DNA from: Nibribacter ruber
Lineage (GTDB): Bacteria > Bacteroidota > Bacteroidia > Cytophagales > Hymenobacteraceae
NCBI RefSeq assembly: GCF_009913235.1
Contig: NZ_CP047897.1
Span: forward strand, 3,099,001 to 3,163,000
Direction of reading: 5' to 3'
DNA: 64,000 bases
The first letter of the stretch is position 1, and each line of letters begins with the position of its first letter. Position numbers and translations under genes: made by a program. Below are positions 1-64,000 of the stretch, piece after piece. The notes under the pieces were generated by a model. The model saw nothing but the letters and a program-made list of their open reading frames with translations. It had not been told where the DNA came from and made no database searches.

Positions 1-1013
1 TTCTGGATGAGGTAAAGGCCCTGGCTGCCTGGATGACCTGGAAATGTGCCGTGGTGGATATTCCGTACGGCGGTGCCAAAGGTGGTATTGTGTGTGATCC
101 TTCTACCATGTCTGCCGGTGAGATGGAGCGTTTAACCCGCGCCTACACCGTGGCTTTGATTGATACCTTTGGTCCAGATCAGGATATTCCGGCCCCAGAC
201 ATGGGTACCGGTCCAAGAGAAATGGCCTGGTTGATGGATGAGTACTCCAAAACCAAAGGCATGACCGTGAACTCTGTAGTGACGGGCAAGCCGTTGGTAT
301 TGGGCGGTTCACTGGGGCGTGTAGAGGCTACCGGACGCGGCGTGATGGTGTCTGCCATGGCCGCCATGGAGAAACTGGGCATGGATCCAAGCCAGACTAC
401 GGCGGCGGTGCAGGGCTTCGGGAACGTAGGTTCCTGGGCGGCTAAGTTGCTGGCCGAGCGCGGTGTGAAAATCTTGGGCGTAAGTGACGTGAGCGGTGCC
501 TACTGGAACGAGAACGGCATCAACATTGAAGAAGCCATTGCCTACAAGAACGCCCACAACGGAAGACTGGAAGGCTACACCGGCGCTGATAAAATCAGCA
601 ATGATGACCTCTTGACTTCTAAAGTAGACTTGCTGGTGCCTGCCGCGGTAGAAGACGTGATCACGGTGCGTAATGCAGACAAGATCCAGGCCAAGCTGAT
701 TGTAGAAGGCGCCAACGGCCCTACTTCTGCTAACGCTGACCGCATCATCAATGAGAAGGGCATCATGGTAGTGCCAGACATTCTGGCCAACTCAGGCGGG
801 GTGACCGTGTCTTACTTTGAGTGGGTGCAGAACCGCATGGGCTACAAGTGGAGCCTGGAGATGGTAACCGAGCGCTCTGAGCGCATCATGAAAGAGGCGT
901 TCAACAAAGTGTATGACGCTTCTCAGAAATACAACGTGCCAATGCGTATTGCGGCCTACATTGTGGCCATTGACAAAGTGGCGCAGACCTATAAATTCCG
1001 CGGCGGATTCTAA
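1..1013 (+). CDS. Glu/Leu/Phe/Val dehydrogenase (glutamate dehydrogenase), 5' end outside window
   Basis: Catalyses reversible oxidative deamination of glutamate to 2-oxoglutarate and ammonia in the cytoplasm. The reading frame is open from base 3 (LDEVKALAAWMTW...), so the first in-window ATG at 33 is internal and roughly 90 N-terminal residues are missing relative to the usual 420-430 aa. Visible landmarks are the substrate-binding PYGGAKGG segment near base 65, QDIPAPDMGT near base 180, and the Rossmann motif GFGNVGSWAA near base 415, which marks the NAD(P)-binding domain. The C-terminus (TYKFRGGF) is complete and an intrinsic terminator follows. Cofactor preference cannot be read from the sequence. 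Confidence 0.95.
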   Translation, partial: LDEVKALAAWMTWKCAVVDIPYGGAKGGIVCDPSTMSAGEMERLTRAYTVALIDTFGPDQDIPAPDMGTGPREMAWLMDEYSKTKGMTVNSVVTGKPLVLGGSLGRVEATGRGVMVSAMAAMEKLGMDPSQTTAAVQGFGNVGSWAAKLLAERGVKILGVSDVSGAYWNENGINIEEAIAYKNAHNGRLEGYTGADKISNDDLLTSKVDLLVPAAVEDVITVRNADKIQAKLIVEGANGPTSANADRIINEKGIMVVPDILANSGGVTVSYFEWVQNRMGYKWSLEMVTERSERIMKEAFNKVYDASQKYNVPMRIAAYIVAIDKVAQTYKFRGGF

Positions 1014-1053
1014 GCCCCGGGCACCGCAAGGTTAAAAATTTATAAAACTTAAG

Positions 1054-1094
1054 AAACCGCTTCCCGTCTTTGTAGATGGGAGGCGGTTTTTTTA
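1054..1094 (+). terminator. Intrinsic terminator after glutamate dehydrogenase
   Basis: Arms AAACCGCTTCCC and GGGAGGCGGTTT (imperfect) around a loop, followed by a T-run. It separates the dehydrogenase from psd. Confidence 0.85.
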
Positions 1095-1102
1095 TATTTT
1101 TG
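1095..1102 (+). promoter_or_regulatory. Candidate Bacteroidota -7 box for psd
   Basis: TATTTTTG fits the TAnnTTTG consensus of the Bacteroidota primary sigma factor, 24 bp before the psd ATG. It overlaps the tail of the preceding terminator. No convincing -33 TTTG is seen. Confidence 0.45.
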
Positions 1103-1125
1103 CTGTAACTATCTAAAAGGAGTAC

Positions 1126-1791
1126 ATGAAAATTCACAAAGAAGGACGAAAGATTCTGTTCTTTACCTTGCTCGGCTTGTTGATCGCCAACCTGGTACTT
1201 TATTATTTTAACAGCAACCTCCTCGTTAACCGAATTTTCACCGGTGCCTCTGTTATTGTCTTTCTGCTCATTCTGCAGTTCTTCCGGAGCCCGTACCGCA
1301 ACCTGTTGTTGCATGAGGACTTGGTCATAGCCCCTGCCGATGGAAAAGTGGTGGTGATTGAAGACGTGGAGGAGCCGGAGTACTTCCAGGGTATGCGCAA
1401 GCAGATTTCCATCTTCATGTCGCCTATTAACGTGCACATTACCCGCAACCCGGTTTCTGGCGTGGTGAAGTACTTTAAATACCACCCGGGTAATTACCTG
1501 GTGGCGTGGCACCCAAAATCCAGCACCAAGAACGAGCGTACCACCACCGTGGTTGAGTCTCTAGCTGGTCCAGAGGTGTTGTTCCGGCAGATTGCCGGCG
1601 CCATGGCCCGCCGCATTGTCTGGTATGTGACCGAAGGCGATGAAGTAAACCAAGGCGAGGAGTTCGGGTTCATTAAGTTTGGCTCCCGCGTAGACATCTT
1701 TGTGCCGCTAGACACCGAGGTGAGAGTGCAGCTGGGTCAAAAAACCAAAGGCGGCCAGACCGTGATTGCCCAGTTGAAGACAACGGTATAG
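1126..1791 (+). CDS. psd: Phosphatidylserine decarboxylase family protein (short type)
   Basis: Decarboxylates phosphatidylserine to phosphatidylethanolamine at the inner membrane. The 221-aa length is typical of the short bacterial/archaeal Psd-related class. Two N-terminal hydrophobic segments (about residues 13-30 and 38-57) anchor it. INVHITRNPVSG lies mid-protein, and the GS pair at residues 186-187 in KFGSRVDIF is the expected self-cleavage site, where the Ser becomes the pyruvoyl group of the alpha chain. The ATG is preceded by AAAAGGAG at good spacing. A 44-bp palindromic terminator follows. No pssA lies next to it in this window. Confidence 0.93.
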   Translation: MKIHKEGRKILFFTLLGLLIANLVLYYFNSNLLVNRIFTGASVIVFLLILQFFRSPYRNLLLHEDLVIAPADGKVVVIEDVEEPEYFQGMRKQISIFMSPINVHITRNPVSGVVKYFKYHPGNYLVAWHPKSSTKNERTTTVVESLAGPEVLFRQIAGAMARRIVWYVTEGDEVNQGEEFGFIKFGSRVDIFVPLDTEVRVQLGQKTKGGQTVIAQLKTTV

Positions 1792-1835
1792 TATCAAGTA
1801 GCACGTAGCAAGTATCAAGATTTAAAAAGGTATAT

Positions 1836-1879
1836 AAAGCAGAAGCGGTTCCTTGCATGCAAGGAACCGCTTCTGCTTT
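1836..1879. terminator. 44-bp perfect palindrome, psd terminator
   Basis: Exact inverted repeat with 22-bp arms starting AAAGCAGAAGCGG, centred on TTGCATGCAA. It lies between convergent psd and msrC and can fold in either transcript. R1 copy 1 follows 29 bp later. Confidence 0.75.
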
Positions 1880-1908
1880 AAAGGAGTGGATAGCGATTAG
1901 TCTATTTT

Positions 1909-1946
1909 CGTTTTTGGCTTGTTTTCCAGAAAATAGGCCAAAAACG
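1909..1946. repeat. R1 38-bp palindromic repeat, copy 1
   Basis: Left arm CGTTTTTGGCTTGTTTTC, right arm GAAAATAGGCCAAAAACG. Convergent gap psd/msrC. This is the first clear member of the family that recurs across the window. Confidence 0.95.
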
Positions 1947-1985
1947 AAAGTCTTGCTACCTGATACTTTCTACACGATACTAAAC

Positions 1986-2468
1986 TTAAAACCAGCTTTC
2001 AGCCAGCTTCATTAACTGCTCCAAGTATTTCTGGTCTACTTCGTCAAAGTCATTGAGGCGGTCGCTGTCCACATCTAAGACCATCACTACCTCGCCGTTT
2101 TTCATGACCGGTACCACAATCTCAGACTTGGAATCTGAACTGCAGGCAATGTGCCCGGGGAACGCTTCTACGTCTGGCACTATGATGGTCTCTTGACGGG
2201 TATAGCAAGCACCACATACGCCTTTGTGGAACGGAATGCGCGTGCAGGCTATCGGTCCCTGGAACGGGCCTAAGACCAACTCGCCTTCCTTCACCAAGTA
2301 CGCGCCCACCCAGAAAAACCCGAAGCCCTGGCGCAGGGCCGCCATGGTGTTGGCCAGGTTGGCAATCAAATCGGTTTCTGGGCCAATCAGCGCCTCTATC
2401 TGCGGAAGCAAGGCTTTGTATTTTTCCTCTTTGCTGAGGTTTGCGTCTATTAACAGGTTTTCTGCCAT
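1986..2468 (-). CDS. msrC: Free methionine-(R)-sulfoxide reductase (GAF domain)
   Basis: Reduces free Met-R-sulfoxide, a cytosolic oxidative-damage repair enzyme built on a single GAF domain. The 160-aa length matches the family. Cysteines 75, 85 and 109 have the same spacing (34 and 24 residues before the last) as the catalytic and resolving cysteines of E. coli fRMsr (Cys84, Cys94, Cys118). Cys109 lies in the diagnostic GHIACSSDSKSEIVVP segment. An additional Cys88 is present (GVCGACYT). The gene is monocistronic, with a -7 box and an inverted repeat in its leader that suggest its own regulation. Confidence 0.93.
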   Translation of the reverse strand: MAENLLIDANLSKEEKYKALLPQIEALIGPETDLIANLANTMAALRQGFGFFWVGAYLVKEGELVLGPFQGPIACTRIPFHKGVCGACYTRQETIIVPDVEAFPGHIACSSDSKSEIVVPVMKNGEVVMVLDVDSDRLNDFDEVDQKYLEQLMKLAESWF

Positions 2469-2509
2469 TTGAATAATGTGCTAATGGTGGAATGTGCTAT
2501 CTCTCTTTA

Positions 2510-2534
2510 CTAAAATGCACGTCAGTCATTTTAG
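2510..2534. promoter_or_regulatory. Inverted repeat in msrC leader (candidate operator)
   Basis: Perfect 8-bp arms CTAAAATG and CATTTTAG separated by 9 bp, just downstream of the msrC -7 box on the minus strand. The position fits a repressor site or a small leader hairpin. No regulator gene is adjacent. Confidence 0.4.
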
Positions 2535-2539
2535 AACTA

Positions 2540-2547
2540 CAAAGGTA
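2540..2547 (-). promoter_or_regulatory. Candidate -7 box for msrC
   Basis: On the minus strand this reads TACCTTTG, an exact TAnnTTTG match, about 70 bp upstream of the msrC start codon. Confidence 0.5.
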
Positions 2548-2600
2548 GCCTCTGAAGTTTCCTGTCACAACTATAGTGCGGTGGGCTGGATGATACCTTC

Positions 2601-2638
2601 CGTTTTTGGCCTATTTTCTAGAAAATAGGCCAAAAACG
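2601..2638. repeat. R1 repeat, copy 2 (perfect palindrome)
   Basis: All 38 bases are self-complementary, centre TCTAGA. It ends 5 bp beyond the ribD stop codon, between co-directional genes. Confidence 0.97.
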
Positions 2639-2643
2639 AAGCC

Positions 2644-3681
2644 TTAGAATTGGTTTCGGTAGATGGTCAAGGTGTCCTCGCCAATTTTCTCTTTATAAGT
2701 GGCGACAAGGTTTGGTAGCTGCGGACCTTTAATGCCACTTTGCAGGCGTTTAGGAGATTTAAATACTCTTATCTCGTCCCAAAGGCCTTTCTGAATAAAA
2801 GAATCCAGCAACGTGGTGCCGCCTTCCACCAGTACAGACTGCACCTGCCGCTGGTACAAGTCCTGCATCATTTGGTCTAACACGTCCAATTCAGGAGAGA
2901 CTGTCACGAAATGCGTCTGGGAAAGGCTGGGTTTCTGGGCAAAAGTATAGACCCAGGTAGGGTGGGAGTTGTCTAGCAGATGGTGCGTGGCCGGTAGCTG
3001 CAGGTGCTTGTCAATGGTGATTCTCAACGGCGAAGGGCCATGCCAATGGCGTGCGTTGAGTGTGGGGTTGTCGTGCAAGGCGGTGCGCGTGCCCACCAGA
3101 ATGGCCTGCTCTTGGGTGCGCCATTTGTGCACCAGCTTCTGCGACAAAGCCCCAGAGATTTGACAGGCTTGGTAGTCTGGGAGCGCAATGAAACCATCTG
3201 AAGACTCTGCCCACTTTAAAACCAGATAAGGCCTTTTCTGCGTCTGAAACTTGAAGAAACGTTTGTTGACTTCTAAGCCTTTTGATTCAAGGAGTCCAGT
3301 AGTGACCGTACAGCCTGCATCTTTTAATTTTTGAATGCCTTTGCCGGCCACTAGGGGATTTGGGTCTGTGTTGCAAATCACCACATCCTGCACGCCGTGT
3401 TTAATCAATAAATCTGCGCAGGGTGGCGTCTTGCCATAATGGGAGCAGGGTTCCAAGGTTACGTACACTCGGCTTTGGCGCAGCAGGCTTTTGTCTTGTA
3501 CGCTATTGATAGCGTTGACCTCGGCGTGCGGGCCGCCGTATTGTTGGTGCCAGCCTTCGCCAGTGATCATGCCGTCATGCACAACCACGCAGCCCACCAT
3601 GGGATTGGGTCTGGCAAAGCCTTCGCCTAAGAGCGCCAGATCCAGGGCGCGTTGCATGAATTTTTCGTCTACCGTTTCCAT
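2644..3681 (-). CDS. ribD: Bifunctional diaminohydroxyphosphoribosylaminopyrimidine deaminase / 5-amino-6-(5-phosphoribosylamino)uracil reductase
   Basis: Catalyses the second and third steps of riboflavin synthesis. The N-terminal cytidine-deaminase-like zinc domain shows HAEVNAI (His52, Glu54) and PCSHYGKTPPC (Cys79, Cys88). The C-terminal half (about residues 148-345) is the RibD-C reductase with LKWAESSDGFIA and LVEGGTTLLDSF. The 345-aa length is near the family norm of about 360. It is divergent from prmC; the 65-bp gap holds a decayed R1 copy. No other rib gene is in the window. Confidence 0.95.
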   Translation of the reverse strand: METVDEKFMQRALDLALLGEGFARPNPMVGCVVVHDGMITGEGWHQQYGGPHAEVNAINSVQDKSLLRQSRVYVTLEPCSHYGKTPPCADLLIKHGVQDVVICNTDPNPLVAGKGIQKLKDAGCTVTTGLLESKGLEVNKRFFKFQTQKRPYLVLKWAESSDGFIALPDYQACQISGALSQKLVHKWRTQEQAILVGTRTALHDNPTLNARHWHGPSPLRITIDKHLQLPATHHLLDNSHPTWVYTFAQKPSLSQTHFVTVSPELDVLDQMMQDLYQRQVQSVLVEGGTTLLDSFIQKGLWDEIRVFKSPKRLQSGIKGPQLPNLVATYKEKIGEDTLTIYRNQF

Positions 3682-3708
3682 AAGCCTATTATTGGAGTGC
3701 CGAATATC

Positions 3709-3736
3709 GGGTGTTTTTTCAGAAATTGCCCAAAAC
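3709..3736. repeat. Decayed R1-like repeat between ribD and prmC
   Basis: Reads GGGTGTTTTTTCAGAAATTG then CCCAAAAC, keeping the T-run, central TTCAGAA and A-run of R1 but shortened. It lies in the divergent gap and creates a spurious GTG start extension of prmC. Confidence 0.4.
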
Positions 3737-3746
3737 CAGCAAAAGC

Positions 3747-4601
3747 ATGACTATTCAAAACCTACTGCAAACGCTCACGGCCCAACTGGAAACCGTCTAC
3801 GACGCCAATGAAGCCAGAACCATTACGGAATGGGTGCTGCAGCATGAGTTGAAATGCTCCCGCTTTGAGCTGTTACAGCAGCGGCTTTCTGAGGCGTCTG
3901 CTAAATTGCAGGACCAAGTAGATGGCTTCTTGCCTAGGCTTCTGGCACAGGAACCTGTGCAGTACGTGTTGGGCGAGGCTTCTTTCTATGGTCGTGAGTT
4001 TCTGGTATCGCCAGCGGTATTGATTCCCAGGTCAGAGACAGAAGAGCTGGTGCAAATGGTCATTCAGGAGTATAAACGTCATGCAGAGGTAAAGTTGCTG
4101 GACATTGGCACCGGTAGTGGCTGTATACCTATTACACTGTCGCTGGAACTGCCTCATGCCATAGTCTGGGGCTTGGACGTTTCCACAGAGGCCCTTACTA
4201 TTGCCAGGCAGAATGGACTGGAACTAGCCGCACGGGTCCAGTGGCTGCACCAAGACATTCTTCAGGAAGTGCCGGCTATTGCCCCGGCGTCTCTGGATGC
4301 GGTCGTTAGCAACCCACCGTATGTGCTGGAGGAGGAGAAAGGACTGATGCGAGACAATGTACTCTCGTTTGAACCTCATCTGGCTTTGTTCGTGCCTGAT
4401 CATGATCCGCTGTTATTTTACCGCCGCATTGCAGATCTGGCCTTAAACCAGCTTAAACCCCAAGGCAAGCTATTCTTTGAGATCAATGAACGGTACGCGC
4501 AGGAAACTGCGGCCATGTTGCGGGAATGGGGGTACAAGATGATAGAAATCAAAAAAGATTTGCGCGGAAAAGATAGGTTTGTCACGGCTTCTTTCGTTTA
4601 G
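3747..4601 (+). CDS. prmC: Peptide chain release factor N5-glutamine methyltransferase
   Basis: Methylates the GGQ glutamine of release factors RF1/RF2 using SAM. Features are an N-terminal helical domain, the linker PVQYVLGEASFYGREF, SAM motif I DIGTGSG (residues 119-125), and the catalytic NPPY at 189-192. The 284-aa length is typical. I chose ATG 3747 because the 12 extra codons from an upstream GTG at 3711 are encoded by the decayed R1 repeat and are not conserved-looking. No strong RBS is visible, which is common in Bacteroidota. Confidence 0.94.
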   Translation: MTIQNLLQTLTAQLETVYDANEARTITEWVLQHELKCSRFELLQQRLSEASAKLQDQVDGFLPRLLAQEPVQYVLGEASFYGREFLVSPAVLIPRSETEELVQMVIQEYKRHAEVKLLDIGTGSGCIPITLSLELPHAIVWGLDVSTEALTIARQNGLELAARVQWLHQDILQEVPAIAPASLDAVVSNPPYVLEEEKGLMRDNVLSFEPHLALFVPDHDPLLFYRRIADLALNQLKPQGKLFFEINERYAQETAAMLREWGYKMIEIKKDLRGKDRFVTASFV

Positions 4602-4657
4602 CTACTAAAGCGTTCGTGTTCCATTCATAGTGTCTGGGCGAATTATTATAAATACCG

Positions 4658-4665
4658 TACCTTTG
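4658..4665 (+). promoter_or_regulatory. Candidate -7 box for the nucleotide-sugar operon
   Basis: TACCTTTG matches TAnnTTTG exactly, about 75 bp upstream of the first operon gene. The intervening leader is AT-rich with no clear terminator. There is no R1 copy in this gap. Confidence 0.5.
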
Positions 4666-4740
4666 CCTATTAAAAATAATGATATCCTTTTGTCAGGTTT
4701 GTCCGTAGGTAGCCTGATTCTCTAGGGGTCCCTTTTGCCG

Positions 4741-5331
4741 ATGTCTGATTTTTCTCAATCGTATTTTGCCCATGAAACTGCCGTCATTGATGAGGGCTGT
4801 ACCATTGGCGAGGGCACCAAAATCTGGCACTTCTCGCATATTATGCCCAATTGCGCTATTGGCAGACGCTGTAACATTGGGCAGAACGTGGTCATTTCGC
4901 CAGACGTGGTGCTGGGCGAAAACGTGAAAATTCAGAACAACGTCTCTGTCTACAGTGGAGTGGTGTGTGAGGATGATGTGTTCTTGGGGCCTTCCATGGT
5001 GTTTACCAACGTGTTAAACCCTAGAAGTGCTATCAACCGGAGAGGCGAGTACCAGAAAACCCTGGTGCAGAAAGGTGCTAGCATTGGTGCCAACGCCACT
5101 ATCGTGTGCGGAAACACCATCGGGTCCTATGCCTTGATTGGGGCCGGAGCGGTCGTGACCAAAGACGTGGCCCCTTATGCGTTAGTATATGGCAATCCGT
5201 CCAGGCAGCGCGGGTGGGTGAGCGAGGCGGGTCATAAATTGACCTTTGATGAAACGCAAAAGGCTATCTGCCCAGAGACCTACGAAGTATATCAATTAGA
5301 AAACAATACAGTAACCAAGTTATACATTTAA
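4741..5331 (+). CDS. Left-handed beta-helix N-acetyltransferase (WbpD/WlbB-like)
   Basis: A hexapeptide-repeat acyltransferase of 196 aa, resembling enzymes that N-acetylate UDP-2-acetamido-3-amino-2,3-dideoxyglucuronate for surface polysaccharide. The I-G-x-x-x hexapeptide pattern runs from about residue 15 to 150 (for example CTIGEGTKIWHFSHIMPNCA, then GASIGANATIVCGNTIGSYA). His and Asn residues of the WlbB type occur in the IWHFSHI and FTNVLNPR segments. ATG 4741 is preferred over the TTG two codons upstream. It starts the operon, 12 bp before the next gene. The partner 3-dehydrogenase and aminotransferase (WlbA/WlbE type) are not in the window, so the exact substrate is inference. Confidence 0.85.
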   Translation: MSDFSQSYFAHETAVIDEGCTIGEGTKIWHFSHIMPNCAIGRRCNIGQNVVISPDVVLGENVKIQNNVSVYSGVVCEDDVFLGPSMVFTNVLNPRSAINRRGEYQKTLVQKGASIGANATIVCGNTIGSYALIGAGAVVTKDVAPYALVYGNPSRQRGWVSEAGHKLTFDETQKAICPETYEVYQLENNTVTKLYI

Positions 5332-5343
5332 ATAGAATTTATC

Positions 5344-6633
5344 GTGTATCAGCAACTACTTAACAAAGAGGCCAAGCTAGCAGTAATCGGATTAGGATAT
5401 GTGGGACTTCCCATTGCATTGGAGTTCGCAAAGAAGATCAGCGTGATTGGGTTTGACATCAACGAGAAGCGCGTGGAGATGATGCGCAACAACATTGATC
5501 CGAGCGGAGAACTGGAGGCATCTGCCTTTGAAGGCACGGACATTACTTTCACGCATAAGTTGGACGTTTTAAAAGAAGCCCGTTTCTTCATAGTAGCCGT
5601 GCCAACCCCCATAGACGCTTATGCCCTACCGGATCTAAAGCCTCTTCTGGGCGCCTCTTCCACGGTAGGCAAGGTGCTGAAGGAAGGTGATTACGTGGTG
5701 TATGAGTCTACCGTTTACCCAGGCTGTACCGAGGAGGACTGCATTCCTGTACTGGAGCGCGAGTCTGGCCTGAAATTCCCGACCGACTTCAAAGTGGGCT
5801 ATTCGCCGGAGCGCATCAACCCAGGCGACAAGGAGCACACGCTTACCAAGATCGTGAAAGTGGTTTCTGGTTGCGATGCGGAGTCTCTGGATGTGGTTGC
5901 CAAGGTGTATGAACTGGTGATTGAGGCTGGCGTGCACCGCGCATCTTCCATCAAAGTAGCAGAAGCAGCCAAGATCATTGAAAACACCCAGCGTGACGTG
6001 AACATCGCGCTGATGAACGAGCTTTCCATCATCTTTGACCGGATGAATATTAATACCTATGAAGTGTTGGAGGCCTCAGGCACCAAGTGGAACTTCTTAA
6101 AGTTCTTCCCAGGGCTGGTAGGTGGCCACTGCATTGGGGTGGATCCTTACTATCTCACGTACAAGGCCAAGGCCCTGGGCTACGACTCTAAGATTATCCT
6201 GAGCGGCCGTACCCTCAATGACGGTATGGGCGCCTATGTGGCCAGCAAGGCCATCAAGATGATGATCAAGGAAGGGAAAGCCATCTCCAAGGCCAAGGTG
6301 CTGGTAATGGGAGCCACCTTCAAAGAGAACGTGGAGGACATCCGCAACTCTAAAGTAGCAGATGTTATTAATGAACTGAAGAGCTTCGGGGTGCAGGTAG
6401 ACGTGGTAGATCCGTATGCGGACTCTGCGGAGTTGGAGCATGAGTATGGCTTTGCCCTTCAGGAGAACCCGACCAACGACTATGATGCCATTGTGGTGGC
6501 GGTGAATCACAAAGACTACCTGGGCTTTGACGAGGAGTACTTCAAGAGCATCTCCACCGACCATCCGATCGTGATTGACTTGAAAGGAATATACCGTGGC
6601 AAGGTTAATTCTTTGCCTTATTGGAGTTTATAA
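5344..6633 (+). CDS. UDP-N-acetyl-sugar 6-dehydrogenase (TviB/WbpO-like)
   Basis: NAD-dependent four-electron oxidation of UDP-HexNAc to UDP-HexNAc uronate (for example UDP-GalNAcA). The Rossmann motif is GLGYVGLPIA (residues 16-25), the central PTPID and ESTVYPGCTEE segments are present, and the catalytic Cys263 lies in GGHCIGVDPYY. The C-terminal UDP-binding domain follows. The 429-aa length is typical of the Vi-antigen TviB subgroup. The start is GTG at 5344, which gives the expected N-terminus YQQLLNKEAKLAVIG. With the TviC/WbpP-like epimerase three genes on, it forms a complete UDP-GalNAcA route. Confidence 0.92.
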   Translation: MYQQLLNKEAKLAVIGLGYVGLPIALEFAKKISVIGFDINEKRVEMMRNNIDPSGELEASAFEGTDITFTHKLDVLKEARFFIVAVPTPIDAYALPDLKPLLGASSTVGKVLKEGDYVVYESTVYPGCTEEDCIPVLERESGLKFPTDFKVGYSPERINPGDKEHTLTKIVKVVSGCDAESLDVVAKVYELVIEAGVHRASSIKVAEAAKIIENTQRDVNIALMNELSIIFDRMNINTYEVLEASGTKWNFLKFFPGLVGGHCIGVDPYYLTYKAKALGYDSKIILSGRTLNDGMGAYVASKAIKMMIKEGKAISKAKVLVMGATFKENVEDIRNSKVADVINELKSFGVQVDVVDPYADSAELEHEYGFALQENPTNDYDAIVVAVNHKDYLGFDEEYFKSISTDHPIVIDLKGIYRGKVNSLPYWSL

Positions 6634-6642
6634 TTAGGTAGA

Positions 6643-7659
6643 ATGAGTAAAATACTGGTGACAGGCGGGGCTGGCTACATCGGCTCCCATACGGTGGTAG
6701 AATTGGTGAATGCCGGCTATACTCCCATTATTGTAGACAACTTCAGTAACTCAGAGGAGCGCGTGCTTAATGGGATTGCGCAGATTCTTGGCCAACAAGT
6801 GGTTTGCCATAAGGTGGATTGTACGGACGCGAAGGTGCTCCAAGAAGTGTTTACCAAAGAAGGAGACATTGCCGGTGTCATTCACTTTGCAGCTTTTAAA
6901 GCGGTGGGTGAGTCTGTGGCGGAGCCTCTAAAATACTACCATAACAATGTGGCGGGGCTGGTGACTTTGTTGCAAGTGATGGAAGCCAATAAAGTGACCA
7001 GACTGGTATTCTCCTCCTCCTGCACCGTGTACGGTATTCCAGAGAAACTGCCGGTAACCGAAGAGACGCCTACCCAGAAAGCCAACTCGCCTTATGGTAA
7101 CACCAAAAAGATTGACGAGGAGATTCTACGGGATGTGGCCACCAGCGGAAGCGCTTTGAGAACCATCGCTCTTCGGTATTTCAACCCCATCGGGGCGCAT
7201 GAATCGGCATTGATCGGGGAATTGCCCTTAGGCGTTCCCAACAACTTAGTGCCGTTCATTACCCAGACCGCCGCCGGCCTGAGAGATAGCCTCACCGTGT
7301 ACGGCACTGACTATGACACCCCAGATGGAAGCTGCATTAGAGACTACGTGCACGTAGTGGATTTAGCCAAAGCACACGTGGCCGCCATTAAGCGATTAGA
7401 GAAAGAGGAACCAGCTGCGTTTGAGGTCTTTAATGTGGGGACGGGGCAAGGAAGCAGCGTATTAGAAGTAGTGAAAGCCTTTGAGAAGGCCACCAGCAAG
7501 CCGTTTCCATATAAAACCGGCCCGCGCCGTGCTGGGGACGTACCGGCCATTTATGCAGACGTAACCAAAGCCACCGAAGAACTTGGTTTCAAAACCTCTC
7601 TTTCTTTAGAGGAGAGTCTTGCCAGTTCTTGGGCATGGCAGCAAGCGTTAGGAAAGTAA
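6643..7659 (+). CDS. galE: UDP-glucose 4-epimerase
   Basis: Interconverts UDP-glucose and UDP-galactose, an extended SDR with bound NAD. TGGAGYIGSH at residues 7-16, catalytic Ser in FSSSCTVYG (about 126), and the Tyr151-xxx-Lys155 pair in SPYGNTKK. The 338-aa length equals E. coli GalE. It starts 9 bp after the preceding stop and is followed 10 bp later by rfbB, so it is operonic. Confidence 0.94.
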   Translation: MSKILVTGGAGYIGSHTVVELVNAGYTPIIVDNFSNSEERVLNGIAQILGQQVVCHKVDCTDAKVLQEVFTKEGDIAGVIHFAAFKAVGESVAEPLKYYHNNVAGLVTLLQVMEANKVTRLVFSSSCTVYGIPEKLPVTEETPTQKANSPYGNTKKIDEEILRDVATSGSALRTIALRYFNPIGAHESALIGELPLGVPNNLVPFITQTAAGLRDSLTVYGTDYDTPDGSCIRDYVHVVDLAKAHVAAIKRLEKEEPAAFEVFNVGTGQGSSVLEVVKAFEKATSKPFPYKTGPRRAGDVPAIYADVTKATEELGFKTSLSLEESLASSWAWQQALGK

Positions 7660-7669
7660 TTATCTAAGA

Positions 7670-8716
7670 ATGAAAATATTAATCACAGGAGGCGCGGGAT
7701 TTATTGGCTCACACGTAGTGAGGCTGTTCGTTAATAAATACCCCAACTACCAAATCTTCAACCTGGACAAGCTGACGTACGCTGGTAACCTGCAGAATCT
7801 GACGGATATTGAGAATGCCCCTAACTATACGTTTATCAAAGGCGACATCACGGATCAGGAATACATCAACAGCCTGTTCCAAGAGCATCAGTTTGATGCC
7901 GTGATGCACCTGGCGGCAGAGTCGCATGTGGATAGGTCTATCACAGACCCCATGGCCTTTGTGCGCACTAACGTAAACGGTACCTGTAACCTATTGCACG
8001 CCGCCAAAGAACTGTGGAAGTCTGATTTCACGAACCACATCTTCTACCATATTTCTACTGACGAGGTATATGGCTCATTAGGCGAAGAAGGTATGTTCAC
8101 GGAAGAGACCAAGTATGACCCTCGTTCACCGTATTCTGCTTCTAAAGCAAGTTCAGACCATTTTGTGAGGGCGTATTACCATACCTATGGCCTTCCGGTT
8201 AAAATTTCTAACTGCTCCAATAATTACGGCCCCAATCATTTTCCTGAGAAGCTGATTCCATTGGCGCTCAATAATATCAAGAATATGAAACCCGTGCCGG
8301 TGTATGGCAAAGGAGAGAACATCAGAGATTGGTTGTACGTGATTGATCACGCCCGCGCCATTGATGATGTGTTTCATAAAGGCGTGGTAGGCGAGACCTA
8401 TAACATCGGAGGCGTGAACGAATGGCGCAATATTGACCTCATTCACCTGCTCTGCGACATCATGGACCAGAAATTGAACCGTGAGCCGGGCACCTCGCGC
8501 GGGCTTATCACATTCGTGACAGACAGAGCCGGCCATGACCTGCGTTATGCCATTGATTCATCCAAAATCATGAAGGAGCTAGGCTGGGCACCGTCCGTGA
8601 CATTTGAAGAAGGTCTGGAGAAGACCGTGGACTGGTACTTGCAGAATGAAGAGTGGTTGACCAACGTAACTTCAGGCAATTATCAGGATTACTACCAGGA
8701 ACAATATAACCGTTAA
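7670..8716 (+). CDS. rfbB: dTDP-glucose 4,6-dehydratase
   Basis: Second step of dTDP-deoxysugar synthesis, making dTDP-4-keto-6-deoxyglucose. [10 protein letters not shown] at residues 6-15, the family-specific TDEVYG (Thr130, Asp131, Glu132), and Tyr155-xxx-Lys159 in PYSASKASSDH. The 348-aa length is normal. rfbC and rfbD, which would finish dTDP-rhamnose, are not in the window; either they lie elsewhere or another dTDP-sugar is made. R1 copy 3 follows the stop by 15 bp. Confidence 0.95.
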   Translation: MKILITGGAGFIGSHVVRLFVNKYPNYQIFNLDKLTYAGNLQNLTDIENAPNYTFIKGDITDQEYINSLFQEHQFDAVMHLAAESHVDRSITDPMAFVRTNVNGTCNLLHAAKELWKSDFTNHIFYHISTDEVYGSLGEEGMFTEETKYDPRSPYSASKASSDHFVRAYYHTYGLPVKISNCSNNYGPNHFPEKLIPLALNNIKNMKPVPVYGKGENIRDWLYVIDHARAIDDVFHKGVVGETYNIGGVNEWRNIDLIHLLCDIMDQKLNREPGTSRGLITFVTDRAGHDLRYAIDSSKIMKELGWAPSVTFEEGLEKTVDWYLQNEEWLTNVTSGNYQDYYQEQYNR

Positions 8717-8731
8717 GTAGTATTGGCCTTT

Positions 8732-8769
8732 CGTTTTTGGGTTGTTTTATAGAAAACACCCCAAAAACG
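8732..8769. repeat. R1 repeat, copy 3 (compensated arms)
   Basis: Left arm CGTTTTTGGGTTGTTTTA, right arm GAAAACACCCCAAAAACG. The GGCC core has changed to GGG/CCC on both sides, so pairing is largely kept. It lies inside the sugar operon between rfbB and the next gene. Confidence 0.93.
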
Positions 8770-8884
8770 AAAGTTCTTCTATAGATAGTAGAATTCAATA
8801 CTTCAATTTATTGGTAAAGAGAGCCTGCTTCAAAGGAGTGAGAACGAGCATTCAATTCTTAACTCCTAATTCTTAATTCATTAA

Positions 8885-9901
8885 TTGAATACCGTGTACA
8901 ACAAACCTTTCCATACTGGCTCTTTAGAGCAAACATCTTTCTTAGTAACCGGCGGCGCCGGGTTCATTGGTTCTAACTTGGTAGAGTACCTTTTGAAGTA
9001 CAATGCCAAGAAAGTGCGCGTGCTGGACAACTACTCCAATGGCTTTCATAAGAACCTGAAGGCGTTTGAAGGCAATGAGCGACTAGAAGTGCTGGAGGGC
9101 GACATCCGGAATCTGGAAGACTGCATGAAAGCTTGTGAAGGCATGGATGTTGTCTTGCACCAGGCCGCTTTGGGGTCTGTGCCGAGAAGCGTGAAAGATC
9201 CGGTTACTTCTAATGAGGTGAACGTGGGTGGCTTCGTGAACATGCTCATGGCCACCAAGGAGCAGAATGTAAAACGCTTTGTCTACGCGGCCTCTTCTTC
9301 TACGTACGGCGACAGTAAATCATTGCCCAAGGTTGAAGATGTTATTGGCAAGCCGCTTTCGCCCTACGCCGTCACCAAATATGCCAATGAATTATATGCT
9401 GATGTGTTTGGCAAGACCTACGGCATGGAAATCATTGGGCTGCGGTACTTCAATATTTTCGGACCAAGACAAGACCCGAATGGCGCGTATGCAGCGGTGA
9501 TTCCATTGTTCATTGATGCCGTGATGAATGGGAAGTCCCCTAGAATGAACGGGGATGGTGAGCAAACGCGTGACTTTACCTTCGTGGAAAACTGCGTAGA
9601 GGCCAACATCAGAGCGGCTTTGGTAGAGAAGCCAGAGGCCATCAACCAGGTGTACAACATTGCCGTAGGCGACAGAACCTCTCTGAACGACCTATTCAAC
9701 ATCTTGAAAGAAGAAGCCGGTGCGGACATTACGCCAGAATATGGACCAGAGCGCGCCGGTGACATCAGAGACAGCCTTGCTGATATTTCCAAGGCGAAAC
9801 GTCTATTGGGCTATGATCCGCAAGTAAGAATACAAGAAGGTTTACAAAAGACATTAGCCTGGTTTAAGGATAACCAGGACTTCATCTACAACCAGAAGTA
9901 A
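8885..9901 (+). CDS. NAD-dependent UDP-N-acetylglucosamine 4-epimerase (WbpP/TviC-like)
   Basis: Extended SDR predicted to epimerise UDP-GlcNAc to UDP-GalNAc (or the uronates). [11 protein letters not shown] from residue 21, the SSSTYGDS serine motif, and the Tyr-xxx-Lys in [17 protein letters not shown]. The 338-aa length and an N-terminal extension of about 18 residues before the Rossmann fold are characteristic of the WbpP group. Start choice is uncertain: TTG 8885 or GTG 8894; no ATG suits and no clear RBS is visible. It stops 4 bp before rfbA. Confidence 0.87.
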
Positions 9902-9905
9902 TACC

Positions 9906-10769
9906 ATGAAAGGCATTATTCTAGCAGGCGGCTCCGGCACCAGATTGCATCCATTGACTTTGGCAGTAAGCAAGCAATTGATGCCGGTGTATGACAAGCC
10001 CATGATCTATTATCCGCTGTCTACACTGATGTTGGCAGGAATCAAGGATATCCTCATTATTTCCACCCCGCATGACCTTCCCATGTTTGAGCGTTTGCTG
10101 GGGGATGGTAGTCAGATTGGTTGCAACTTCAGCTACGCCGTACAGGAAATCCCCAACGGCCTGGCCCAGGCATTTGTGATTGGCGAGGAGTTCATCGGGA
10201 AGGAAAAGGCCGCCTTGGTGCTGGGTGATAACATCTTCTATGGTTCTGGCATGAGCCAGTTGATGCAGTCCAACAATGACCCTGAAGGCGGCGTAGTGTT
10301 TGCCTACCACGTACAAGACCCAGAGCGTTACGGCGTGGTGGACTTTGACGAGAACAAGAAAGCCTTGTCTATTGAAGAGAAACCAGCACAGCCAAAATCG
10401 AACTACGCGGTGCCAGGCCTCTATTTCTATGACAACAACGTGGTAGAAATAGCCAAGAACCTGCAGCCAAGCCCGCGCGGCGAATATGAGATCACGGATG
10501 TGAACAAGGAGTACCTGCGCCAGGGTAAACTGAAAGTAGGCATCTTGGACAGAGGAACCGCTTGGCTGGACACGGGCACCATTCAATCCTTGATGCAGGC
10601 GGCTACATTTGTGCAGGTAATTGAGGAGCGCCAGGGCTTAAAGATTGGAGCCATTGAAGAAGTAGCCTACCGTATGGGCTTCATCAACGCAGAGCAGCTG
10701 CAACGCGTGGCAGAGCCATTGCGCAAGAGCGGCTACGGAGATTACCTGTTAAGCATCTTAAAGCATTAG
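9906..10769 (+). CDS. rfbA: Glucose-1-phosphate thymidylyltransferase
   Basis: First step of dTDP-sugar synthesis: dTTP plus glucose-1-phosphate to dTDP-glucose. Nucleotide-binding [11 protein letters not shown] from residue 8, [15 protein letters not shown], and the metal-binding LGDN around residue 110. The 287-aa length is standard. It is last in the operon; a strong hairpin terminator fused to R1 copy 4 follows. Having rfbB and rfbA together supports a dTDP-deoxysugar branch alongside the UDP-GalNAcA branch. Confidence 0.96.
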
Positions 10770-10786
10770 AGAAACGCAATCATATT

Positions 10787-10834
10787 AAACGGCAAAGCCG
10801 GTACTTGCAAGCAAGTACCGGCTTTGCCGTTTTT
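10787..10834. terminator. Long hairpin terminator after rfbA, T-run shared with R1 copy 4
   Basis: 22-bp perfect arms (beginning AAACGGCAAAGCCGG) with a 2-base loop. The right arm ends in CCGTTT, which is already the first part of R1, so R1's GTTTTT supplies the U-tract. Confidence 0.85.
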
Positions 10835-10865
10835 GGCCTGTTTTCCCCAAAAGAGGCCAAAAACG
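10828..10865. repeat. R1 repeat, copy 4
   Basis: Left arm CGTTTTTGGCCTGTTTTC, right half CCCAAAAGAGGCCAAAAACG. It ends 3 bp from the chrA stop codon, in a convergent gap. Confidence 0.95.
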
Positions 10866-10868
10866 GCC

Positions 10869-12044
10869 CTACCCCGGAAAGATGAATCCTGTCACCAACC
10901 CAATGAGAATCAAAATAGGAGAGGGGATCCTGGTCCAGAGCAGCAGTCCAAACGTGACCACCACCAAGCCAAGGTTGTAGGGCGTATTCTCAATGGGATG
11001 GTAAAGCATGATGGCCGCGGCGCAGACCATCCCAGAACCTACGGCGTTGATGCCTTCCAAGGAGGCCTGAATGACGCGGTACTTGCGCAACTCTTCCCAG
11101 AACCTGATCACGAAGAAAATGAGGAAAGTACCGGGAAGAAAGATTCCCACCGTGGCGACAAAACCGCCCAGCAATTCTCCCCACAGGCCGTACTCCCGCA
11201 TGGAAAGTGCGCCAATGTACGCGCAGAAGGAGAAGACCGGGCCGGGCAAGGCCTGCACCAAGGCAAACCCAGACAAGAACTCCTTGGAGGAGAGGTATTC
11301 CTTGAACTCCACAAACTCGGTGTACATGACCGGAATCAAGACCTGGCCACCGCCAAAAATAAGGCTGCCGTTGCGGTAGAAGTTCTCAAAGAGCAGTACC
11401 GCCCTGAACTGGGTGAACCTACCCAGCAAAGCCGCCACTACCAGCACGCCAATGAACAGCAGAAAGTTGGCCCACTCCACGTGCATGGGCTCTTTTTTGA
11501 GAATAGGCTGTTTCTGAAAGCGCAATGCCGTCAGGCTTCCGCCTACCAGAAGCAGCAGCGGAAACACCCACGGCGAACGGAAGAAAAACGCTAGAATAGC
11601 CGAGAACACCATGATGACAATGCCGCCTTTGGTGTACACTACCTTAGAACTTATCTTCCAGGCGGCAAAGGCCACAAACCCAACCGCCATGGGCTGGATG
11701 AACCGCGTAAAGCCCAAAGGCGCGCCATGCTCTCCCAGCATGGACATGGCCAGGGCGGCGGCCGTCATGATGAGGGCCGCAGGCAGAAGCCAGACCAGCA
11801 AGGTAAGGTACGCCAGGTTGGGACCGCCCACTTTAAACCCGATGGCTGTGATGGTCTGTGTAGAGGAAGGGCCGGGCAGGATCTGACAGAGCGCGTTCAG
11901 CTCCATGAGCTCCTTCTCATCAATGTACTTGCGCTTCTCTACCAGCAGCCGCATCATCATGGCAATGTGCGCCTGCGGACCCCCATATGCGGTAATGGCC
12001 AGATAAGCCACGTCTTTTAGAAAGATGTAATTACGAGGACGCAA
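10869..12044 (-). CDS. chrA: Chromate efflux transporter, two-domain CHR family
   Basis: Inner-membrane transporter of the CHR superfamily, 391 aa with about ten hydrophobic segments and two homologous CHR halves. The N-terminal half shows ALCQILPGPSSTQTITAIGF, and the C-terminal half repeats the theme with FGGGQVLIPVMY and LVQALPGPVFSFCAYIG. The PGP motifs are the family signature. Chromate export is known for characterised members; in this organism the substrate is inferred. No chromate reductase or chrB regulator is adjacent. Confidence 0.9.
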   Translation of the reverse strand: MRPRNYIFLKDVAYLAITAYGGPQAHIAMMMRLLVEKRKYIDEKELMELNALCQILPGPSSTQTITAIGFKVGGPNLAYLTLLVWLLPAALIMTAAALAMSMLGEHGAPLGFTRFIQPMAVGFVAFAAWKISSKVVYTKGGIVIMVFSAILAFFFRSPWVFPLLLLVGGSLTALRFQKQPILKKEPMHVEWANFLLFIGVLVVAALLGRFTQFRAVLLFENFYRNGSLIFGGGQVLIPVMYTEFVEFKEYLSSKEFLSGFALVQALPGPVFSFCAYIGALSMREYGLWGELLGGFVATVGIFLPGTFLIFFVIRFWEELRKYRVIQASLEGINAVGSGMVCAAAIMLYHPIENTPYNLGLVVVTFGLLLWTRIPSPILILIGLVTGFIFPG

Positions 12045-12064
12045 TAGGGCAGCGTTAGAATCTT

Positions 12065-12102
12065 TGGTTTTGGTCTATTTTCTAAAAATAGCTATAAAAA
12101 CG
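12065..12102. repeat. Decayed R1 repeat
   Basis: Reads TGGTTTTGGTCTATTTTCTA then AAAATAGCTATAAAAACG. Length 38 and the overall layout are retained, but the outer arms no longer pair fully. It abuts the terminator of the downstream oxygenase gene. Confidence 0.75.
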
Positions 12103-12128
12103 AAAGGAGCCCGTAAGGCTCCTTTCTA
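12101..12128 (-). terminator. Terminator of the 2OG-Fe(II) oxygenase gene
   Basis: Stem GAAAGGAGCC / GGCTCCTTTC with a 5-base loop, 15 bp past the stop codon. On the minus strand the run CGTTTTTATAG from the adjacent decayed R1 gives the U-rich tract. Confidence 0.75.
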
Positions 12129-12143
12129 AATTTTAAAATTAGG

Positions 12144-13115
12144 CTATTTCTTCAAGCCTAGTTCTACCAAGCGCTCATTCAGGAAGTCGCCGGCGGTGGT
12201 GTCTGGGTACTGCTTAGGGTTCTGCTCGTCAATGCAGCCTTCCAGGCAGGTCAAGTCCATTTCAGAACGCGGGTGCATGAAGAACGGGATGGAGAAGCGA
12301 GACGTGTTCATCAGCTCGCGCGGCGGGTTTACTACGCGGTGGATGGTAGACTTCAACTTATTGTTGGTGTGTCTAGACAGCATGTCTCCTACGTTCACAA
12401 TCACCTGCTCTGGCAGGGCCGTGATTGGAATCCACTTGCCATCGCGGCGCAACACCTGCAAGCCGTCAGCAGAGGCACCCATCAACAAGGTGATCAGGTT
12501 GATGTCACCGTGCTCAGCGGCGCGTACGGCGTCTGCCGGCACGGCATCTGGGTTCTCAATAGGGAAGTAGTGGATTGGGCGCAGAATGCTGTTTCCGTTG
12601 TGCACCTTGGCATCAAAGTAGTCTTCAGACAGACCCAGGTAGAGCGCCAAAGCCTTTAACACCTGCTTGCCGGCGGCCTCCAGGCGCTGATAGGCTTCCA
12701 AGGCTACTTCCTTGAACTCAGGTACCTCTGTTGGCCACACGTTGTCTGGGTATTCTTCTTTGATGGGATCGTTGTCAGTTACTTCCTGGCCCACGTGGTA
12801 GAACTCCTTCAGGTCACCGGTGTTGCGGCCCTTGGCGTGCTCTTTTCCTTTGCCCACGTAGCCGCGCTGGCCGGCCAGGCCCGGAATCTCATATTTCTGC
12901 TTCACGTCATCTGGCAACGCGAAGAATTTTTTGATGGCAGCATACAAACGGGCGGTCAGGTCATCGCTCAGGCCGTGGTTTTTGAGGGCGGCAAAGCCAA
13001 TGTTCTGGTGCGCATCGCCCATGGCTTGTACAAAAGCCGCCTTGCGGGCAGGGTCACCAGAAGTAAAATCAGCTAGGTCTAAAGAGGGGATTTCCTCTAA
13101 TAATCTATCGTCCAT
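12144..13115 (-). CDS. 2-oxoglutarate/Fe(II)-dependent oxygenase, isopenicillin N synthase-like
   Basis: Cytosolic non-haem iron oxygenase of the IPNS/DIOX superfamily. The N-terminal DIOX_N region covers about residues 9-130. The C-terminal jelly roll carries the iron ligands His202-x-Asp204 (EHGDINLITLL) and His259 (STIHRVVNP), and the 2OG-binding Arg273-x-Ser275 (SRFSIPFFMHP). The 323-aa length fits. No beta-lactam genes are nearby, so a penicillin role is unlikely; members of this group in Bacteroidota are of unknown substrate. It is divergent from the next gene with a very short gap. Confidence 0.9.
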   Translation of the reverse strand: MDDRLLEEIPSLDLADFTSGDPARKAAFVQAMGDAHQNIGFAALKNHGLSDDLTARLYAAIKKFFALPDDVKQKYEIPGLAGQRGYVGKGKEHAKGRNTGDLKEFYHVGQEVTDNDPIKEEYPDNVWPTEVPEFKEVALEAYQRLEAAGKQVLKALALYLGLSEDYFDAKVHNGNSILRPIHYFPIENPDAVPADAVRAAEHGDINLITLLMGASADGLQVLRRDGKWIPITALPEQVIVNVGDMLSRHTNNKLKSTIHRVVNPPRELMNTSRFSIPFFMHPRSEMDLTCLEGCIDEQNPKQYPDTTAGDFLNERLVELGLKK

Positions 13116-13154
13116 ATGGGGTAAATAATCGTTTCTTGAAAAGGGTGTTTATAG

Positions 13155-13183
13155 TTGGGCAAGATACAAAATTTCTATATTTG
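13155..13183 (+). promoter_or_regulatory. Bacteroidota promoter for the lipoprotein gene
   Basis: TTG at 13155, an 18-bp spacer, then TATATTTG at 13176-13183, a good -33/-7 pair, 37 bp before the ATG at 13220. Confidence 0.6.
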
Positions 13184-13219
13184 AAACATTCTCCAGTGTT
13201 ATACGAAAACTATTGTACT

Positions 13220-14077
13220 ATGAAAAAGAAACACTTGTCTTTTATGGCCATTGCGGCTATGCTTCTGGCATCTGCCTGCAGCGAGAAAAAAACATCCACC
13301 ACAGAAACCACCTCTACGGAGCACACAGTAGCCCATGACACGGCAGCGGCCGTACAGCACAACGGAACCATGGGCACGCCTATGGAAAAAGGTGGCCTGA
13401 AAGTTTACTCATATAGCAACTCGGTAGACTTCCCAGATGCGGATCTGGATTTGAACCAGCCTGAGAAGGACGCCAAGCTCACCGGCGACTCTGTGCAGTT
13501 TGCCTATGAGGTGAAGAACTTCCAGTTGACGCAGCAGACCTCAGACGCGGGTACGCATGAGCACGCCAACTCCAAAGAAGGACAGCACATTCATAACATT
13601 GTAGACAATGAGCCTTACACGGCCCACTACAAAACCAATTTCAAGAAAGCCATCAAGCCGGGCCAGCACGTGGTGTTGTCGTTCTTGTCGCGGTCGTATC
13701 ATGAGAGCATCAAGCATGATGACGCCTATGACCTGCGCGTGATCAACGTAGGCAACGCCGCTGCCAACGCTACCAAGTTTGACGAAAACGCCCAGCACCT
13801 GTTCTACAGCCGTCCTAAAGGCGAGTACAAAGGCGCTGACACCAAGAAAGTGATGCTGGATTTCTATCTGGTGAACACGTCCTTGAACAAAGACGGCAAC
13901 AAGGTGCGCGCCACCATCAACGGCAACGAGTTCATCTTGGACCAGTGGCTGCCGTACCTGGTAGAAGGCTTGCCAATGGGCGAGAACACCTTCAAACTGG
14001 AATTAATCAACGCCCAGGGGCAGGTGATTCCTGGTCCGTTCAATACGGTAGAGCGTAAAATCACGTTAGTGCAATAA
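13220..14077 (+). CDS. Histidine-rich lipoprotein of unknown function
   Basis: 285 aa. An N-terminal signal with lipobox LLASACS predicts a lipid-anchored envelope protein. A Thr/Glu-rich linker (about residues 20-60) is followed by a conserved-looking globular domain with TLNQPEKDAKLTGD-like and FAYEVKNFQL segments, a His cluster (THEHANSKEGQHIHNIVD) and FLSRSYHESIKH. Similar Bacteroidota proteins are sometimes labelled phosphopeptide-binding, but I see no FHA motif, so the function is open. The His/Asp-rich stretch could bind metal. I chose ATG 13220 because it begins a proper signal peptide and lies downstream of the promoter. A terminator and R1 copy 5 follow. Confidence 0.85.
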   Translation: MKKKHLSFMAIAAMLLASACSEKKTSTTETTSTEHTVAHDTAAAVQHNGTMGTPMEKGGLKVYSYSNSVDFPDADLDLNQPEKDAKLTGDSVQFAYEVKNFQLTQQTSDAGTHEHANSKEGQHIHNIVDNEPYTAHYKTNFKKAIKPGQHVVLSFLSRSYHESIKHDDAYDLRVINVGNAAANATKFDENAQHLFYSRPKGEYKGADTKKVMLDFYLVNTSLNKDGNKVRATINGNEFILDQWLPYLVEGLPMGENTFKLELINAQGQVIPGPFNTVERKITLVQ

Positions 14078-14098
14078 GCTCAACCCGCTTCCATTACA

Positions 14099-14137
14099 AG
14101 AAAGGCAGTCTGAGAAAAGGCTGCCTTTCTTCGTTTT
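14099..14137 (+). terminator. Hairpin terminator with U-tract supplied by R1 copy 5
   Basis: Arms AAGAAAGGCAG / CTGCCTTTCTT with a 12-base loop. The right arm runs directly into CGTTTTT of R1. Confidence 0.8.
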
Positions 14138-14169
14138 TGGCCTGTTTTCCGGAAAATAAGCCAAAAACG
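14132..14169. repeat. R1 repeat, copy 5
   Basis: Left CGTTTTTGGCCTGTTTTC, right GAAAATAAGCCAAAAACG. Co-directional gap. Confidence 0.95.
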
Positions 14170-14213
14170 CGCACCGGCTTTCCGTATTCCAACCCACTCA
14201 CCTTTCCATTTCT

Positions 14214-15317
14214 ATGAAAAACAATTCGCAACGCATTGAACTTCAGTTTGATCCAGAGAAAAGTGTGAACGCAGAGGGCAAGCACGTGCGGGACGGCCTT
14301 TCTACGGTCTTGCGCACCGGCGACTACCTCTGGATGAGTTGTGATGAGCGCACGTCTTTGGAGCGCCTGAAGAAAACAGGGGACACCACCTTTGGCCAGC
14401 ACACCCACTTTGACTTGTCTGAGTACCTGGACCTGCCGGATGGTAAAAATTCTGAGGTGGACATTGAAGGCCTGGGCGAGTCTGGGGGGTACCTCTGGAT
14501 AGTGGGCTCGCATAGCCTCAAGCGCAAGAAACCCCGCAAGGACGACTCCCCGTCAAAGCAGATAAAACGCCTGGCCAAAGTGTCTGTTGACCCTAACCGG
14601 TACCTCATTGCACGGGTTCCTTTGACCAAGGATGAAAACGGCGTGTACTCCCTTTGCAAAGAATGCCCAGACCCGGCCAATCCAGAAAAGATGCTTCGGG
14701 CGGCCCAACTCAAGGGTGACAAAGAAAGCAACCAGCTCATGGACGCCATCCAGGAAGACCCGCACATCAAAGACTTCCTGAAGATACCCGGCAAGGACAA
14801 CGGCTTTGACATTGAAGGCCTGGCCCTGCATGAAGACCGGTTGTTCATAGGCTTGCGCGGCCCGGTGGTAAGAGGCTGGGCCATGGTCTTGGAACTGCAA
14901 CTGGAGGAAACCAGACACCAAGGCGAATTACAACTAATTACCTTCAAAGAAACCGACAGACCTTACAAAAAGCACTTCGTGCATGCCTATGGCAAGGGCA
15001 TCCGGGAACTAAGGATAAGAAACAACGACCTCTACCTGTTGGCAGGCCCCACCATGGACCTGGATGGCGTGATTGCGGTGTACCGTTGGAAAGATGCCAT
15101 GCACCATACCAAAGGCGAGGAGCAGATCGTTCACCGTAGTGCACTGGAGCATCTCTTTGACGTGCCCTACGGCAGCGGTGAAACCTCTGGACAAGACAAA
15201 GCCGAGGGACTTGCCCTCTTTGACGAAAACCACCTGCTAGTGGTCTTTGACAGTCCATCAGACCAACGGAAGATTGGCGAGAACAACGTACTAGCCGACG
15301 TCTACAAAGTCCAGTGA
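14214..15317 (+). CDS. DUF3616 domain-containing protein
   Basis: 367 aa, no signal peptide. It contains the repeated DUF3616 signature DIEGL (residues 83-87, then again in FDIEGLALHEDRLFIGLRGP), with a beta-propeller-like spacing of blades, and ends VVFDSPSDQRK...ADVYKVQ. Cytoplasmic location and a seven- or six-bladed propeller are inferred; no catalytic residues are recognised. It lies alone between R1 copies 5 and 6. Confidence 0.85.
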   Translation: MKNNSQRIELQFDPEKSVNAEGKHVRDGLSTVLRTGDYLWMSCDERTSLERLKKTGDTTFGQHTHFDLSEYLDLPDGKNSEVDIEGLGESGGYLWIVGSHSLKRKKPRKDDSPSKQIKRLAKVSVDPNRYLIARVPLTKDENGVYSLCKECPDPANPEKMLRAAQLKGDKESNQLMDAIQEDPHIKDFLKIPGKDNGFDIEGLALHEDRLFIGLRGPVVRGWAMVLELQLEETRHQGELQLITFKETDRPYKKHFVHAYGKGIRELRIRNNDLYLLAGPTMDLDGVIAVYRWKDAMHHTKGEEQIVHRSALEHLFDVPYGSGETSGQDKAEGLALFDENHLLVVFDSPSDQRKIGENNVLADVYKVQ

Positions 15318-15478
15318 ACAGGTGTAACAGTAAATAGTAATCAGTAAAGAATAAGCAGTTAGCAATAGACAGGAGGGAAGCTTGCTTTTAGCATCCTAGA
15401 AGAATCATGTGTGCCAACTGCGAAACGCGGTTGCTGAAAAATGCCTCGCCTCAACCACTGTCTATAAAATGAGAATGT

Positions 15479-15516
15479 CGTTTTTGGCTTGTTTTCCTGG
15501 AAATACGCCAAAAACG
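15479..15516. repeat. R1 repeat, copy 6
   Basis: Left CGTTTTTGGCTTGTTTTC, right GGAAATACGCCAAAAACG. Co-directional gap. It adds a spurious N-terminal extension to the next reading frame. Confidence 0.94.
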
Positions 15517-15556
15517 AATGATGTACCACCAATTCAATTCTAAACGGAATCTGTCT

Positions 15557-16444
15557 ATGCGATTTTCCTGGCTTCTGCTTTTCTTTTCCCTGGTTTGGTC
15601 GGGTTCAGTGGTGGGGCAGGTGAAAGGCACGGTTACTGACCAAAGTACAGGCAAGCCGGTGCCGTATGCCAACATCTGGGTAGAGAACGAGAACCTGGGC
15701 ACCACCTCAGATGAGAATGGCAGGTTCTCTTTGGGCAACGCCGCCCTCGGGAAAACGCTGGTGGTCTCCTGCCTGGGGTATGAGCGAATGAAGACCACGG
15801 CACAGGGTGGCAGTATGACCGTAAAGCTGGCTCCGGCGCAGACGGCGCTCAAGGAAGTAGTGGTGAAAAAGAACACGCACAGAGACAAGAAAGTAGTCAA
15901 CCCCTTGAATGACCGCACCGAGTTTGCCTTCAGCAGCAACGGCACGCCCTGGATTGTCGCCCAATACATTCCGTACCAACCCACGTTTGCGGCCACGCCT
16001 TTCCTAGATGAGATCGCCTTGGTCACACTCAGCAACATCAAGAAGGCCAAGTTCAAAGTACGCCTCTACCAGGTGGGCCCAGACGGTGCGCCCGGTGCAG
16101 ATTTGTTGCCCGTGCCTTTGGTAGTGGAAGCTGGGAAGGGCGTGCAGAAAGTAACCGTAGACGTGAGCCAATATGATGTTCAGATGCCCAAGACCGGCGT
16201 GTTTATCGCCTTTGAATGGCTCATTCTGCCCCAGAACATCCATGAAAAAGTAGACGCAGAGACCGGCCAGAAAATCAAAGGCAGTGTTGATTATGAGCCC
16301 AGCATTAGAACCTACGGCCCGTCTCCCAGCAAAAAACGCAACGGCTGGATTTACGACCAAGGCAAATGGCGAAGTACCGATGAGAGAGACGGTGACGGCA
16401 TCACTCAGGCTTCCCCGCATTTCCAGTTGACGTTGAGCAATTAA
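15557..16444 (+). CDS. Secreted protein with carboxypeptidase-like regulatory domain
   Basis: 295 aa. The signal peptide ends near VVGQ, followed by a CarboxypepD_reg-like domain (VKGTVTDQSTGKPVPYANIWVENENLGTTSD...GRFSL). This beta-sandwich is common at the N-terminus of TonB receptors and envelope proteins. The remainder is an unrecognised beta-rich domain (FKVRLYQVGPDGAPGADLL, then VFIAFEWL). It is probably anchored to or active at the outer membrane. I chose ATG 15557 for the signal peptide; upstream in-frame codons lie in R1 copy 6. No partner gene is adjacent. Confidence 0.85.
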   Translation: MRFSWLLLFFSLVWSGSVVGQVKGTVTDQSTGKPVPYANIWVENENLGTTSDENGRFSLGNAALGKTLVVSCLGYERMKTTAQGGSMTVKLAPAQTALKEVVVKKNTHRDKKVVNPLNDRTEFAFSSNGTPWIVAQYIPYQPTFAATPFLDEIALVTLSNIKKAKFKVRLYQVGPDGAPGADLLPVPLVVEAGKGVQKVTVDVSQYDVQMPKTGVFIAFEWLILPQNIHEKVDAETGQKIKGSVDYEPSIRTYGPSPSKKRNGWIYDQGKWRSTDERDGDGITQASPHFQLTLSN

Positions 16445-16485
16445 CGGTTGATATTTATTTAACCAAGTATACTGCCTTCACTTCC

Positions 16486-16510
16486 TTTGTCATCCTGCAA
16501 GGACCTTGTG
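16486..16510. repeat. R3 repeat, single terminus
   Basis: TTTGTCATCCTGCAAGGACC then TTGTG, 24/25 identical to the MITE-like terminus at 28369. No inverted partner lies nearby, so it is a solo end. Confidence 0.75.
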
Positions 16511-16526
16511 GGCAAACTAGAAAGTC

Positions 16527-16564
16527 CGTTTTTCGGCTGATTTCTAGAAAACAAGCCAAAAACG
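16527..16564. repeat. R1 repeat, copy 7
   Basis: Left CGTTTTTCGGCTGATTTC, right GAAAACAAGCCAAAAACG, centre TCTAGAA. Convergent gap. Confidence 0.92.
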
Positions 16565-16574
16565 GACTTTTACA

Positions 16575-16609
16575 AAAAAGCCGGTACTGTATATTCAGCA
16601 CCGGCTTTT
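16575..16609. terminator. Bidirectional hairpin terminator
   Basis: Arms AAAAGCCGGTACTG / CAGCACCGGCTTTT (one mismatch) with A- and T-runs outside, between convergent genes. Confidence 0.8.
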
Positions 16610-16612
16610 AAA

Positions 16613-16993
16613 TTATATCAAGGTATACATCAGTACCGCCAATAGACTCAAGAAAATGAGGAATACCCTCCGTTGGAGATGCTTGGTGACATAACCATCT
16701 TGCTTCAAGTTCCAGTCACATAAGACTTCCAAAAGGAAAGGACCGGGCCTGAAAAGCAAATCTATCCAATCATATCCCTCGTCAAACCTTTTATCAAGCG
16801 TTACTTGATGTTTCCTTTCATAGAATCTGTTCCAGAGGGCTATCTTCTTGTTAATTGCCTGGTCCGTCACACCTCTATTTCTAAGTTCTTGTTTCGCTTA
16901 TTCAACCGCCAACGGGTTCCACTTGTCAGGAGAGGTTGAAATTCTTATGAGTTCATTGGTCTCCCGTTCAACTATAGGTGGCTTAAATTCCAT
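16613..16993 (-). pseudogene. Small membrane protein gene interrupted by an in-frame TAA
   Basis: Read from ATG at 16993, the frame gives MEFKPPIVERETNELIRIST then SPDKWNPLAVE, a TAA at 16900-16898, and continues in the same frame AKQELRNRGVTDQAINKKIA to the stop at 16613. The intact product would be 126 aa with a C-terminal transmembrane segment (VFLIFLSLLAVLMYTLI). The amphipathic ...AVE-x-AKQEL pattern runs straight through the stop, so a single C-to-T change of a CAA codon explains it. A shorter protein could start at GTG 16870 (85 aa). It could be a true pseudogene, a sequencing error, or (least likely) readthrough. Family unknown. Confidence 0.75.
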
Positions 16994-17015
16994 TGCCTAA
17001 TAAAGGGAGGATGTC

Positions 17016-20000
17016 TTACTTACCCGGCGTATCCTTTTTCTTTGCTTTTTCCATGGCGTCATAAACCACCTGCATGATGTTGGTGCGGGTGTTGAGTTGG
17101 CTTAGTTTGGAGTTTTCACGGGTTGGGTACACACGGTTGGAGGTGAATACATAGACTAGTTGGTTTACCGGGTCTACCCACGTGTAAATGCCCGTGAAGC
17201 CCGTATGCCCGAAGCTTTCTGCCGGCGCGCTAGGTGCGGCGTTTCCATTAGGTGTACCCGGTTTAGACGGACGGTCAAAGCCCAGGGCGCGGTAGTTGTC
17301 TGGGCAGAACTGGCACTTGCTGAACGAGCTCACCACGTGGTTGGCAATCAAACGCTTGCCGGCGTAAATACCGTCGTTCAAGTAAAGTTGCATCACTTTG
17401 GCCACGTCATTGGCAGAACCGAATAAACCGGCGTGCCCACTGATGCCACCTAGCATGGCCGCGCCCTCGTCATGCACCGTGCCATGCAGCAACTGCTTCC
17501 TGAAAAGGGAATCATACTCCGTTGGCACAATGCGCGACAGCGGGTATTGCTTGTAGGGGTTAAACGTCAAGGTAGAAGCGCCCAACGGACGGTACAGGCT
17601 GTCTTTCAAGTAGGTCTCAAAGTCTTGGCCGGTAATTTTCTGTACTACCAGCGGCGCCAGAATGAAGGACAAGTCACTGTACACGTAGCCCAGTTTCTCA
17701 TTGAGCGGCGAGTCTTTGATTTCTTCGTAGATTTTCTCTTCGGCGTAGTCTTTCCGGATGAACAAGTTCTGGGCTACGCGGTAAGGGTACTTGTCTGATG
17801 AGTCTGGCCTAAAGATGTGGCTCTTCAGCTCACCATTGCTCTTCACGGCTTCTTTCCAGAACGGAATCCAAGACTTGAGACGGGCCTGGTGCGTGAGAAT
17901 ATCGCGGTAGCGCAGGTTCTCCTTGTTAGACTCCTTCATGAGCGGCAAATATTCGCCCAGGGTCTTGTCTACGTCAAAGCGGCCCTGGCCATGCAGACGC
18001 ATGAAAGCGGCCAGTGAGGTGGTGATTTTGGTCACCGAGGCCAGGTCGTACAAATCTGTATTCAGTACCGGCGTCTTGTTCTCATACGTGTGGTACCCAA
18101 ACGACTTATTGTAGATTACCTTGCCGTTTTTGGCCACCAACACCTGTCCGCCCGGCGTGGCTTTTGCTCTGATTGCCTGCGCCATCAACGAGTCAATACC
18201 CACTAAATCCTGGCTTCTTAGGCCCACGGCTTCTGGGTAGGTGTAGGCTAGTCTAAAACCGGTCTCGGTCTTGAGGCCGTCGCCTACTTTAAAGGCACTG
18301 GACAGTGTCACGGGCAGTTTGCCTTTGGCGCCAATGCCGCCAAAAACCAGCTGAGCCGCCAAGTCTTGGGTGATGTCATTCTCCTGGTAACCGGCTACTA
18401 CAGCGTCGGCGCGTTCAATGTCCTCAAACTTGGCCAGGCTGTACACGTTACCAAACACGCCCACAATGGTTTTCTTGCTCCGGATGAGGTCTTTCAGGAA
18501 GAGGTTCATCTCGGCGGTGATGCCAAAGTTGCTGCTTCCGGCTTTCAGTTGCAGTTTGTGTACGCCAGCAATGACCAGGTTGTAGCCTTGCAGCTGCTCT
18601 TTCAGTTTCTGCAGGTCTGCAATGGTGCTGTTAGCTGGCAAGAAGAAGTTATCCACCTTGGTATAGCGCGCCAGGCCTCTCTGGAAGTCGGTTTCCTGGG
18701 TGGTGCCCACGGCCAGCGCGGCAATTTTCAACGTATCTAATCCCTGAAGCGGCAGTATCTTGTTCTTGTTTCTGAGCAGGGTAAGCGAGGCCTCAGTCAG
18801 CTGGTTGTTGAGGTAATTGGCGTAGGGTGTGTTCAGGTCCGCGATGAGGTTCTGGGTTTCAATGGGTTTCCAGTTGTCCAGGCCCATCCACTGTTTGGCG
18901 GCCAGCACTTTCTTGCAGCGGGCGTCAATCTCGGCTTGGGTAATCTCCTTGTTCACAATGGCCTTCTTCACCTCCTCAATGGTGGTTTTCACGTCCATGG
19001 TGTTCAATAGCATGTCATTTCCTGCCAGTAACGCCTTTACGTCTGCCACGCCCGGCGCGTAGAACTTGGCAACGGCTTGCATGTTCATGGCATCTGTGAA
19101 TACCAGACCCTTATAGCCCAGCTCTTGCTTCAACAAACCCCAAACAATAGGCTTGGAAAGGGTAGAGGCCAGGTCTTTGGTGTTGTCCAGCACGGGAATG
19201 TTCATGTGGGCCACCATCAAACTGCCCAGACCGTTTTTCATCAACTCCCGGAACGGGTACAGCTCCACAGAATCCAGACGCTGGCGCGAGAAGTGAATGA
19301 CCGGCAGGCCGTAATGCGAGTCTACGTTGGTGTCGCCGTGGCCGGGGAAGTGCTTGGCGTTGGCCAGAACCTGGTTGTCTTGCATGCCCTTCACGTAGGC
19401 CATGGCCTTACGGGTCACGTTGTATTTGTCTTCGCCGAAGGACCGGAAACCGATCACCGGGTTGTTGGCATTGTTGTTCACGTCAATCACCGGGGCAAAA
19501 TTCACGTTGATGCCCAGACGGCGGCACTGGCGCGCAATTTCGGCACCCATGTCATAAATCAGTTTCTCATTCTCAATACCGCCCAAGGCCATCTGGTACG
19601 GGAACCGCACGGTGCTGTCCAGACGCATGGCCAAGCCCCACTCGCCGTCAATAGAGACCATCAAAGGCACCTTGCTTTCCTTCTGGTAGCGGTTGGTCAT
19701 GTGCGCCTGACGCACCGGTCCGCCCTGGAAGAAGATCAAGCCGCCCACTTTGTAGGTGTTGATGAGCCGGGAGATGGAGTCCACGTGCGCCTGGTTCTTG
19801 TTGCTGTACACCGGAATCATAATCAGCTGCGCAATGCGCTCCTCTGGAGACAGCGTCTTGAACACAGAGTCTACCCAACGGTTGTTGCCGCCCAGAAAGG
19901 GAGGATCCGTTTTGGGGTTGAATACCGGCGCGGCGGGTTTTTTAGCGGCGGCGGCTTTGGCAGCAGTGGCTGTTTTCTTGGCCGGGGCCTTCTTAGTAGT

Positions 20001-20090
20001 AGTTTTTTTGCGGGTTTGAGCCTCTAATGAGCTAGAAGCTACCAACAAAAACAGGAACAGGACGAGGGAAAGGAAACTATACTTTTTCAA
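17016..20090 (-). CDS. Glycoside hydrolase family 3 (NagZ-like) fused to a class C beta-lactamase-type serine hydrolase
   Basis: 1024 aa, secreted (signal ending near SLEAQ), then a Lys/Ala-rich linker (about residues 27-56). The GH3 domain covers about residues 70-560, with KHFPGHGDT (Lys246, His247), Asp257-x-His259 typical of the NagZ acid/base loop, and the nucleophile Asp333 in FTDAMNM. This points to beta-N-acetylglucosaminidase action on peptidoglycan fragments. The C-terminal serine hydrolase domain has Ser685-xx-Lys688 (SVTK), Tyr804-Ser-Asp806, and His962-Thr-Gly. Such fusions occur in Bacteroidota. Neighbouring LD-carboxypeptidase and dacB support a cell-wall role. The YSD replacing YSN is a conservative variation. 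Confidence 0.92.
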   Translation of the reverse strand: MKKYSFLSLVLFLFLLVASSSLEAQTRKKTTTKKAPAKKTATAAKAAAAKKPAAPVFNPKTDPPFLGGNNRWVDSVFKTLSPEERIAQLIMIPVYSNKNQAHVDSISRLINTYKVGGLIFFQGGPVRQAHMTNRYQKESKVPLMVSIDGEWGLAMRLDSTVRFPYQMALGGIENEKLIYDMGAEIARQCRRLGINVNFAPVIDVNNNANNPVIGFRSFGEDKYNVTRKAMAYVKGMQDNQVLANAKHFPGHGDTNVDSHYGLPVIHFSRQRLDSVELYPFRELMKNGLGSLMVAHMNIPVLDNTKDLASTLSKPIVWGLLKQELGYKGLVFTDAMNMQAVAKFYAPGVADVKALLAGNDMLLNTMDVKTTIEEVKKAIVNKEITQAEIDARCKKVLAAKQWMGLDNWKPIETQNLIADLNTPYANYLNNQLTEASLTLLRNKNKILPLQGLDTLKIAALAVGTTQETDFQRGLARYTKVDNFFLPANSTIADLQKLKEQLQGYNLVIAGVHKLQLKAGSSNFGITAEMNLFLKDLIRSKKTIVGVFGNVYSLAKFEDIERADAVVAGYQENDITQDLAAQLVFGGIGAKGKLPVTLSSAFKVGDGLKTETGFRLAYTYPEAVGLRSQDLVGIDSLMAQAIRAKATPGGQVLVAKNGKVIYNKSFGYHTYENKTPVLNTDLYDLASVTKITTSLAAFMRLHGQGRFDVDKTLGEYLPLMKESNKENLRYRDILTHQARLKSWIPFWKEAVKSNGELKSHIFRPDSSDKYPYRVAQNLFIRKDYAEEKIYEEIKDSPLNEKLGYVYSDLSFILAPLVVQKITGQDFETYLKDSLYRPLGASTLTFNPYKQYPLSRIVPTEYDSLFRKQLLHGTVHDEGAAMLGGISGHAGLFGSANDVAKVMQLYLNDGIYAGKRLIANHVVSSFSKCQFCPDNYRALGFDRPSKPGTPNGNAAPSAPAESFGHTGFTGIYTWVDPVNQLVYVFTSNRVYPTRENSKLSQLNTRTNIMQVVYDAMEKAKKKDTPGK

Positions 20091-20133
20091 GATGAAGCGA
20101 TGGTTGAGTGCGTAGGTACGGTTGAAAGGGCAA

Positions 20134-20167
20134 GTTAGGCTGTTTTTCTTAAAAACGACCTAAAATA
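20134..20167. repeat. Decayed R1-like repeat
   Basis: AGTTAGGCTGTTTTTCTTAA then AAACGACCTAAAAT: the outer arms are lost but AGGCTGTTTTTCTTAAAAACGACCT still self-pairs. It lies between the GH3 fusion and the LD-carboxypeptidase gene, a slot that would be expected to hold R1. Confidence 0.4.
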
Positions 20168-20178
20168 GAACTCTCATG

Positions 20179-21240
20179 TTACACCACAACGCCGTTTAGC
20201 AGTTGAATAGTGCCATTGGCGGCGTTAATTTCTGCCATGGCGCCCACGGGTATGGTAAATTTGTGCGTGATGTGGCCAATCATGGCGCCAGAGTAAACTG
20301 GTACTTTTAAAGGTTGCAGATGCTGCTCCAGGACTTCCTCCAAAGTAAGGGAGCCGTAGCTTCCGCTGCCGGGATCACAGTCGCTGCACTTGCCAAACAC
20401 CACACCCTTGACCTCGTCCAGCACACCCGCCAGTTTTAATTGCGTGAGCATGCGGTCTATCTTGTACACATTCTCATTGATGTCTTCCAGAAACAGGATG
20501 GCGTCTTTCCAGTGGGGCAGGTAGTCTGAGCCAATGATGGAGGAGAGTACCGTGAGGTTGCCGCCCACTAATCTGCCTCTGGCCGTGCCGGGCGTGATGG
20601 TGGTGATGCGGTCTTTGACGATGGTTAAATTGTCTCCTATCTCTTTGGGGTTCTCAAATAGAACGGCCTCGCCGTCAAACAACACCTTTGTGAAAAAGTC
20701 TGCCGAGAACTTATTCCAGGTGGCGGCTCCCACCGGGCCATGAAACGTCACCAAGCCAGTCTTGGCCGTAATGGCCACAAGCAACGACGTGATGTCTGAG
20801 TACCCGATCAAGGGTTTGGGGTTGCGCTGAATGGTCTTGTAGTCCAGCAGGGGCAGCAACCGCGCGCAACCCCAGCCGCCGTGAATGGCCAGAATCCCCT
20901 GCACGCCTTTGTCTGCGAACATGGCGTTCACGTCCTCGGCGCGGGCCTGGTCTGTGCCAGCTAAATAGCCAAACCTGTCAAACACGTGCCTGCCCAGTTT
21001 CACCTTCAACCCCAGCGCCTCTAGCGTCTCAATAGTAATCTGCACGGTTTCTTTGCTGAATGCCGCACCCGCCGGGCAAATGAGCCCCACGGTGTCATTG
21101 CGTTTAAGGCGCGGCGGCAAGAGGACCTTGGGTTCTTTGTCTGGGGTGAGGGAATGGGCAGAAGAAAAACCAAGCAGCGGAACGGCGGCAGCGGCCATGG
21201 AAAGGGAGGCCAGCACCTGGCGGCGGGAACGAACGGTCAT
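20179..21240 (-). CDS. Murein LD-carboxypeptidase (peptidase S66)
   Basis: Cleaves the L,D bond releasing terminal D-Ala from murein tetrapeptides during recycling. 353 aa with a Tat-like signal (SRRQVLASLSMAAAAVPLLG). Nucleophile Ser148 in LIGYSDITSLL; the Glu and His of the family triad are expected around FLEDINENVYKID and MIGHITHKFTIPVG near the C-terminus. The long N-terminal export signal suggests a periplasmic rather than cytoplasmic enzyme. It is co-oriented with the GH3 fusion 88 bp away and divergent from dacB. Confidence 0.92.
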   Translation of the reverse strand: MTVRSRRQVLASLSMAAAAVPLLGFSSAHSLTPDKEPKVLLPPRLKRNDTVGLICPAGAAFSKETVQITIETLEALGLKVKLGRHVFDRFGYLAGTDQARAEDVNAMFADKGVQGILAIHGGWGCARLLPLLDYKTIQRNPKPLIGYSDITSLLVAITAKTGLVTFHGPVGAATWNKFSADFFTKVLFDGEAVLFENPKEIGDNLTIVKDRITTITPGTARGRLVGGNLTVLSSIIGSDYLPHWKDAILFLEDINENVYKIDRMLTQLKLAGVLDEVKGVVFGKCSDCDPGSGSYGSLTLEEVLEQHLQPLKVPVYSGAMIGHITHKFTIPVGAMAEINAANGTIQLLNGVVV

Positions 21241-21319
21241 AGGTCTATAGAATTTGCGGCCCTTAAAATAAGCAGATTGCCCGTAGCGCCCAGTTTTTTC
21301 AGATTACTTTATTGGAATC

Positions 21320-21357
21320 CGTTTTTGGCCTGTTTTGCGGGAAATAGCCCAAAAACG
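21320..21357. repeat. R1 repeat, copy 8
   Basis: Left CGTTTTTGGCCTGTTTTG, right GGAAATAGCCCAAAAACG. It sits in a divergent promoter region, where it cannot be a terminator for either flanking gene. Confidence 0.95.
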
Positions 21358-21419
21358 AAATTTTTGCCTATAGGCTTTCCCTATCCAGAATTTTTAAGGT
21401 ACTTACCTCGGTAAATTGG

Positions 21420-22820
21420 ATGACCATGTCTATACTCTCCCAAAAATCATTTCATAAGCTGTTGCCGGTTGTTGCCCTCTGGACGATTATGGGCTGTTCC
21501 AGCAGCAAACCCACTCCCGCCGTCACCGACACCGCAACGGTAGAACCCGCGCCAGCCGTGCCGGCACCACCGCCGTACGGGCCCGCCGAAATCAAGCGCC
21601 AGGTGCTGGCCTCTGAAGCACTCAAGAACCGGTTTGTAGGCTTCGCGCTGTATGATCCAGAACTCAAGCAGATGGTGGTGGAGCACAACGCAGACAAATA
21701 TTTCGTGCCGGCCTCCAACACCAAGCTGTTCACCTTTTACGCCAGCCTCAAGATGCTGGGAGACTCCATTCCGGCGCTTAAGTACGTGGTGCGCGGCGAC
21801 TCATTGATCTTTTGGGGAACCGGCGATCCTACCTTCACGCACATGGACCTGAAGAACACCCTGGCCTATGACTTCCTGAAGAACCGCAAAGAAAAGCTGT
21901 ATTACCTGGAGGCGCCTTTTGAGAGCACGCCCTTCGGGCAAAACTGGGGCTGGGATGACTACAACTACTACTATCAACCCGAACGCAGCGTCTTTCCCAT
22001 TCATGGCAACATCGTCAAGTTTGTAAAAAAGACCGGCGGATCTTCCTACTCAGTGACGCCCAAGCGGTTCAAAGCCTTGGTGAAGACAGACACCACCCGC
22101 AATGCCAGCAAAGACCCTTTTGTAAGAGCCTGGCGAAGCAATGACCTTCAGTATTTCCCCAAGCACGCCGCCGCTTCTTATTCTGTGGAAGTGCCGTTCA
22201 TTCCGTCGGCAGACATGACCGTCAAGCTCTTGGCAGACACCTTGAAGCGATCAGTGACTTTGCTGAAAAAACGAGCCCTTCCCCAAGACGGACAAATCTT
22301 CTATGGGCTGCCGGCAGACACGGTGATCAAGCGCATGCTGCAGGTAAGCGACAACCTCTTTGCCGAGCAGCTCATGGCGCTTTGCTCTGGTACGCTCTCA
22401 GACACGCTCTCTGTGGAGCGCGCCATCAAGCACGTCACCAAAACCTACCTGGCAGACTTGCCAGATGCCCCCGTCTGGGTAGACGGCTCTGGCTTGTCCT
22501 CGCAGAACATGTTCACGCCGCGCAGCATCATTGCCCTTCTGCAGAAACTGCAGCAGGAGCGCCCTGAGGAACGCTTGTTGCCGCTTCTGGCCACGGGCGG
22601 GCAGCCGGGCACCTTTCGGGCCATTTACCAGGCGCCGGTGCCCTATGTCTTCGGGAAGTCTGGTACGCTGTCCCATGTGCACAACCAGAGCGGCTACATC
22701 AAGACCAAGAGCGGCAAACTTTTACTGTTCAGTTTTATGAACAACAACTACAGCACGTCTTCTGCTGAGATCAGGAATGAGATGGTCCGGATTATGACGG
22801 AAGTGCACGAGCGGTATTAA
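21420..22820 (+). CDS. dacB: D-alanyl-D-alanine carboxypeptidase/endopeptidase (PBP4 type, S13)
   Basis: Periplasmic low-molecular-weight penicillin-binding protein that trims or cleaves peptidoglycan cross-links. 466 aa; lipobox IMGCSSS predicts lipid anchoring, followed by a Pro/Ala-rich linker. Active-site Ser99-xx-Lys102 in PASNTKLFTF, the SDN motif in VSDNLFAEQLMAL, and KSGT in VFGKSGTLSHVHNQSGYI. Start at ATG 21420 or ATG 21426. It groups with the LD-carboxypeptidase, GH3 and NlpC/P60 genes as a wall-remodelling neighbourhood. Confidence 0.93.
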   Translation: MTMSILSQKSFHKLLPVVALWTIMGCSSSKPTPAVTDTATVEPAPAVPAPPPYGPAEIKRQVLASEALKNRFVGFALYDPELKQMVVEHNADKYFVPASNTKLFTFYASLKMLGDSIPALKYVVRGDSLIFWGTGDPTFTHMDLKNTLAYDFLKNRKEKLYYLEAPFESTPFGQNWGWDDYNYYYQPERSVFPIHGNIVKFVKKTGGSSYSVTPKRFKALVKTDTTRNASKDPFVRAWRSNDLQYFPKHAAASYSVEVPFIPSADMTVKLLADTLKRSVTLLKKRALPQDGQIFYGLPADTVIKRMLQVSDNLFAEQLMALCSGTLSDTLSVERAIKHVTKTYLADLPDAPVWVDGSGLSSQNMFTPRSIIALLQKLQQERPEERLLPLLATGGQPGTFRAIYQAPVPYVFGKSGTLSHVHNQSGYIKTKSGKLLLFSFMNNNYSTSSAEIRNEMVRIMTEVHERY

Positions 22821-22840
22821 GAGACGGTGGTTGCAGAAGG

Positions 22841-22878
22841 CGTTTTTGGCTTGTTTTCCAGAAAACAGGCCAAAAACG
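22841..22878. repeat. R1 repeat, copy 9
   Basis: Left CGTTTTTGGCTTGTTTTC, right GAAAACAGGCCAAAAACG, one arm mismatch only. It lies 20 bp after the dacB stop; pairing extends outward by GC. Confidence 0.96.
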
Positions 22879-23040
22879 CTTTTTCTGTTTTCTATTGCTT
22901 ATGTGTACTTCTTTGAAAGGGTAAAGGAGAGGGCGGAGGTGTGCCGAGTTCAGATAGAGTCCCTGTTCCAGAGCAACTACCGTTGCCTAACGCACATTTT
23001 CCTCTTGAGGATTGCCCAAACGAGAGTTTGAGGCACCGAG

Positions 23041-23080
23041 GATTCTCCCCTTGAGGGGAGCGCAGAGGGGTGTTTACATA
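23041..23080 (+). repeat. R2 repeat, solo copy
   Basis: GATTCTCCCCTTGAGGGGAG then CGCAGAGGGGTGTTTACATA. It contains the 6-bp stem CTCCCC/GGGGAG with a TTGA tetraloop that defines R2. Confidence 0.9.
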
Positions 23081-23551
23081 ATTTGGTCAAACTCGCCAGC
23101 CATTGTTGGTGTTATCACCAACGACTAAGACTGCCTATCAAAAATCAATTACCTCCCAACCCGTCCTTTCCAACTTCTCCTTCCTTACTTTCTGCCCGCG
23201 TTTGTCACTTTTCTCCTTGATGAGAAAAGTAACCAAAAGAATCAAGAGCCCCAGAACTCGCTGACCGCTCGGACAGGCGGTGGCTCAAAGTTATGCACCG
23301 TGAGAATTGATTCGTTTCATGGTAGGCTTACGCCGCTGCCAAGTGAGAGACCATTGCTTTCTCCCTCGTGAAAAGAGACTTAAATTGATCAGTCTCTTTT
23401 CCCTCGGTCAAGGGCGGGCGGATTGCTGTTGGAGGAGTTGCTATGCCTTCATGCGCTGGCGCGGATGTCATTTTTCACCGTAGAGACAACGGCATCGCCT
23501 TGTCTCCCACGCATTGCCTTCTTCTTCCGGCCTCCTTGCCTCCTTCCTTTG

Positions 23552-23603
23552 CTCAAAAGACCTCGTAGTGTGCGCAGCTCCTGCGAATGTCTGTGCCGAG
23601 AAC
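23552..23603. repeat. R4 repeat (about 52 bp)
   Basis: Starts CTCAAAAGACCTCGTAG and ends GCCGAGAAC. It matches the reverse complement of 43459-43510 with about 5 differences. Confidence 0.85.
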
Positions 23604-23639
23604 CGTTTCCAACTATTCTTGGAAAACAGCCCAAAAGCG
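23604..23639. repeat. Decayed R1 repeat
   Basis: CGTTTCCAACTATTCTTGGA then AAACAGCCCAAAAGCG, 36 bp with several changes, directly abutting R4. Confidence 0.6.
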
Positions 23640-23710
23640 CATCAGTAAAAAGCCCTTCTCCAGCACAACGGAGAGGGGCTTTTGTCATGTTAAGACATCT
23701 GCAGTTCTGT

Positions 23711-23748
23711 TGTTTTTGGCCTCTTTTCTAGAAAACAGGTCAAAAACG
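23711..23748. repeat. R1 repeat, copy 10
   Basis: Left TGTTTTTGGCCTCTTTTC, right GAAAACAGGTCAAAAACG, centre TCTAGA. It lies 36 bp from the NlpC/P60 stop. Confidence 0.95.
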
Positions 23749-23784
23749 GACTCGCTGTTAAAATCAACTTTCTCTAAAGGCTTC

Positions 23785-24984
23785 TTATTTCATGGCAGGT
23801 GCTTCATACAAGGCAGAAGTACGAAGGTCTTGCAGGGTGGCTTGGGGTGGAATGCGTTTGGCGCGTAGGAAGCGGTTGAGCTCATAGGCGTCAAAGTTGG
23901 CGGCTTTGGGGTCCATGCTACTGATGCGCACGCGGCCTGCTGAGTGGATGAACTCGTTGTTGCCAATCCACATGCCCACGTGCACTACGCGCTCAGATTT
24001 GCCCTCCTTGGCGGGTGACCCGAAGAATAGTAAATCGCCGGGGCGCAGGTTCTGGAAGCCTTGCTGGGTGTCCAGTAGTTCGCCTACGTGCACTTGCTGG
24101 GAGGCATCGCGGGGAAGGATGAGACCGTTCATGAAATACACCGTTTTGGTGAAGCCGCTGCAGTCTACGCCTTTCAAAGAGGTGCCGCCCCAGAGGTACG
24201 GCAAGCCCATGAGGCGCTTCGCACTGGCTACCAGATTCTCCTCTGAAGGTTGGCGGGTAGCGGTCCACTCTTTGTACAAAACTGCATCGGCTACGGGTAC
24301 AAAGCCCGTGCGTCCGTCGGGGAACTCTACTTCATACTGGTCTTTCGTCTTGGTTTTCAAAGCCAGCACATCGCCGTACACCAAATCAGAAACCGTGGCG
24401 CTCTGCCCTTGCGGGGAAGTTTGCGCAAACCCATATAACTGCGTGTAGAGTAGCTTTTCTTTCTGTTGCCAGGTGGCAAAGTCGGCTTCATTCATGAGTT
24501 TGATGCCCGCCGCGTCTACCCACGCCAGATATTTGTCTGGGGTTTGGACCAGGTACCAGCCGTCTTTGTATTTATACACGTTCAGGGGCGTGCCCATGGT
24601 GGCCTGGGTGGCCAATTCTGCCGGGTGCTTGGGCTCGCTTCTGAGGTTGGCCACGGAGAGGGTCACCACGGCCCTATTTTTACCCTGCAGTTTAGCGTCT
24701 GGCAATACCTGAATGCTGTCCTGGAAGGGAATTCCGGCTGAGGTCAAGCGGCTTAGCAAAGCAGCTTTGGCGGCAGGCACATTGGTCTCGCCGCGCAGCA
24801 CCTGGCCGTTGGGGCTCACTTGAAACAACACGGTGCGCTTGTCTGGGGCAAACTGCTGGCGCACGGCCTCAATGTGCGGGGCCAGCGGTGAGGCTGCCGA
24901 AACGGTTTTCTGCTGAGGCGTCTTGGTAGTGGCACAGGCCATTAAAAACGATAGCAGAAGTAAAAGGGGACTGTTCTTCATCAT
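23785..24984 (-). CDS. SH3-domain NlpC/P60 cysteine peptidase
   Basis: Murein endopeptidase, likely cleaving gamma-D-Glu-diamino acid bonds. 399 aa; lipoprotein signal with lipobox LLMACAT. An SH3-like region (about residues 115-235, including TMGTPLNVYKYKDGWYLVQTPDKY) is followed by the NlpC/P60 domain with catalytic Cys275 in GVDCSGFT and His in RVVHVGMWIG, plus LPRDASQQ. Domain order matches Bacteroidota YkfC/DvLysB-like enzymes. It is divergent from the GNAT gene. Confidence 0.92.
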   Translation of the reverse strand: MMKNSPLLLLLSFLMACATTKTPQQKTVSAASPLAPHIEAVRQQFAPDKRTVLFQVSPNGQVLRGETNVPAAKAALLSRLTSAGIPFQDSIQVLPDAKLQGKNRAVVTLSVANLRSEPKHPAELATQATMGTPLNVYKYKDGWYLVQTPDKYLAWVDAAGIKLMNEADFATWQQKEKLLYTQLYGFAQTSPQGQSATVSDLVYGDVLALKTKTKDQYEVEFPDGRTGFVPVADAVLYKEWTATRQPSEENLVASAKRLMGLPYLWGGTSLKGVDCSGFTKTVYFMNGLILPRDASQQVHVGELLDTQQGFQNLRPGDLLFFGSPAKEGKSERVVHVGMWIGNNEFIHSAGRVRISSMDPKAANFDAYELNRFLRAKRIPPQATLQDLRTSALYEAPAMK

Positions 24985-25082
24985 AATAGCATTGATTCCT
25001 AAAGATACAGGTTCTGCTCACAAACTGGTAAGCTTTGTCCTTTCAACATCCTGCCGCCGGTTCAAGTTCTGGTAGGCGTCCT

Positions 25083-25120
25083 CGTTTTTGGCTTGTTTTC
25101 CGGGAAACAGGCTAAAAACG
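25083..25120. repeat. R1 repeat, copy 11
   Basis: Left CGTTTTTGGCTTGTTTTC, right GGAAACAGGCTAAAAACG. It lies in the divergent gap, 16 bp upstream of the GNAT -7 box. Confidence 0.94.
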
Positions 25121-25136
25121 GCACAGGGGCATTGCG

Positions 25137-25144
25137 TATCTTTG
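25137..25144 (+). promoter_or_regulatory. Candidate -7 box for the GNAT gene
   Basis: TATCTTTG, an exact TAnnTTTG match, 14 bp before the chosen ATG. A -33 element would fall inside R1 copy 11. Confidence 0.55.
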
Positions 25145-25158
25145 CCGACAATCTTTTA

Positions 25159-25650
25159 ATGACAATGCAAATGACCGCAGCTTCGGGCAAAGGCCTGGTA
25201 CACATCATAGACTATACTCCTGCGCACGCCGCTTCTTTCAAAGACCTGAACCAAGCCTGGATTGAACGCTACTTTGAGATGGAGGAACTGGACCATAAAT
25301 CCCTGGGCAACCCAGACGGTTACATCATCCAGAAGGGTGGGCATATTCTCATGGCCGAGTACAACGGCGAGATAGTGGGCACCTGCGCGCTCATTAAGAT
25401 GGAGAACGACACCTTTGAACTGGCCAAAATGGCCGTCACGGACAAAGCGCAGGGCCTCAAGATTGGCCGCAAACTCGGCGAAGCCGCCATTCAGAAAGCC
25501 AGAGAACTGGGTGCCAAGACCTTGATGCTGGTGTCTAATAGAAAGCTGGAGACGGCCATTCACTTGTACCACCGGCTGGGTTTTGTAGAAGTGCCTTTGG
25601 AGGGACAGGACTACAAACGCGCCGACATCAAGATGGAAATGCCTTTGTAA
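25159..25650 (+). CDS. GNAT family N-acetyltransferase
   Basis: Single-domain acetyltransferase of 163 aa using acetyl-CoA; substrate unknown. The central strand and acetyl-CoA loop are visible in ELAKMAVTDKAQGLKIGRKL (R/Q-x-x-G-x-G/A equivalent QGLKIG), followed by GAKTLMLVSNRKLETAIHLY and the C-terminal YHRLGFVEVP strand. I start at ATG 25159 because upstream codons lie in the promoter and R1; ATG 25165 or 25171 remain possible. A plain soluble cytosolic enzyme. Confidence 0.88.
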   Translation: MTMQMTAASGKGLVHIIDYTPAHAASFKDLNQAWIERYFEMEELDHKSLGNPDGYIIQKGGHILMAEYNGEIVGTCALIKMENDTFELAKMAVTDKAQGLKIGRKLGEAAIQKARELGAKTLMLVSNRKLETAIHLYHRLGFVEVPLEGQDYKRADIKMEMPL

Positions 25651-25722
25651 TCCTTACATTTGAGAAGGGCATTTAAGTAGCCCAGAATGAGATTCCAGTA
25701 AATTTTTCTCTAGCACGAGTTC

Positions 25723-28131
25723 ATGAAGAAGATAGTTCAGTTGTTGGCGGTGTGGGCGGTGCCTTTGGCCGTGCAGGCACAGACGGCCGTGGTGCAGGAC
25801 AAAAGCAATTTAACACCTTTGGTGGGCGTGAATGTAGTGCCCACCACGGGCGGCGGAACTGTGCAGACAGACAGCAAGGGCCGGTTTAAACTAGAAATGT
25901 TCAGGCCAACGGACAGCCTTCGGTTTGAGCGCTCAGATTACCAGCCGCGTACGGTGGCGGTGAGCCAATTGAAGACCATGCAATACCGCGTGCTGCTCTC
26001 AGAACGGAGCTATTCTTTAAACGAAGTGGTGGTGTCTGCCAGCAAGTTTGAAGAAAAGCGCGCCGATGTCCCCCAGCAGATTCAGGTGATCAAAGCCCGG
26101 GAGCTGGCGTTCCAGAATAACCAGACCACCGCAGACGTGTTGCAGCAAAGCGGGCAGGTGCTGGTACAGAAAAGCCAGGCTGGCGGAGGAAGTCCCATCC
26201 TGCGCGGTTTTGAAGCCAACAAGGTGCTCATGGTCATGGACGGCGTGCGCCTGAACAACGCCATTTACCGCGGCGGTCACCTGCAGAACGTGATCACCGT
26301 AGACAATGCCGCCTTAGAGAAAGTAGAAGTGGTGTTCGGTCCCGGTTCTGTGGTGTATGGCTCAGATGCCTTGGGCGGCGTGGTGCATTTCTACACCAAA
26401 AACCCGGTGCTGTCTGACAGCACCGGACAAACCAGATTCACCGGCAGTGCTTATACCCGCTACGCCACGGCCAATCAAGAGAAAACCGGTCACGTAGATG
26501 TGTCTGTGGGCGGACGGCGCTGGGGAAGTTTGACCAGCCTTACGTATTCAGATTTTGATGATTTGCGCCAGGGTGCGAAACGGAATCCCTTCTATGGCAA
26601 CTGGGGGCTGCGACCGTTTTATGCAGCGCGCGTGAATGGGCAGGACGTGCTAGTGGCCAATGAGAATATCAACGTACAGAAACAAAGCGGCTACCAGCAG
26701 TATGATGTCTTGCAGAAAGTGTTGTTCCAAGCCAATCCTGCCACGTCTCATGTGCTCAACCTGCAATATTCCACCTCCTCCAATATTCCCAGATATGACC
26801 GCTTAACCGAGGTAGATAAGCAAGGCGTGCTCAAAAGCGCGCAGTGGTACTATGGCCCGCAAGAACGCTTTATGGCCGCTTATACGTTTGCCACACAAGG
26901 CACCGGCTGGCTGGAGAACCTGCGCACCACCGTGGCTTACCAGAGCATAGCCGAAAGCCGCAACAACCGCAGTTTTGGCAAGAGCTTGCTGCAGCACCGT
27001 AAGGAACACGTAGATATTTTTACGCTCAACGTGGACGCCAGCCGTCTGTTGGGAGACCATGAACTGCGCTACGGGCTGGAAGGAACCTACAACGATGTGC
27101 AGTCCCGCGCCTACGGGGAGAACATGAATACCGGCGAACGCTCTGCCTTAGACACCCGCTACCCTAGCGCCGGGTCAGATATGCGCACCGCTGCCGCCTA
27201 CCTTACCCACACCTGGGAAATCAGTCCCCGGTGGATTCTGTCTGACGGCGTACGCTTTAGCCGCGTAGAGTTGAACGCAGATTTCAGGGACAAGACCTTC
27301 TTTAACTTCCCGTTTGAGGAGGTGAGCCAGAAAAACACCGCGGTGAACGGCAACCTGGGACTGGTGTTTCAGCCGGGCCGCGACTGGCGCCTGGCGGCCA
27401 TGGCTTCCTCGGGGTTTAGAGCCCCCAACGTAGATGATTTGGCCAAGGTGTTTGAGTCGGTGGCGGGGCAGGTGGTGGTACCCAATGCAGACTTGAAACC
27501 CGAATACACCTACAACGCAGAGCTTACCCTGGGCAAGACCATCCGGCACAACATACACGTAGAAGGCACCGGTTTCTATACCTGGTACCGCGATGCCATC
27601 ACCACGCAGCCCTTTCTGTACAACGGTCAGGCAGAAATTGAATACAACGGACAGGTAAGCCGCGTGACCGCCAACGTGAACGCCAACAAAGCCTATATTT
27701 ACGGCTTCTCAGGCAGTCTCTCAGCAGACGTGACGCAGGCGTTCAGGCTTGCTTCTACTTTGACGTACACCTATGGCCGCATCCAAGCAGAGACCGGGGA
27801 GGTTCCATTGGACCACATTGCGCCGGTGTTTGGCAAGACCAGCTTGTTCTTGACCTTGCCCAAGTTCAGGTCTGAGTTTTTTGTGCAGTACAACGGCTGG
27901 AAGCGTCTGGAAGATTACAACCCCGTGGGCGAAGACAATCTGCAATACGCTACTCCGCAAGGCGTGCCGGCCTGGTATACTTTGAATCTGCGCACCTCGT
28001 ACCAGTTCCTTCCTAAGCTACAAGTGCAAGCCGCGCTAGAGAATATCCTGGACCAGTTCTACCGCGTCTACGCCTCTGGCGTAAGTTCGCCGGGAAGGAA
28101 TTTGGTATTGACGTTGCGAAGTAATTTTTAG
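25723..28131 (+). CDS. TonB-dependent outer-membrane receptor
   Basis: 802 aa. A signal peptide ending near AVQAQ is followed by a CarboxypepD_reg-like domain (about residues 20-105), a plug domain (VPQQIQVIKARELAFQNNQT, then GGGSPILRGFEANKVLMVMD) with DGVRLNNAIYRGGHLQ, and a beta-barrel ending in FYRVYASGVSSPGRNLVLTL with terminal aromatic Phe. The plug sequence resembles haem/haemoglobin or siderophore receptors more than SusC proteins, and no SusD partner lies next to it. Ligand therefore unknown. A hairpin terminator and R1 copy 12 follow. Confidence 0.93.
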   Translation: MKKIVQLLAVWAVPLAVQAQTAVVQDKSNLTPLVGVNVVPTTGGGTVQTDSKGRFKLEMFRPTDSLRFERSDYQPRTVAVSQLKTMQYRVLLSERSYSLNEVVVSASKFEEKRADVPQQIQVIKARELAFQNNQTTADVLQQSGQVLVQKSQAGGGSPILRGFEANKVLMVMDGVRLNNAIYRGGHLQNVITVDNAALEKVEVVFGPGSVVYGSDALGGVVHFYTKNPVLSDSTGQTRFTGSAYTRYATANQEKTGHVDVSVGGRRWGSLTSLTYSDFDDLRQGAKRNPFYGNWGLRPFYAARVNGQDVLVANENINVQKQSGYQQYDVLQKVLFQANPATSHVLNLQYSTSSNIPRYDRLTEVDKQGVLKSAQWYYGPQERFMAAYTFATQGTGWLENLRTTVAYQSIAESRNNRSFGKSLLQHRKEHVDIFTLNVDASRLLGDHELRYGLEGTYNDVQSRAYGENMNTGERSALDTRYPSAGSDMRTAAAYLTHTWEISPRWILSDGVRFSRVELNADFRDKTFFNFPFEEVSQKNTAVNGNLGLVFQPGRDWRLAAMASSGFRAPNVDDLAKVFESVAGQVVVPNADLKPEYTYNAELTLGKTIRHNIHVEGTGFYTWYRDAITTQPFLYNGQAEIEYNGQVSRVTANVNANKAYIYGFSGSLSADVTQAFRLASTLTYTYGRIQAETGEVPLDHIAPVFGKTSLFLTLPKFRSEFFVQYNGWKRLEDYNPVGEDNLQYATPQGVPAWYTLNLRTSYQFLPKLQVQAALENILDQFYRVYASGVSSPGRNLVLTLRSNF

Positions 28132-28170
28132 GTTTAGACACAGGACGCAAGACATATGATAGTAAGACTC

Positions 28171-28208
28171 CGTTTTTAGCCTGTTTTCTGGAAAAGAGCC
28201 TAAAAACG
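28171..28208. repeat. R1 repeat, copy 12 (compensated G-to-A / C-to-T)
   Basis: Left CGTTTTTAGCCTGTTTTC, right GAAAAGAGCCTAAAAACG: TTTTTAG on the left matches CTAAAAA on the right, a paired change from TTTTTGG/CCAAAAA. Confidence 0.94.
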
Positions 28209-28219
28209 GAAGTTGAAGG

Positions 28220-28255
28220 AAAGGCCTCACAGATTTAAGTATCTGTGAGGCCTTT
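28220..28255 (+). terminator. Hairpin after the TonB receptor gene
   Basis: Arms AAAGGCCTCACAGAT / ATCTGTGAGGCCTTT with a 6-base loop. The following T-run is weak. Confidence 0.65.
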
Positions 28256-28268
28256 GCATATAGATGAC

Positions 28269-28299
28269 ACTCGTAGGAGCTATGCACCCTACGAGGTCT
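28269..28299. repeat. R4-related palindrome
   Basis: Stem CTCGTAGG / CCTACGAG around AGCTATGCAC. The reverse complement resembles the first half of R4 (GACCTCGTAG...GCTCCT). Confidence 0.5.
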
Positions 28300-28329
28300 G
28301 GTAGACTATTCCAGCAAAACCATCATCGC

Positions 28330-28366
<37 letters not shown>

Positions 28367-28368
28367 CA

Positions 28369-28507
28369 TTTGTCATCCTGAAAGGACCTTGTGAGCAAGT
28401 TGTATTGACGTTTGCTAAGAGCAGATGATAAGTGTTTTTGAAGAAGTTCATTGTTTCATTGTCTACGCCTGACTAGTTCGGACACAAGGTCCTTTCAGGA
28501 TGACAAA
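28369..28507. mobile_element. R3 MITE-like element with 25-bp perfect inverted termini
   Basis: Left terminus 28369-28393 (TTTGTCATCCTGAAAGGACC, then TTGTG) and right terminus 28483-28507 are exact inverted copies, enclosing 89 bp without a reading frame. Total 139 bp. Related ends occur at 16486 and 46691-46782. A non-autonomous element is the natural reading; no transposase is in the window. Confidence 0.7.
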
Positions 28508-28529
28508 GAGAGTGTATAAGAAAAGCTTC

Positions 28530-28567
28530 CGTTTTTGGCCTAATTCCTTGGAAATAGGCCAAAAACG
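28530..28567. repeat. R1 repeat, copy 13
   Basis: Left CGTTTTTGGCCTAATTCC, right GGAAATAGGCCAAAAACG. It lies 13 bp from the DUF3592 stop; pairing continues outward (AAGCTTC / GAAGCTT). Confidence 0.95.
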
Positions 28568-28580
28568 GAAGCTTCAAAGC

Positions 28581-29012
28581 TTAAAGATTTGCAAAGAATG
28601 ACGCTTCTCCAGTAGTTAATAGGTAAGTAACATACAGGCCAACAACTAAGCCTAAACCAATTAAAAACCAGTAAAAGAATTTCCATTCAGGCCCTGTAGG
28701 ATATAATTCCCCGTCGTAGTAAATAAAGTCTAACGTCTGCCCCTCTCTGTGCATGGGAACACCGGCGCCCACCGGATAATCCATTTGCAAAACTTCGCCT
28801 TCTTTCGTTTTAAACTCAACTACTGGAAAGAACGCATAAGAATGCCTGTTGCCAGTAAAAGACCATTTGCCTTTGGTTCTGATAACTCTTCCTATTGCAT
28901 AGGACCCAAACTTTGTGCGTTTGGCATCTTGATATAGAAAGTATAAACCGTTCCCAATGAGCACGAAGGACACAAGTAGAAAGAAATACTGAAATATATT
29001 CCCTAGTTCCAA
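28581..29012 (-). CDS. DUF3592 domain membrane protein
   Basis: 143 aa with transmembrane segments at both ends (about residues 8-26 and 112-132) and a soluble beta-rich middle, the usual DUF3592 layout: GRVIRTKGKW, then FFPVVEFKTKEGEVLQ and VGAGVPMHREGQTLDFIYY. Function of the family is unknown. It follows the M28 peptidase gene with a 2-bp gap, so the two are almost certainly co-transcribed. Confidence 0.85.
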   Translation of the reverse strand: MELGNIFQYFFLLVSFVLIGNGLYFLYQDAKRTKFGSYAIGRVIRTKGKWSFTGNRHSYAFFPVVEFKTKEGEVLQMDYPVGAGVPMHREGQTLDFIYYDGELYPTGPEWKFFYWFLIGLGLVVGLYVTYLLTTGEASFFANL

Positions 29013-29014
29013 TG

Positions 29015-30307
29015 TTACTGCACCTGCGCCTTGTCCACGCGTTTTGGGGTTTTCTTGCCGGCTACAAAGTCCTTTGCACCTAAAGCCACGGCTTTGATCA
29101 TGTTGGTCATGTGCGCCAGGTCCAGGCTTTCTACTTCATCGTTTACAGAGTGATAGAGTTTGTCCTGGTCAATCTGTACGGAGGAGATGGTGTGCGCGGG
29201 TACGCCTAGACGGGCCAGGGTGGCGTTGTCTGAGCGGTAGAACAGGTTTTGAGTTGGATACGGGTCTGGGTGGAAGCTGTAAGCGGTTCCTTTCACGGCC
29301 TGCTGCAACAACGTCCCGAAGTCTGATTTTTCAAAGCCGGTGATGTACGCCGTGTTAGGACCAAACTTTGAGCCTTTGCCAATCATCTCAATGTTGAACA
29401 TGGCCACAATCTCGTCTGGGTTCAACTGCTTGGAGAAGTGCTGCGAGCCGTAACCACCAATCTCCTCGGCAGTGAAGGCCACAAAGATGAGCGTGCGCTC
29501 GGGCTTGCCTTGTTTCTTGAAGTGCTTGGCCAGCGTGATCACGGCGGTGGTGCCAGAAGCATCATCATCGGCGCCGTTGGCAATGGAGTCGCCGTCTACG
29601 GGTTTGTCAATGCCAATATGGTCATAATGACCAGAGAATACCACGTACTCGTTGGCGCGCTTGCCAGGGATCATGCCCGCCACGTTGGCCAATGACATCT
29701 CGTTGACCTTGTTCTTGATCTCAATGTCAAACGACGAAATCTGGGCCTTGTCTGTGAGCACGTAGACCACGGTGGGGCCTTTGCCTACTTCGGTCACCGG
29801 AGAACCCTGGCGTATAAAGCCAGCGTAGCGGTTGAACATTTCCTGGTGCTTGGGGTGTACCAAGACCAGGGCGTCTTTGGTAGAGCGTCTGGCTTTGTTG
29901 AACGCAGCTCTGAAATCGTCGGCCTCGCCAATTATCAGGGGCTGAGGGGCTTTTTCTTCCCATTCCACCTTCTGGTGCGTGGTGCTGTAGAAGAAGGCTT
30001 CGGGCTTTAGTTGGGTGCCGTCAATCTCAATGTCTGCCTTCTCAGACGTGAGCGTGTACATCTTGAACTCCTGCTTGTAATCTGTGTCGCCGGCCAGCGG
30101 GGCCAGGCCAATCTTCTTAAACTCAGAAGAAATGAAGTCGGCGGCTTTTTCTATGCCAGGCGTGAAGGTCTTGCGGCCCATCATGTCATCGGCGGCCAGC
30201 GTCTGTACAATGCGCGTCACTTCTTTCTGGTCAATGTGCTTTTGCGCGAAGGCGCCGCCTAGTGGCAGCAGGGCCAGACACAAGGCAAGGGTTTTCTTTG
30301 AGGTCAT
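29015..30307 (-). CDS. M28 family zinc aminopeptidase
   Basis: Secreted metallopeptidase, 430 aa, signal ending near GGAFAQ. Co-catalytic zinc ligands of clan MH are visible: His in SGHYDHIG, Asp in NGADDDASGT, Glu-Glu in FTAEEIGGYGS, and a C-terminal His in VPAHTISS. A protease-associated-like insertion occupies about residues 80-190. It probably removes N-terminal residues from extracellular or periplasmic peptides. First gene of a two-gene operon with the DUF3592 gene. Confidence 0.92.
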   Translation of the reverse strand: MTSKKTLALCLALLPLGGAFAQKHIDQKEVTRIVQTLAADDMMGRKTFTPGIEKAADFISSEFKKIGLAPLAGDTDYKQEFKMYTLTSEKADIEIDGTQLKPEAFFYSTTHQKVEWEEKAPQPLIIGEADDFRAAFNKARRSTKDALVLVHPKHQEMFNRYAGFIRQGSPVTEVGKGPTVVYVLTDKAQISSFDIEIKNKVNEMSLANVAGMIPGKRANEYVVFSGHYDHIGIDKPVDGDSIANGADDDASGTTAVITLAKHFKKQGKPERTLIFVAFTAEEIGGYGSQHFSKQLNPDEIVAMFNIEMIGKGSKFGPNTAYITGFEKSDFGTLLQQAVKGTAYSFHPDPYPTQNLFYRSDNATLARLGVPAHTISSVQIDQDKLYHSVNDEVESLDLAHMTNMIKAVALGAKDFVAGKKTPKRVDKAQVQ

Positions 30308-30336
30308 GGGTGTGTATGCTGAGGTTTTGGTAACCT

Positions 30337-30374
30337 AAGTTTAGGCTTTTTTTCTGAAAAACTGGCCAAAAACG
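30337..30374. repeat. Decayed R1 repeat
   Basis: AAGTTTAGGCTTTTTTTCTG then AAAAACTGGCCAAAAACG. The right arm is canonical and the left has drifted. It ends 2 bp before the AI-2E permease stop codon. Confidence 0.75.
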
Positions 30375-30376
30375 AT

Positions 30377-31510
30377 TTACTCTTGCTCTTCGGGCGGGGT
30401 GGGACTTTTTTCTTCCTTTTCAATGGCCTCTTCTTCGCCTTTCACTTCTACGCCCTGATCGCCTAGCACGTCTTCTATGTAGAGCATTTTCACCAGCACC
30501 GTGATCACGGCCACAACGGGTACGGCCAGCAGCAAACCCCAAGGGCCGGCAATAATGCCCATGAGCACCTGGCCCATGATGGTGAGCACTGGCGGCAGGT
30601 CAATGATGCGCTTCTGTACCAGGGGCGTGAGCACGTAACCTTCCAGGCTTTGCAAGGCAATAAAGAAGATGACCACGGTTAAAGCTTTGTTGGGATCGTC
30701 TACCAGGGCCAGCAGAATGGCCGGCGCCGCGGCAATGAAGGGGCCAAGGTTAGGCACAAACTCCAGCAGACCGGCAAACACCCCCAGCAGCAAAGGCATG
30801 GGCACGCCAATGATCATAAGCCCGATGGAGGTGAGCGTACCAATGATCAACATGGCCAGCAGCGTTCCCTTCAGCCATCCCCACAAGGTAAACCGAAGCA
30901 CGTGCACTACTTCGCGCGCCCTGGGCCTGCTGGCCTTGGGTACCAGGCGTACAATGCCGCTGGCCGCCTCCTGTGGCGAGGACGCCAGGTAAATCCCAAT
31001 CACCAGCACAATCAAAATATTGGCCAGTGCCCCCAGAGAGGAAGAGAACAAGGCAATGGCGTTCTTAAACGAGGTGCCCTTGCTGCCCATCATTTCCTGC
31101 TGGGTGGGAAGCTGTTGAATAATCTGGTCACCCAAGGGCAGTGATTTTATCTTTTCCTCTAGCTTCTGCAACACCACCGGCAGGTCTTCGCGCAGCTCTA
31201 CGGCCTGTTCTGAGAGGCTGGGCCCCAAGGTGAGAAAGGCCGTCACTACCAGGCCAGCCATGAGCAGACAAACCAGCCCCAGCGCCCAGGAGTAAGGCAG
31301 CCGGGTTTTGCGGTGCAGCCAACTGCTTAGGCCATGCAACAACACCCCAAACAAGATGGCGGCAAAAAACACCAGCAGCACCTGAAACGCCAGCTTTACC
31401 ACCGTGTACACTACCACCAGCAGAATGACCACCAGCGCCGTGAGCAGCAACTTGTGCGTGAAGGAGAAAGATGCCTGACCGGCAGGGGCAGAGGAAGGGC
31501 CTTGGTTCAT
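30377..31510 (-). CDS. AI-2E family transporter (PerM-like permease)
   Basis: Integral membrane protein of 377 aa with about seven to eight hydrophobic segments. Characteristic are the paired N-terminal helices (ALVVILLVVVYTVVKLAFQV), a soluble amphipathic stretch (about residues 75-150), and the C-terminal FAGLLEFVPNLGPFIAAAPA and GYVLTPLVQKRIIDLPPVLT signatures. The C-terminal tail is Glu-rich (EGEEEAIEKEEKSPTPPEEQE minus its last residue). Substrates of this family range from AI-2 to Na+/H+ exchange; here unknown. Confidence 0.9.
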   Translation of the reverse strand: MNQGPSSAPAGQASFSFTHKLLLTALVVILLVVVYTVVKLAFQVLLVFFAAILFGVLLHGLSSWLHRKTRLPYSWALGLVCLLMAGLVVTAFLTLGPSLSEQAVELREDLPVVLQKLEEKIKSLPLGDQIIQQLPTQQEMMGSKGTSFKNAIALFSSSLGALANILIVLVIGIYLASSPQEAASGIVRLVPKASRPRAREVVHVLRFTLWGWLKGTLLAMLIIGTLTSIGLMIIGVPMPLLLGVFAGLLEFVPNLGPFIAAAPAILLALVDDPNKALTVVIFFIALQSLEGYVLTPLVQKRIIDLPPVLTIMGQVLMGIIAGPWGLLLAVPVVAVITVLVKMLYIEDVLGDQGVEVKGEEEAIEKEEKSPTPPEEQE

Positions 31511-31530
31511 AGTGCTAGATAGGTATATAT

Positions 31531-31568
31531 TGTTTTTGCCCTATTTTACGGAAAGTAGCCCAAAAACG
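31531..31568. repeat. R1 repeat, copy 14
   Basis: Left TGTTTTTGCCCTATTTTA, right GAAAGTAGCCCAAAAACG. Divergent gap. Confidence 0.9.
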
Positions 31569-31763
31569 ATGAAATGCTTTTTATGCTACTATTTAAGCCG
31601 TTATACGATTCCAAGCTGAAATGTGACTTTTGAAAAAATATAGGTTAAATCATAAAAGAACGTAACCATTCAGGCCGTTTTCCGATAAAATAGATTCGGT
31701 TGCCACCAAGGATGGTGGGCCCTTAAGAAGATTTTAATACCACTTAATTTACATTTTACTACT

Positions 31764-32237
31764 ATGGAAAACAGAACCAACCAAGCAGGACAACAGTCTT
31801 CTGCCTCTTCGCAAAATACGCCACAAGCTGGAACTCAAAATACTGCTTCTTCTCAGTCAAGAAGCCAGAACGCTACTGCCAGCAGCAGCCAGCAACAGCC
31901 TAGCTACACCTCACAGAGCCAAAGCCAGCAGAGCCCAAGAGCCCAGCAGCAAAACCAGTCTAGCAACCGTAACCAACAGCCGCAAGACCGTCAAGGTCAG
32001 CAGAGCAGCGGTATCTTAGGTGGTTTGACCAGCTCATTGAGCAACATTCAGATGCCACAGGCCGTGAAGGACTTTGGTGCTACTTGCGCTCGTTCTTACA
32101 ATGGTTTGAGCACTACTCAGAAAGTAGTAGGCGGTGCGGCCTTAGCCTTAGGCGCCAGCTACTGGGCTGCCAAGTCCAGCGGATGGGTTGGCCAGGGAAA
32201 AGGTGCCAACAAGAATCGTAACAAATCTGGAAGATAA
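31764..32237 (+). CDS. Gln/Ser/Asn-rich small protein with a C-terminal helix
   Basis: 157 aa, not recognised. The first about 90 residues are low-complexity Gln/Ser/Asn/Thr (QQSSASSQNTPQAG and similar). The second part is more ordered: GILGGLTSSLSNIQMPQAVK, FGATCARSYNGLSTTQKVVG, then a short hydrophobic stretch GGAALALGASYWAAKSSGW and a basic tail KGANKNRNKSGR. There is no signal peptide. The prion-like composition and basic tail could suit a nucleic-acid or surface association; this is speculation. A strong terminator follows, showing a real transcription unit. Confidence 0.75.
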   Translation: MENRTNQAGQQSSASSQNTPQAGTQNTASSQSRSQNATASSSQQQPSYTSQSQSQQSPRAQQQNQSSNRNQQPQDRQGQQSSGILGGLTSSLSNIQMPQAVKDFGATCARSYNGLSTTQKVVGGAALALGASYWAAKSSGWVGQGKGANKNRNKSGR

Positions 32238-32259
32238 GCTGAATTGCTTTTCTCCCTGT

Positions 32260-32302
32260 AAACAAAGAGGCCGGACACACCATGTGTCCGGCCTCTTTGT
32301 TT
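32260..32302. terminator. Bidirectional terminator
   Basis: 20-bp perfect arms (AAACAAAGAGGCCGGACACA and complement) with a 3-base loop, between convergent genes. Confidence 0.88.
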
Positions 32303-32320
32303 ACTATGGTTTTGGGGAAA

Positions 32321-33682
32321 CTATCTGCCGCCAGATCTGCGACCGCCGCCGTTGCCGGAACCAGAGCGTCTGTCTCTGTTGCCACCGCCTGAGGCGTTCC
32401 CGCTACCGCCTGATCCAGAAGGATTGGGCTTGCGCGAAGATTGCGGCCGGCCGGCCTGCGGCTGTCTGAAGCTTCTGTTGCCACCGCCGTTGCTGGCCTT
32501 GGCAATCTTATCAGTGGACTTGCCGCCGGTCAAGGGCAGTTTTTTGTAGTCTGCGTGAAACGGCTGGTCTGTCTCTACCTCAATGGTCTGCTTGGTGAGG
32601 CGCTCAATGTCGCGTAGGTACGGCAGCTCAGTGTCATCGCAAAACGATAGGGCCAACCCCTCGGCGCCGGCTCTACCCGTACGGCCAATGCGGTGCACGT
32701 AGGTTTCGGGCTCGTTGGGCAGGTCAATGTTGATCACGTGCGTCAAGTCATCTACGTCAATACCGCGGGCGGCAATGTCTGTGGCTACCAGGGCGCGCAA
32801 CTCGTTGTTCTTGAACTGGGTCAGGGCTTTTACACGGGTGCTCTGGGCTTTGTCACCGTGAATGGCTTGCGCCGAGATGCCGGCTTTGGCCAGGTCTTTG
32901 GCAATTCTATCGGCGCCGTGCTTGGTGCGGGAGAAAACCAGGGCGCGGGTAATATCACCGTCTTGCAACAAGTGTCTGAGCAAGGCGCGCTTGGCCATCT
33001 TGTCCACAAAATATACTTTCTGGGCAATCTTCTCAGCGGTGCTGGAAACGGGGGTCACTTCTACATACACCGGTTCATGCAAAATGCTGCTGGAGAGTTT
33101 CTGAATCTCCTGGGGCATGGTGGCAGAGAACAACAGCGTCTGGCGCTTGGCCGGAATCTGGGCAATCACCTTGCGCACGTCATGGATGAAGCCCATGTCC
33201 AACATGCGGTCAGCTTCGTCAAGGATAAACGTTTCCAGGTGCTTGATAGACAGCAGGCCCTGGTTCATGAGATCCAGCAAACGGCCGGGCGTGGCCACTA
33301 GAATGTCTACGCCGCGTCTTATCTGTTCTACCTGGGGCGTTTGTCCCACGCCGCCAAAAATAACGGTGTGCTTGATGTTGGTGTAGCGGCCGTAGGCGGC
33401 AATGCTTTCGCCAATCTGCAGGGCCAGCTCACGCGTGGGCGTCAGGATCAAGGCTCTGATGGCTTTGGCCGGGTGGGCCGGTCCCGCCTCGTGCAGACGC
33501 TGCAGCAAAGGCAAGCTGAAGGCGGCGGTCTTACCGGTTCCGGTTTGGGCGCAACCTAGAATATCGTCTCCGTTCAAGACCGGCGGAATGGCCTGTTCCT
33601 GAATGGGAGTGGGTTGCGTATAGCCTTCTTCGTGCAACGCTTGCAGAAGAGGTTCAATTAAATTAAGGTCTGAGAATGTCAT
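32321..33682 (-). CDS. DEAD-box RNA helicase, RhlE-like
   Basis: ATP-dependent RNA helicase involved in ribosome assembly or RNA turnover. 453 aa: Q motif [10 protein letters not shown], motif [21 protein letters not shown] in [15 protein letters not shown] in FSATMPQ, motif [12 protein letters not shown], and [10 protein letters not shown]. The C-terminal tail (about residue 385 on) is Gly/Arg/Asn/Ser-rich (RGG-like, for example [19 protein letters not shown]), typical of Bacteroidota RhlE proteins. Its upstream region has a good -7 box. Confidence 0.94.
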
Positions 33683-33757
33683 TCTGAATGGAAATGGCCT
33701 GTGTTCGGCCTAAATAAAAAAGGCGTGGACGTATTGCCCGCCGCCGGATGTAGGACA

Positions 33758-33765
33758 CAAAAGTA
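33758..33765 (-). promoter_or_regulatory. Candidate -7 box for the DEAD-box helicase
   Basis: TACTTTTG on the minus strand, an exact TAnnTTTG match, about 75 bp upstream of the start codon. Confidence 0.5.
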
Positions 33766-33784
33766 CGCAAAAAGATTCAGTTTC

Positions 33785-33822
33785 CGTTTTTGGCCTCTTT
33801 TGGCCGAAATAGCCAAAAAACG
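33785..33822. repeat. R1 repeat, copy 15
   Basis: Left CGTTTTTGGCCTCTTTTG, right GAAATAGCCAAAAAACG. Divergent gap, upstream of the helicase -7 box. Confidence 0.93.
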
Positions 33823-33897
33823 ACGCTTCCTTTCCTAGACATAGGCAACCTTAGAGCAGAAATAAGGTTAAAAGGAGGGAAGATAAACCAATAGATT

Positions 33898-34446
33898 ATG
33901 GCAAAGAAATTGACCCTGAGAGGCACCCAGACTGAAACCATGGAGCCTATCCAGAAGAAAAATACACGCAACAGAACCACCAAGAAGCCCAAGAAGAAAC
34001 GAATGAACAAGTGGTTGCGCGCCGGCCTGAGTGGCTTGGCCGGAGCCGTGGCCGTGACGCTGGTGCATGAGACCGTGCGCCGCTTCTACCCAGACGCCCC
34101 GCGCATGGACGTGTTGGGCATGCGTGCCATTGCCAAAGGCATGCGCTACGCCGGCCAAACCCCGCCCCCAGATGACACCCTGCACACCTGGTCCATGGTA
34201 GGCGACATCATCTCCAACGGCTTATATTACAGCTTGGTGGGCGGCGGCAAGAAAGCCCTGGCCAAAGGAACCATCTTGGGCGCGGCCGCTGGCTTAGGCG
34301 GTGTATTATTACCAGGGCCCATGGGTCTAGGCACTGAGCCTAGCAACAGAACGCGCCAAACGCAAGCCTTGACCATTGGCTACTATTTGTTTGCCGGTTT
34401 AGTGTCTGCGGCGGTGGCGGCAAGTTTGAGGAAGGTGAGAAGATAG
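33898..34446 (+). CDS. Membrane protein of unknown function with a very basic N-terminus
   Basis: 182 aa, not recognised with confidence. The first about 40 residues are strongly basic (RNRTTKKPKKKRMNKWLRAG), followed by a hydrophobic helix (GLSGLAGAVAVTLVHETVRR), then Gly/Ala-rich hydrophobic segments (GTILGAAAGLGGVLLPGPMG and IGYYLFAGLVSAAVAASLRK). A three- to four-helix inner-membrane protein is likely. An internal ATG at 33940 would drop 14 residues. A terminator hairpin follows. Confidence 0.75.
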   Translation: MAKKLTLRGTQTETMEPIQKKNTRNRTTKKPKKKRMNKWLRAGLSGLAGAVAVTLVHETVRRFYPDAPRMDVLGMRAIAKGMRYAGQTPPPDDTLHTWSMVGDIISNGLYYSLVGGGKKALAKGTILGAAAGLGGVLLPGPMGLGTEPSNRTRQTQALTIGYYLFAGLVSAAVAASLRKVRR

Positions 34447-34478
34447 AAGTAGAAAGTATTTCTGATAAGCAAAGGCTG

Positions 34479-34508
34479 GACTATACCAAAGTTCAGTCCT
34501 TTTTGTTT
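34479..34508 (+). terminator. Hairpin terminator with T-run
   Basis: Imperfect stem AAAGGCTGGACT / AGTTCAGTCCTTT followed by TTTTTG and TTTTT. Confidence 0.6.
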
Positions 34509-34551
34509 TTATTAGTAGCCTTGAGCGCATGCTTTCTTTTATTTAAAACCT

Positions 34552-35292
34552 ATGGGCAAGACACTACTAACCAGCCTTCTTCTTTTTATCACCACGTTCA
34601 CGTTTGGCCAGACCTATAATGAAGAAATTGGAGCACCCATGGTAGTGCTTACTGAGGAAGACCCTTGGCTCATGGTCATTGGTTCTGATGTGCCCACCTT
34701 TGTGTTGTATGAAAACGGACAAATCATTTACAAGAAGGTTGAAAACAGAAAAGTGAAGTATTTTACGGTGAGCCTAAGCAAGGAAGAAACACAGGCAGAG
34801 ATTTATAAGATGGGTTTTAGTGACAGTCTATTAAAACTGCCCTCTTATATAGAAGCCTATAGGGCAACAGACCAGCCCACCAATGAGCTAATCTTGAATT
34901 TTGATAGTGCCAGAACCTTTAGGGTGTATGGTAACCTTAGAAATGAAACGGCACGCGCGGCTACGCCTAAAGCTTTCCTGACCGTGTATGACTACTTGAA
35001 AGGTTATTCCCATGCTAAGGCCATGCCTTGGATGCCAGAGGAAATAGAAGTGTTGGCCACAGATTACAGCCACTCTAAGGAGAAGGCCGCCAAATGGCCT
35101 GCCACCTGGCCTGACTTAAAAAGCCCAGAAACGGTGAGCAGAGGCGAAGACTTGTACAGCATCTATCTGCCCAAAGAACAGTTTGAAAGCTTCCTGCAAT
35201 TGTCCCAGTCCCTTAAAGAGAAACAGGCCGTTGAAATTAATGGCAAGAAATTTAGTTTGTCTTACAGACTACCTCTTCCTAACATAAAATAA
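34552..35292 (+). CDS. Secreted protein of unknown function
   Basis: 246 aa with a clear signal peptide (LLTSLLLFITTFTFGQ). The mature part is mixed alpha/beta: PTFVLYENGQIIYKKVENRK, FDSARTFRVYGNL, and a C-terminal strand pair KQAVEINGKKFSLSYRLPLP. No cysteine, catalytic motif or membrane anchor is seen. Similar proteins in Bacteroidota are hypothetical. R1 copy 16 follows 17 bp after the stop. Confidence 0.8.
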   Translation: MGKTLLTSLLLFITTFTFGQTYNEEIGAPMVVLTEEDPWLMVIGSDVPTFVLYENGQIIYKKVENRKVKYFTVSLSKEETQAEIYKMGFSDSLLKLPSYIEAYRATDQPTNELILNFDSARTFRVYGNLRNETARAATPKAFLTVYDYLKGYSHAKAMPWMPEEIEVLATDYSHSKEKAAKWPATWPDLKSPETVSRGEDLYSIYLPKEQFESFLQLSQSLKEKQAVEINGKKFSLSYRLPLPNIK

Positions 35293-35309
35293 TCTGAAAG
35301 CGAAAAACC

Positions 35310-35347
35310 CGTTTTTGGCCTGTTTTCATGAAAACAGGCCAAAAACG
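35310..35347. repeat. R1 repeat, copy 16 (perfect palindrome)
   Basis: All 38 bases pair, centre TCATGA, and complementarity extends outward through AACC and GGTT. Convergent gap. Confidence 0.97.
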
Positions 35348-35373
35348 GGTTTTCCCTATATACAAATAAGCAA

Positions 35374-35550
35374 TTAGTTCTTTTTGCCAGAGCCGCTTTT
35401 CTTGCCGCCGCCGTCATGTTTGTTGACAGTGGCCCAGGCGCGTTTTTCGGCTTCGTCTTCAGAGACCCCTTTCTTCTCGTAGCTTTCCTCAATGTGCTCA
35501 GCCTGCCGCTTTTGTTTGTCGGTGTAGGCAGATTTATCTCCTTGTGGCAT
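35374..35550 (-). CDS. Small basic protein of the MP(Q/R)GDKSxYTDKQKRQAEHIE family
   Basis: 58 aa. The N-terminus MPQGDKSAYTDKQKRQAEHI is followed by EESYEKKGVSEDEAEKRAWA, then TVNKHDGGGKKSGSGKKN. This short, highly charged family is widespread and often labelled plasmid stabilisation protein; that function is unproven. The start is certain: GAAAGGAGGAAACC precedes ATG at ideal spacing, one of the strongest Shine-Dalgarno sequences in the window. Helical N-terminal part and a Gly/Lys/Ser tail suggest nucleic-acid contact, as inference. Confidence 0.85.
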   Translation of the reverse strand: MPQGDKSAYTDKQKRQAEHIEESYEKKGVSEDEAEKRAWATVNKHDGGGKKSGSGKKN

Positions 35551-35624
35551 GGTTTCCTCCTTTCAGGTTAAAAATGAAACATACTCTTAGCCTGTTGTAT
35601 ACGAAATCAGTTTTTAAAAGGATG

Positions 35625-35700
35625 GTAGATACTAGACGCTAGATGTTAGACTTTGATTTAAAAAAAGAACAAGTCTAGGATCTAGCGTCTAGCATCTAAA
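35625..35700. repeat. Imperfect inverted repeat of CTAGACGCTAGAT type
   Basis: Arms CTAGACGCTAGATGTTAGAC and the complement of GTCTAGGATCTAGCGTCTAG (2-3 mismatches) around an A-rich loop. It ends 2 bp before the HTTM stop and could act as a weak terminator. Confidence 0.6.
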
Positions 35701-35701
35701 A

Positions 35702-37213
35702 TTAAGGTTTACAGTGACAGAGGACTTCGCGCTGAAGGGGTTTGGTTTGGTAGTCAGGCAGCGTGGTTTCTTTCATGTAGACGATGGAAAGCTCGTCAAT
35801 CTTTTCCTGGCCGGCGTGGGTCTCGTTCCAGCGGCGCATGAGGTAATGGCAATAGTAAGGCCGCATGTAAGCGTTGGGGACAAACAGGTAGTTCTCTGAG
35901 TATTTTCGCCAGCGGTCGTTCTTGAACAGACTTACCACGCTGGCGGGTTTCACCGTGTCTGGTTCTTTGCCTTGTTGGTTGAGGTCTACTTTCTTGTCTT
36001 TTAAGTTGATGCCTTCCAGTACATACCAGCCATCGTCTTTGAAAACATTGGGCGCGAACATGCTCCAGTTCTGGTCCAGGCGCAACACCAGGGCTACAGG
36101 CTGGGCACTTGCAGGCAACTTGGCGTATTGCGGTTTGTTGAGGGTATCTACGTTCCACCAGAAGGCAATGACCAGGGCGGTCAAGACCAAGACTTCGCGC
36201 AGCGCAATGATAGGGAAGTTGCGGGCCCAGGCAGGCGTGGTCCATTGCACTTGCACCGTCACAGGAGATTTCCACTGCTGGGTGGCCACGCTCCACCGCC
36301 GCTGAATCCTGGCATAGCCCAGCCAGAGCCTTCGGTCCAGAAAATCCATGACGGGCGTGGGCAGCAAGCCTATCACCGCCGAGATGCTGATCAAGTAAAA
36401 CAGCCCCACAAACAAGGTGAGACTGATGCCAATGTGCAGGCCGATGATAGCCAGAATAAAGACCATCCTGAACCAGGCGTTCTTCCAGGGGATGAGCAGT
36501 ACAAACGGCAGCCATAGTTCCACAAACATGGTAGCGTGCGTCAGGAACTTCATGAGGCCTGGGTACTGGTAGAGCACGCGCCCAGCAGGCATCAAAATCT
36601 GGTCAATGCTGAGGGCATAGTACAAGGCCGTACCCGTGGTGGTCCACTCGGGCCCAGACTTGAGCAGCGCCGTGAACACGTATACCCAGGCCACCTGCAA
36701 GAGATAGGCAAACGTGGCCGCACTGAAATAGACCGCTGATATAGGTTTGTTTTCTGAGGTGGGCGCTTTTCTGGCGTCTAAAGAATAGTGCCGGTGCCAG
36801 GGCAGAAACATACCCCAGAACAGAAGCATGCGCAGAAGACTGTCGCCGGATTGGGTGATGAGCGGGTTGCGGTTTTGGATGGACAGCAGCAGAAGCCAGG
36901 AGATGACCGTGGCCCAGCGCGTCTTGTAGCCCAGCAATAAACTGATGGCCGCGGCCGCCGCTAGGGCAAACAGCACTGCCTGGAACTGCCATAGGCCGCT
37001 CAAGACATGCAGAGAGAAATAGTATTGGTTCCAGGCGTTGGCGTGCAGGGTGTGCAGCGGCAGAATGCCCATGTTGGAATAGTGAGCCTCCAAATCTGTG
37101 GCCCGGGTAAGAATATCTAAAAGCAGCACGCTGGCCACCCAAATGCGCATGAGGGAGAGGGCGCGGGTATCAGCGTAAAACACACGGTGCAAGTACTGCT
37201 GTAATAGGTGCAT
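35702..37213 (-). CDS. HTTM domain membrane protein (vitamin K-dependent carboxylase-like)
   Basis: 503 aa, polytopic, with the horizontally transferred transmembrane (HTTM) domain related to gamma-glutamyl carboxylase. N-terminal FYADTRALSLMRIWVASVLL, repeated aromatic helices (LLMFWG-type FWGMFLPWHRHYSLD), and VELWLPFVLLIPWKNAW are typical. The C-terminal third (DQNWSMFAPNVFKDDGWYVL, then YCHYLMRRWN) is soluble. Function in bacteria is unknown. The DCC-family gene about 650 bp away is a frequent genomic partner of HTTM proteins. Confidence 0.88.
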   Translation of the reverse strand: MHLLQQYLHRVFYADTRALSLMRIWVASVLLLDILTRATDLEAHYSNMGILPLHTLHANAWNQYYFSLHVLSGLWQFQAVLFALAAAAAISLLLGYKTRWATVISWLLLLSIQNRNPLITQSGDSLLRMLLFWGMFLPWHRHYSLDARKAPTSENKPISAVYFSAATFAYLLQVAWVYVFTALLKSGPEWTTTGTALYYALSIDQILMPAGRVLYQYPGLMKFLTHATMFVELWLPFVLLIPWKNAWFRMVFILAIIGLHIGISLTLFVGLFYLISISAVIGLLPTPVMDFLDRRLWLGYARIQRRWSVATQQWKSPVTVQVQWTTPAWARNFPIIALREVLVLTALVIAFWWNVDTLNKPQYAKLPASAQPVALVLRLDQNWSMFAPNVFKDDGWYVLEGINLKDKKVDLNQQGKEPDTVKPASVVSLFKNDRWRKYSENYLFVPNAYMRPYYCHYLMRRWNETHAGQEKIDELSIVYMKETTLPDYQTKPLQREVLCHCKP

Positions 37214-37244
37214 GGTCTAGAGGAGGTAGCGTGGCAGGAAATGG

Positions 37245-37274
37245 AAAAGGCAAAACCAAACGGCTTTGCCTTTT
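37245..37274 (-). terminator. Terminator of the Thr/Gly-repeat lipoprotein gene
   Basis: Arms AAAAGGCAAA / TTTGCCTTTT with a 10-base loop, downstream of the minus-strand gene that stops at 37316. Confidence 0.65.
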
Positions 37275-37315
37275 CTGCTGTATGCATGTCGTTCTACGTG
37301 CAGAACGGAAATTGC

Positions 37316-37675
37316 TTAGCGGCCAGTGGTAGTACCCGTGGTAGTTCCGGTAGTGGTACCCGTGGTAGTTCCTGTAGTAGTACCGGTGGTGGTGCCTGTA
37401 GTGGTACCCGTTGTAGTACCAGTAGTAGTCATGCCGGTAGTAGTACCAGTAGTTCCGGTAGTGGTGCCCGTGGTGGTTCCGGTAGTAGTACCAGTGGTGG
37501 TGCTGGTTGTGCCGGTGGTAGTACCTGTGGTAGTTCCGTCAGTAGTGCCAGTTTCAGTAGACATATCTGTAGAAGTGGTGTCTGTAGTAGTTTCTGTGCT
37601 TCCAGAGCAAGAAGTAAGTGCTGAAGCGGCTACAAAAGCGGCGGCTGCGAACACATTGAAAAGCGTCTTTTTCAT
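37316..37675 (-). CDS. Lipoprotein with a long (T)TG-repeat tail
   Basis: 119 aa. Signal with lipobox ALTSC (Cys at about residue 23), then STETTTDTTSTDMSTETGTT and a run of about 18 GTTT/GTT units to the C-terminus (GTTTGTTTGTTTG pattern, one M interruption). At DNA level this is a degenerate 12-bp-type array (GGTAGTACC / GGTGGTACC variants), so length is likely variable between strains. The tail resembles Thr-rich, possibly O-glycosylated, surface stalks; the O-glycosylation idea is inference. The real signal peptide and following terminator support expression. Confidence 0.78.
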   Translation of the reverse strand: MKKTLFNVFAAAAFVAASALTSCSGSTETTTDTTSTDMSTETGTTDGTTTGTTTGTTSTTTGTTTGTTTGTTTGTTGTTTGMTTTGTTTGTTTGTTTGTTTGTTTGTTTGTTTGTTTGR

Positions 37676-37866
37676 AGTCTTTGACAGGTTAAGTTTTTTA
37701 ATGTTGAATTGGTTTTAGGTTACGAATCCTCTTTTACGACCTATTCTCAGAAAGGTGCTATATTTTATCCGAAATTTATTCTACTCAGGCACTACGCTTT
37801 TGGGCCTGGACGACTAACCCTGATCCCAGTTGTGCGTATTTTCCGCAGATTCTCTTACCTTGTCCT

Positions 37867-38274
37867 ATGGTTTCTTCCCTGCCCACCACCATCCTGTTTG
37901 ACGGCGTCTGCAACCTCTGTAACGGATTTGTACAGTTTGTCATCCAGCATGACCCGCACGGGCGGTTTCATTTTGCCGCCCTGCAGTCTGACCTAGGCCA
38001 GCAGATATTGGCTGAGCAGGGCATGGATACCCGTCAGTTTGAGACAGTGTTACTTTTAGAAAACGGAAAGCTGTATCAGAAGTCCACGGCCGCTCTGCGC
38101 ATTGCCCGCCACCTCACCGGAGGGTGGTCCTGGGCGTATGGCTTTATCATTCTGCCTGCCTTTTTGCGGGATTTGGCGTACGGCGTGGTGGCCAGAAACC
38201 GGTACCGGTGGTTTGGTCAGCAAGAAAGTTGTATGCTGCCTACGCCCGCGCTCAAGTCCAGGTTTCTGGCGTAA
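37867..38274 (+). CDS. DCC family thiol-disulfide oxidoreductase (DUF393)
   Basis: 135 aa. Starts TTILFDGVCNLCNGFVQFVI, giving the DxxCxxC motif of the family (Cys15 and Cys18), followed by FHFAALQSDLGQQILAEQG, LLLENGKLYQKSTAALRIAR and a C-terminal RNRYRWFGQQESCMLPTP. A thioredoxin-like redox role is assumed from the family. Probably linked functionally to the HTTM protein on the opposite strand, with which DCC proteins often occur or are fused. Confidence 0.9.
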   Translation: MVSSLPTTILFDGVCNLCNGFVQFVIQHDPHGRFHFAALQSDLGQQILAEQGMDTRQFETVLLLENGKLYQKSTAALRIARHLTGGWSWAYGFIILPAFLRDLAYGVVARNRYRWFGQQESCMLPTPALKSRFLA

Positions 38275-38367
38275 TCTACACTCAGCTTTTATGAACAGTT
38301 CTAGATTAAACCCCTATATTAGAAACTGGTCCTGTTAGGTAATCTCTACTACATCTATAGAGAATTT

Positions 38368-38405
38368 CGTTTTTAGTCTGTTTTCATGAAAATAAGTCAA
38401 AAACG
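38368..38405. repeat. R1 repeat, copy 17
   Basis: Left CGTTTTTAGTCTGTTTTC, right GAAAATAAGTCAAAAACG, centre TCATGA. Immediately upstream of the symporter -7 box. Confidence 0.92.
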
Positions 38406-38410
38406 GGACT

Positions 38411-38418
38411 TACTTTTG
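38411..38418 (+). promoter_or_regulatory. Candidate -7 box for the AGCS symporter
   Basis: TACTTTTG, an exact TAnnTTTG match, 5 bp after R1 copy 17 and 43 bp before the GTG start. Any -33 element lies in R1. Confidence 0.55.
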
Positions 38419-38461
38419 CGCCCTGCTTTTAAGAGCAGCCTATACTTATAACCCAATTTCA

Positions 38462-39841
38462 GTGGAAAAAATAGACGCCATCTTAGCCGAAGCCAGCAGT
38501 CTGGCCTGGGGCATGCCTTTGCTCATCTTGTTGATGGGCGGCGGTACCTTTTTAATGCTCTTCAGCCGATTGATCCCTTTCAGGATGCTGAGTCATTCCA
38601 TTGCCATTGTGCAGGGCAAGTACCAGGACCCCAACGCCGCCGGCCAGATTACGCCGTTTCAGGCCATGGCCAGCGCGCTGGCCTCTACCATTGGCATGGG
38701 TAACATTAGCGGTGTGGCCGTGGGCATTGCCATGGGCGGACCAGGCGTCTTGTTCTGGATGTGGGTGAGCGCCTTTGTGGGCATGGCCACCAAGTTCTTT
38801 ACCTGTACGCTCTCCATCATGTACCGCGGCAAAAACGAGCTGGGCCAGGTAGAAGGCGGTCCCATGTACATGGTCACCGAAGGCCTGGGCCAGAAATGGA
38901 AGCCTTTGTCCCTGCTCTTCGCGTTTGCCGGCCTGTTTGGCACCCTGCCTTTGTTTCAAGCCAACCAGTTGACCCAGATCATTACAGACGTGGTCTTGAA
39001 GCCGAGCGGCGTGGTAGGGCAGGATACGTTTGTCTCTAATTTATTCATGGGCATTGCCATGGCCTTGCTGGTGTCCATCATTTTGTTTGGCGGGCTTAAG
39101 CGCATTGCCAGCGTAGCTACCAAGCTGGTGCCTTTCATGGTAGTATTGTACACAGGTTCTGTGCTGTATATCATCTTCTCCAACTTGTCTGCAGTGCCCG
39201 GTATGTTCGCGCTCATCTTTGAAGACGCCTTTACCGGGAACGCCGTGATGGGTGGGGCCGTGATGCAGGTGATTATCATGGGTGCCCGCCGCGCCTCTTT
39301 CTCCAATGAAGCCGGTATTGGTACCGCCGCCATGATGCACGGCGAGTCGCAGAACAATGAGCCCGTCCGCGAAGGCTTAGTAGCCATGTGGGAACCGTTC
39401 ATTGACACCATCATTGTCTGCACCATGACCGGCCTGGCTATTCTGGTAACAGGCGTTTGGGAGTCTAATACTGGCAACGGCGTCTCTATGACCGCCGCAG
39501 CGTTTGGCGTGGCCATGCCTGCCATGGGTAAGTATCTGCTGGTGATCTGTGTGTTTATCTTCGCGTTTACGTCTTTGTTCTCTTACTGCTACTACGGCTC
39601 CAAGTGCTTCACCTATTTGTTCGGGTTCAAGTACCGCCGACTGTATGACTACTTCTATATCTTAACCATCATCATAGGCGCCGTAGTCACCATCACATCC
39701 GTCATCAACCTGGTAGACACCGCCTTCGCGTTGATGGCCATCCCAACCATGACGTGTGCCATACTGCTGTCGCCTAGAGTAGTAGCAGCGTCTAAAGAAT
39801 ATTTAGGAAGGTTGAGAAGGGGCGAAGTGCAGCGGTTTTAA
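38462..39841 (+). CDS. Alanine/glycine:cation symporter (AGCS family)
   Basis: Inner-membrane Na+/H+-coupled amino-acid importer, 459 aa with about ten to eleven helices. Family signatures are FQAMASALASTIGMGNISGV, VEGGPMYMV, and RASFSNEAGIGTAAMMHGES with the downstream EPFIDTIIVCTMTGLAIL. The start is GTG 38462 (EKIDAILAEASS follows), just after the promoter. Substrate is inferred from the family as alanine or glycine. Confidence 0.93.
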   Translation: MEKIDAILAEASSLAWGMPLLILLMGGGTFLMLFSRLIPFRMLSHSIAIVQGKYQDPNAAGQITPFQAMASALASTIGMGNISGVAVGIAMGGPGVLFWMWVSAFVGMATKFFTCTLSIMYRGKNELGQVEGGPMYMVTEGLGQKWKPLSLLFAFAGLFGTLPLFQANQLTQIITDVVLKPSGVVGQDTFVSNLFMGIAMALLVSIILFGGLKRIASVATKLVPFMVVLYTGSVLYIIFSNLSAVPGMFALIFEDAFTGNAVMGGAVMQVIIMGARRASFSNEAGIGTAAMMHGESQNNEPVREGLVAMWEPFIDTIIVCTMTGLAILVTGVWESNTGNGVSMTAAAFGVAMPAMGKYLLVICVFIFAFTSLFSYCYYGSKCFTYLFGFKYRRLYDYFYILTIIIGAVVTITSVINLVDTAFALMAIPTMTCAILLSPRVVAASKEYLGRLRRGEVQRF

Positions 39842-39865
39842 GGTAGTAGCAGGTAGCAGGATTTT

Positions 39866-39903
39866 CGTTTTTGGCGTGTTTTACAGGAAACAGGCCAAAA
39901 ACG
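39866..39903. repeat. R1 repeat, copy 18
   Basis: Left CGTTTTTGGCGTGTTTTA, right GGAAACAGGCCAAAAACG. It lies 24 bp after the symporter stop. Confidence 0.95.
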
Positions 39904-39980
39904 GAGAAGCGTCTGCTCAAGAGATCTCATTGAAGTCTTTTAGGACTTGCGAGCGTCTTTGTAATTGCCTTTACTAAAAG

Positions 39981-40021
39981 CGGATTCTCCCCTTGAGGGG
40001 AGCGCAGAGGGGTGTTTACAT
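39981..40021 (+). repeat. R2 repeat, solo copy
   Basis: CGGATTCTCCCCTTGAGGGG then AGCGCAGAGGGGTGTTTACA, same as the copy at 23041. Confidence 0.92.
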
Positions 40022-40120
40022 CAACAGGTAATAAGCCGCCTCTTAATCTAGGAGGAATGGGGATTAAATAAACAATGAGTCAGAGACAAGACCATGCCTG
40101 GTCTCTACAGATAACCAACA

Positions 40121-40164
40121 AAACAGAAAGGCCGCTCCTTAACGGGGCGGCCTTTCTGTTTTTT
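40121..40164. terminator. Bidirectional terminator between symporter and carB
   Basis: Arms AAACAGAAAGGCCGC / GCGGCCTTTCTGTTT with an 11-base loop and flanking A/T runs. Confidence 0.85.
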
Positions 40165-40205
40165 ATCGTCATGCTACGTGATACGCACTACTTGATACAA
40201 ACCAA

Positions 40206-43019
40206 TTACTTACTCAAGTACAGATTGCGTTCAGAGTAGATTTTGGTGAAGTAATCGTCTTCAAGGTTGCCAATGAAGTAGATGGCCTCACCGGTGGACT
40301 TCATCTCGGGTCCTAGCTCCTTGTTTACTTCAGGGAACTTATTGTGCGAGAAGACCGGTACCTTGATGGCGTAGCCGTCCAACTTCGGGTTGAAGGTGAA
40401 GTCCGTTACCTTGTTGGCGCCCAACATCACTTTAGCGGCGTAGTTCACGTACGGTTCGCCGTAGGCTTTGGCAATGAACGGCACCGTGCGGCTGGCGCGC
40501 GGGTTGGCTTCAATGATGTAGACAATCTCGTTCTTGATGGCGAACTGGATGTTGATCAACCCCACCGTGTTCAACGCCAAAGCGATTTTCTTGGTGTACT
40601 CCCGTATCTGGTTCATCACGTTCTCGCTCAAGTCAAACGGCGGCAGCACCGCATACGAGTCACCGGAGTGAATACCCGCCGGTTCAATGTGCTCCATGAT
40701 GCCCAGAATCTGCACGTTCTCGCCGTCGCAGATCGCGTCGGCCTCGGCTTCAATGGCGCGGTCCAAGAAGTGGTCAAGCAGTACATGGTTGCCCGGGCTG
40801 TCTTTCAAGATGTCCAGCACCTGCGCTTCCAGCTCCTTCTCATTGATGACAATCTTCATGTTCTGGCCACCCAACACGTAGCTAGGACGCACCAATAGCG
40901 GGAACTTAAGGTCTTTGCACACTTCCAGAGCATCCTCGGCAGAAGTCACACTCGCGAATGGTGGATACGGAATGTCATTGTCCTTGAGTAAGGTAGAGAA
41001 AGCACCGCGGTCTTCAGCTAGGTCCAGGCTTTCATAGGTGGTACCCATGATTTTTATCCCGAAGCGGGTCAGTTTCTCAGCGAGTTTCAAAGCCGTCTGT
41101 CCGCCCAACTGCACAATCACACCCTCTGGTTTCTCGTGCAGAATGATGTCATAGATGTGCTCCCAGAACACCGGCTCAAAGTACAGCTTGTCAGAGATGT
41201 CAAAGTCTGTAGACACCGTCTCTGGGTTGCAGTTAATCATGATGGTCTCATAGCCACACTCGCGGGCGGCTAACACACCGTGCACGCAAGAGTAGTCAAA
41301 CTCAATGCCCTGGCCAATACGGTTTGGACCCGAGCCTAGCACTACCACTTTCTTGCGGTCAGAGACAATGCTCTCGTTCTCACCGTCAAAGGTGCTATAG
41401 AAGTACGGCGTCTGGGCCTCAAACTCGGCAGCGCAGGTATCCACCATCTTGAACACGCGCTTAATGCCCATGCTCCAGCGCTTCTCATGCACTTCGCTCT
41501 CCTTGCAACGCAGCAGGTACGCTAATTGTCTATCCGCGAAGCCCTTCACCTTGGCGGTGCGCATGAGGTCTGCCGGGATGTTGTCAATGTGGTATTTCAG
41601 GATTTCGCGCTCGGTTAATTCCAGCTCTTCAATCTGCTGTAAAAACCACGGATCAATCTTAGTTACTTTATGAATGGTGCTGGAGGCCACGCCAAACTTC
41701 ATGGCGTCTTTGATGGTGAACAGGCGGTCCCAGCTTGGGTTGGCCAGGCTGTCCATCAACTGGTCATAATTGGTTTTCTCCTTGCCGTCGGCGCCCAGTC
41801 CGTTGCGCTTAATCTCTAAACTTTGGCAGGCCTTCTGAAGCGCTTCCTGGAACGTACGTCCAATGCCCATCACCTCACCTACAGACTTCATCTGCAAGCC
41901 CAGCGTTTTGTTAGCGCCTTTGAACTTGTCAAAGTTCCAGCGTGGTATTTTCACAATCACGTAGTCCAAGGCTGGCTCAAAGAACGCCGAAGTGGTCTTG
42001 GTGATGGAGTTCTGTAACTCGTCTAAGTTATAGCCAATGGCCAGTTTAGCGGCCACTTTGGCGATTGGATAGCCCGTGGCTTTAGAAGCCAAAGCAGAGG
42101 AACGGCTTACGCGCGGGTTAATCTCAATGGCGATGATGGTGTCATCCTCTGGGTTCACCGAGAACTGCACGTTGCAACCGCCGGCAAACTGCCCGATGCC
42201 ATTCATCATCTTAATGGCCAAATCGCGCATGCGCTGGTAGACGGTGTCTGGCAGGGTCATGGCCGGCGCTACAGTGATGGAGTCACCGGTGTGAATGCCC
42301 ATCGGGTCAAAGTTCTCAATAGAGCAGATGATGATCACGTTGCCGATGTTGTCGCGCAACAGCTCCAGCTCATATTCTTTCCAACCCATGATGCTTTGCT
42401 CCACCAGTACCTCATGGGTAGGAGAGGCGTGCAGACCGCGGGTGAGGGCGGCGTCAAACTCTTCTGGCGTATTCACAAAACCACCACCAGTACCCCCCAG
42501 CGTAAAGGATGGACGAATCACTAATGGGAAACCAATTTCCTGGGCAATCTCCTTGCCTTCCAGGAACGAGGTAGCGGTGTGGCCTTTGCAGACGTTCACG
42601 TCCAGCTCAATCATCAAAAGACGGAATTTCTCACGGTCCTCGGTGGTCTCAATGGCGCCAATGTCTACGCCAATCATCTTCACGCCGTATTTTTTCCAGA
42701 TACCGGCTTTGTCACAGTCAATGGCCAGGTTCAGGGCGGTCTGTCCCCCCATGGTTGGCAGCACCGCGTCAATCCTATGCTTCTCCAGAATCTGCACAAT
42801 CGACTTCTTCTCCAACGGTAACAGGTAGACGTTGTCTGCCGTGATGGAGTCGGTCATGATGGTGGCCGGGTTGGAGTTGATGAGGGTGACCTCAATCCCT
42901 TCCTCGCGCAGAGAACGGGCGGCTTGGGAGCCGGAGTAGTCAAATTCGCAGGCTTGTCCAATGACAATAGGACCAGAACCGATGATTAAGACTGACTTGA
43001 TGGATGGATCTTTGGGCAT
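40206..43019 (-). CDS. carB: Carbamoyl-phosphate synthase large subunit, without the C-terminal MGS domain
   Basis: Makes carbamoyl phosphate from bicarbonate, ammonia (from CarA) and 2 ATP for pyrimidine and arginine synthesis. 937 aa with two ATP-grasp halves: N-terminal LIIGSGPIVIGQACEFDYSG, then GGTGGGFVNTPEEFDAAL and INPRVSRSSALASKATGYPI; second half VVLGSGPNRIGQGIEFDYSC and EANPRASRTVPFIAKAYGEP. It ends after the synthetase domain at NLEDDYFTKIYSERNLYLSK, so the about 130-residue methylglyoxal-synthase-like regulatory domain of E. coli CarB (1073 aa) is absent. This is a normal stop, not a truncation by frameshift. carA is not adjacent. Confidence 0.95.
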   Translation of the reverse strand: MPKDPSIKSVLIIGSGPIVIGQACEFDYSGSQAARSLREEGIEVTLINSNPATIMTDSITADNVYLLPLEKKSIVQILEKHRIDAVLPTMGGQTALNLAIDCDKAGIWKKYGVKMIGVDIGAIETTEDREKFRLLMIELDVNVCKGHTATSFLEGKEIAQEIGFPLVIRPSFTLGGTGGGFVNTPEEFDAALTRGLHASPTHEVLVEQSIMGWKEYELELLRDNIGNVIIICSIENFDPMGIHTGDSITVAPAMTLPDTVYQRMRDLAIKMMNGIGQFAGGCNVQFSVNPEDDTIIAIEINPRVSRSSALASKATGYPIAKVAAKLAIGYNLDELQNSITKTTSAFFEPALDYVIVKIPRWNFDKFKGANKTLGLQMKSVGEVMGIGRTFQEALQKACQSLEIKRNGLGADGKEKTNYDQLMDSLANPSWDRLFTIKDAMKFGVASSTIHKVTKIDPWFLQQIEELELTEREILKYHIDNIPADLMRTAKVKGFADRQLAYLLRCKESEVHEKRWSMGIKRVFKMVDTCAAEFEAQTPYFYSTFDGENESIVSDRKKVVVLGSGPNRIGQGIEFDYSCVHGVLAARECGYETIMINCNPETVSTDFDISDKLYFEPVFWEHIYDIILHEKPEGVIVQLGGQTALKLAEKLTRFGIKIMGTTYESLDLAEDRGAFSTLLKDNDIPYPPFASVTSAEDALEVCKDLKFPLLVRPSYVLGGQNMKIVINEKELEAQVLDILKDSPGNHVLLDHFLDRAIEAEADAICDGENVQILGIMEHIEPAGIHSGDSYAVLPPFDLSENVMNQIREYTKKIALALNTVGLINIQFAIKNEIVYIIEANPRASRTVPFIAKAYGEPYVNYAAKVMLGANKVTDFTFNPKLDGYAIKVPVFSHNKFPEVNKELGPEMKSTGEAIYFIGNLEDDYFTKIYSERNLYLSK

Positions 43020-43044
43020 GGTAATGGGGTATGTATAAATTGCC

Positions 43045-43052
43045 CAAAGTTA
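43045..43052 (-). promoter_or_regulatory. Candidate -7 box for carB
   Basis: TAACTTTG on the minus strand, an exact TAnnTTTG match, 25 bp before the carB ATG. Confidence 0.5.
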
Positions 43053-43175
43053 ACGGAGAATCTTTAATACCTTCTGAAAAAGTGAGGAAACCTGCGTTTT
43101 CTTGCGAAAAAATAATTCTGGCGTACTCTTCTGAGATGTGTGATAGGCCAGTTTTAGGGCAGGATAAAGAACGGG

Positions 43176-43213
43176 CGTTTTTAGGCTGTTTTCTGGAAAA
43201 TAGGGCAAAAACG
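43176..43213. repeat. R1 repeat, copy 19
   Basis: Left CGTTTTTAGGCTGTTTTC, right GAAAATAGGGCAAAAACG. Upstream region of carB. Confidence 0.93.
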
Positions 43214-43259
43214 GATTTCGATAAGTGGAACGTAGATAATTCAGTACCGCTGGCCAAAT

Positions 43260-43447
43260 GCTGATTCTCCCCTTGAGGGGAGCGCAGAGGGGTGTTACTA
43301 TTGGTGAGTTAATTGTGCCCCACTTGAGAGCGTACAGCATATAATATAAATAGCTAGTATGTTTTAAGGATTGCCTTTGCGAATATGAATGCTATGACCT
43401 GCAGATGTAAACATCCCTCTGCGCTTCCCCTCAAGGGGAGAATCAGC
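43260..43447. mobile_element. MITE-like element: inverted pair of R2 repeats
   Basis: Left R2 43260-43297 (GCTGATTCTCCCCTTGAGGG and on) faces right R2 43408-43447, whose reverse complement begins GCTGATTCTCCCCTTGAGGG with two differences in the rest. About 110 bp of non-coding DNA lies between. Its architecture matches the DUF559-carrying unit at 59159-59654 but lacks the gene. Confidence 0.65.
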
Positions 43448-43458
43448 TTTTTGTAAAG

Positions 43459-43510
43459 GTTCTCGGCGCAGACGCTCGCAGGAGCTTCGCACGCTACGAG
43501 GTCTTTTGAG
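43459..43510. repeat. R4 repeat, second copy (inverted relative to 23552)
   Basis: Begins GTTCTCGGCGCAGACGCTCG and ends GAGGTCTTTTGAG. It lies 11 bp outside the R2 pair. Confidence 0.85.
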
Positions 43511-43544
43511 CGAACGCTTGCGCCATCGGAATTAGGAAAGTACT

Positions 43545-43582
43545 CGTTTTTGGCCTCTTTTCTGGGAAACAAGGCAAAAACG
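43545..43582. repeat. R1 repeat, copy 20
   Basis: Left CGTTTTTGGCCTCTTTTC, right GGAAACAAGGCAAAAACG. It lies 29 bp from the DinG-like stop. Confidence 0.94.
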
Positions 43583-43611
43583 ATCTGCAGAAACACGCAG
43601 ATAAGGAATGA

Positions 43612-46572
43612 CTACGGCTCTACCGAAGGATTCAAAGAAATAGCGCGCCGTTCCCATTCAGAGTACAGTTTCAGGGTCGGGAGCAGGTCTTGCAGAAGCC
43701 AGTTTTGTAACTCATTCTCAGTATCAAAAGACGTTATTTCTACTGGAAGCTCCGTCCTGAAGTGATTCATGGTAGAGGAATGCACCACCCTGGAATCCAG
43801 AATCACAAATGCGCCTTTGTCTTTCTCCCTCCGTACCAACCGTCCGAAGCCCTGCCGCAACTTATGCTGACTGGCCGGATAATAGAACTTGCCCCAAAAC
43901 ATACCGCCTTCCACTTCCTTGCGGTGTGCCACCAGCGGGTTGCTGATAGATGGGTTAGGCAGTCTAAACACAATCACCTGCGACAAGGTCACTCCCGGAA
44001 AATCCACCCCTGACCACATCCTATCCAACCCCAGCAACACAGAATGTTCCTCTTGTCTAAATCGTCTGATTTCCCAGAGGCTGGTGCCTTCTTGTCTGAG
44101 CAGTTCAATGTCATACGCTGGTAATCGGGAATGGAGCCAAGAATAGGCAGCGTCCATGTCTCTTCGGCTGGTGAAGAGAACCAAAGTCCTGCCGTTCAAG
44201 GCCACAATGCATTTGAGCAGGGTTTCCATGGCGATCTGGTTCCAGGCCTGTTTCTCAGCGGGCGGCATTTTGTAGTCAAAACAAGGAATGAAGGCGGGTA
44301 CCACGGCCTGCACCTGTTCCTGCTGTTCATAGTTAAACGGCGAGAGCTGGCGTATCTCCTGGTCAAACGGCTCCGTCCTACCTAATTGGTTCCGGAAGTA
44401 CTGCGTGGAGCTGGCTACATACAGCGTGGCCGAAGTGAACAGCAAACTTGGGTAGGCCTGTTGCAAGGTCTCCATCTCAAACTGCAAATAATACGGTACC
44501 TTGCTCACCGACCAGTACTGACTGCCTTTCTCCAGCACATGAATCCATTTCCGGCTGGGGAAGTCACTGGTGATTTTCTGAAGCGTATCGGCAAATTCGG
44601 CGGCTTTCTCCCGGTAGGTTTCCAGACGTCCATAGGTTTTGTCATCGGGCTTTTTGAGGAGCTTGTGGATGCGTTCCAGTTTGCCGGCCACAAACTGAAT
44701 GGCCGTGCGCAGTTCCTGCAAAGTCTGCTCAATGTCTGCGCTGTAGTTGCGGGTCACCCATCTGCCTCTTTCCTCAAAAGAAACATCTTCCTGCCAGCGC
44801 TGTTCGCCGTTGGGAATGGGCAAGGCCTGCAAGCGGTCACTACTTTCCTTTACCGTCTGGCAGTCTCGGTAAATGGAGTCAATCTCATCCATGACCAGCA
44901 AAGCCGTCTCTGTTTCAAAGCCTTTGAGCACTCGGTCACCTACTACGTCCAGAAAACCCTTGCGCATGTTAGTGCCCAGCAAAGGGCGAAGAAGACGAGC
45001 CTCTAACATGTTCAGGCTGAAACCGATGCTCAGGGCATGGCGGGCATTGTCGGGGAACTGGTCGGCCTCGTCAATGATACAGTGCTTGATTAGCTCAGTG
45101 AGCTTAGGCGGGAACTGCAACAGCTTGTGGTGGTTGGTCACGATGATGTCGGCGGCGTAGGCCAGTTCCATGTGGCGGGCGTAGGTGCACTTGGCCGGCT
45201 CATGGCACAGCTGGGGCACGCAGACTTCCTGGGCATTGGCCTCGGCTAACAGTCTGGACGTGTCTGGCAATACCGCGCGTATGTTCTGCGGAATCTCCTC
45301 AATCTCACCTTGGGTATAATACACGCGCATGACCAGGTACAGCCAGCTCAGCCCTTCCTTGATGTAGCCTTTGCCCTGCACCACCAGCTCGTCATAGATG
45401 TTGAGCAAGGCAGACAGGCATAGATAGTTGTTCTTGCCTTTGACAATGGCCGGGCGCAGGTGCGCGTGCAAACCTTCTTTGAAGCGTAACCTCGGAATCT
45501 CGCCCTGCACAATCTGTTCCTGTAGGTTTTTGGTGGCGGTGGCCACGACTACTTTTCGGCCGGGGTTCAGGCGCAACAATTCTGCTGCGGCAATGAGGTA
45601 GCCCATGGTTTTGCCGGTGCCGGTCCCGGCCTCTGCCGCGAAAGTTCCTTTACCCGCTATGGCCTTGTTGCAGAACAGTGAGTATTGCATCTGCGGATAT
45701 CGCTCCGGTAAATCATATCTATGGTACCAGGCCTGCAAAGCGTCCTGAATGTTTTTATTGTTGGGTGGCAGAATATCAGGTCTAGGCTTAACCGAGGGCG
45801 CCTCTGGCACGGTAGGCAACCATTGCGTGAACAGACCCCGCAAATGGAAAGGCAAGACCGGTGTCTCTACTGTAGCGGGTGGCGTGAGCCATGCCATGTT
45901 AGGAGACTCCAACGCTTCTACAGATTCGGTGGCCAACAACAATGCCCGCCAGGCACTGGCCGTGTGCAAAGAACCTAGAGCCAGTACCTGGCTCAGTAAC
46001 TGCATGAATAAGGTAGGCTGACCCGGTTCGTTTTCTGGGGTGCTGGAGATATTCTGTAGTAGGACTTCTATGAGTCTAAAAAGCTGGTCGTGCAAAGCGG
46101 CCAAGGCGCCGTGCATAGGCAGGGAGGCGGGTTTTTTCTGGGCGGCGCTGGACAAGGCCACCAAGTCTGCCATCTCCATCAGGTTCAAATGTGGCAGGAA
46201 GTATGAAGACAGCAAGGCCAGATCTGCGAGAACCGGCGGATGGTCCATGTGCGCCACCACGTGGTATTTGAGCCAAGCCTGCTCGTGCCGTTCCTGAAAA
46301 TAGAAGACGTGCGTGAAGGTGCTTAGATAGGCCTGGATTTCCTCTTTCTGCTCGGCCCAGGTCTCTGCGTTTTTGGCCTGCTCCTTACTAATTTTGGACT
46401 GCTGGTAGGCGCTTCGGCCAAACTCCACTTCTGGGTTGATGAACCACTCCTTGAGTACGCTCTGGCCCCTCTGCAAAGACAGAATGCCCACCTGCAGCAA
46501 GCCCTGCTTCCGGCTGTAAGAGCCGGTAGAAAACAGATGCAATACCGCAAAAGATGGGGAAGGGGAACTCAT
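43612..46572 (-). CDS. DinG/XPD-like superfamily 2 DNA helicase with a degenerate N-terminal exonuclease-like region
   Basis: About 986 aa. The helicase has Walker A AEAGTGTGKTMGYLI, DEAD-type Walker B IIDEADQF, and C-terminal GLDRMWSGVDFPGVTLSQVI with RQGFGRLVRREKDKG. Four cysteines (VCVPQLCHEPAKC plus an upstream Cys around NYLCL) fit the iron-sulfur cluster of XPD/DinG enzymes. The first about 200 residues are arranged like the DnaQ-type exonuclease of Gram-positive DinG (FAVLHLFSTGSYSRKQGLLQ), but the D-x-E catalytic motif is not apparent. ATG 46572 is preferred; GTG 46593 would add 7 residues. Probably acts in DNA repair or R-loop removal. Confidence 0.88.
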   Translation of the reverse strand: MSSPSPSFAVLHLFSTGSYSRKQGLLQVGILSLQRGQSVLKEWFINPEVEFGRSAYQQSKISKEQAKNAETWAEQKEEIQAYLSTFTHVFYFQERHEQAWLKYHVVAHMDHPPVLADLALLSSYFLPHLNLMEMADLVALSSAAQKKPASLPMHGALAALHDQLFRLIEVLLQNISSTPENEPGQPTLFMQLLSQVLALGSLHTASAWRALLLATESVEALESPNMAWLTPPATVETPVLPFHLRGLFTQWLPTVPEAPSVKPRPDILPPNNKNIQDALQAWYHRYDLPERYPQMQYSLFCNKAIAGKGTFAAEAGTGTGKTMGYLIAAAELLRLNPGRKVVVATATKNLQEQIVQGEIPRLRFKEGLHAHLRPAIVKGKNNYLCLSALLNIYDELVVQGKGYIKEGLSWLYLVMRVYYTQGEIEEIPQNIRAVLPDTSRLLAEANAQEVCVPQLCHEPAKCTYARHMELAYAADIIVTNHHKLLQFPPKLTELIKHCIIDEADQFPDNARHALSIGFSLNMLEARLLRPLLGTNMRKGFLDVVGDRVLKGFETETALLVMDEIDSIYRDCQTVKESSDRLQALPIPNGEQRWQEDVSFEERGRWVTRNYSADIEQTLQELRTAIQFVAGKLERIHKLLKKPDDKTYGRLETYREKAAEFADTLQKITSDFPSRKWIHVLEKGSQYWSVSKVPYYLQFEMETLQQAYPSLLFTSATLYVASSTQYFRNQLGRTEPFDQEIRQLSPFNYEQQEQVQAVVPAFIPCFDYKMPPAEKQAWNQIAMETLLKCIVALNGRTLVLFTSRRDMDAAYSWLHSRLPAYDIELLRQEGTSLWEIRRFRQEEHSVLLGLDRMWSGVDFPGVTLSQVIVFRLPNPSISNPLVAHRKEVEGGMFWGKFYYPASQHKLRQGFGRLVRREKDKGAFVILDSRVVHSSTMNHFRTELPVEITSFDTENELQNWLLQDLLPTLKLYSEWERRAISLNPSVEP

Positions 46573-46690
46573 GGACGCCTCAGTCTCAAACACAGCCTTA
46601 AAATTACGGATTATCTGACTGCTAATGAAATGAGCAAGAGCGGGAAGAGAGAAAAACCTTTCATTTTTGTCATCTTGAACGCCCCCTCTT

Positions 46691-46782
46691 TTGTCATCCT
46701 GGTAGGATCTTGATGACTAGTTGTAAGGAGGTTTATTTAAGCACTTGTCTGGTTCGTGTATAAGGTCCTTCCAGGATGACAA
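46691..46782. mobile_element. R3 MITE-like element, diverged copy
   Basis: Left TTGTCATCCTGGTAGGATCT and right complement TTGTCATCCTGGAAGGACCT face each other across about 46 bp. Shorter and more diverged than the copy at 28369. Confidence 0.6.
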
Positions 46783-46839
46783 GGGTAAATAGATTTAGAT
46801 CCTGTTCAAAGTTATAACCAAAAGAGGCGTATTAGGAAA

Positions 46840-46980
46840 TACGGCACTCGCTCGCCTCTGGCGAGTGTGAATTTAAAAGGCCTCTGGCCGCTATATGCTT
46901 AGTCTTAAAGCGGCGGGACGCCACACGTAGCCCACACTCGCCTCCGGCGAGTGTGGGAAGTCCAATTTCCCAAAAACTCC
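46840..46980. repeat. Region bracketed by CTCGCC-GGCGAG palindromes
   Basis: Two hairpins, CACTCGC..CTCGCCTCTGGCGAGTG and CACACTCGCCTCCGGCGAGTGTG, about 65 bp apart, with GGAAAT and TTTCC-type sequence outside each. An inverted-repeat element is plausible; there is no reading frame inside. Confidence 0.5.
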
Positions 46981-47026
46981 AAACAGGTTTTATACTAAGC
47001 GGATTTAAATACATAGGAAAAAATTT

Positions 47027-47064
47027 CGTTTTTGGGCTGATTTCTGGAAAAGAGGCTAAAAACA
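47027..47064. repeat. R1 repeat, copy 21
   Basis: Left CGTTTTTGGGCTGATTTC, right GAAAAGAGGCTAAAAACA (last base changed). It abuts the terminator. Confidence 0.9.
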
Positions 47065-47093
47065 AAAAGGCCGCACTAACAGCGCGGCCTTTT
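47064..47093 (-). terminator. Terminator of the alkene reductase gene
   Basis: Stem AAAAAGGCCGC / GCGGCCTTTT with an 8-base loop. On the minus strand it runs into the T-rich R1 arm. Confidence 0.8.
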
Positions 47094-47121
47094 CCTATAT
47101 ATGCAGTGATACAGTATGTAC

Positions 47122-48234
47122 TTATTTAGACACAGTTTGTTCTACCAAGGCAGGATAATCTGTGTAGCCTTTTTCGCCGGTTGGGCTGTAGAAGGTGTTA
47201 GGGTCTGCCTGGTTCAACGGCGCGTGTTGCGCGAAGCGTTCTACCAAGTCCGGGTTGCCGATGTACGGTACGCCGTAGGCCACTAAATCGGCGTGGCCGG
47301 CTTCAATCACCTTGTTGCCGCTCTCTTGCGTGTAGCCACCGTTGGTCACCAAGGTACCGTTATAAATGCCTCTGAAATGCTTGGCCACCTCTTTGATAGC
47401 GTGCGGCAATTCGCGGGCTTTGGCGCCGGCCTCTGTTAGGTGCAGGTACGCTAATGAGTAGTCATTAAACTTAGAGATGATGTACTCAAACTGCTCCGGC
47501 GCATCTTCTGTCAAGGTAATCCCAAAGCCGGCGTGCATGGAAGGGTTCAGACGAACGCCTACTTTGCTCAGGTCAATGACTTCTTTCACGGCATCCAGCA
47601 CCTCAAACAAGATGCGGGCACGGTTCTCTACAGAGCCGCCGTACTCGTCGGTGCGCACGTTGGTCTGGCTGTTGAAGAACTGGTGCAACAGGTACCCGTT
47701 AGAAGCGTGAATCTCCACGCCATCAAAGCCGGCTTTTACAGCGTTTGCGGCGGCGTTCTTGAAGTCCTGCACAATGGCTTTCACCTCAGAAGTTTCTAAT
47801 GCTCTTGGCGTCACGGTGTCTTTGAAACCCTGCGGCGTGTAGGCCTTGTCATTCGGGTTCACCGCCGATGGCGCCACTGGCAACTCGCCGTTATGGAAGT
47901 CTGGGTGCGACATGCGGCCCACGTGCCACAACTGCGCGAAGATTTTTCCGCCTTTGGCGTGCACAGCCTCTGTCACCAGTTTCCAGCCTTCTACCTGCGC
48001 GTCTGTGTAAATGCCCGGCACGTTGATGTAGCCGATGGCCTGCGCGCTGATAGGCGTCCCTTCAGAAACGATTAATCCGGCACTGGCGCGCTGGGCATAG
48101 TACTTGGCGGTCAACTCTGTGGCCACGTTGTCTGAGTTAGTAGCCCGACTGCGCGTCATAGGCGCCATCACCACGCGATTGCGCAGGTCCAGATTATTTG
48201 ATTTGTATGGGGTTAAAAGCGGTTGATTGTTCAT
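47122..48234 (-). CDS. Alkene reductase, old yellow enzyme family
   Basis: FMN-dependent NADPH:ene reductase (NemA/XenA group), 370 aa. N-terminal LLTPYKSNNLDLRNRVVMAP with MTRSRATNSDNVA, then LWHVGRMSH, the substrate-binding GFDGVEIHASNGYLLHQFFN, and FMN-phosphate region LVTNGGYTQESGNKVIEAGH with YGVPYIGNPDLVERF. It detoxifies electrophiles such as enals, N-ethylmaleimide or nitro-esters. It lies 59 bp downstream of a MarR gene and has a matching operator in its own promoter. Confidence 0.95.
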   Translation of the reverse strand: MNNQPLLTPYKSNNLDLRNRVVMAPMTRSRATNSDNVATELTAKYYAQRASAGLIVSEGTPISAQAIGYINVPGIYTDAQVEGWKLVTEAVHAKGGKIFAQLWHVGRMSHPDFHNGELPVAPSAVNPNDKAYTPQGFKDTVTPRALETSEVKAIVQDFKNAAANAVKAGFDGVEIHASNGYLLHQFFNSQTNVRTDEYGGSVENRARILFEVLDAVKEVIDLSKVGVRLNPSMHAGFGITLTEDAPEQFEYIISKFNDYSLAYLHLTEAGAKARELPHAIKEVAKHFRGIYNGTLVTNGGYTQESGNKVIEAGHADLVAYGVPYIGNPDLVERFAQHAPLNQADPNTFYSPTGEKGYTDYPALVEQTVSK

Positions 48235-48244
48235 AGTCTTTAAA

Positions 48245-48274
48245 ATTATGTACGGACAAAAGTTGTGTATACAA
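48245..48274 (-). promoter_or_regulatory. MarR-type operator overlapping the alkene reductase promoter
   Basis: TTGTGTATACAA at 48263-48274. Read on the minus strand, its first TTG is followed by exactly 19 bp and a weak -7 box TACATAAT (48245-48252), reproducing the geometry of the MarR gene's own promoter. Confidence 0.6.
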
Positions 48275-48293
48275 GTATATAGGTAAAAAAATA

Positions 48294-48746
48294 TTAGCGC
48301 TGGCGCACTTTGTCTAGCAAATTACCTAGCAGGGTAGCTTCTTCAGGGGTAAGATGCCCGAATCTGCTTTGAAAGTCCTTAATCACGGTGTCAATCTGCT
48401 TCAACAGCTCCAAGCCTTTGTCTGTGATCACAATGTCCACCTTGCGTCGGTTGTCAGGGCACTGGCAACGGCTTACCAAGCCTTTCTCCAAAAGCTTATC
48501 CACCAAACGCGTGGCATTAGACTCACGGTCCAACATGCGTTCCTGGATAATGCCCAACATGCAAGGATTAGGATGCTGGCCCCGAAGAATGGACAGCACA
48601 TTGTGCTGTTGCAAAGACAACCCGAACGGCCTTACCGTGCTCGCCAACTCCTTGTGTAGCCAGTTACCGGTGAACATGATGTTCACGGCCATCCGGTGGT
48701 ACGGACTGGTAAAGGATTTTTGTTTTATTTCGTCTTCCAGGTTCAT
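48294..48746 (-). CDS. MarR family transcriptional regulator
   Basis: 150 aa winged-helix regulator. The dimer helix (KSFTSPYHRMAVNIMFTGNW), recognition region LSLQQHNVLSILRG and NPCMLGIIQERMLDRESNAT, then wing VSRCQCPDNRRKVDIVITDK. Three cysteines (ILRGQHPNPCM and RCQCPD) could sense electrophiles or oxidants as in other MarR proteins. The adjacent ene reductase, sharing a palindromic operator, is the likely target. The promoter lies so close to the ATG that the mRNA may be nearly leaderless. Confidence 0.93.
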   Translation of the reverse strand: MNLEDEIKQKSFTSPYHRMAVNIMFTGNWLHKELASTVRPFGLSLQQHNVLSILRGQHPNPCMLGIIQERMLDRESNATRLVDKLLEKGLVSRCQCPDNRRKVDIVITDKGLELLKQIDTVIKDFQSRFGHLTPEEATLLGNLLDKVRQR

Positions 48747-48752
48747 CTAGTG

Positions 48753-48783
48753 CAAATGTAGAGATAACTATTGTATATACAAT
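48753..48783 (-). promoter_or_regulatory. MarR promoter with an operator on its -33 element
   Basis: Minus strand: TTG, 19 bp, TACATTTG (48753-48760), a textbook Bacteroidota promoter. The perfect palindrome ATTGTATATACAAT (48770-48783) contains that TTG, so a bound repressor would block sigma contact: autoregulation. Confidence 0.7.
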
Positions 48784-48847
48784 TGTTGCATTGGTATAGT
48801 TTCAGAAACCTTAAAGAAAGTCTGATTATTTACAGCCTGGGCAAAAA

Positions 48848-48865
48848 GAAAACAGGCCAAAGACG
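48848..48865. repeat. R1 half copy
   Basis: GAAAACAGGCCAAAGACG, one right arm with a single change, 6 bp before full copy 22. It suggests partial duplication of the element. Confidence 0.7.
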
Positions 48866-48871
48866 CAGAAG

Positions 48872-48909
48872 CGTTTTTGGCCTGTTTTGCAGGAATTAGC
48901 CTAAAAACG
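48872..48909. repeat. R1 repeat, copy 22
   Basis: Left CGTTTTTGGCCTGTTTTG, right GGAATTAGCCTAAAAACG. It ends 2 bp from the hydrolase stop codon. Confidence 0.94.
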
Positions 48910-48911
48910 GC

Positions 48912-50156
48912 TTAGTTATCAAAAGCTTGTTTAAGCGCCATGGCCGCTTGGGCCTGGGCACTCTTGGCTTCGGGCAGAACGGTGGCCATCCCGAAGAACT
49001 CGTGCGTGACGCCATTGTATTTCTGGTAGTCGGTCTCTACGCCGGCTGCTTTTAATTTTTCTGCCAGCGCCTGCCCCTCAGAAGCCAGCGGATCAATCTC
49101 AGCCCCCACGATGGTGGTAGGAGGTAAGCCTTTCAGGTTGGCGTTCACCAGGTCAATCCAGGGTTTCTTGCCATCTGCCGGGCTGTTGAGGTACTGCTTG
49201 AAGAACCACTCCATCATGGGCTTGTCCAGAGGCTTGGCCTGGGCATATTTCTGGTAAGAGGCGGTATTGGTGTTGTAACCGGCAATAGGATAGACCAGCA
49301 CCTGGTGCACGGGCATCTGTACCTTCTGGTCGCGGGCCATCATGCTCACGGCTGCAGCCAGGTTGCCCCCGGCGCTTTCGCCCACAACGGCCACATTTTT
49401 AGCATCGCCTTTCATAGAGGCGACATTGGTCAAAGCCCATTTATAAGCGGCAAAGGCGTCATTGTGGGCGGTTGGGTATTTATGCTCGGGCGCCTGACGG
49501 TAAGCCACAGAAATGACAATGGCATCGGCTTGCTCGGCTAATCCTCTGGCGGACCCATCATAGGTATCTAAATCTGCAATGACCCAACCACCGCCATGGT
49601 AGTAGACAATCACCGGATACGAGGCTCTACCGGTTTTAGGCGTGTACACCCGGGCGTGAATCTGACCACCCTGCACCGGAATCATCTTGCCCAGGGTGTC
49701 TACTTTGCTAGGCGGCATGGGAATGTTGTTCTCCTTCATCAGGTCCATGACGGCGGTGGTAGGCGTGGGATTGGTTCTGGCCTGGGGCGCGGTGAGTTGG
49801 GGAATGGGTTTAGCTTTATAGCTAGCCAGTTTTTCTATGACGGTTTGCATGGGCGGGGTGATGGTAGAGCCCCAGGCCGGTTTGGCTCCGGTGGGCTTCA
49901 GGCGCACCATGCTGGTATCTGTGGTGGTAGTGTTGACGGTATCTGGGTTGCCAGAAGGAAACAGTTCATCGTCCATGCCGGCGACTTTCTTGGCCTCGTC
50001 CCGGGCTTCGGCTTCATTGTCTACGGTGCGTTTGGGCTCACAAGACGTTAGAAGGAGGGCGCCCGCCGCCAACGCCACCATCCCCGATTTAAGATTAGAG
50101 CGAGATAGTACTTCTATTAAGTTCTTTTTCATAGTGTTAAGGTAGATTGGTTGCAT
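48912..50156 (-). CDS. Alpha/beta hydrolase (hormone-sensitive lipase/esterase family), lipoprotein
   Basis: Up to 414 aa. A lipobox (LLLTSCEP) within about 35 residues of the alternative ATG at 50132 predicts lipid anchoring. The HSL-type oxyanion motif HGGGW (VIVYYHGGGWVIADLDTYDG) and nucleophile GESAGG (VAVVGESAGGNLAAAVSMMA) are clear, with Asp in VGAEIDPLASEG and His in GVTHEFFGM completing the triad. About 120 residues between the lipobox and catalytic domain are Pro/Thr-rich and unusual for plain esterases. Substrate unknown. Confidence 0.9.
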   Translation of the reverse strand: MQPIYLNTMKKNLIEVLSRSNLKSGMVALAAGALLLTSCEPKRTVDNEAEARDEAKKVAGMDDELFPSGNPDTVNTTTTDTSMVRLKPTGAKPAWGSTITPPMQTVIEKLASYKAKPIPQLTAPQARTNPTPTTAVMDLMKENNIPMPPSKVDTLGKMIPVQGGQIHARVYTPKTGRASYPVIVYYHGGGWVIADLDTYDGSARGLAEQADAIVISVAYRQAPEHKYPTAHNDAFAAYKWALTNVASMKGDAKNVAVVGESAGGNLAAAVSMMARDQKVQMPVHQVLVYPIAGYNTNTASYQKYAQAKPLDKPMMEWFFKQYLNSPADGKKPWIDLVNANLKGLPPTTIVGAEIDPLASEGQALAEKLKAAGVETDYQKYNGVTHEFFGMATVLPEAKSAQAQAAMALKQAFDN

Positions 50157-50315
50157 TTATCTACGGCATACATCTATGAACGGATGGTGGCAGTCGGCTA
50201 TTTATGAAGTTGAATCCCGTATCCACCAGGGGTCAACAGGATGATAGAGAGTGCCAATGCCAGGTTCTTGCCTTAGGCCCATTCTTCGCAACAGATGCCC
50301 AGAAGCCAAGCGTCC

Positions 50316-50353
50316 CGTTTTTGGCCTGTTTTCCAGGAAATACGCCAAAAACG
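50316..50353. repeat. R1 repeat, copy 23
   Basis: Left CGTTTTTGGCCTGTTTTC, right GGAAATACGCCAAAAACG; outward pairing CCC / GGG. Confidence 0.95.
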
Positions 50354-50387
50354 GGGAGGGATTACTTCTTATGAGATTAACTGCTAC

Positions 50388-52367
50388 CTATTTACTGTTC
50401 ACTGTTAATTGATTATCCACCATGCGGTTGTTGTACTGCTGAATGAAGGCCTTGAGTTTGCGCTCCATAGAGGTCTGGACCTCGGGCAGAGTGCCTTTCA
50501 AGTCTTTCTTCAGGAACTTGTCTTGCTGGTAGTTGAAGAGGCCCAGGGTGTTGGTGCCGTCGTGTTGGAGCAAATACGGGCCTTCGGTCCATTGGAAGCC
50601 GCCCTGGTAGCTCACGGCAAAATTGCCCTCAGCTGGGTTCAGCATGTTCTTCCCGAAGGAGAAATACGGCTTGTCATAGTGCAGATAGCCTAGCACCGTG
50701 GGCATGATGTCCAGCTGTTGCACCACGCGGTCCTTCTCCACGCCTCTAAAAGTGGCATCGCCGGGCGCATAGAACAGGATTGGTACGGCAAAATTGCCCC
50801 ACGCGGTCTGGTACTCTGGATAATAGGTATAGGTAGCCGAGTGGTCTGCCGTAATCACAAACAGCGTGTTTTTAAACCAAGGTGCTTTACTGGCCGTCTC
50901 AAAGAACTTGCGCAAGGCCATGTCTGAGTACCCTATGCACTCAAAAATCTCATATGGCCCCTTCTTGAACTTGCCTTGGTAACGCTCCGGCACTTTGTAA
51001 GGATGGTGCGAAGACGTGGTGAACACCGCGCTCATGAACGGCTCTTTGAAGGTGGCCAACTTGCCGGCCATGAACTGCAGAAACTCCTCGTCCCAGATGC
51101 CCCACATGCCGTCAAAGTCTTCGGGCTTGCCATACTCCGCCATGCCGTAATACTGCTCCACGCCCACCAGGTTCATGAGCGCGTCAAAACCCATGGAACC
51201 GTTGGGCGCACCATGGAAGAACGAAGTCTGGTACCCTTTCTCCCGCAGGGTGCGCGGCAGGCTGGGCAGCGTGTTACTCACGTACTGCGTGAGCACGAAC
51301 GGTTCCTGAATGCTGGGAATGCTGGTCATCACGCTAGGCAAGGCATCAATAGACTTCCTGCCATTGGCAAACGAGTTCCAGTACACCTTGCTCTGCGTCA
51401 TGAGAGAATCCAGGAACGGCGTGAAGCCCGTGTAGGTGCCGTTCTCCAGGTGCTGGTTGTAGCCGCCAATGGCTTCCTTTCCGAAGCTCTCCAATATAAT
51501 CACCACCACGTTCTTGGGCGTGAACTGGGCACTGTCTACCGGCTGATGAATGGGGTTAAAGAGCTGTGATAGTTCAGGTTCCTGGAAATAAGTATGCTTC
51601 TGGAAGGCTGGCTTGTTCAAGGTCCTGATCACTGAGAACGGCGTGTTGAGCACAATGTACATCTCCTGCGGACGCTCCACGTATTCTCCGGCGTTGCTCA
51701 ACGTAATGGGCCGCGTACTGTGCCTGATGCCGCCCCTGATGGCCACAATGGTCAAGCCCACAGACAGCAACATAAGCACCGTGTGCCAGGGATAATAGTA
51801 CCACGGGTTGATGTTCTGAGGACGCACCAATTGAATACGATTGTACAACCACGCCAAGGCTACCATCAGCATCAGCCAAATGACCGGCACGTACCAAAAA
51901 TCCACCAGAAAGCTGGTCGCAAACTTGCCCCAGCTCTCATTCCCAAACTCCTGCACCACGCTGGCCGTGGTACGCCGCAGCGTGAAACGGTAGTACACAA
52001 AGTCAATGCTGTTAAACGCAATCCCGATGGCATTGCTCACCAAAAACACCCACTTCACCACTTTTCTAAAGGCAGGATGATATCTAAACGGGAAGGGCAG
52101 AATCATGAGCACCAAAAACAGCGCATTGGTATACAGCACCGCCGACAGGTCAAACTGCAAGCCCGCCGCCATCAGGTACAGCAGATCTGAGAACGAGGTC
52201 TCCTCAAAGAAGCCCTGGTTGAACAAAAAGAACAGAACCCGGCAAATGGTATAGAACAGCATGGCCAGCCCCAACGAAAGCAGCAAGGCGGCATACACAC
52301 TTTCGCGCAAAGGCCGTGGCCTAAAGAATTTTATCATGAGAAAAGAACAAGCCACAAAATTAGCCAA
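50388..52367 (-). CDS. LTA synthase-like membrane sulfatase/phosphoglycerol transferase
   Basis: Up to 659 aa with about five N-terminal helices followed by an extracytoplasmic alkaline-phosphatase-fold sulfatase domain. Metal-site Glu in VVVIILESFGKEAIGG, nucleophile region NGRKSIDALPSVMTSIPS, and the Asp-His pair in FVITADHSATYTYYPEYQ. In Gram-negatives such proteins add phosphoglycerol or phosphoethanolamine to envelope glycans or lipids. ATG 52337 (MIKFFRPRPL) is a plausible alternative to the start at 52367. Confidence 0.9.
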   Translation of the reverse strand: MANFVACSFLMIKFFRPRPLRESVYAALLLSLGLAMLFYTICRVLFFLFNQGFFEETSFSDLLYLMAAGLQFDLSAVLYTNALFLVLMILPFPFRYHPAFRKVVKWVFLVSNAIGIAFNSIDFVYYRFTLRRTTASVVQEFGNESWGKFATSFLVDFWYVPVIWLMLMVALAWLYNRIQLVRPQNINPWYYYPWHTVLMLLSVGLTIVAIRGGIRHSTRPITLSNAGEYVERPQEMYIVLNTPFSVIRTLNKPAFQKHTYFQEPELSQLFNPIHQPVDSAQFTPKNVVVIILESFGKEAIGGYNQHLENGTYTGFTPFLDSLMTQSKVYWNSFANGRKSIDALPSVMTSIPSIQEPFVLTQYVSNTLPSLPRTLREKGYQTSFFHGAPNGSMGFDALMNLVGVEQYYGMAEYGKPEDFDGMWGIWDEEFLQFMAGKLATFKEPFMSAVFTTSSHHPYKVPERYQGKFKKGPYEIFECIGYSDMALRKFFETASKAPWFKNTLFVITADHSATYTYYPEYQTAWGNFAVPILFYAPGDATFRGVEKDRVVQQLDIMPTVLGYLHYDKPYFSFGKNMLNPAEGNFAVSYQGGFQWTEGPYLLQHDGTNTLGLFNYQQDKFLKKDLKGTLPEVQTSMERKLKAFIQQYNNRMVDNQLTVNSK

Positions 52368-52404
52368 CCCCCGCCACTTATCGAAACTGTCTGAGAATTA
52401 GCCC

Positions 52405-52442
52405 CGTTTTTGGTCTCTTTTCCAGAAAACAGGCCAAAAACG
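52405..52442. repeat. R1 repeat, copy 24
   Basis: Left CGTTTTTGGTCTCTTTTC, right GAAAACAGGCCAAAAACG; outward pairing CCC / GGG. Confidence 0.95.
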
Positions 52443-52487
52443 GGAGAATTGCTGGTTGTTGATTGTCGATTGATTTTATCTGTTGGT

Positions 52488-52524
52488 GTAACACCCCTCT
52501 ACGCTCCCCTCAAGGGGAGAATCC
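52488..52524 (-). repeat. R2 repeat, solo copy
   Basis: The reverse complement reads GGATTCTCCCCTTGAGGGGA then GCGTAGAGGGGTGTTAC, one change from consensus. Confidence 0.9.
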
Positions 52525-52631
52525 TTGATTGGCAAAGGCCTCTGCTTAGTGCACCTATTCCAATTGCAGCTGGCAATAGTCATTACAATCCGTACATGCT
52601 CCAACTGAATTTAGGATAGGCCTTTACTAAA

Positions 52632-52792
52632 CGCACCCGTTCCAGTCTTTCCGTCGAGTCGCCTAAGCAGGTTGCCGCCTCAGGTTGGAACTGCAGCAAA
52701 GACGGAGAGCTAGCCGTTCCTCCACCATGCCAGTTCCCACGCAGAGGAGGCAAGCTGGTACAGCGCGAGGCGGGAAGACTGGAACGGGTGCG
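52632..52792. repeat. Long imperfect inverted repeat
   Basis: Left arm starts CGCACCCGTTCCAGTCTTTC; the right arm's complement starts CGCACCCGTTCCAGTCTTCC (20/21 over the first part). Weaker pairing continues (AGGTTGCCGCCTC against AGCTTGCCTCCTC) to near GGAACTG. Each arm is about 65 bp with a loop of about 35 bp. Confidence 0.65.
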
Positions 52793-53169
52793 AGCGCTTA
52801 CCGGGAACAATGCAACAAGGCGGCATAAGGGCACCGGAAGAAAGAGCCTGCTCAGGGATAGCCAACGGAAGCGCACCAACCAAAAATAGAAGATCGTGGA
52901 AGTAAATCCACACCCTAGAAGCAAAAGGAAAGAGGCACCAGGCTGAATATCCGTTAGAATACCAACATCGGCACTAAGAAATGAAAAGCTGGAGAAGCAA
53001 AAAACGGAAGCCTTTAAAAGTACTTTCCAAGCAAAAAACACCCACCACAATATTTTACATAACCGTATAGGGGACAGCCCCTGTATCTTTGTCTTGCTTT
53101 GGACAAAGCAAAAAGCTGAAGCCCTGAACGAGGCTTCAGGGAAAAGGTCTTCTCCTAACCACCGATAAA

Positions 53170-54123
53170 ATGACATTCTCTTTCAATAAGAAACGAACGA
53201 CCGGAGCAAAAATGGCTTCGTGGCAAATACAGTTGGCAGTAGTGGGGCTTTTGGCGGTGACTAGCTGTACCGCACCGCGCTCCATCATCCACTCGGGCCG
53301 CGTGACGCCACACGGACAGTTCAAGGCGGGCGCCAACTTTGGAGGCAACATCGCTACGGAGCCCATCGGGCAGCTGAAAGACGTCACCGAAGACGCCATC
53401 GTGGCCCTGGCCAACCGCGACTCGGTCTATTATGACGGACTGGTGAAATCTGCTACCAAAGCCGCCATCGCTTATTCGCTGGACCCTGTAGGACCCACCT
53501 TTGATTTTTATGTACGCTATGGCGTGTTGCCTAGAGTGGATGTAGGGTACAAATATGCGTCTGGCGTGCACGTGCTAGATGCCCAATATCAGTTCTTGGG
53601 GCCAGAGGCAGGCACCAACGCAGGCAATGAAAGATGGTACGGCAGCGTGGGCGTGCAGTACGCTGGCCAGAACTCAGACATCTTTGACAAACTGTTTTTG
53701 AACAAATTAAGCTCGGTGCTGGAGTTTAAGGCCGCTAGAAAAGACGTGCTGGTGCCATTGACTTTCAGCCGGTCGTTCGGGCCAGATGAGGAGTTTGGGA
53801 ACATCTCCTTCGGGGTGGCCTATAACCACACGTTTGTAGAATACGGCTTGGTGCCGGGCAAGCTGTATGAGAAAGTAGGCGGCGGAAAAGCCGTGAAACT
53901 GGAAGGATTGACCAGAAAGCAGGACTTCGCGTCGTATGGGCTGTTTGTAAACGCCAAGGTTGGCGCCAAGCGCATTTACCTGCTGCCATCCCTGTCCATG
54001 TTCTACCAGAAATACGGCACGTATGAACTGTTGAAAGGTGAGACCGAAGACTTCTCGGGTATCTCCATCATCCCGTCCATTGGCGTGCAGATTGGCCTGG
54101 GCCAGGGAAAGGTGGGCCGCTAA
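53170..54123 (+). CDS. Lipoprotein, possibly outer-membrane beta-barrel associated
   Basis: 317 aa from ATG 53170, or 303 from ATG 53212, which directly begins the signal (MASWQIQLAVVGLLAVTSC) with lipobox AVTSC. The rest is rich in alternating aromatic/Gly strands (GPTFDFYVRYGVLPRVDVGY, ISFGVAYNHTFVEYGLVPGK, then IIPSIGVQIGLG), as in small porin-like or autotransporter-type barrels of Bacteroidota. No known domain is recognised. R1 copy 25 and a terminator follow. Confidence 0.8.
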   Translation: MTFSFNKKRTTGAKMASWQIQLAVVGLLAVTSCTAPRSIIHSGRVTPHGQFKAGANFGGNIATEPIGQLKDVTEDAIVALANRDSVYYDGLVKSATKAAIAYSLDPVGPTFDFYVRYGVLPRVDVGYKYASGVHVLDAQYQFLGPEAGTNAGNERWYGSVGVQYAGQNSDIFDKLFLNKLSSVLEFKAARKDVLVPLTFSRSFGPDEEFGNISFGVAYNHTFVEYGLVPGKLYEKVGGGKAVKLEGLTRKQDFASYGLFVNAKVGAKRIYLLPSLSMFYQKYGTYELLKGETEDFSGISIIPSIGVQIGLGQGKVGR

Positions 54124-54132
54124 GCAAAAGTG

Positions 54133-54170
54133 CGTTTTTGGCCTGTTTTCTGGAAAATAGCCTAAAAAAG
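54133..54170. repeat. R1 repeat, copy 25
   Basis: Left CGTTTTTGGCCTGTTTTC, right GAAAATAGCCTAAAAAAG (CG end changed to AG). It lies 9 bp after the stop. Confidence 0.92.
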
Positions 54171-54190
54171 GCTCACCTCCTCTAAAACAT

Positions 54191-54228
54191 AAAAAGCCCG
54201 TCTCCTATGATTAGAGACGGGCTTTTTA
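54191..54228. terminator. Bidirectional terminator
   Basis: Arms AAAAAGCCCGTCTC / GAGACGGGCTTTTT around an 8-10 base loop, between convergent genes. Confidence 0.88.
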
Positions 54229-54246
54229 CATTATGGGCAAGCGTCA

Positions 54247-55089
54247 TTATTTGTTTCTGAAGGTAAGACCGGTCAAGGCAATGATGTACACGCCGCGGTC
54301 TGCGTCATACTCTAAGGTATAGGCAGATGGGTAATAGCCGGGGTCATCTACAATGTTGAGCGCCGGAATGTTAGAAGAAATCGGCATGCCGTCCATGAGG
54401 CTTTGCATGTAGGCCAGCGTGATCATGGGTTCTAAGAAGGTGACCTTGTCCTGGTTGGAGCCATAGATAAAGGTCTTGGAGAAGCCGGCCGGCGAAAACT
54501 CAGGCGAGGTCACGTCTGACCAGTGCAGGCCCATGTGCGGCACGGCAAACGGCGCCGGGCCAAACACATAGGTGGCGGGCAGCACGCCCCGGGCCATGAG
54601 CGAATAGGCCCCCTCGTCCAGACCGCCTTCTATGTTCATGATCTGGCCCTGGGTCATCATGTAAAAGTGGAAGTCAAAGTGAGGCAGGGTGTAGACACCG
54701 TCGGGCTCATGGCCGTCTGGGTTCCAGCCAATGCTGATGGATTTAATGCCGGTGGCATGCAGTTGGCCGGGCAGTTTCAGGAAATACTCGCTGGGTTCAT
54801 GGGGCAGGTTTATCAAGGCTTCTTCAGAAAGCTCCAGGCCCATGGCGGTAGGGTGCCCGTTCATCATCTCCACCCAGGTGCGCACAGAGCCGCCCCAGAG
54901 CCAGGTGGTGGGGCCGTAATAGGTAGAAGAGATGCCCTTGGCCATGTTCTGGTTCAGGCTGCTGGGAACTACTTCCTCCTGGGGTTCACAGCCGGTAAAA
55001 AAGGACAAGCCGAAGAGAAGGGGGGCCAATAAGATTTTTTTGCTCAAGGTAGATACGTTTCTCATAGTACTGAATAAAAGGGATGACAT
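54247..55089 (-). CDS. Lipoprotein of unknown function, DUF5602/TTHB210-like
   Basis: 280 aa, or 272 aa from ATG 55065, which begins the signal with lipobox FFTGCEP. Mature segments STYYGPTTWLWGGSVRTWVE, GIKSISIGWNPDGHEPDGVY, LPHFDFHFYMMTQGQIMNIE, and VPHMGLHWSDVTSPEF are rich in His/Asp/Trp, resembling a family of small secreted proteins annotated DUF5602 (from memory, unverified). HFDFHFY together with PHMGLHW offers a possible metal site. Function unknown. Confidence 0.8.
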   Translation of the reverse strand: MSSLLFSTMRNVSTLSKKILLAPLLFGLSFFTGCEPQEEVVPSSLNQNMAKGISSTYYGPTTWLWGGSVRTWVEMMNGHPTAMGLELSEEALINLPHEPSEYFLKLPGQLHATGIKSISIGWNPDGHEPDGVYTLPHFDFHFYMMTQGQIMNIEGGLDEGAYSLMARGVLPATYVFGPAPFAVPHMGLHWSDVTSPEFSPAGFSKTFIYGSNQDKVTFLEPMITLAYMQSLMDGMPISSNIPALNIVDDPGYYPSAYTLEYDADRGVYIIALTGLTFRNK

Positions 55090-55618
55090 GAAGAAAAAGC
55101 GCCGGTGAACGCCTGGCGGTGAGCCAAGAGTGGAAGAGTGGTTGCGTGTTGAAAACAGCGAGGCCAGACAAGCAAACAGCCTATCTTAATTAGAAGGAAG
55201 GTGGCCAAGGAGAAGTGCCTGCACCCGCCTTGCTGCGCTGCGCTTGTTACCTCCTGTATGCGGGCATGGGCGCGGCATACAAAGCATCGTGGGGCGTTGG
55301 TAAGAGAAGAAGCAGTAGGGATAGAGCAGGTGTTGGGGCTAGTGTGGGCAAAAGTAGAGGCGGGCAAAAGCAAAGTCTTGCACAAACCCGACATTCCGTT
55401 ACCTGCATTTCTGGCCTGATAGGCGCTGAAAACACAAATTAATACTGGCAGAATTCCCGCCTGGCGCGGTAGTATTTCTGTCCAAAGAGTGACCTTGGGA
55501 TAGCAAGAAGTTGGAAGCCGGGTATGATGCCGTAGTGAAGGTCTTCTTTCTGTCGTTTTTGGGCTATTTTCCAGGAAACAGCCCAAAAACGACAGGAATG
55601 TTGCAGGTTGGGTGAACG
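55090..55618. other. Gene-free stretch of about 530 bp
   Basis: Only R1 copy 26 is recognisable. The part from 55,190 to 55,430 is GC-rich and has open frames on both strands with no start, domain or RBS support. Confidence 0.6.
55554..55591. repeat. R1 repeat, copy 26 (compensated arms)
   Basis: Left CGTTTTTGGGCTATTTTC, right GGAAACAGCCCAAAAACG: GGGCT pairs with AGCCC, a two-sided change. Outward pairing TGT/ACA. Confidence 0.95.
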
Positions 55619-56401
55619 CTAAAAGGTGAGAAACTCCTGTGGCTGGGCCAGGTATTTGGTGGGTACAATGCCGGTCATCTGTTTGAATTCGCGGTTGAAA
55701 TGGGCCTGGTCTGAATAGCCACCCAGGTAAGAGAGCTGGGCCAGGGGCAGGTTGGGGTTCTGCGAGAGCAGCTGCAGCACAGAGCTGAGCCGGCTGAGCC
55801 GCATGTAGGTTTTGGGGCTCAGGCCCAGGTTTTTCTTGAAGGCCCGTTCCAACTGCCTTACCCCAATGCACAGGTTCTGGCTCAGGCCCTCTACGCTCAC
55901 GTGGCATTTCTGGAGCCTGATCAGTTTGGCGGCGGCTTCTACGTAAGACGGTCTTGCTTGAGAAGGGCCCGCCTGCCGCAAAGACTGCAGATATTTGTCT
56001 GCCATGCTAACGCGCTCCGGGTGGGTAGACGCCTGGCAAATCTGTTGGCAGAAGGCAGAGAAGGAAGCGTCCAGTTCTGTCTGGCAGGAGGCGCAGTTCA
56101 GGAAACCCGACGTAGAAAGGCCGAACAGCCCGGGCAGCGCCTCGGGGTGGAAGCAGATGCCAAACCATTCCCGGCTCTCAGGGGCGGGTAGGGCATGAGA
56201 AACGGTCCAAAAGCCTACTTGGCCGGTTACGCTGGCGTCTTTCTCACCGGCGCTCAAAGGCAAGACCACTTCCAGAAACCCAGACGGAAACACTTTCTGA
56301 TGCTCAGCACGGCCCGTTTCTGTGCAGCTACCCACCCAGTAATGATTCACTACGTCTTGCAGCGTCTCTGCCGGCGCAAATTTTGTAATTGTTACCCCCA
56401 T
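55619..56401 (-). CDS. AraC family transcriptional regulator
   Basis: 260 aa. The N-terminal about 150 residues (FAPAETLQDVVNHYWVGSCT) are a DUF6597-like ligand domain. The C-terminal double helix-turn-helix includes SVEGLSQNLCIGVRQLERAF, KKNLGLSPKTYMRLSRL, and LAQLSYLGGYSDQAHFNREF then KQMTGIVPTKY. It includes several cysteines (ASCQTELDA, FCQQICQ). No obvious target operon is adjacent: pirin is about 450 bp upstream on the same strand. Confidence 0.92.
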   Translation of the reverse strand: MGVTITKFAPAETLQDVVNHYWVGSCTETGRAEHQKVFPSGFLEVVLPLSAGEKDASVTGQVGFWTVSHALPAPESREWFGICFHPEALPGLFGLSTSGFLNCASCQTELDASFSAFCQQICQASTHPERVSMADKYLQSLRQAGPSQARPSYVEAAAKLIRLQKCHVSVEGLSQNLCIGVRQLERAFKKNLGLSPKTYMRLSRLSSVLQLLSQNPNLPLAQLSYLGGYSDQAHFNREFKQMTGIVPTKYLAQPQEFLTF

Positions 56402-56855
56402 TGCTACGTACCATTTTCCTCCCGCACACCTCTCCTCTATCTCCTGGGCAAGCCTATGTTGCCAACCTGTCCTGTATAGCAGACAGTCTGGGTAGTATCA
56501 CTTTGTAACGCCTACAGCTAGAGGAGGTTGCAGTAAAAATTGAAAGACGGTAGCCTGATTTGGAGATACCGGCAAGCGACCGTTTTTGGCCTCTTTTGGT
56601 GAAAACAGCATAAAAACGAAGCCCCCGTTGTTGAGGCGCCTCCAGGCTAAGTTCAGCGTACTTTGTTTTTCTGCTTCTGGTGAAAAGTACCAGCCTGCCA
56701 GTTAAGGGCAGAGCTGATTTTAGTAGTCAAAGCGGGGCAACATTAGGCTTTCTTTTGAGAGATTTCGACCTGCGCCATTAGAATAATTGGCCAACGTTAT
56801 ACGTAGCAGAAACCCGTACAGCAAGAACTATACGCGCAGTATTGGTATGGCAAGG
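56402..56855. other. Gene-free stretch of about 450 bp
   Basis: Contains R1 copy 27 in its first half. The remainder is unstructured as far as I can see, without reading frames worth calling. Confidence 0.65.
56581..56618. repeat. R1 repeat, copy 27
   Basis: Left CGTTTTTGGCCTCTTTTG, right GAAAACAGCATAAAAACG. Confidence 0.92.
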
Positions 56856-57770
56856 CTAAGACAATGCTTGCGGGGCGGGGCTTCCGGCGGGTTTGGATTT
56901 GTCTTCGGGCAGCGGTACAAACTCCAGGTTGTCATTAGGCGGAAGCACAATGCGCCCTTCTTGCCAGTCTGACTTGGCCTGCTCAATGCGCTCTTTTCTA
57001 CTAGACACAAAATTCCACCAGATGAACCGTTCACCCAGCGGCTCACCGCCCAAGAGCATGAGCGTAGTAGGTTCCAGCGCCAGCAGCATGGGGTCGGCGC
57101 CTTTGGTAAAGACCAGCATCTGCCCGGCGGTGTAGCGTCTGCCAGCCACTTCTAAGGTGCCTTTGGCAAGGTAGAGGCCGCGTTCAGAATGCTCCTTGGG
57201 CAGGCCAAAGCGGGCCCCGGTCTCCAACACCACGTGCAGGTAAAACAACGGCGAATGCGTTTTTACTCCGTTCTTAAGACCGTAGGCATCACCGGCAATA
57301 AGGCGCATCCAGACACCGGAGTCGGTGAAGATGGGTAGTTGATTGGGTTTGTAATTGTCGAAGGCGGGGGCGGCTTCCTCGTCTTTCTCTGGCAAGGCCA
57401 CCCAGGTCTGAATCATTTCTAAGTTGCCACCCGCCAGGGTAGCCGGGTCTTCAAACCGCTCTGAGTGGGCAATGCCGCTGCCGGCCGTCATCCAGTTCAC
57501 CTCGCCGGGCAAGATAATCTGCTCCACGCCCAGGCTGTCTCTATGCGTGACCTGGCCGCCAAACAGGTAGCTCACGGTAGACAAACCAATATGCGGATGG
57601 GGCAACACGTCTAGGCTGTGCACCAGCGGCGGCTGCACGTCTACGGGGCCGGCATGGTCCATGAAGATGAACGGGCCCACCATGCGGCGTTGTCTAAAGG
57701 GTAAGATTCTGCGCACGTCCATGCCTGGGGCAAGGGATGCTTTACGGGCTTCAATGACAATATCCAGCAT
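56856..57770 (-). CDS. Pirin family protein
   Basis: 304 aa bicupin. The N-terminal cupin has the conserved iron-binding motif region FMDHAGPVDVQPPLVHSLDV, LPHPHIGLSTVSYLFGGQVT with HRDSLG, and the GEVNWMTAGSGIAHSERFE segment. The C-terminal cupin contains FYLHVVLETGARFGLPKEHS. Bacterial pirins have quercetinase or regulatory activities; which applies is unknown. It is divergent from the LLM oxidoreductase with R1 copy 28 between. Confidence 0.93.
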   Translation of the reverse strand: MLDIVIEARKASLAPGMDVRRILPFRQRRMVGPFIFMDHAGPVDVQPPLVHSLDVLPHPHIGLSTVSYLFGGQVTHRDSLGVEQIILPGEVNWMTAGSGIAHSERFEDPATLAGGNLEMIQTWVALPEKDEEAAPAFDNYKPNQLPIFTDSGVWMRLIAGDAYGLKNGVKTHSPLFYLHVVLETGARFGLPKEHSERGLYLAKGTLEVAGRRYTAGQMLVFTKGADPMLLALEPTTLMLLGGEPLGERFIWWNFVSSRKERIEQAKSDWQEGRIVLPPNDNLEFVPLPEDKSKPAGSPAPQALS

Positions 57771-57846
57771 GATGGTACAGGTTGGTTTCTCTTACAATAA
57801 ACGGATTTGAATGGAAGAGGCCAATAAAGCCCATGTACTGGCACAT

Positions 57847-57884
57847 CGATTTTGGCTAGTTTTCTGGGAAACAGGCCAAAAACG
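57847..57884. repeat. R1 repeat, copy 28
   Basis: Left CGATTTTGGCTAGTTTTC, right GGAAACAGGCCAAAAACG. Divergent gap. Confidence 0.92.
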
Positions 57885-57979
57885 GAACCTGATGTGCATT
57901 AGAAGTGACGGTTTGCCGGTTTCTGAGAGGATAGTTGGTATGCTATGACAGGCGCCTTGTACACCTTGCCATTGAAGCA

Positions 57980-57987
57980 TTTATCTT
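57980..57987 (+). promoter_or_regulatory. Weak -7 box for the LLM oxidoreductase gene
   Basis: TATCTTTC, one mismatch to TAnnTTTG, 36 bp before the ATG. Confidence 0.3.
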
Positions 57988-58023
57988 TCCTTCTCGTTAA
58001 GAGACTAAAGACACAATACCATT

Positions 58024-59070
58024 ATGGAGATAGGCATCACCACCTTTGTAGAGAATACCCCAGACCCTACCACCGGAAAGCTGTTACCGCCCTATGAGCG
58101 CATGGCCAACCTTATGGAAGAAATTGAACTAGCCGACCAAGTGGGTTTGGACGTCTTTTCAATTGGTGAGCACCACCGCGAAGATTTTATTGTCTCCTCA
58201 CCAGCAGTAGTATTGGCGGCCGCTGCGGTTAAGACTAAGAACATCAAGCTGTCCAGTGCCGTGACGGTGCTGAGCTCAGATGACCCGGTGCGCGTGTTTC
58301 AGGACTTCGCGCATGTGGATTTGTTATCTAAAGGCCGCGCCGAGATCATGGCCGGACGCGGGTCTTTCATTGAGTCGTTCCCGCTGTTCGGGCAGGATTT
58401 AGATGACTACAATGAGCTGTTCGCGGAGAAGCTGGATTTGCTGGTGCAGTTGAACAAAAGCGAAAAAGTGACGTGGACTGGCAAGCACCGCGCCGCCATA
58501 AATGACCTAGGCGTGTACCCACGGCCGTACCAAAAAGAATTGCCCATTTGGGTGGCAGTAGGCGGCACTCCGGCCTCGGTGGTACGCGCCGCTGACTATG
58601 GTTTGCCCATGGCCCTGGCCATTATTGGCGGTAGTCCTGACCGCTTCGTGCCTTTCACGGATTTGTACAAGCGATCTTACCAGAAAGCGGGACATGATAT
58701 GACCAACCTGCAACTAGCCATCAATTCACACGGGTACATAGCCGATGACTCCCAGAAAGCAGCTTCTGAGTTTTACGGTCCTTACTCCTACCTAATGGGC
58801 AAGATTGGCAAGGAGCGTGGTTGGTCTGGCATGAGCAAAGAACAGTACGATCTCATGCGTGGCTCTCAAGGCTCCTTGTTGGTAGGCAGTCCTCAGCAGG
58901 TGATTGACAAGATTCTATGGGAATATGAGCTCTTTGGGAATACCCGTTTTCTGTTGCACATCAGCGTAGGCACCATGCCTCATGCGCAAGTCATGCACGC
59001 CATTGAGTTGCTGGGAACGGTGGTAGCCCCAGCGGTGAGGAAGGCAATTGGGCAGAAGGAGGGAATTTGA
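58024..59070 (+). CDS. LLM class flavin-dependent oxidoreductase
   Basis: 348 aa luciferase-like monooxygenase fold. EIGITTFVENTPDPTTGK at the N-terminus, ELADQVGLDVFSIGEHHRED with the typical GEHH, then SSAVTVLSSDDPVRVFQDFA, RAEIMAGRGSFIESFPLFG, and LPIWVAVGGTPASVVRAADY. It uses reduced FMN supplied by a partner reductase, which is not in the window. Substrate unknown. Confidence 0.93.
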   Translation: MEIGITTFVENTPDPTTGKLLPPYERMANLMEEIELADQVGLDVFSIGEHHREDFIVSSPAVVLAAAAVKTKNIKLSSAVTVLSSDDPVRVFQDFAHVDLLSKGRAEIMAGRGSFIESFPLFGQDLDDYNELFAEKLDLLVQLNKSEKVTWTGKHRAAINDLGVYPRPYQKELPIWVAVGGTPASVVRAADYGLPMALAIIGGSPDRFVPFTDLYKRSYQKAGHDMTNLQLAINSHGYIADDSQKAASEFYGPYSYLMGKIGKERGWSGMSKEQYDLMRGSQGSLLVGSPQQVIDKILWEYELFGNTRFLLHISVGTMPHAQVMHAIELLGTVVAPAVRKAIGQKEGI

Positions 59071-59158
59071 CAGCGTAATAATCAGGAATGCGTGGGAGAC
59101 AGGGCAGTGCCGTTTTAAAAACAACAATGTCTCAATTTTTTATTGTAGCCAACTACCC

Positions 59159-59654
59159 GCAGATTCTCCCCTTGAGGGGAGCGCAGAGGGGTGTCTACAC
59201 AGGAGAGTCACTTTTGTCTTTCTTTGTAATCCTTAATCCAATGATAGATCTCCTGCATCACGTAGGCCATCCTTCTTTTCACGTCTATATTTTCAATTCT
59301 TAGGACGGTCACGCCATAGGATTTCAATTCTTGGTCCCTGTGTGCGTCATAATCCGCCTTGTGGTCGTGGCTATCGGGGTCCACTTCAATAGCCAATCGC
59401 AGTTCGTGGTTGTAAAAATCCACGATGTAATTCAGCATCGGTACTTGTCGGTGGAACTGGTATACCAGCTTCCTGTCTTTGATTTCCTCCCAGAGTAGGA
59501 TTTCTGCCAGCGTGCTGTTTTTGCGCAACTGCCTAGCTTTCTCCTTAAGATCTGGTCGGTAAGGGATTATCCGGTTGAGCATAAATGCCTTTTACGGAAT
59601 GCGTGCCCGCAGGTGTAGACACCCCTCTGCGCTCCCCTCAAGGGGAGAGTCTGC
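59159..59654. mobile_element. Candidate minimal mobile unit: DUF559 gene inside 42-bp inverted R2 repeats
   Basis: Left end 59159-59200 (GCAGATTCTCCCCTTGAGGG and on to GTGTCTACAC) and right end 59613-59654 are inverted copies identical at 41 of 42 positions. They tightly enclose one gene: 7 bp after its stop codon on one side and 30 bp before its start on the other. The flanks CTACCCGC and GCCCGTAG give no unambiguous target duplication. The same ends exist without a gene at 43260-43447. Confidence 0.6.
59208..59582 (-). CDS. DUF559 (Vsr/MTES_1575-like) endonuclease-domain protein
   Basis: 124 aa, single domain with a PD-(D/E)xK-type core related to very-short-patch-repair endonucleases. NSTLAEILLWEEIKDRKLVY begins the family signature. 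The core shows FHRQVPMLNYIVDFYNHELR (first acidic residue in IVDFY), then LAIEVDPDSHDHKADYDAHR with the E-x-D pair; most relatives have EIDG-x-SH, so DPDSH is a small variation. Then LKSYGVTVLRIENIDV. Family roles are little studied; a DNA nicking or cutting activity is inferred. Enclosed by R2 inverted repeats. Confidence 0.88.
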   Translation of the reverse strand: MLNRIIPYRPDLKEKARQLRKNSTLAEILLWEEIKDRKLVYQFHRQVPMLNYIVDFYNHELRLAIEVDPDSHDHKADYDAHRDQELKSYGVTVLRIENIDVKRRMAYVMQEIYHWIKDYKERQK

Positions 59655-59704
59655 CCGTAGTAAGCTCATTGCTTGAGACTTCAGCAAATCAGGTAGAAAT
59701 CTAT

Positions 59705-60934
59705 TTACCGCTTAGCACTTGCCACCATTCCCTTATTAGGAGTTGTGGCGCTATCAGTTGTGGCTGGGTACAAGAACCCTCTAATGTCCTTCAGATAGCT
59801 TAGGCTTCCGTTGGGCAGATTGCTGAGTACGATAAGGGCGCTGTGGTCTTTGGGGTTGCGTAAAATATAGGTAGAGTAGCCGTGCCACAGTCCGCCGTGG
59901 TAGACGGCAGTGTCTCCATTCTCCAATGGCTTTATGCGCCACCCGAAACCGTAATCCTCATGCTGCTTCTTCTTGAGCCAAGTGCCAGTAAAGGCTTCTT
60001 TCAGGGTTGCGGGGCTTACTAGTTTGTCTGTGTAGAGCGCCTGGTCCCATTTATACAGGTCCTCAACGGTAGAGAAAACGCCTTTGTCGCCTAGGACGGT
60101 GTCCAGGTAGTCGGTGGTGCGTTTCTGGCGGTAGCGGGTGTGGCCGGTGGCTACTTTGCCCGTGAGCACCGCCATGTTGGGGCTGTACGTGAAGGAACCG
60201 GTCATGTCCAGGGGCTTGAAAATGCGCTTCTGCACAAACTCCGCGAAGGGCATCTCGCTTACCTGCTCCACAATAGAGGCCAATAGGCTGTAACCGGTAT
60301 TGCTGTAATTGAAGCGCGTATTGGGTTTGAGGTACGTATGTGGCTTGTATTGGGCCATTAAGTTCAAGACGTCTTTGTTGGTGATAGGCACCTGGCGGTT
60401 AGGCCACAGTTCATCACTGAAATACGTGTAATTGGGCAGGCCCGACCGGTGGGTGAGGAGCATCCTGATGGTGATGCCGTGGTACGGAAAGTCTGGAATG
60501 TACTGCTGCACGCTGTCTTCATAGCTCAGCTTGCCTTCTTCCTTGAGCATCATGATGGACATGGCCGTGAACTGCTTGGACACCGAGGCCAGCTGAAAAG
60601 CGGTTTTGAGGGTGAGCGTGTCTCGCTTGTAGAAATCAGCGTACCCGAAGGCGCCTTTGTAGACCACCTGGTCGTATTTGGTTACCAGCACCGTGCCGTT
60701 GAAGCCCCGGCGCTTATGGAAATACTTGAACACCGAGTCTAAATGGTGGCTCAGCTTCTGCACGCTGTCGGCCGTGAACGAGGCCGGAACCGGCACCGTT
60801 TGCCGTACTTCCTTCTTTCCCCACAATGAAAACCGCTTCGTTTCTCCTTTCTCCTGACAGGAAAAAAGAAAAACACAGCCTATCACCGCTACAAGGCCTT
60901 TCAGCCGAAGATTCTGTTCTCTCAAAAATGCCAT
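59705..60934 (-). CDS. Serine hydrolase, class C beta-lactamase-like lipoprotein
   Basis: 409 aa; lipobox CVFLFSCQEK gives a lipid-anchored envelope enzyme. The active-site motif Ser-xx-Lys is in QLASVSKQFTAMSIMMLKE, Tyr-Ser-Asn in TRFNYSNTGYSLLASI, and the third motif HGG in AVYHGGLWHGYSTYI. Such penicillin-recognising enzymes are D-aminopeptidases, esterases or carboxypeptidases more often than true resistance enzymes. Same superfamily as the C-terminal half of the GH3 fusion. Confidence 0.9.
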   Translation of the reverse strand: MAFLREQNLRLKGLVAVIGCVFLFSCQEKGETKRFSLWGKKEVRQTVPVPASFTADSVQKLSHHLDSVFKYFHKRRGFNGTVLVTKYDQVVYKGAFGYADFYKRDTLTLKTAFQLASVSKQFTAMSIMMLKEEGKLSYEDSVQQYIPDFPYHGITIRMLLTHRSGLPNYTYFSDELWPNRQVPITNKDVLNLMAQYKPHTYLKPNTRFNYSNTGYSLLASIVEQVSEMPFAEFVQKRIFKPLDMTGSFTYSPNMAVLTGKVATGHTRYRQKRTTDYLDTVLGDKGVFSTVEDLYKWDQALYTDKLVSPATLKEAFTGTWLKKKQHEDYGFGWRIKPLENGDTAVYHGGLWHGYSTYILRNPKDHSALIVLSNLPNGSLSYLKDIRGFLYPATTDSATTPNKGMVASAKR

Positions 60935-61089
60935 ATCTGCTACTACCTACAAGAAACCGATTCTAAAGATAAGAAGGTTGTTTCTGTTTATAAAAGGAAG
61001 TTTTCGCCTAACTGTATATCCAATTGCTAAATATAGTCTACCTGATTTTTAGTATCCCACCTTGAGGCTTCCCTTGGAATGGGCTTTTA

Positions 61090-62691
61090 TTACTCGCCTA
61101 GCCAGGATTGTAAGATAACTTTCTGTTGGGCGGTAGGGTTTTCTAGGTGGGTAATTTTATACTGTAGAGCCTGCTTGCCTTCTCCTGGTTTGGTTTCCAG
61201 TTTCAAGCCTGCGTAGCCCAGATAAGTGGCATAGTCTAGTTCTTTGGTGGTGTAGACGTACTCAAATAGAGAGGCTAGTGATTTGCCGGCTATGGTCTCA
61301 CAGGTCTGCTGAAACTCGGCGTCTGTGAACCCGCGTCCTGCTTTTTTGTAGTACTGCCAGTAGAGCTGACGCATGACATCGTCTAAAGACTTCTTGTTCT
61401 GAGTGGCATGGCGAATCTCAAAATCAAGCAATAAACCAACCAACGGGCCTTTGTCATAGTAAGAGATGGCTTTGTTTGGGTCTTCGCCCTGCGTACCAAA
61501 GGGGCCGTCCTTCCAGGTGTTGTAGCTGGCCTGCACTAGAGACTGGTGCCGTTTGCCGGGGTTGTTTTCTACGGCGTTAAGCTTGGCGTTGAAATTAGAT
61601 AGAAGCGTTTCTGCGTCTGCCAAGCCCGCTCTTTTTACAATGAGGTTGTCATAGTACACCGTTAACCCCTCGTTCACCCAAAGCAAGTTGGTTTTGCTCC
61701 CTTGGTCATAATCAAATGGCCCCAACTCCAGCGGCCTGATGCGTTTGGCGTTGTAATGATGAAAATATTCATGCGCCAGGAAGTTCATCATGCGGTTGGT
61801 ACTAGCCGCGGTAGTGAGAGACTTTCCATTAAAGCTAACCGTGGTGTTGTTTAAGTGCTCAATACCGCCTTGCCCCGGCCCGATGCCTATAAACGTGTAC
61901 TGCTTGAAAGGAATGTCTCCTATCACGGCGACGGCGGCCTCTACTACTTTCTTGAGTTTGCCCATGAAAGCCACTTTGTCAAACTCGCCCATTTGGTAGC
62001 CAATGAACCGATGCTCCACGCCCCCCACTTTAAAAGAAGGCAGCTCTTCTAAATTGCCCATCAAAATGGGGCAATCATAGAGGATGTCAAAATCTGGGGC
62101 AGTAAATTCAGTGGCCTTGCCCACGACGGGTTCTAAGCCCGTGACCAGGTTCTTCCAAGCGGCGGGTTTTTGGAAAGAGACAGAAACCGGCGTGTTCAAC
62201 AGTCCATCCACATACAAGAAGCTGTTGCCGGGAATAAGGTACGCATGCGCGCTATCTACATAACTATTGGCTACAAACTGCTTAGAGGTTTTGATGTCAT
62301 AAGACAAGCGCAGGGGTTTGTTCTTCACGCCCGTCGCCCGCCAGGCATTGTCCGCAACCTTGGTTAAGGGAATGCTTCGGCCTTTCTCATCTTTAGCCAC
62401 CAAGTTCTCAATGCCCTTCGCATAATCCATGAGTTGGTAGTAGCCCGGCATCCAGTTGGGCATTTTGAACAAGAGCGTGTCCTGCGGGAATTTGCCGGTA
62501 TTCAAATCTATATGGTAGGTGTGGGAGGCTGGCTTCGGGAATGATATCGTGTATTGGAATTGTGGAGTCTTTCCTTGGGCCTGAACAGCTTTTGGAGCAA
62601 GGAGCACGGCTACCAATAGCCCAAGCAGAATGCATCCGAAAGCAGTTGGTGTTTTGGAGAAGCGTAACGTTTTGGTAGAATAGTTTGCCAT
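61090..62691 (-). CDS. M61 family metallopeptidase (glycyl aminopeptidase-like)
   Basis: 533 aa, secreted (signal ending near AVQAQG). An N-terminal beta domain (SFPKPASHTYHIDLNTGKFP) precedes the gluzincin catalytic domain with HExxH in FLAHEYFHHYNAKRIRPLEL and the downstream Glu in LLWVNEGLTVYYDNLIVKR. The C-terminus (YATYLGYAGLKLETKPGEGK, then KVILQSWLGE) looks like only the start of the PDZ domain usual in M61 enzymes (about 600 aa), so this one is shorter. Confidence 0.9.
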   Translation of the reverse strand: MANYSTKTLRFSKTPTAFGCILLGLLVAVLLAPKAVQAQGKTPQFQYTISFPKPASHTYHIDLNTGKFPQDTLLFKMPNWMPGYYQLMDYAKGIENLVAKDEKGRSIPLTKVADNAWRATGVKNKPLRLSYDIKTSKQFVANSYVDSAHAYLIPGNSFLYVDGLLNTPVSVSFQKPAAWKNLVTGLEPVVGKATEFTAPDFDILYDCPILMGNLEELPSFKVGGVEHRFIGYQMGEFDKVAFMGKLKKVVEAAVAVIGDIPFKQYTFIGIGPGQGGIEHLNNTTVSFNGKSLTTAASTNRMMNFLAHEYFHHYNAKRIRPLELGPFDYDQGSKTNLLWVNEGLTVYYDNLIVKRAGLADAETLLSNFNAKLNAVENNPGKRHQSLVQASYNTWKDGPFGTQGEDPNKAISYYDKGPLVGLLLDFEIRHATQNKKSLDDVMRQLYWQYYKKAGRGFTDAEFQQTCETIAGKSLASLFEYVYTTKELDYATYLGYAGLKLETKPGEGKQALQYKITHLENPTAQQKVILQSWLGE

Positions 62692-62762
62692 AATATGGAG
62701 AACGGAGAAAGAACAGAGGTTAAACTAAGTAATAAATTTGATTAGCAGTAGACACCGGCTGC

Positions 62763-62800
62763 CGTTTTCAGCCCATTTCCACCAAAACACCCCAAAAACG
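62763..62800. repeat. R1 repeat, copy 29 (diverged)
   Basis: Left CGTTTTCAGCCCATTTCC, right CAAAACACCCCAAAAACG. Divergent gap. Confidence 0.85.
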
Positions 62801-62842
62801 CCTGCCTTTGTTTTCTCCCGGTAGAATCCAGAACTTTACCCC

Positions 62843-63592
62843 GTGAAATTCTTTCGTAAACTATTGGTCAAGGCGCTCGGGTTTGAGGGCTATCTGCGTC
62901 TGGTGAGCCGGATGTACATTATCATGGTGGGCTCGGGCAGAGGGCAGGCCAAGTATCCAGAGCTATTTTTCCTGCGCAGAATCATTCGGCCGGGGTATAC
63001 GTGCCTGGACATTGGCGCCAACCTGGGCTACTATTCTACTTTCTTGTCGAAGCTGGCCGGGCCTACTGGGCAGGTGCTGGCCGTGGAGCCGGTGCCTTTG
63101 TTTGGCAGAATCTGGCAAGACAATGTAAAGGCCAGCGGGGTGGACAACCTTACGTTGTTGCCGTTCGCCTTGGGCGGGGAAAACACCACTATTGAGATGG
63201 GTACGCCCCTGCGCGATGGGCTGGTACACCACGGCATGACCAAAATTGCCAGCAGTGCCCAGGAGCAATATGCCCAAACGTATGAGGTGGAGATGCGCGT
63301 GCCAGATGAACTGTTCGCAGACTTGGAACAACTCCATTTTATAAAGTGCGACGTGGAAGGCTATGAGCACCAAGTGTTTGCCCACCTGCAGGAAACTATA
63401 AAGAAGCACAAGCCGTTGATTCAGACAGAGCTCAATGGGGCAGAGAACCGCAAGAAAGTGGTGGAGATTTTAACCGGTTTAGGCTACGGCGTATACACGT
63501 TAAGCCCGCAACGCACGTTATCTGTCTGCGCGCCCTATGAGATTGACAGCTACCAGGGCGGTGACTTTTACTTTAAACCAAACAAACAGTAG
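62843..63592 (+). CDS. FkbM family methyltransferase
   Basis: 249 aa SAM-dependent O-methyltransferase. Motif I CLDIGANLGYYSTFLSKLAG, AVEPVPLFGRIWQDNVKASG as the acidic loop, and ALGGENTTIEMGTP, then HFIKCDVEGYEHQVFAHLQE typical of FkbM. GTG start at 62843 (KFFRKLLVKALGFEG). FkbM proteins often act on polysaccharide or glycolipid substrates; none is nearby. The next gene starts 2 bp after its stop. Confidence 0.9.
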   Translation: MKFFRKLLVKALGFEGYLRLVSRMYIIMVGSGRGQAKYPELFFLRRIIRPGYTCLDIGANLGYYSTFLSKLAGPTGQVLAVEPVPLFGRIWQDNVKASGVDNLTLLPFALGGENTTIEMGTPLRDGLVHHGMTKIASSAQEQYAQTYEVEMRVPDELFADLEQLHFIKCDVEGYEHQVFAHLQETIKKHKPLIQTELNGAENRKKVVEILTGLGYGVYTLSPQRTLSVCAPYEIDSYQGGDFYFKPNKQ

Positions 63593-63594
63593 AC

Positions 63595-63885
63595 TTGAAA
63601 ACCTTCCTTATATTTTTAGCCATTGGTTTTGCACTACGGTACCTTATGCCGTACATCATCAAGTTTGCGCTTAAACTATTTGTGCAGAAGCAAATGCGCA
63701 AGGCGCAGCAATTCACGTACCAAGGCCAGGCCCAGCAACAACGCGCCTATCAGGCCAACGGGCACAGCACGGCTTCTTCTAGCCCCGACGCCGGTAAAAT
63801 AAAGGTAGACTACGTGCCCGAAGAACAGCGCCAGAAGAAAGACTTCCCCGACGGGGAGTACGTGGATTATGAAGAAATAAAATAA
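63595..63885 (+). CDS. DUF4834 small membrane protein
   Basis: 96 aa. The N-terminal hydrophobic helix (TFLIFLAIGFALRYLMPYII) is followed by a basic stretch, a Gln-rich linker (YQGQAQQQRAYQ) and the conserved C-terminal KIKVDYVPEEQRQKKDFPDG then EYVDYEEIK. This pattern fits DUF4834, a Bacteroidota-specific family of unknown function. Start TTG 63595, two bases after the FkbM stop, so it is translationally close-coupled. A terminator follows. Confidence 0.82.
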   Translation: MKTFLIFLAIGFALRYLMPYIIKFALKLFVQKQMRKAQQFTYQGQAQQQRAYQANGHSTASSSPDAGKIKVDYVPEEQRQKKDFPDGEYVDYEEIK

Positions 63886-63899
63886 ACTGATTATCTTTC

Positions 63900-63931
63900 A
63901 AGCCCGATGCTCTCTGCATCGGGCTTTTTTC
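63900..63931 (+). terminator. Intrinsic terminator after the DUF4834 gene
   Basis: Arms AAGCCCGATGC / GCATCGGGCTT with a 5-base loop and TTTTTT. Confidence 0.9.
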
Positions 63932-63945
63932 TTCTATTAGACGCT

Positions 63946-64000
63946 ATGGCCTCTTCTTTACCGGCGAAATTCAACTTCAATCGCCATCTGTTGCCGCACC
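63946..64000 (+). CDS. Possible start of a gene cut by the window end
   Basis: ATG followed by 17 open codons, MASSLPAKFNFNRHLLPH. No domain can be judged and no strong RBS is present. Reported because it follows a terminator at a suitable distance. Confidence 0.35.
   Translation, partial: MASSLPAKFNFNRHLLPH

Follow-up and report, generated by a model that had tools for sequence, protein, structure and literature searches.

A DUF559 nuclease gene between inverted palindromic ends: a probable minimal mobile element with gene-less derivatives

DDE insertion sequences and their MITEs are families with terminal inverted repeats (TIRs) in which an autonomous copy is accompanied by internally deleted copies. 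REPtrons and TIRtrons (PMC3733652) have the same architecture as the locus analyzed here and carry tyrosine transposases. The DUF559 domain appears in the literature in different settings: Caulobacter VsrA carries a DUF559 domain and, when a methylase is mutated, is responsible for a DNA damage response (PMC12907096), a DUF559 gene is assigned to the EDxHD homing endonuclease family (PMC9403480), and in Legionella, segments that combine a transposase with a DUF559 gene are hot spots of both mutation and recombination (PMC12308824).

We analyzed a 64,000-nucleotide stretch of the Nibribacter ruber genome (the window), in which a sequence-only reading had pointed to a DUF559 gene enclosed by copies of a repeat, R2. 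This description of the unit was confirmed: the inverted R2 ends at 59159-59654 are identical at 41 of 42 bases, and the only gene between them is a 124-aa DUF559 gene that lies 7 bp and 30 bp from the ends. The gene-less inverted R2 pair that it had noted in the window is also real, with its halves refined to 43263-43301 (+) and 43406-43444 (-). The three solo R2 copies stood as well, with one start moved from 39981 to 39983 and the copy given as starting at 52488 now placed at 52487-52523 (-). A second gene unit was found in the same genome at 640518-640989 (genome coordinates).

Table 1 Features of the R2 family in the window (window coordinates).
Feature	Position	Strand	Remark
Whole mobile unit (approximate limits)	59158..59660	.	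End of the ~500-bp blocks shared with units of other Rufibacter genomes that lie at unrelated loci
Left R2 end	59159..59200	+	Hairpin CTCCCC-TTGA-GGGGAG, then the AGAGGGGTGT box on the inner side; inner bases of the 3'-side type (ACAGGAGAGT)
DUF559 nuclease gene, 124 aa	59208..59582	-	Pfam PF04480
Right R2 end	59613..59654	-	5'-side inner type (ACCTGCGGGCA)
Gene-less convergent R2 doublet (MITE/REPIN-like)	43263..43444	.	Halves 43263-43301 (+) and 43406-43444 (-)
Solo R2	23041..23078	+	
Solo R2	39983..40020	+	
Solo R2	52487..52523	-	
RAYT-type REP remnant beside the gene unit	59095..59112	+	RAYT gene with such REPs here in G012, G001, G002

Read from the outside inward, an R2 end begins with about 12 weakly conserved bp (aaacgcagatt), followed by the hairpin CTCCCC-TTGA-GGGGAG, a few variable bases, and a second box, AGAGGGGTGT, which is usually followed by TTACA. 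In most gene units the two ends are distinguished by their inner 10-15 bp, with a CCTGCnGGTCA-like type located 5' of the gene and a ACAGGAGAGT-like type located 3' of it. The inner ends of the second gene unit of the genome are unlike either type. A single R2 hairpin folded no better than shuffled sequences (z -0.3 to -1.0), and the window doublet, the one doublet that was folded, formed one long hairpin as a single strand (z -9.6). A long R2 variant with about 40 additional bases within the hairpin (L188, L037) was seen at both ends of a doublet in the relative G012 and also beside the L037 gene.

The 27-bp R2 core, searched with up to 3 mismatches, is present in 56 copies in the one-contig 4.35-Mb genome, compared with 0 for the reversed control; 55 copies entered the alignment. 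Ten close convergent R2 pairs were found in this genome, 2 with a DUF559 gene and 8 without any gene. Pairs enclosing unrelated genes equally often, which the sequence-only reading had named as counter-evidence, were not seen, with 0 of the 10 holding another gene. Genus-wide pairs were picked by eye, and all their counts are minima: among the pairs listed from 10 Rufibacter genomes, at least 31 are convergent, at least 27 of these being gene-less with a spacing of 108-172 bp, and at least 4 are spaced at 446-469 bp, all with DUF559, as are 2 in the N. ruber genome, whose 8 gene-less pairs all fall at 108-172 bp. No gene other than DUF559 was found within the R2 pairs listed from these 10 genomes.

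The inner ends of the gene-less doublets were then compared with those of the gene units. By score, 7 of the 8 doublets of the N. ruber genome pair one inner end of each type, clearly so in 6, though some 3'-side reference sequences used for the typing were shortened (that of L036 to 3 bases). One end is clearly of the 3' type in 6 of 8, and 0 doublets have two 3'-type ends. The left inner end of the window doublet resembles the gene unit weakly, and doublet 1868400 matches neither inner-end type pattern, so it does not have one of each. Because their inner ends are of opposite types, as in the gene unit, the R2 doublets are best read, on their sequence, as internal deletion derivatives of it. 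The solo R2 copies showed no significant replication-strand bias of the kind that a lagging-strand mechanism might leave (23 of 37, p 0.19), with the origin set near 2.8 Mb by GC skew from 20 sampled stretches and three 20-kb parts of the window.

Two further palindromes were observed. R3 is a palindrome of about 87 bp, TTGTCATCCTGAAAGGATCTTG..CAAGATCCTTTCAGGATGACAA, located at about 46692-46779 of the window and also at L087. An R3 half abuts the outer side of 8 out of 55 R2 copies and the inner side of 0 out of 55, and one R2 doublet is placed in the middle of an R3. R1, the palindrome CGTTTTTGGCC...GGCCAAAAACG, lies at gene 3' ends (43170-43210 and 43535-43575 in the window, and many more) and looks like a bidirectional terminator. 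An Rfam search of the 64-kb window found 0 families at the gathering threshold.

The 124-aa protein matches PF04480 with 101 bits against a curated cut-off of 20.6 (E 4e-29). Residues E27, D55, E66, D68, and H72 are conserved in an alignment of 20 sequences and kept in the window copy; they form the putative active site. Residue 69 is P in the window copy and G in nearly all aligned relatives. In a profile search the matches were 3hrl, at E 1e-30, and, at E 3.9e-5, the homing endonuclease I-Bth0305I (3r3p). With the predicted model (pLDDT 88), the only Foldseek matches below E 0.001 were 3hrl and 3r3p, the latter at E 1.7e-4 with a TM of 0.68 by target length and 0.56 by query length, and Vsr stood at ranks 14-15. 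Profile and model together assign the nuclease to DUF559 as a PD-(D/E)xK enzyme of the Vsr/EDxHD type. The median dN/dS of 0.093, taken from the 21 pairs out of 78 whose dS is finite, most others being saturated, and with one sequence (L035) N-terminally shortened, indicates that the protein is under purifying selection and kept for function. Only weak matches were found in PADLOC (E 1e-4) and in PHROGs.

To follow the unit among relatives, we analyzed its locus, an interval flanked by an oxidoreductase and a hydrolase gene that converge. In G013 and G015 this intergenic region is short and lacks the unit, G004 and G007 have a RAYT-type REP-like sequence alone, and G012, G001, and G002 have a RAYT gene with its own REPs. 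These RAYT genes match NCBIfam REP_Tyr_transpos with 64, 54, and 50 bits, respectively, all below the cut-off of 80 (E-values 1e-17 to 2e-13), and Pfam gave 0 matches to the G012 RAYT ORF at E 1e-3. The R2 core, allowing 5 mismatches, was absent from the empty stretches of G013, G015, G004, and G007. Two other N. ruber doublets, at 38104 and 2717301, are missing in G012, and no R2 core was found at these sites at the same threshold. The empty sites that the sequence-only reading had proposed looking for therefore exist: in G013 and G015 the window unit and R2 are both absent. As compared between genomes, an intergenic site has either the whole unit or none of it, and where the unit is missing such ends are missing too. 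No target-site duplication was seen, in relatives that are too divergent for base-exact junctions.

The remaining doublets vary in their counterparts. At the sites of doublets 2265566 and 3825335 G012 has different sequence, while 1868400 is common to G012 and N. ruber. At 2607435, G006 has a single hairpin with both outer arms, and at 3382715, G012 has a decayed single hairpin with outer arms. Single palindromes GATTCTCCCCTTGAGGGGAGAATC (L261, L263-L266; L269) likewise consist of one hairpin and both outer arms; exact 24-bp copies were found once each in 5 out of 16 Rufibacter genomes and a variant in a sixth. Such single palindromes could be excision scars or the result of slippage between the 6-bp arms. 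The R2 and RAYT-REP systems share sites: 9 out of 55 R2 copies have a RAYT-REP-like stretch no more than 60 bp away on their inner side (7 close by eye), and 3 out of 55 have one on their outer side.

Within Rufibacter, the genes of clade A (13 genes with proteins at least 56% identical) were observed in 11 out of 16 genomes and sit at 9 loci, based on a comparison of 1.5-kb flanks. Clade A units at different loci have the ~500-bp unit alone in common, and the groups at the same locus are L037/L039/L040, L038/L043, and L044/L050. R2 was also found without a clade A gene in G004, G005, G006, G009, and G012 (2, 8, 24, 6, and 16 exact-pattern copies, respectively). With 5 of the 16 genomes carrying R2 and no clade A gene, R2 number does not track gene presence within the genus. 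One intergenic region holds a clade A or a clade B unit depending on the Rufibacter species, which marks some sites as hot spots. A vertically inherited DUF559 clade (9 loci: L046, L053-L056, L058-L061) had 0 inverted repeats, which indicates that not every DUF559 gene is mobile; this clade is possibly domesticated. At the locus of this clade, the N. ruber genome has an R2 doublet and no gene.

The sequence-only reading had called for a genome- and phylum-wide search of DUF559 genes and had held that other DUF559 genes lacking flanking R2 would count against it. R2 brackets each of the two standalone DUF559 genes of the N. ruber genome, in agreement with the reading, while the vertical Rufibacter clade without repeats goes against it. 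A third match in this genome, a domain of a 1385-aa ORF, is unbracketed. As a comparison, 351 ORFs from 21 sampled stretches (464 kb, including the window) were searched, and 19 had an inverted repeat scoring at least 16 within 150 bp. By eye, 17 of these were caused by R1 (CGTTTTTGGCC), 1 by low-complexity sequence, and 1 by R2, and the sole R2-bracketed ORF was a DUF559 gene.

A DUF559 match was found in 171 out of 296 Bacteroidota genomes. We took the first 60 standalone matches in order from the best-scoring listed part, with an open frame of at most 220 aa, skipping one match at a contig end and leaving out matches that already had a locus; 2 were dropped because a flank was cut by a contig end, so 58 were testable. 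Inverted repeats scoring at least 16 flanked 24 of these 58 genes, compared with 1 of 74 control ORFs from the same loci. At a score of at least 12 the counts were 39 out of 58 and 4 out of 74, and the score was below 12 for 19 of the 58 genes. The bracketing repeats vary in sequence, and by eye most share a plan, a C-run/G-run hairpin adjoining a second G-run, with the G-run usually toward the gene; a few are off-plan (e.g. L146, L154). A pattern for one common version of the repeat was present in 55 out of 296 Bacteroidota genomes, and in 0 when reversed. DUF559 matches below 1e-15 were found in 50 of these 55 genomes and in 76 of the 241 others (Fisher p 1.6e-16, kinship ignored). One Bacteroidota region, G041:C19:203297-206656, has five co-oriented repeats 0.4-1.1 kb apart, perhaps an array.

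We also compared the similarity of the proteins with that of their ends. The set comprised the 46 of 107 tested loci with a repeat scoring at least 16, reduced to 41 by removing orthologous duplicates, and includes standalone matches with earlier loci that are absent from the 58. Over all pairs the correlation was weak (Spearman 0.117), with 37 of 1000 permutations as high. Some pairs with a protein score ratio of at least 0.55 have a common end sequence (L108/L109, L116/L117, L130/L150, L154/L162). The ends of clade B (L045, L051, L052) were not shared in this test, probably because the aligner chose a repeat farther out for L045.

Outside Bacteroidota, the search covered plasmid records, 42 of which had a DUF559 match; 15 loci were taken and 14 tested, with L283, whose DUF559 sits within a long gene, left out of the repeat test. 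Five of the 14 loci were bracketed, with scores of 104 in S. meliloti, 53.5 in D. psychrotolerans, 51.5 in Pseudanabaena, 48.5 in D. proteolyticus, and 30 in D. aetherius. The other 9, including those of E. coli and N. gonorrhoeae, had no clear inverted repeat; among them, Azospirillum and Picosynechococcus scored barely above shuffles. One record, L288 (CP090106.1), is labelled pSymB yet has a chromosome-sized 3.7 Mb and is possibly mislabelled. The hpa operon of Deinococcus offers filled and unfilled sites: the junction of hpaB and an oxidoreductase gene is filled in D. proteolyticus and has a decayed unit in D. wulumuqiensis, and elsewhere in the operon NW-56 is filled at the oxidoreductase/hpaE junction and D. 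aetherius near a VOC gene. The interval from hpaB to the oxidoreductase gene is free of DUF559 genes in D. radiodurans, D. ficus, D. deserti, and D. radiophilus, and no such end was found in the hpa stretch examined of these four. Between paaD and paaZ, D. psychrotolerans is filled and QL22 is empty, with no such end at the empty site.

The master unit, MITE-like derivatives, and solo ends that the sequence-only reading had supposed are supported by the empty sites, the opposite-type ends of the doublets, the lack of any other enclosed gene, and the like arrangement in other genera and phyla. We therefore favor, with a probability of about 0.62 given this comparative evidence, the reading of the feature as an autonomous minimal mobile element consisting of a DUF559 nuclease gene between inverted palindromic ends. 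Mobility of the unit as such appears highly probable, and it would probably be driven by the unit's own Vsr-type nuclease. The presence of a unit would reflect insertion. The nuclease may recognize the hairpin ends in a single-stranded or cruciform state, nick or cut them, and thereby excise and insert the unit, with the doublets moved in trans. It would then do here what the HUH tyrosine transposase does in REPtron/REPIN systems.

A homing process could also give gene-bearing and gene-less pairs, if R2 doublets that had spread otherwise were the target of the nuclease and the gene was copied into cut doublets by repair. The fold is like that of I-Bth0305I, a Vsr-like homing endonuclease (profile E 4e-5; TM 0.68/0.56), and according to PMC9403480 one DUF559 gene belongs to the EDxHD homing endonuclease family. 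However, in relatives the sites of gene-bearing units have no such ends, and the asymmetric ends of the gene unit are kept in the doublets, which fits gene loss better than gain; we consider homing unlikely. That a RAYT, an HUH tyrosine transposase, moves the ends in trans, with DUF559 as a passenger that has gained palindromic ends, seems quite unlikely. RAYT genes with their own REPs do sit at the intergenic site of the window unit in G012, G001, and G002, the REP-like stretches favor the inner side of R2 (9/55 versus 3/55), and TIRYT genes with flanking TIRs sharing GGGGWSAS are on record (PMC3733652). However, the close R2 pairs in the N. ruber genome enclose DUF559 or nothing and never a RAYT, the palindrome of the RAYT differs from R2, and the bracketing of DUF559 is repeated across several phyla.

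The dozens of R2 copies, the doublets with gene-unit inner ends, and the empty sites are hard to reconcile with a Vsr-like nuclease kept by the host for repair or against foreign DNA and flanked by regulatory R2 hairpins through coincidence. The bracketing of 24/58 DUF559 genes versus 1/74 controls and the weakness of the PADLOC match (E 1e-4) point the same way. A host role is suggested by Caulobacter VsrA, whose DUF559 domain and part in the DNA damage response of a methylase mutant are given in PMC12907096, and by the vertical Rufibacter clade without inverted repeats, but as an account of this unit we regard it as very unlikely. Chance or an assembly artefact is refuted by the occurrence of the arrangement in independent assemblies of many species and by the reversed controls of 0. 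The autonomous element remains the preferred reading.

To our knowledge, transposition by a PD-(D/E)xK nuclease alone on hairpin ends is known for no described transposase class. In the open-access literature searched, we found no description of DUF559 with flanking inverted repeats, the papers naming DUF559 gave nothing on such repeats in the titles, abstract openings, and passages covered, and the matches for DUF559 with palindromic repeats were on other topics by title; this kind of element looks so far undescribed. It is an even bet that a cross-phylum class of mobile elements is moved by a Vsr/EDxHD-type PD-(D/E)xK nuclease alone on hairpin ends, convergent with REPIN-RAYT. Such a class possibly stands behind many of the G-rich palindromic repeats seen in Bacteroidota and elsewhere among bacteria. 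If this is true, a second, unrelated nuclease with REPtron architecture would account for orphan palindrome families, a widespread domain of unknown function (DUF559, 171/296 Bacteroidota genomes) would gain a role, and there would be a route from a repair- or homing-type nuclease to a selfish element. A 500-bp element with one protein also makes an object for experimental tests.

Compared with known systems, the unit is like DDE insertion sequences and their MITEs in that its deleted copies keep both ends (7 of 8 doublets, 6 clearly), but it has no DDE transposase and its ends are palindromic. With the EDxHD/Vsr-like homing endonuclease I-Bth0305I (3r3p) it shares the fold and a related core, by profile and structure. 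In contrast to this class, the unit lies between genes, outside any intron, intein, or conserved target gene, and it brings its own inverted ends, which are lacking where it is absent. The same DUF559 domain is found in 3hrl and Caulobacter VsrA. However, no inverted repeats were found at the gonococcal DUF559 locus that was tested, and VsrA is described as a host repair enzyme (PMC12907096). TIRtrons (PMC3733652) have TIRs of which some are repeat families, occur in dimers, and in some cases have GGGGWSAS, but the TIRYT gene encodes a tyrosine transposase. The closest likeness is to REPtron/REPIN-RAYT systems (TnpA-REP, HUH Y1), with a single gene between inverted palindromes, gene-less doublets, solo ends, and doublets of defined size, one of which here folded into a long hairpin. 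The enzyme, however, is a PD-(D/E)xK DUF559 protein and not HUH/tyrosine, it is the only gene in the unit, and the R2 end is a hairpin with a second G-run box. R2 also lacks a GTAG or CGTC tag at its foot: within 15 bp of the foot of 55 copies, GTAG was found outside in 1 and inside in 3, and CGTC in 0 and 2, respectively. In its workings the unit resembles a REPtron, yet it falls outside that class because its enzyme is not of the HUH Y1 kind.
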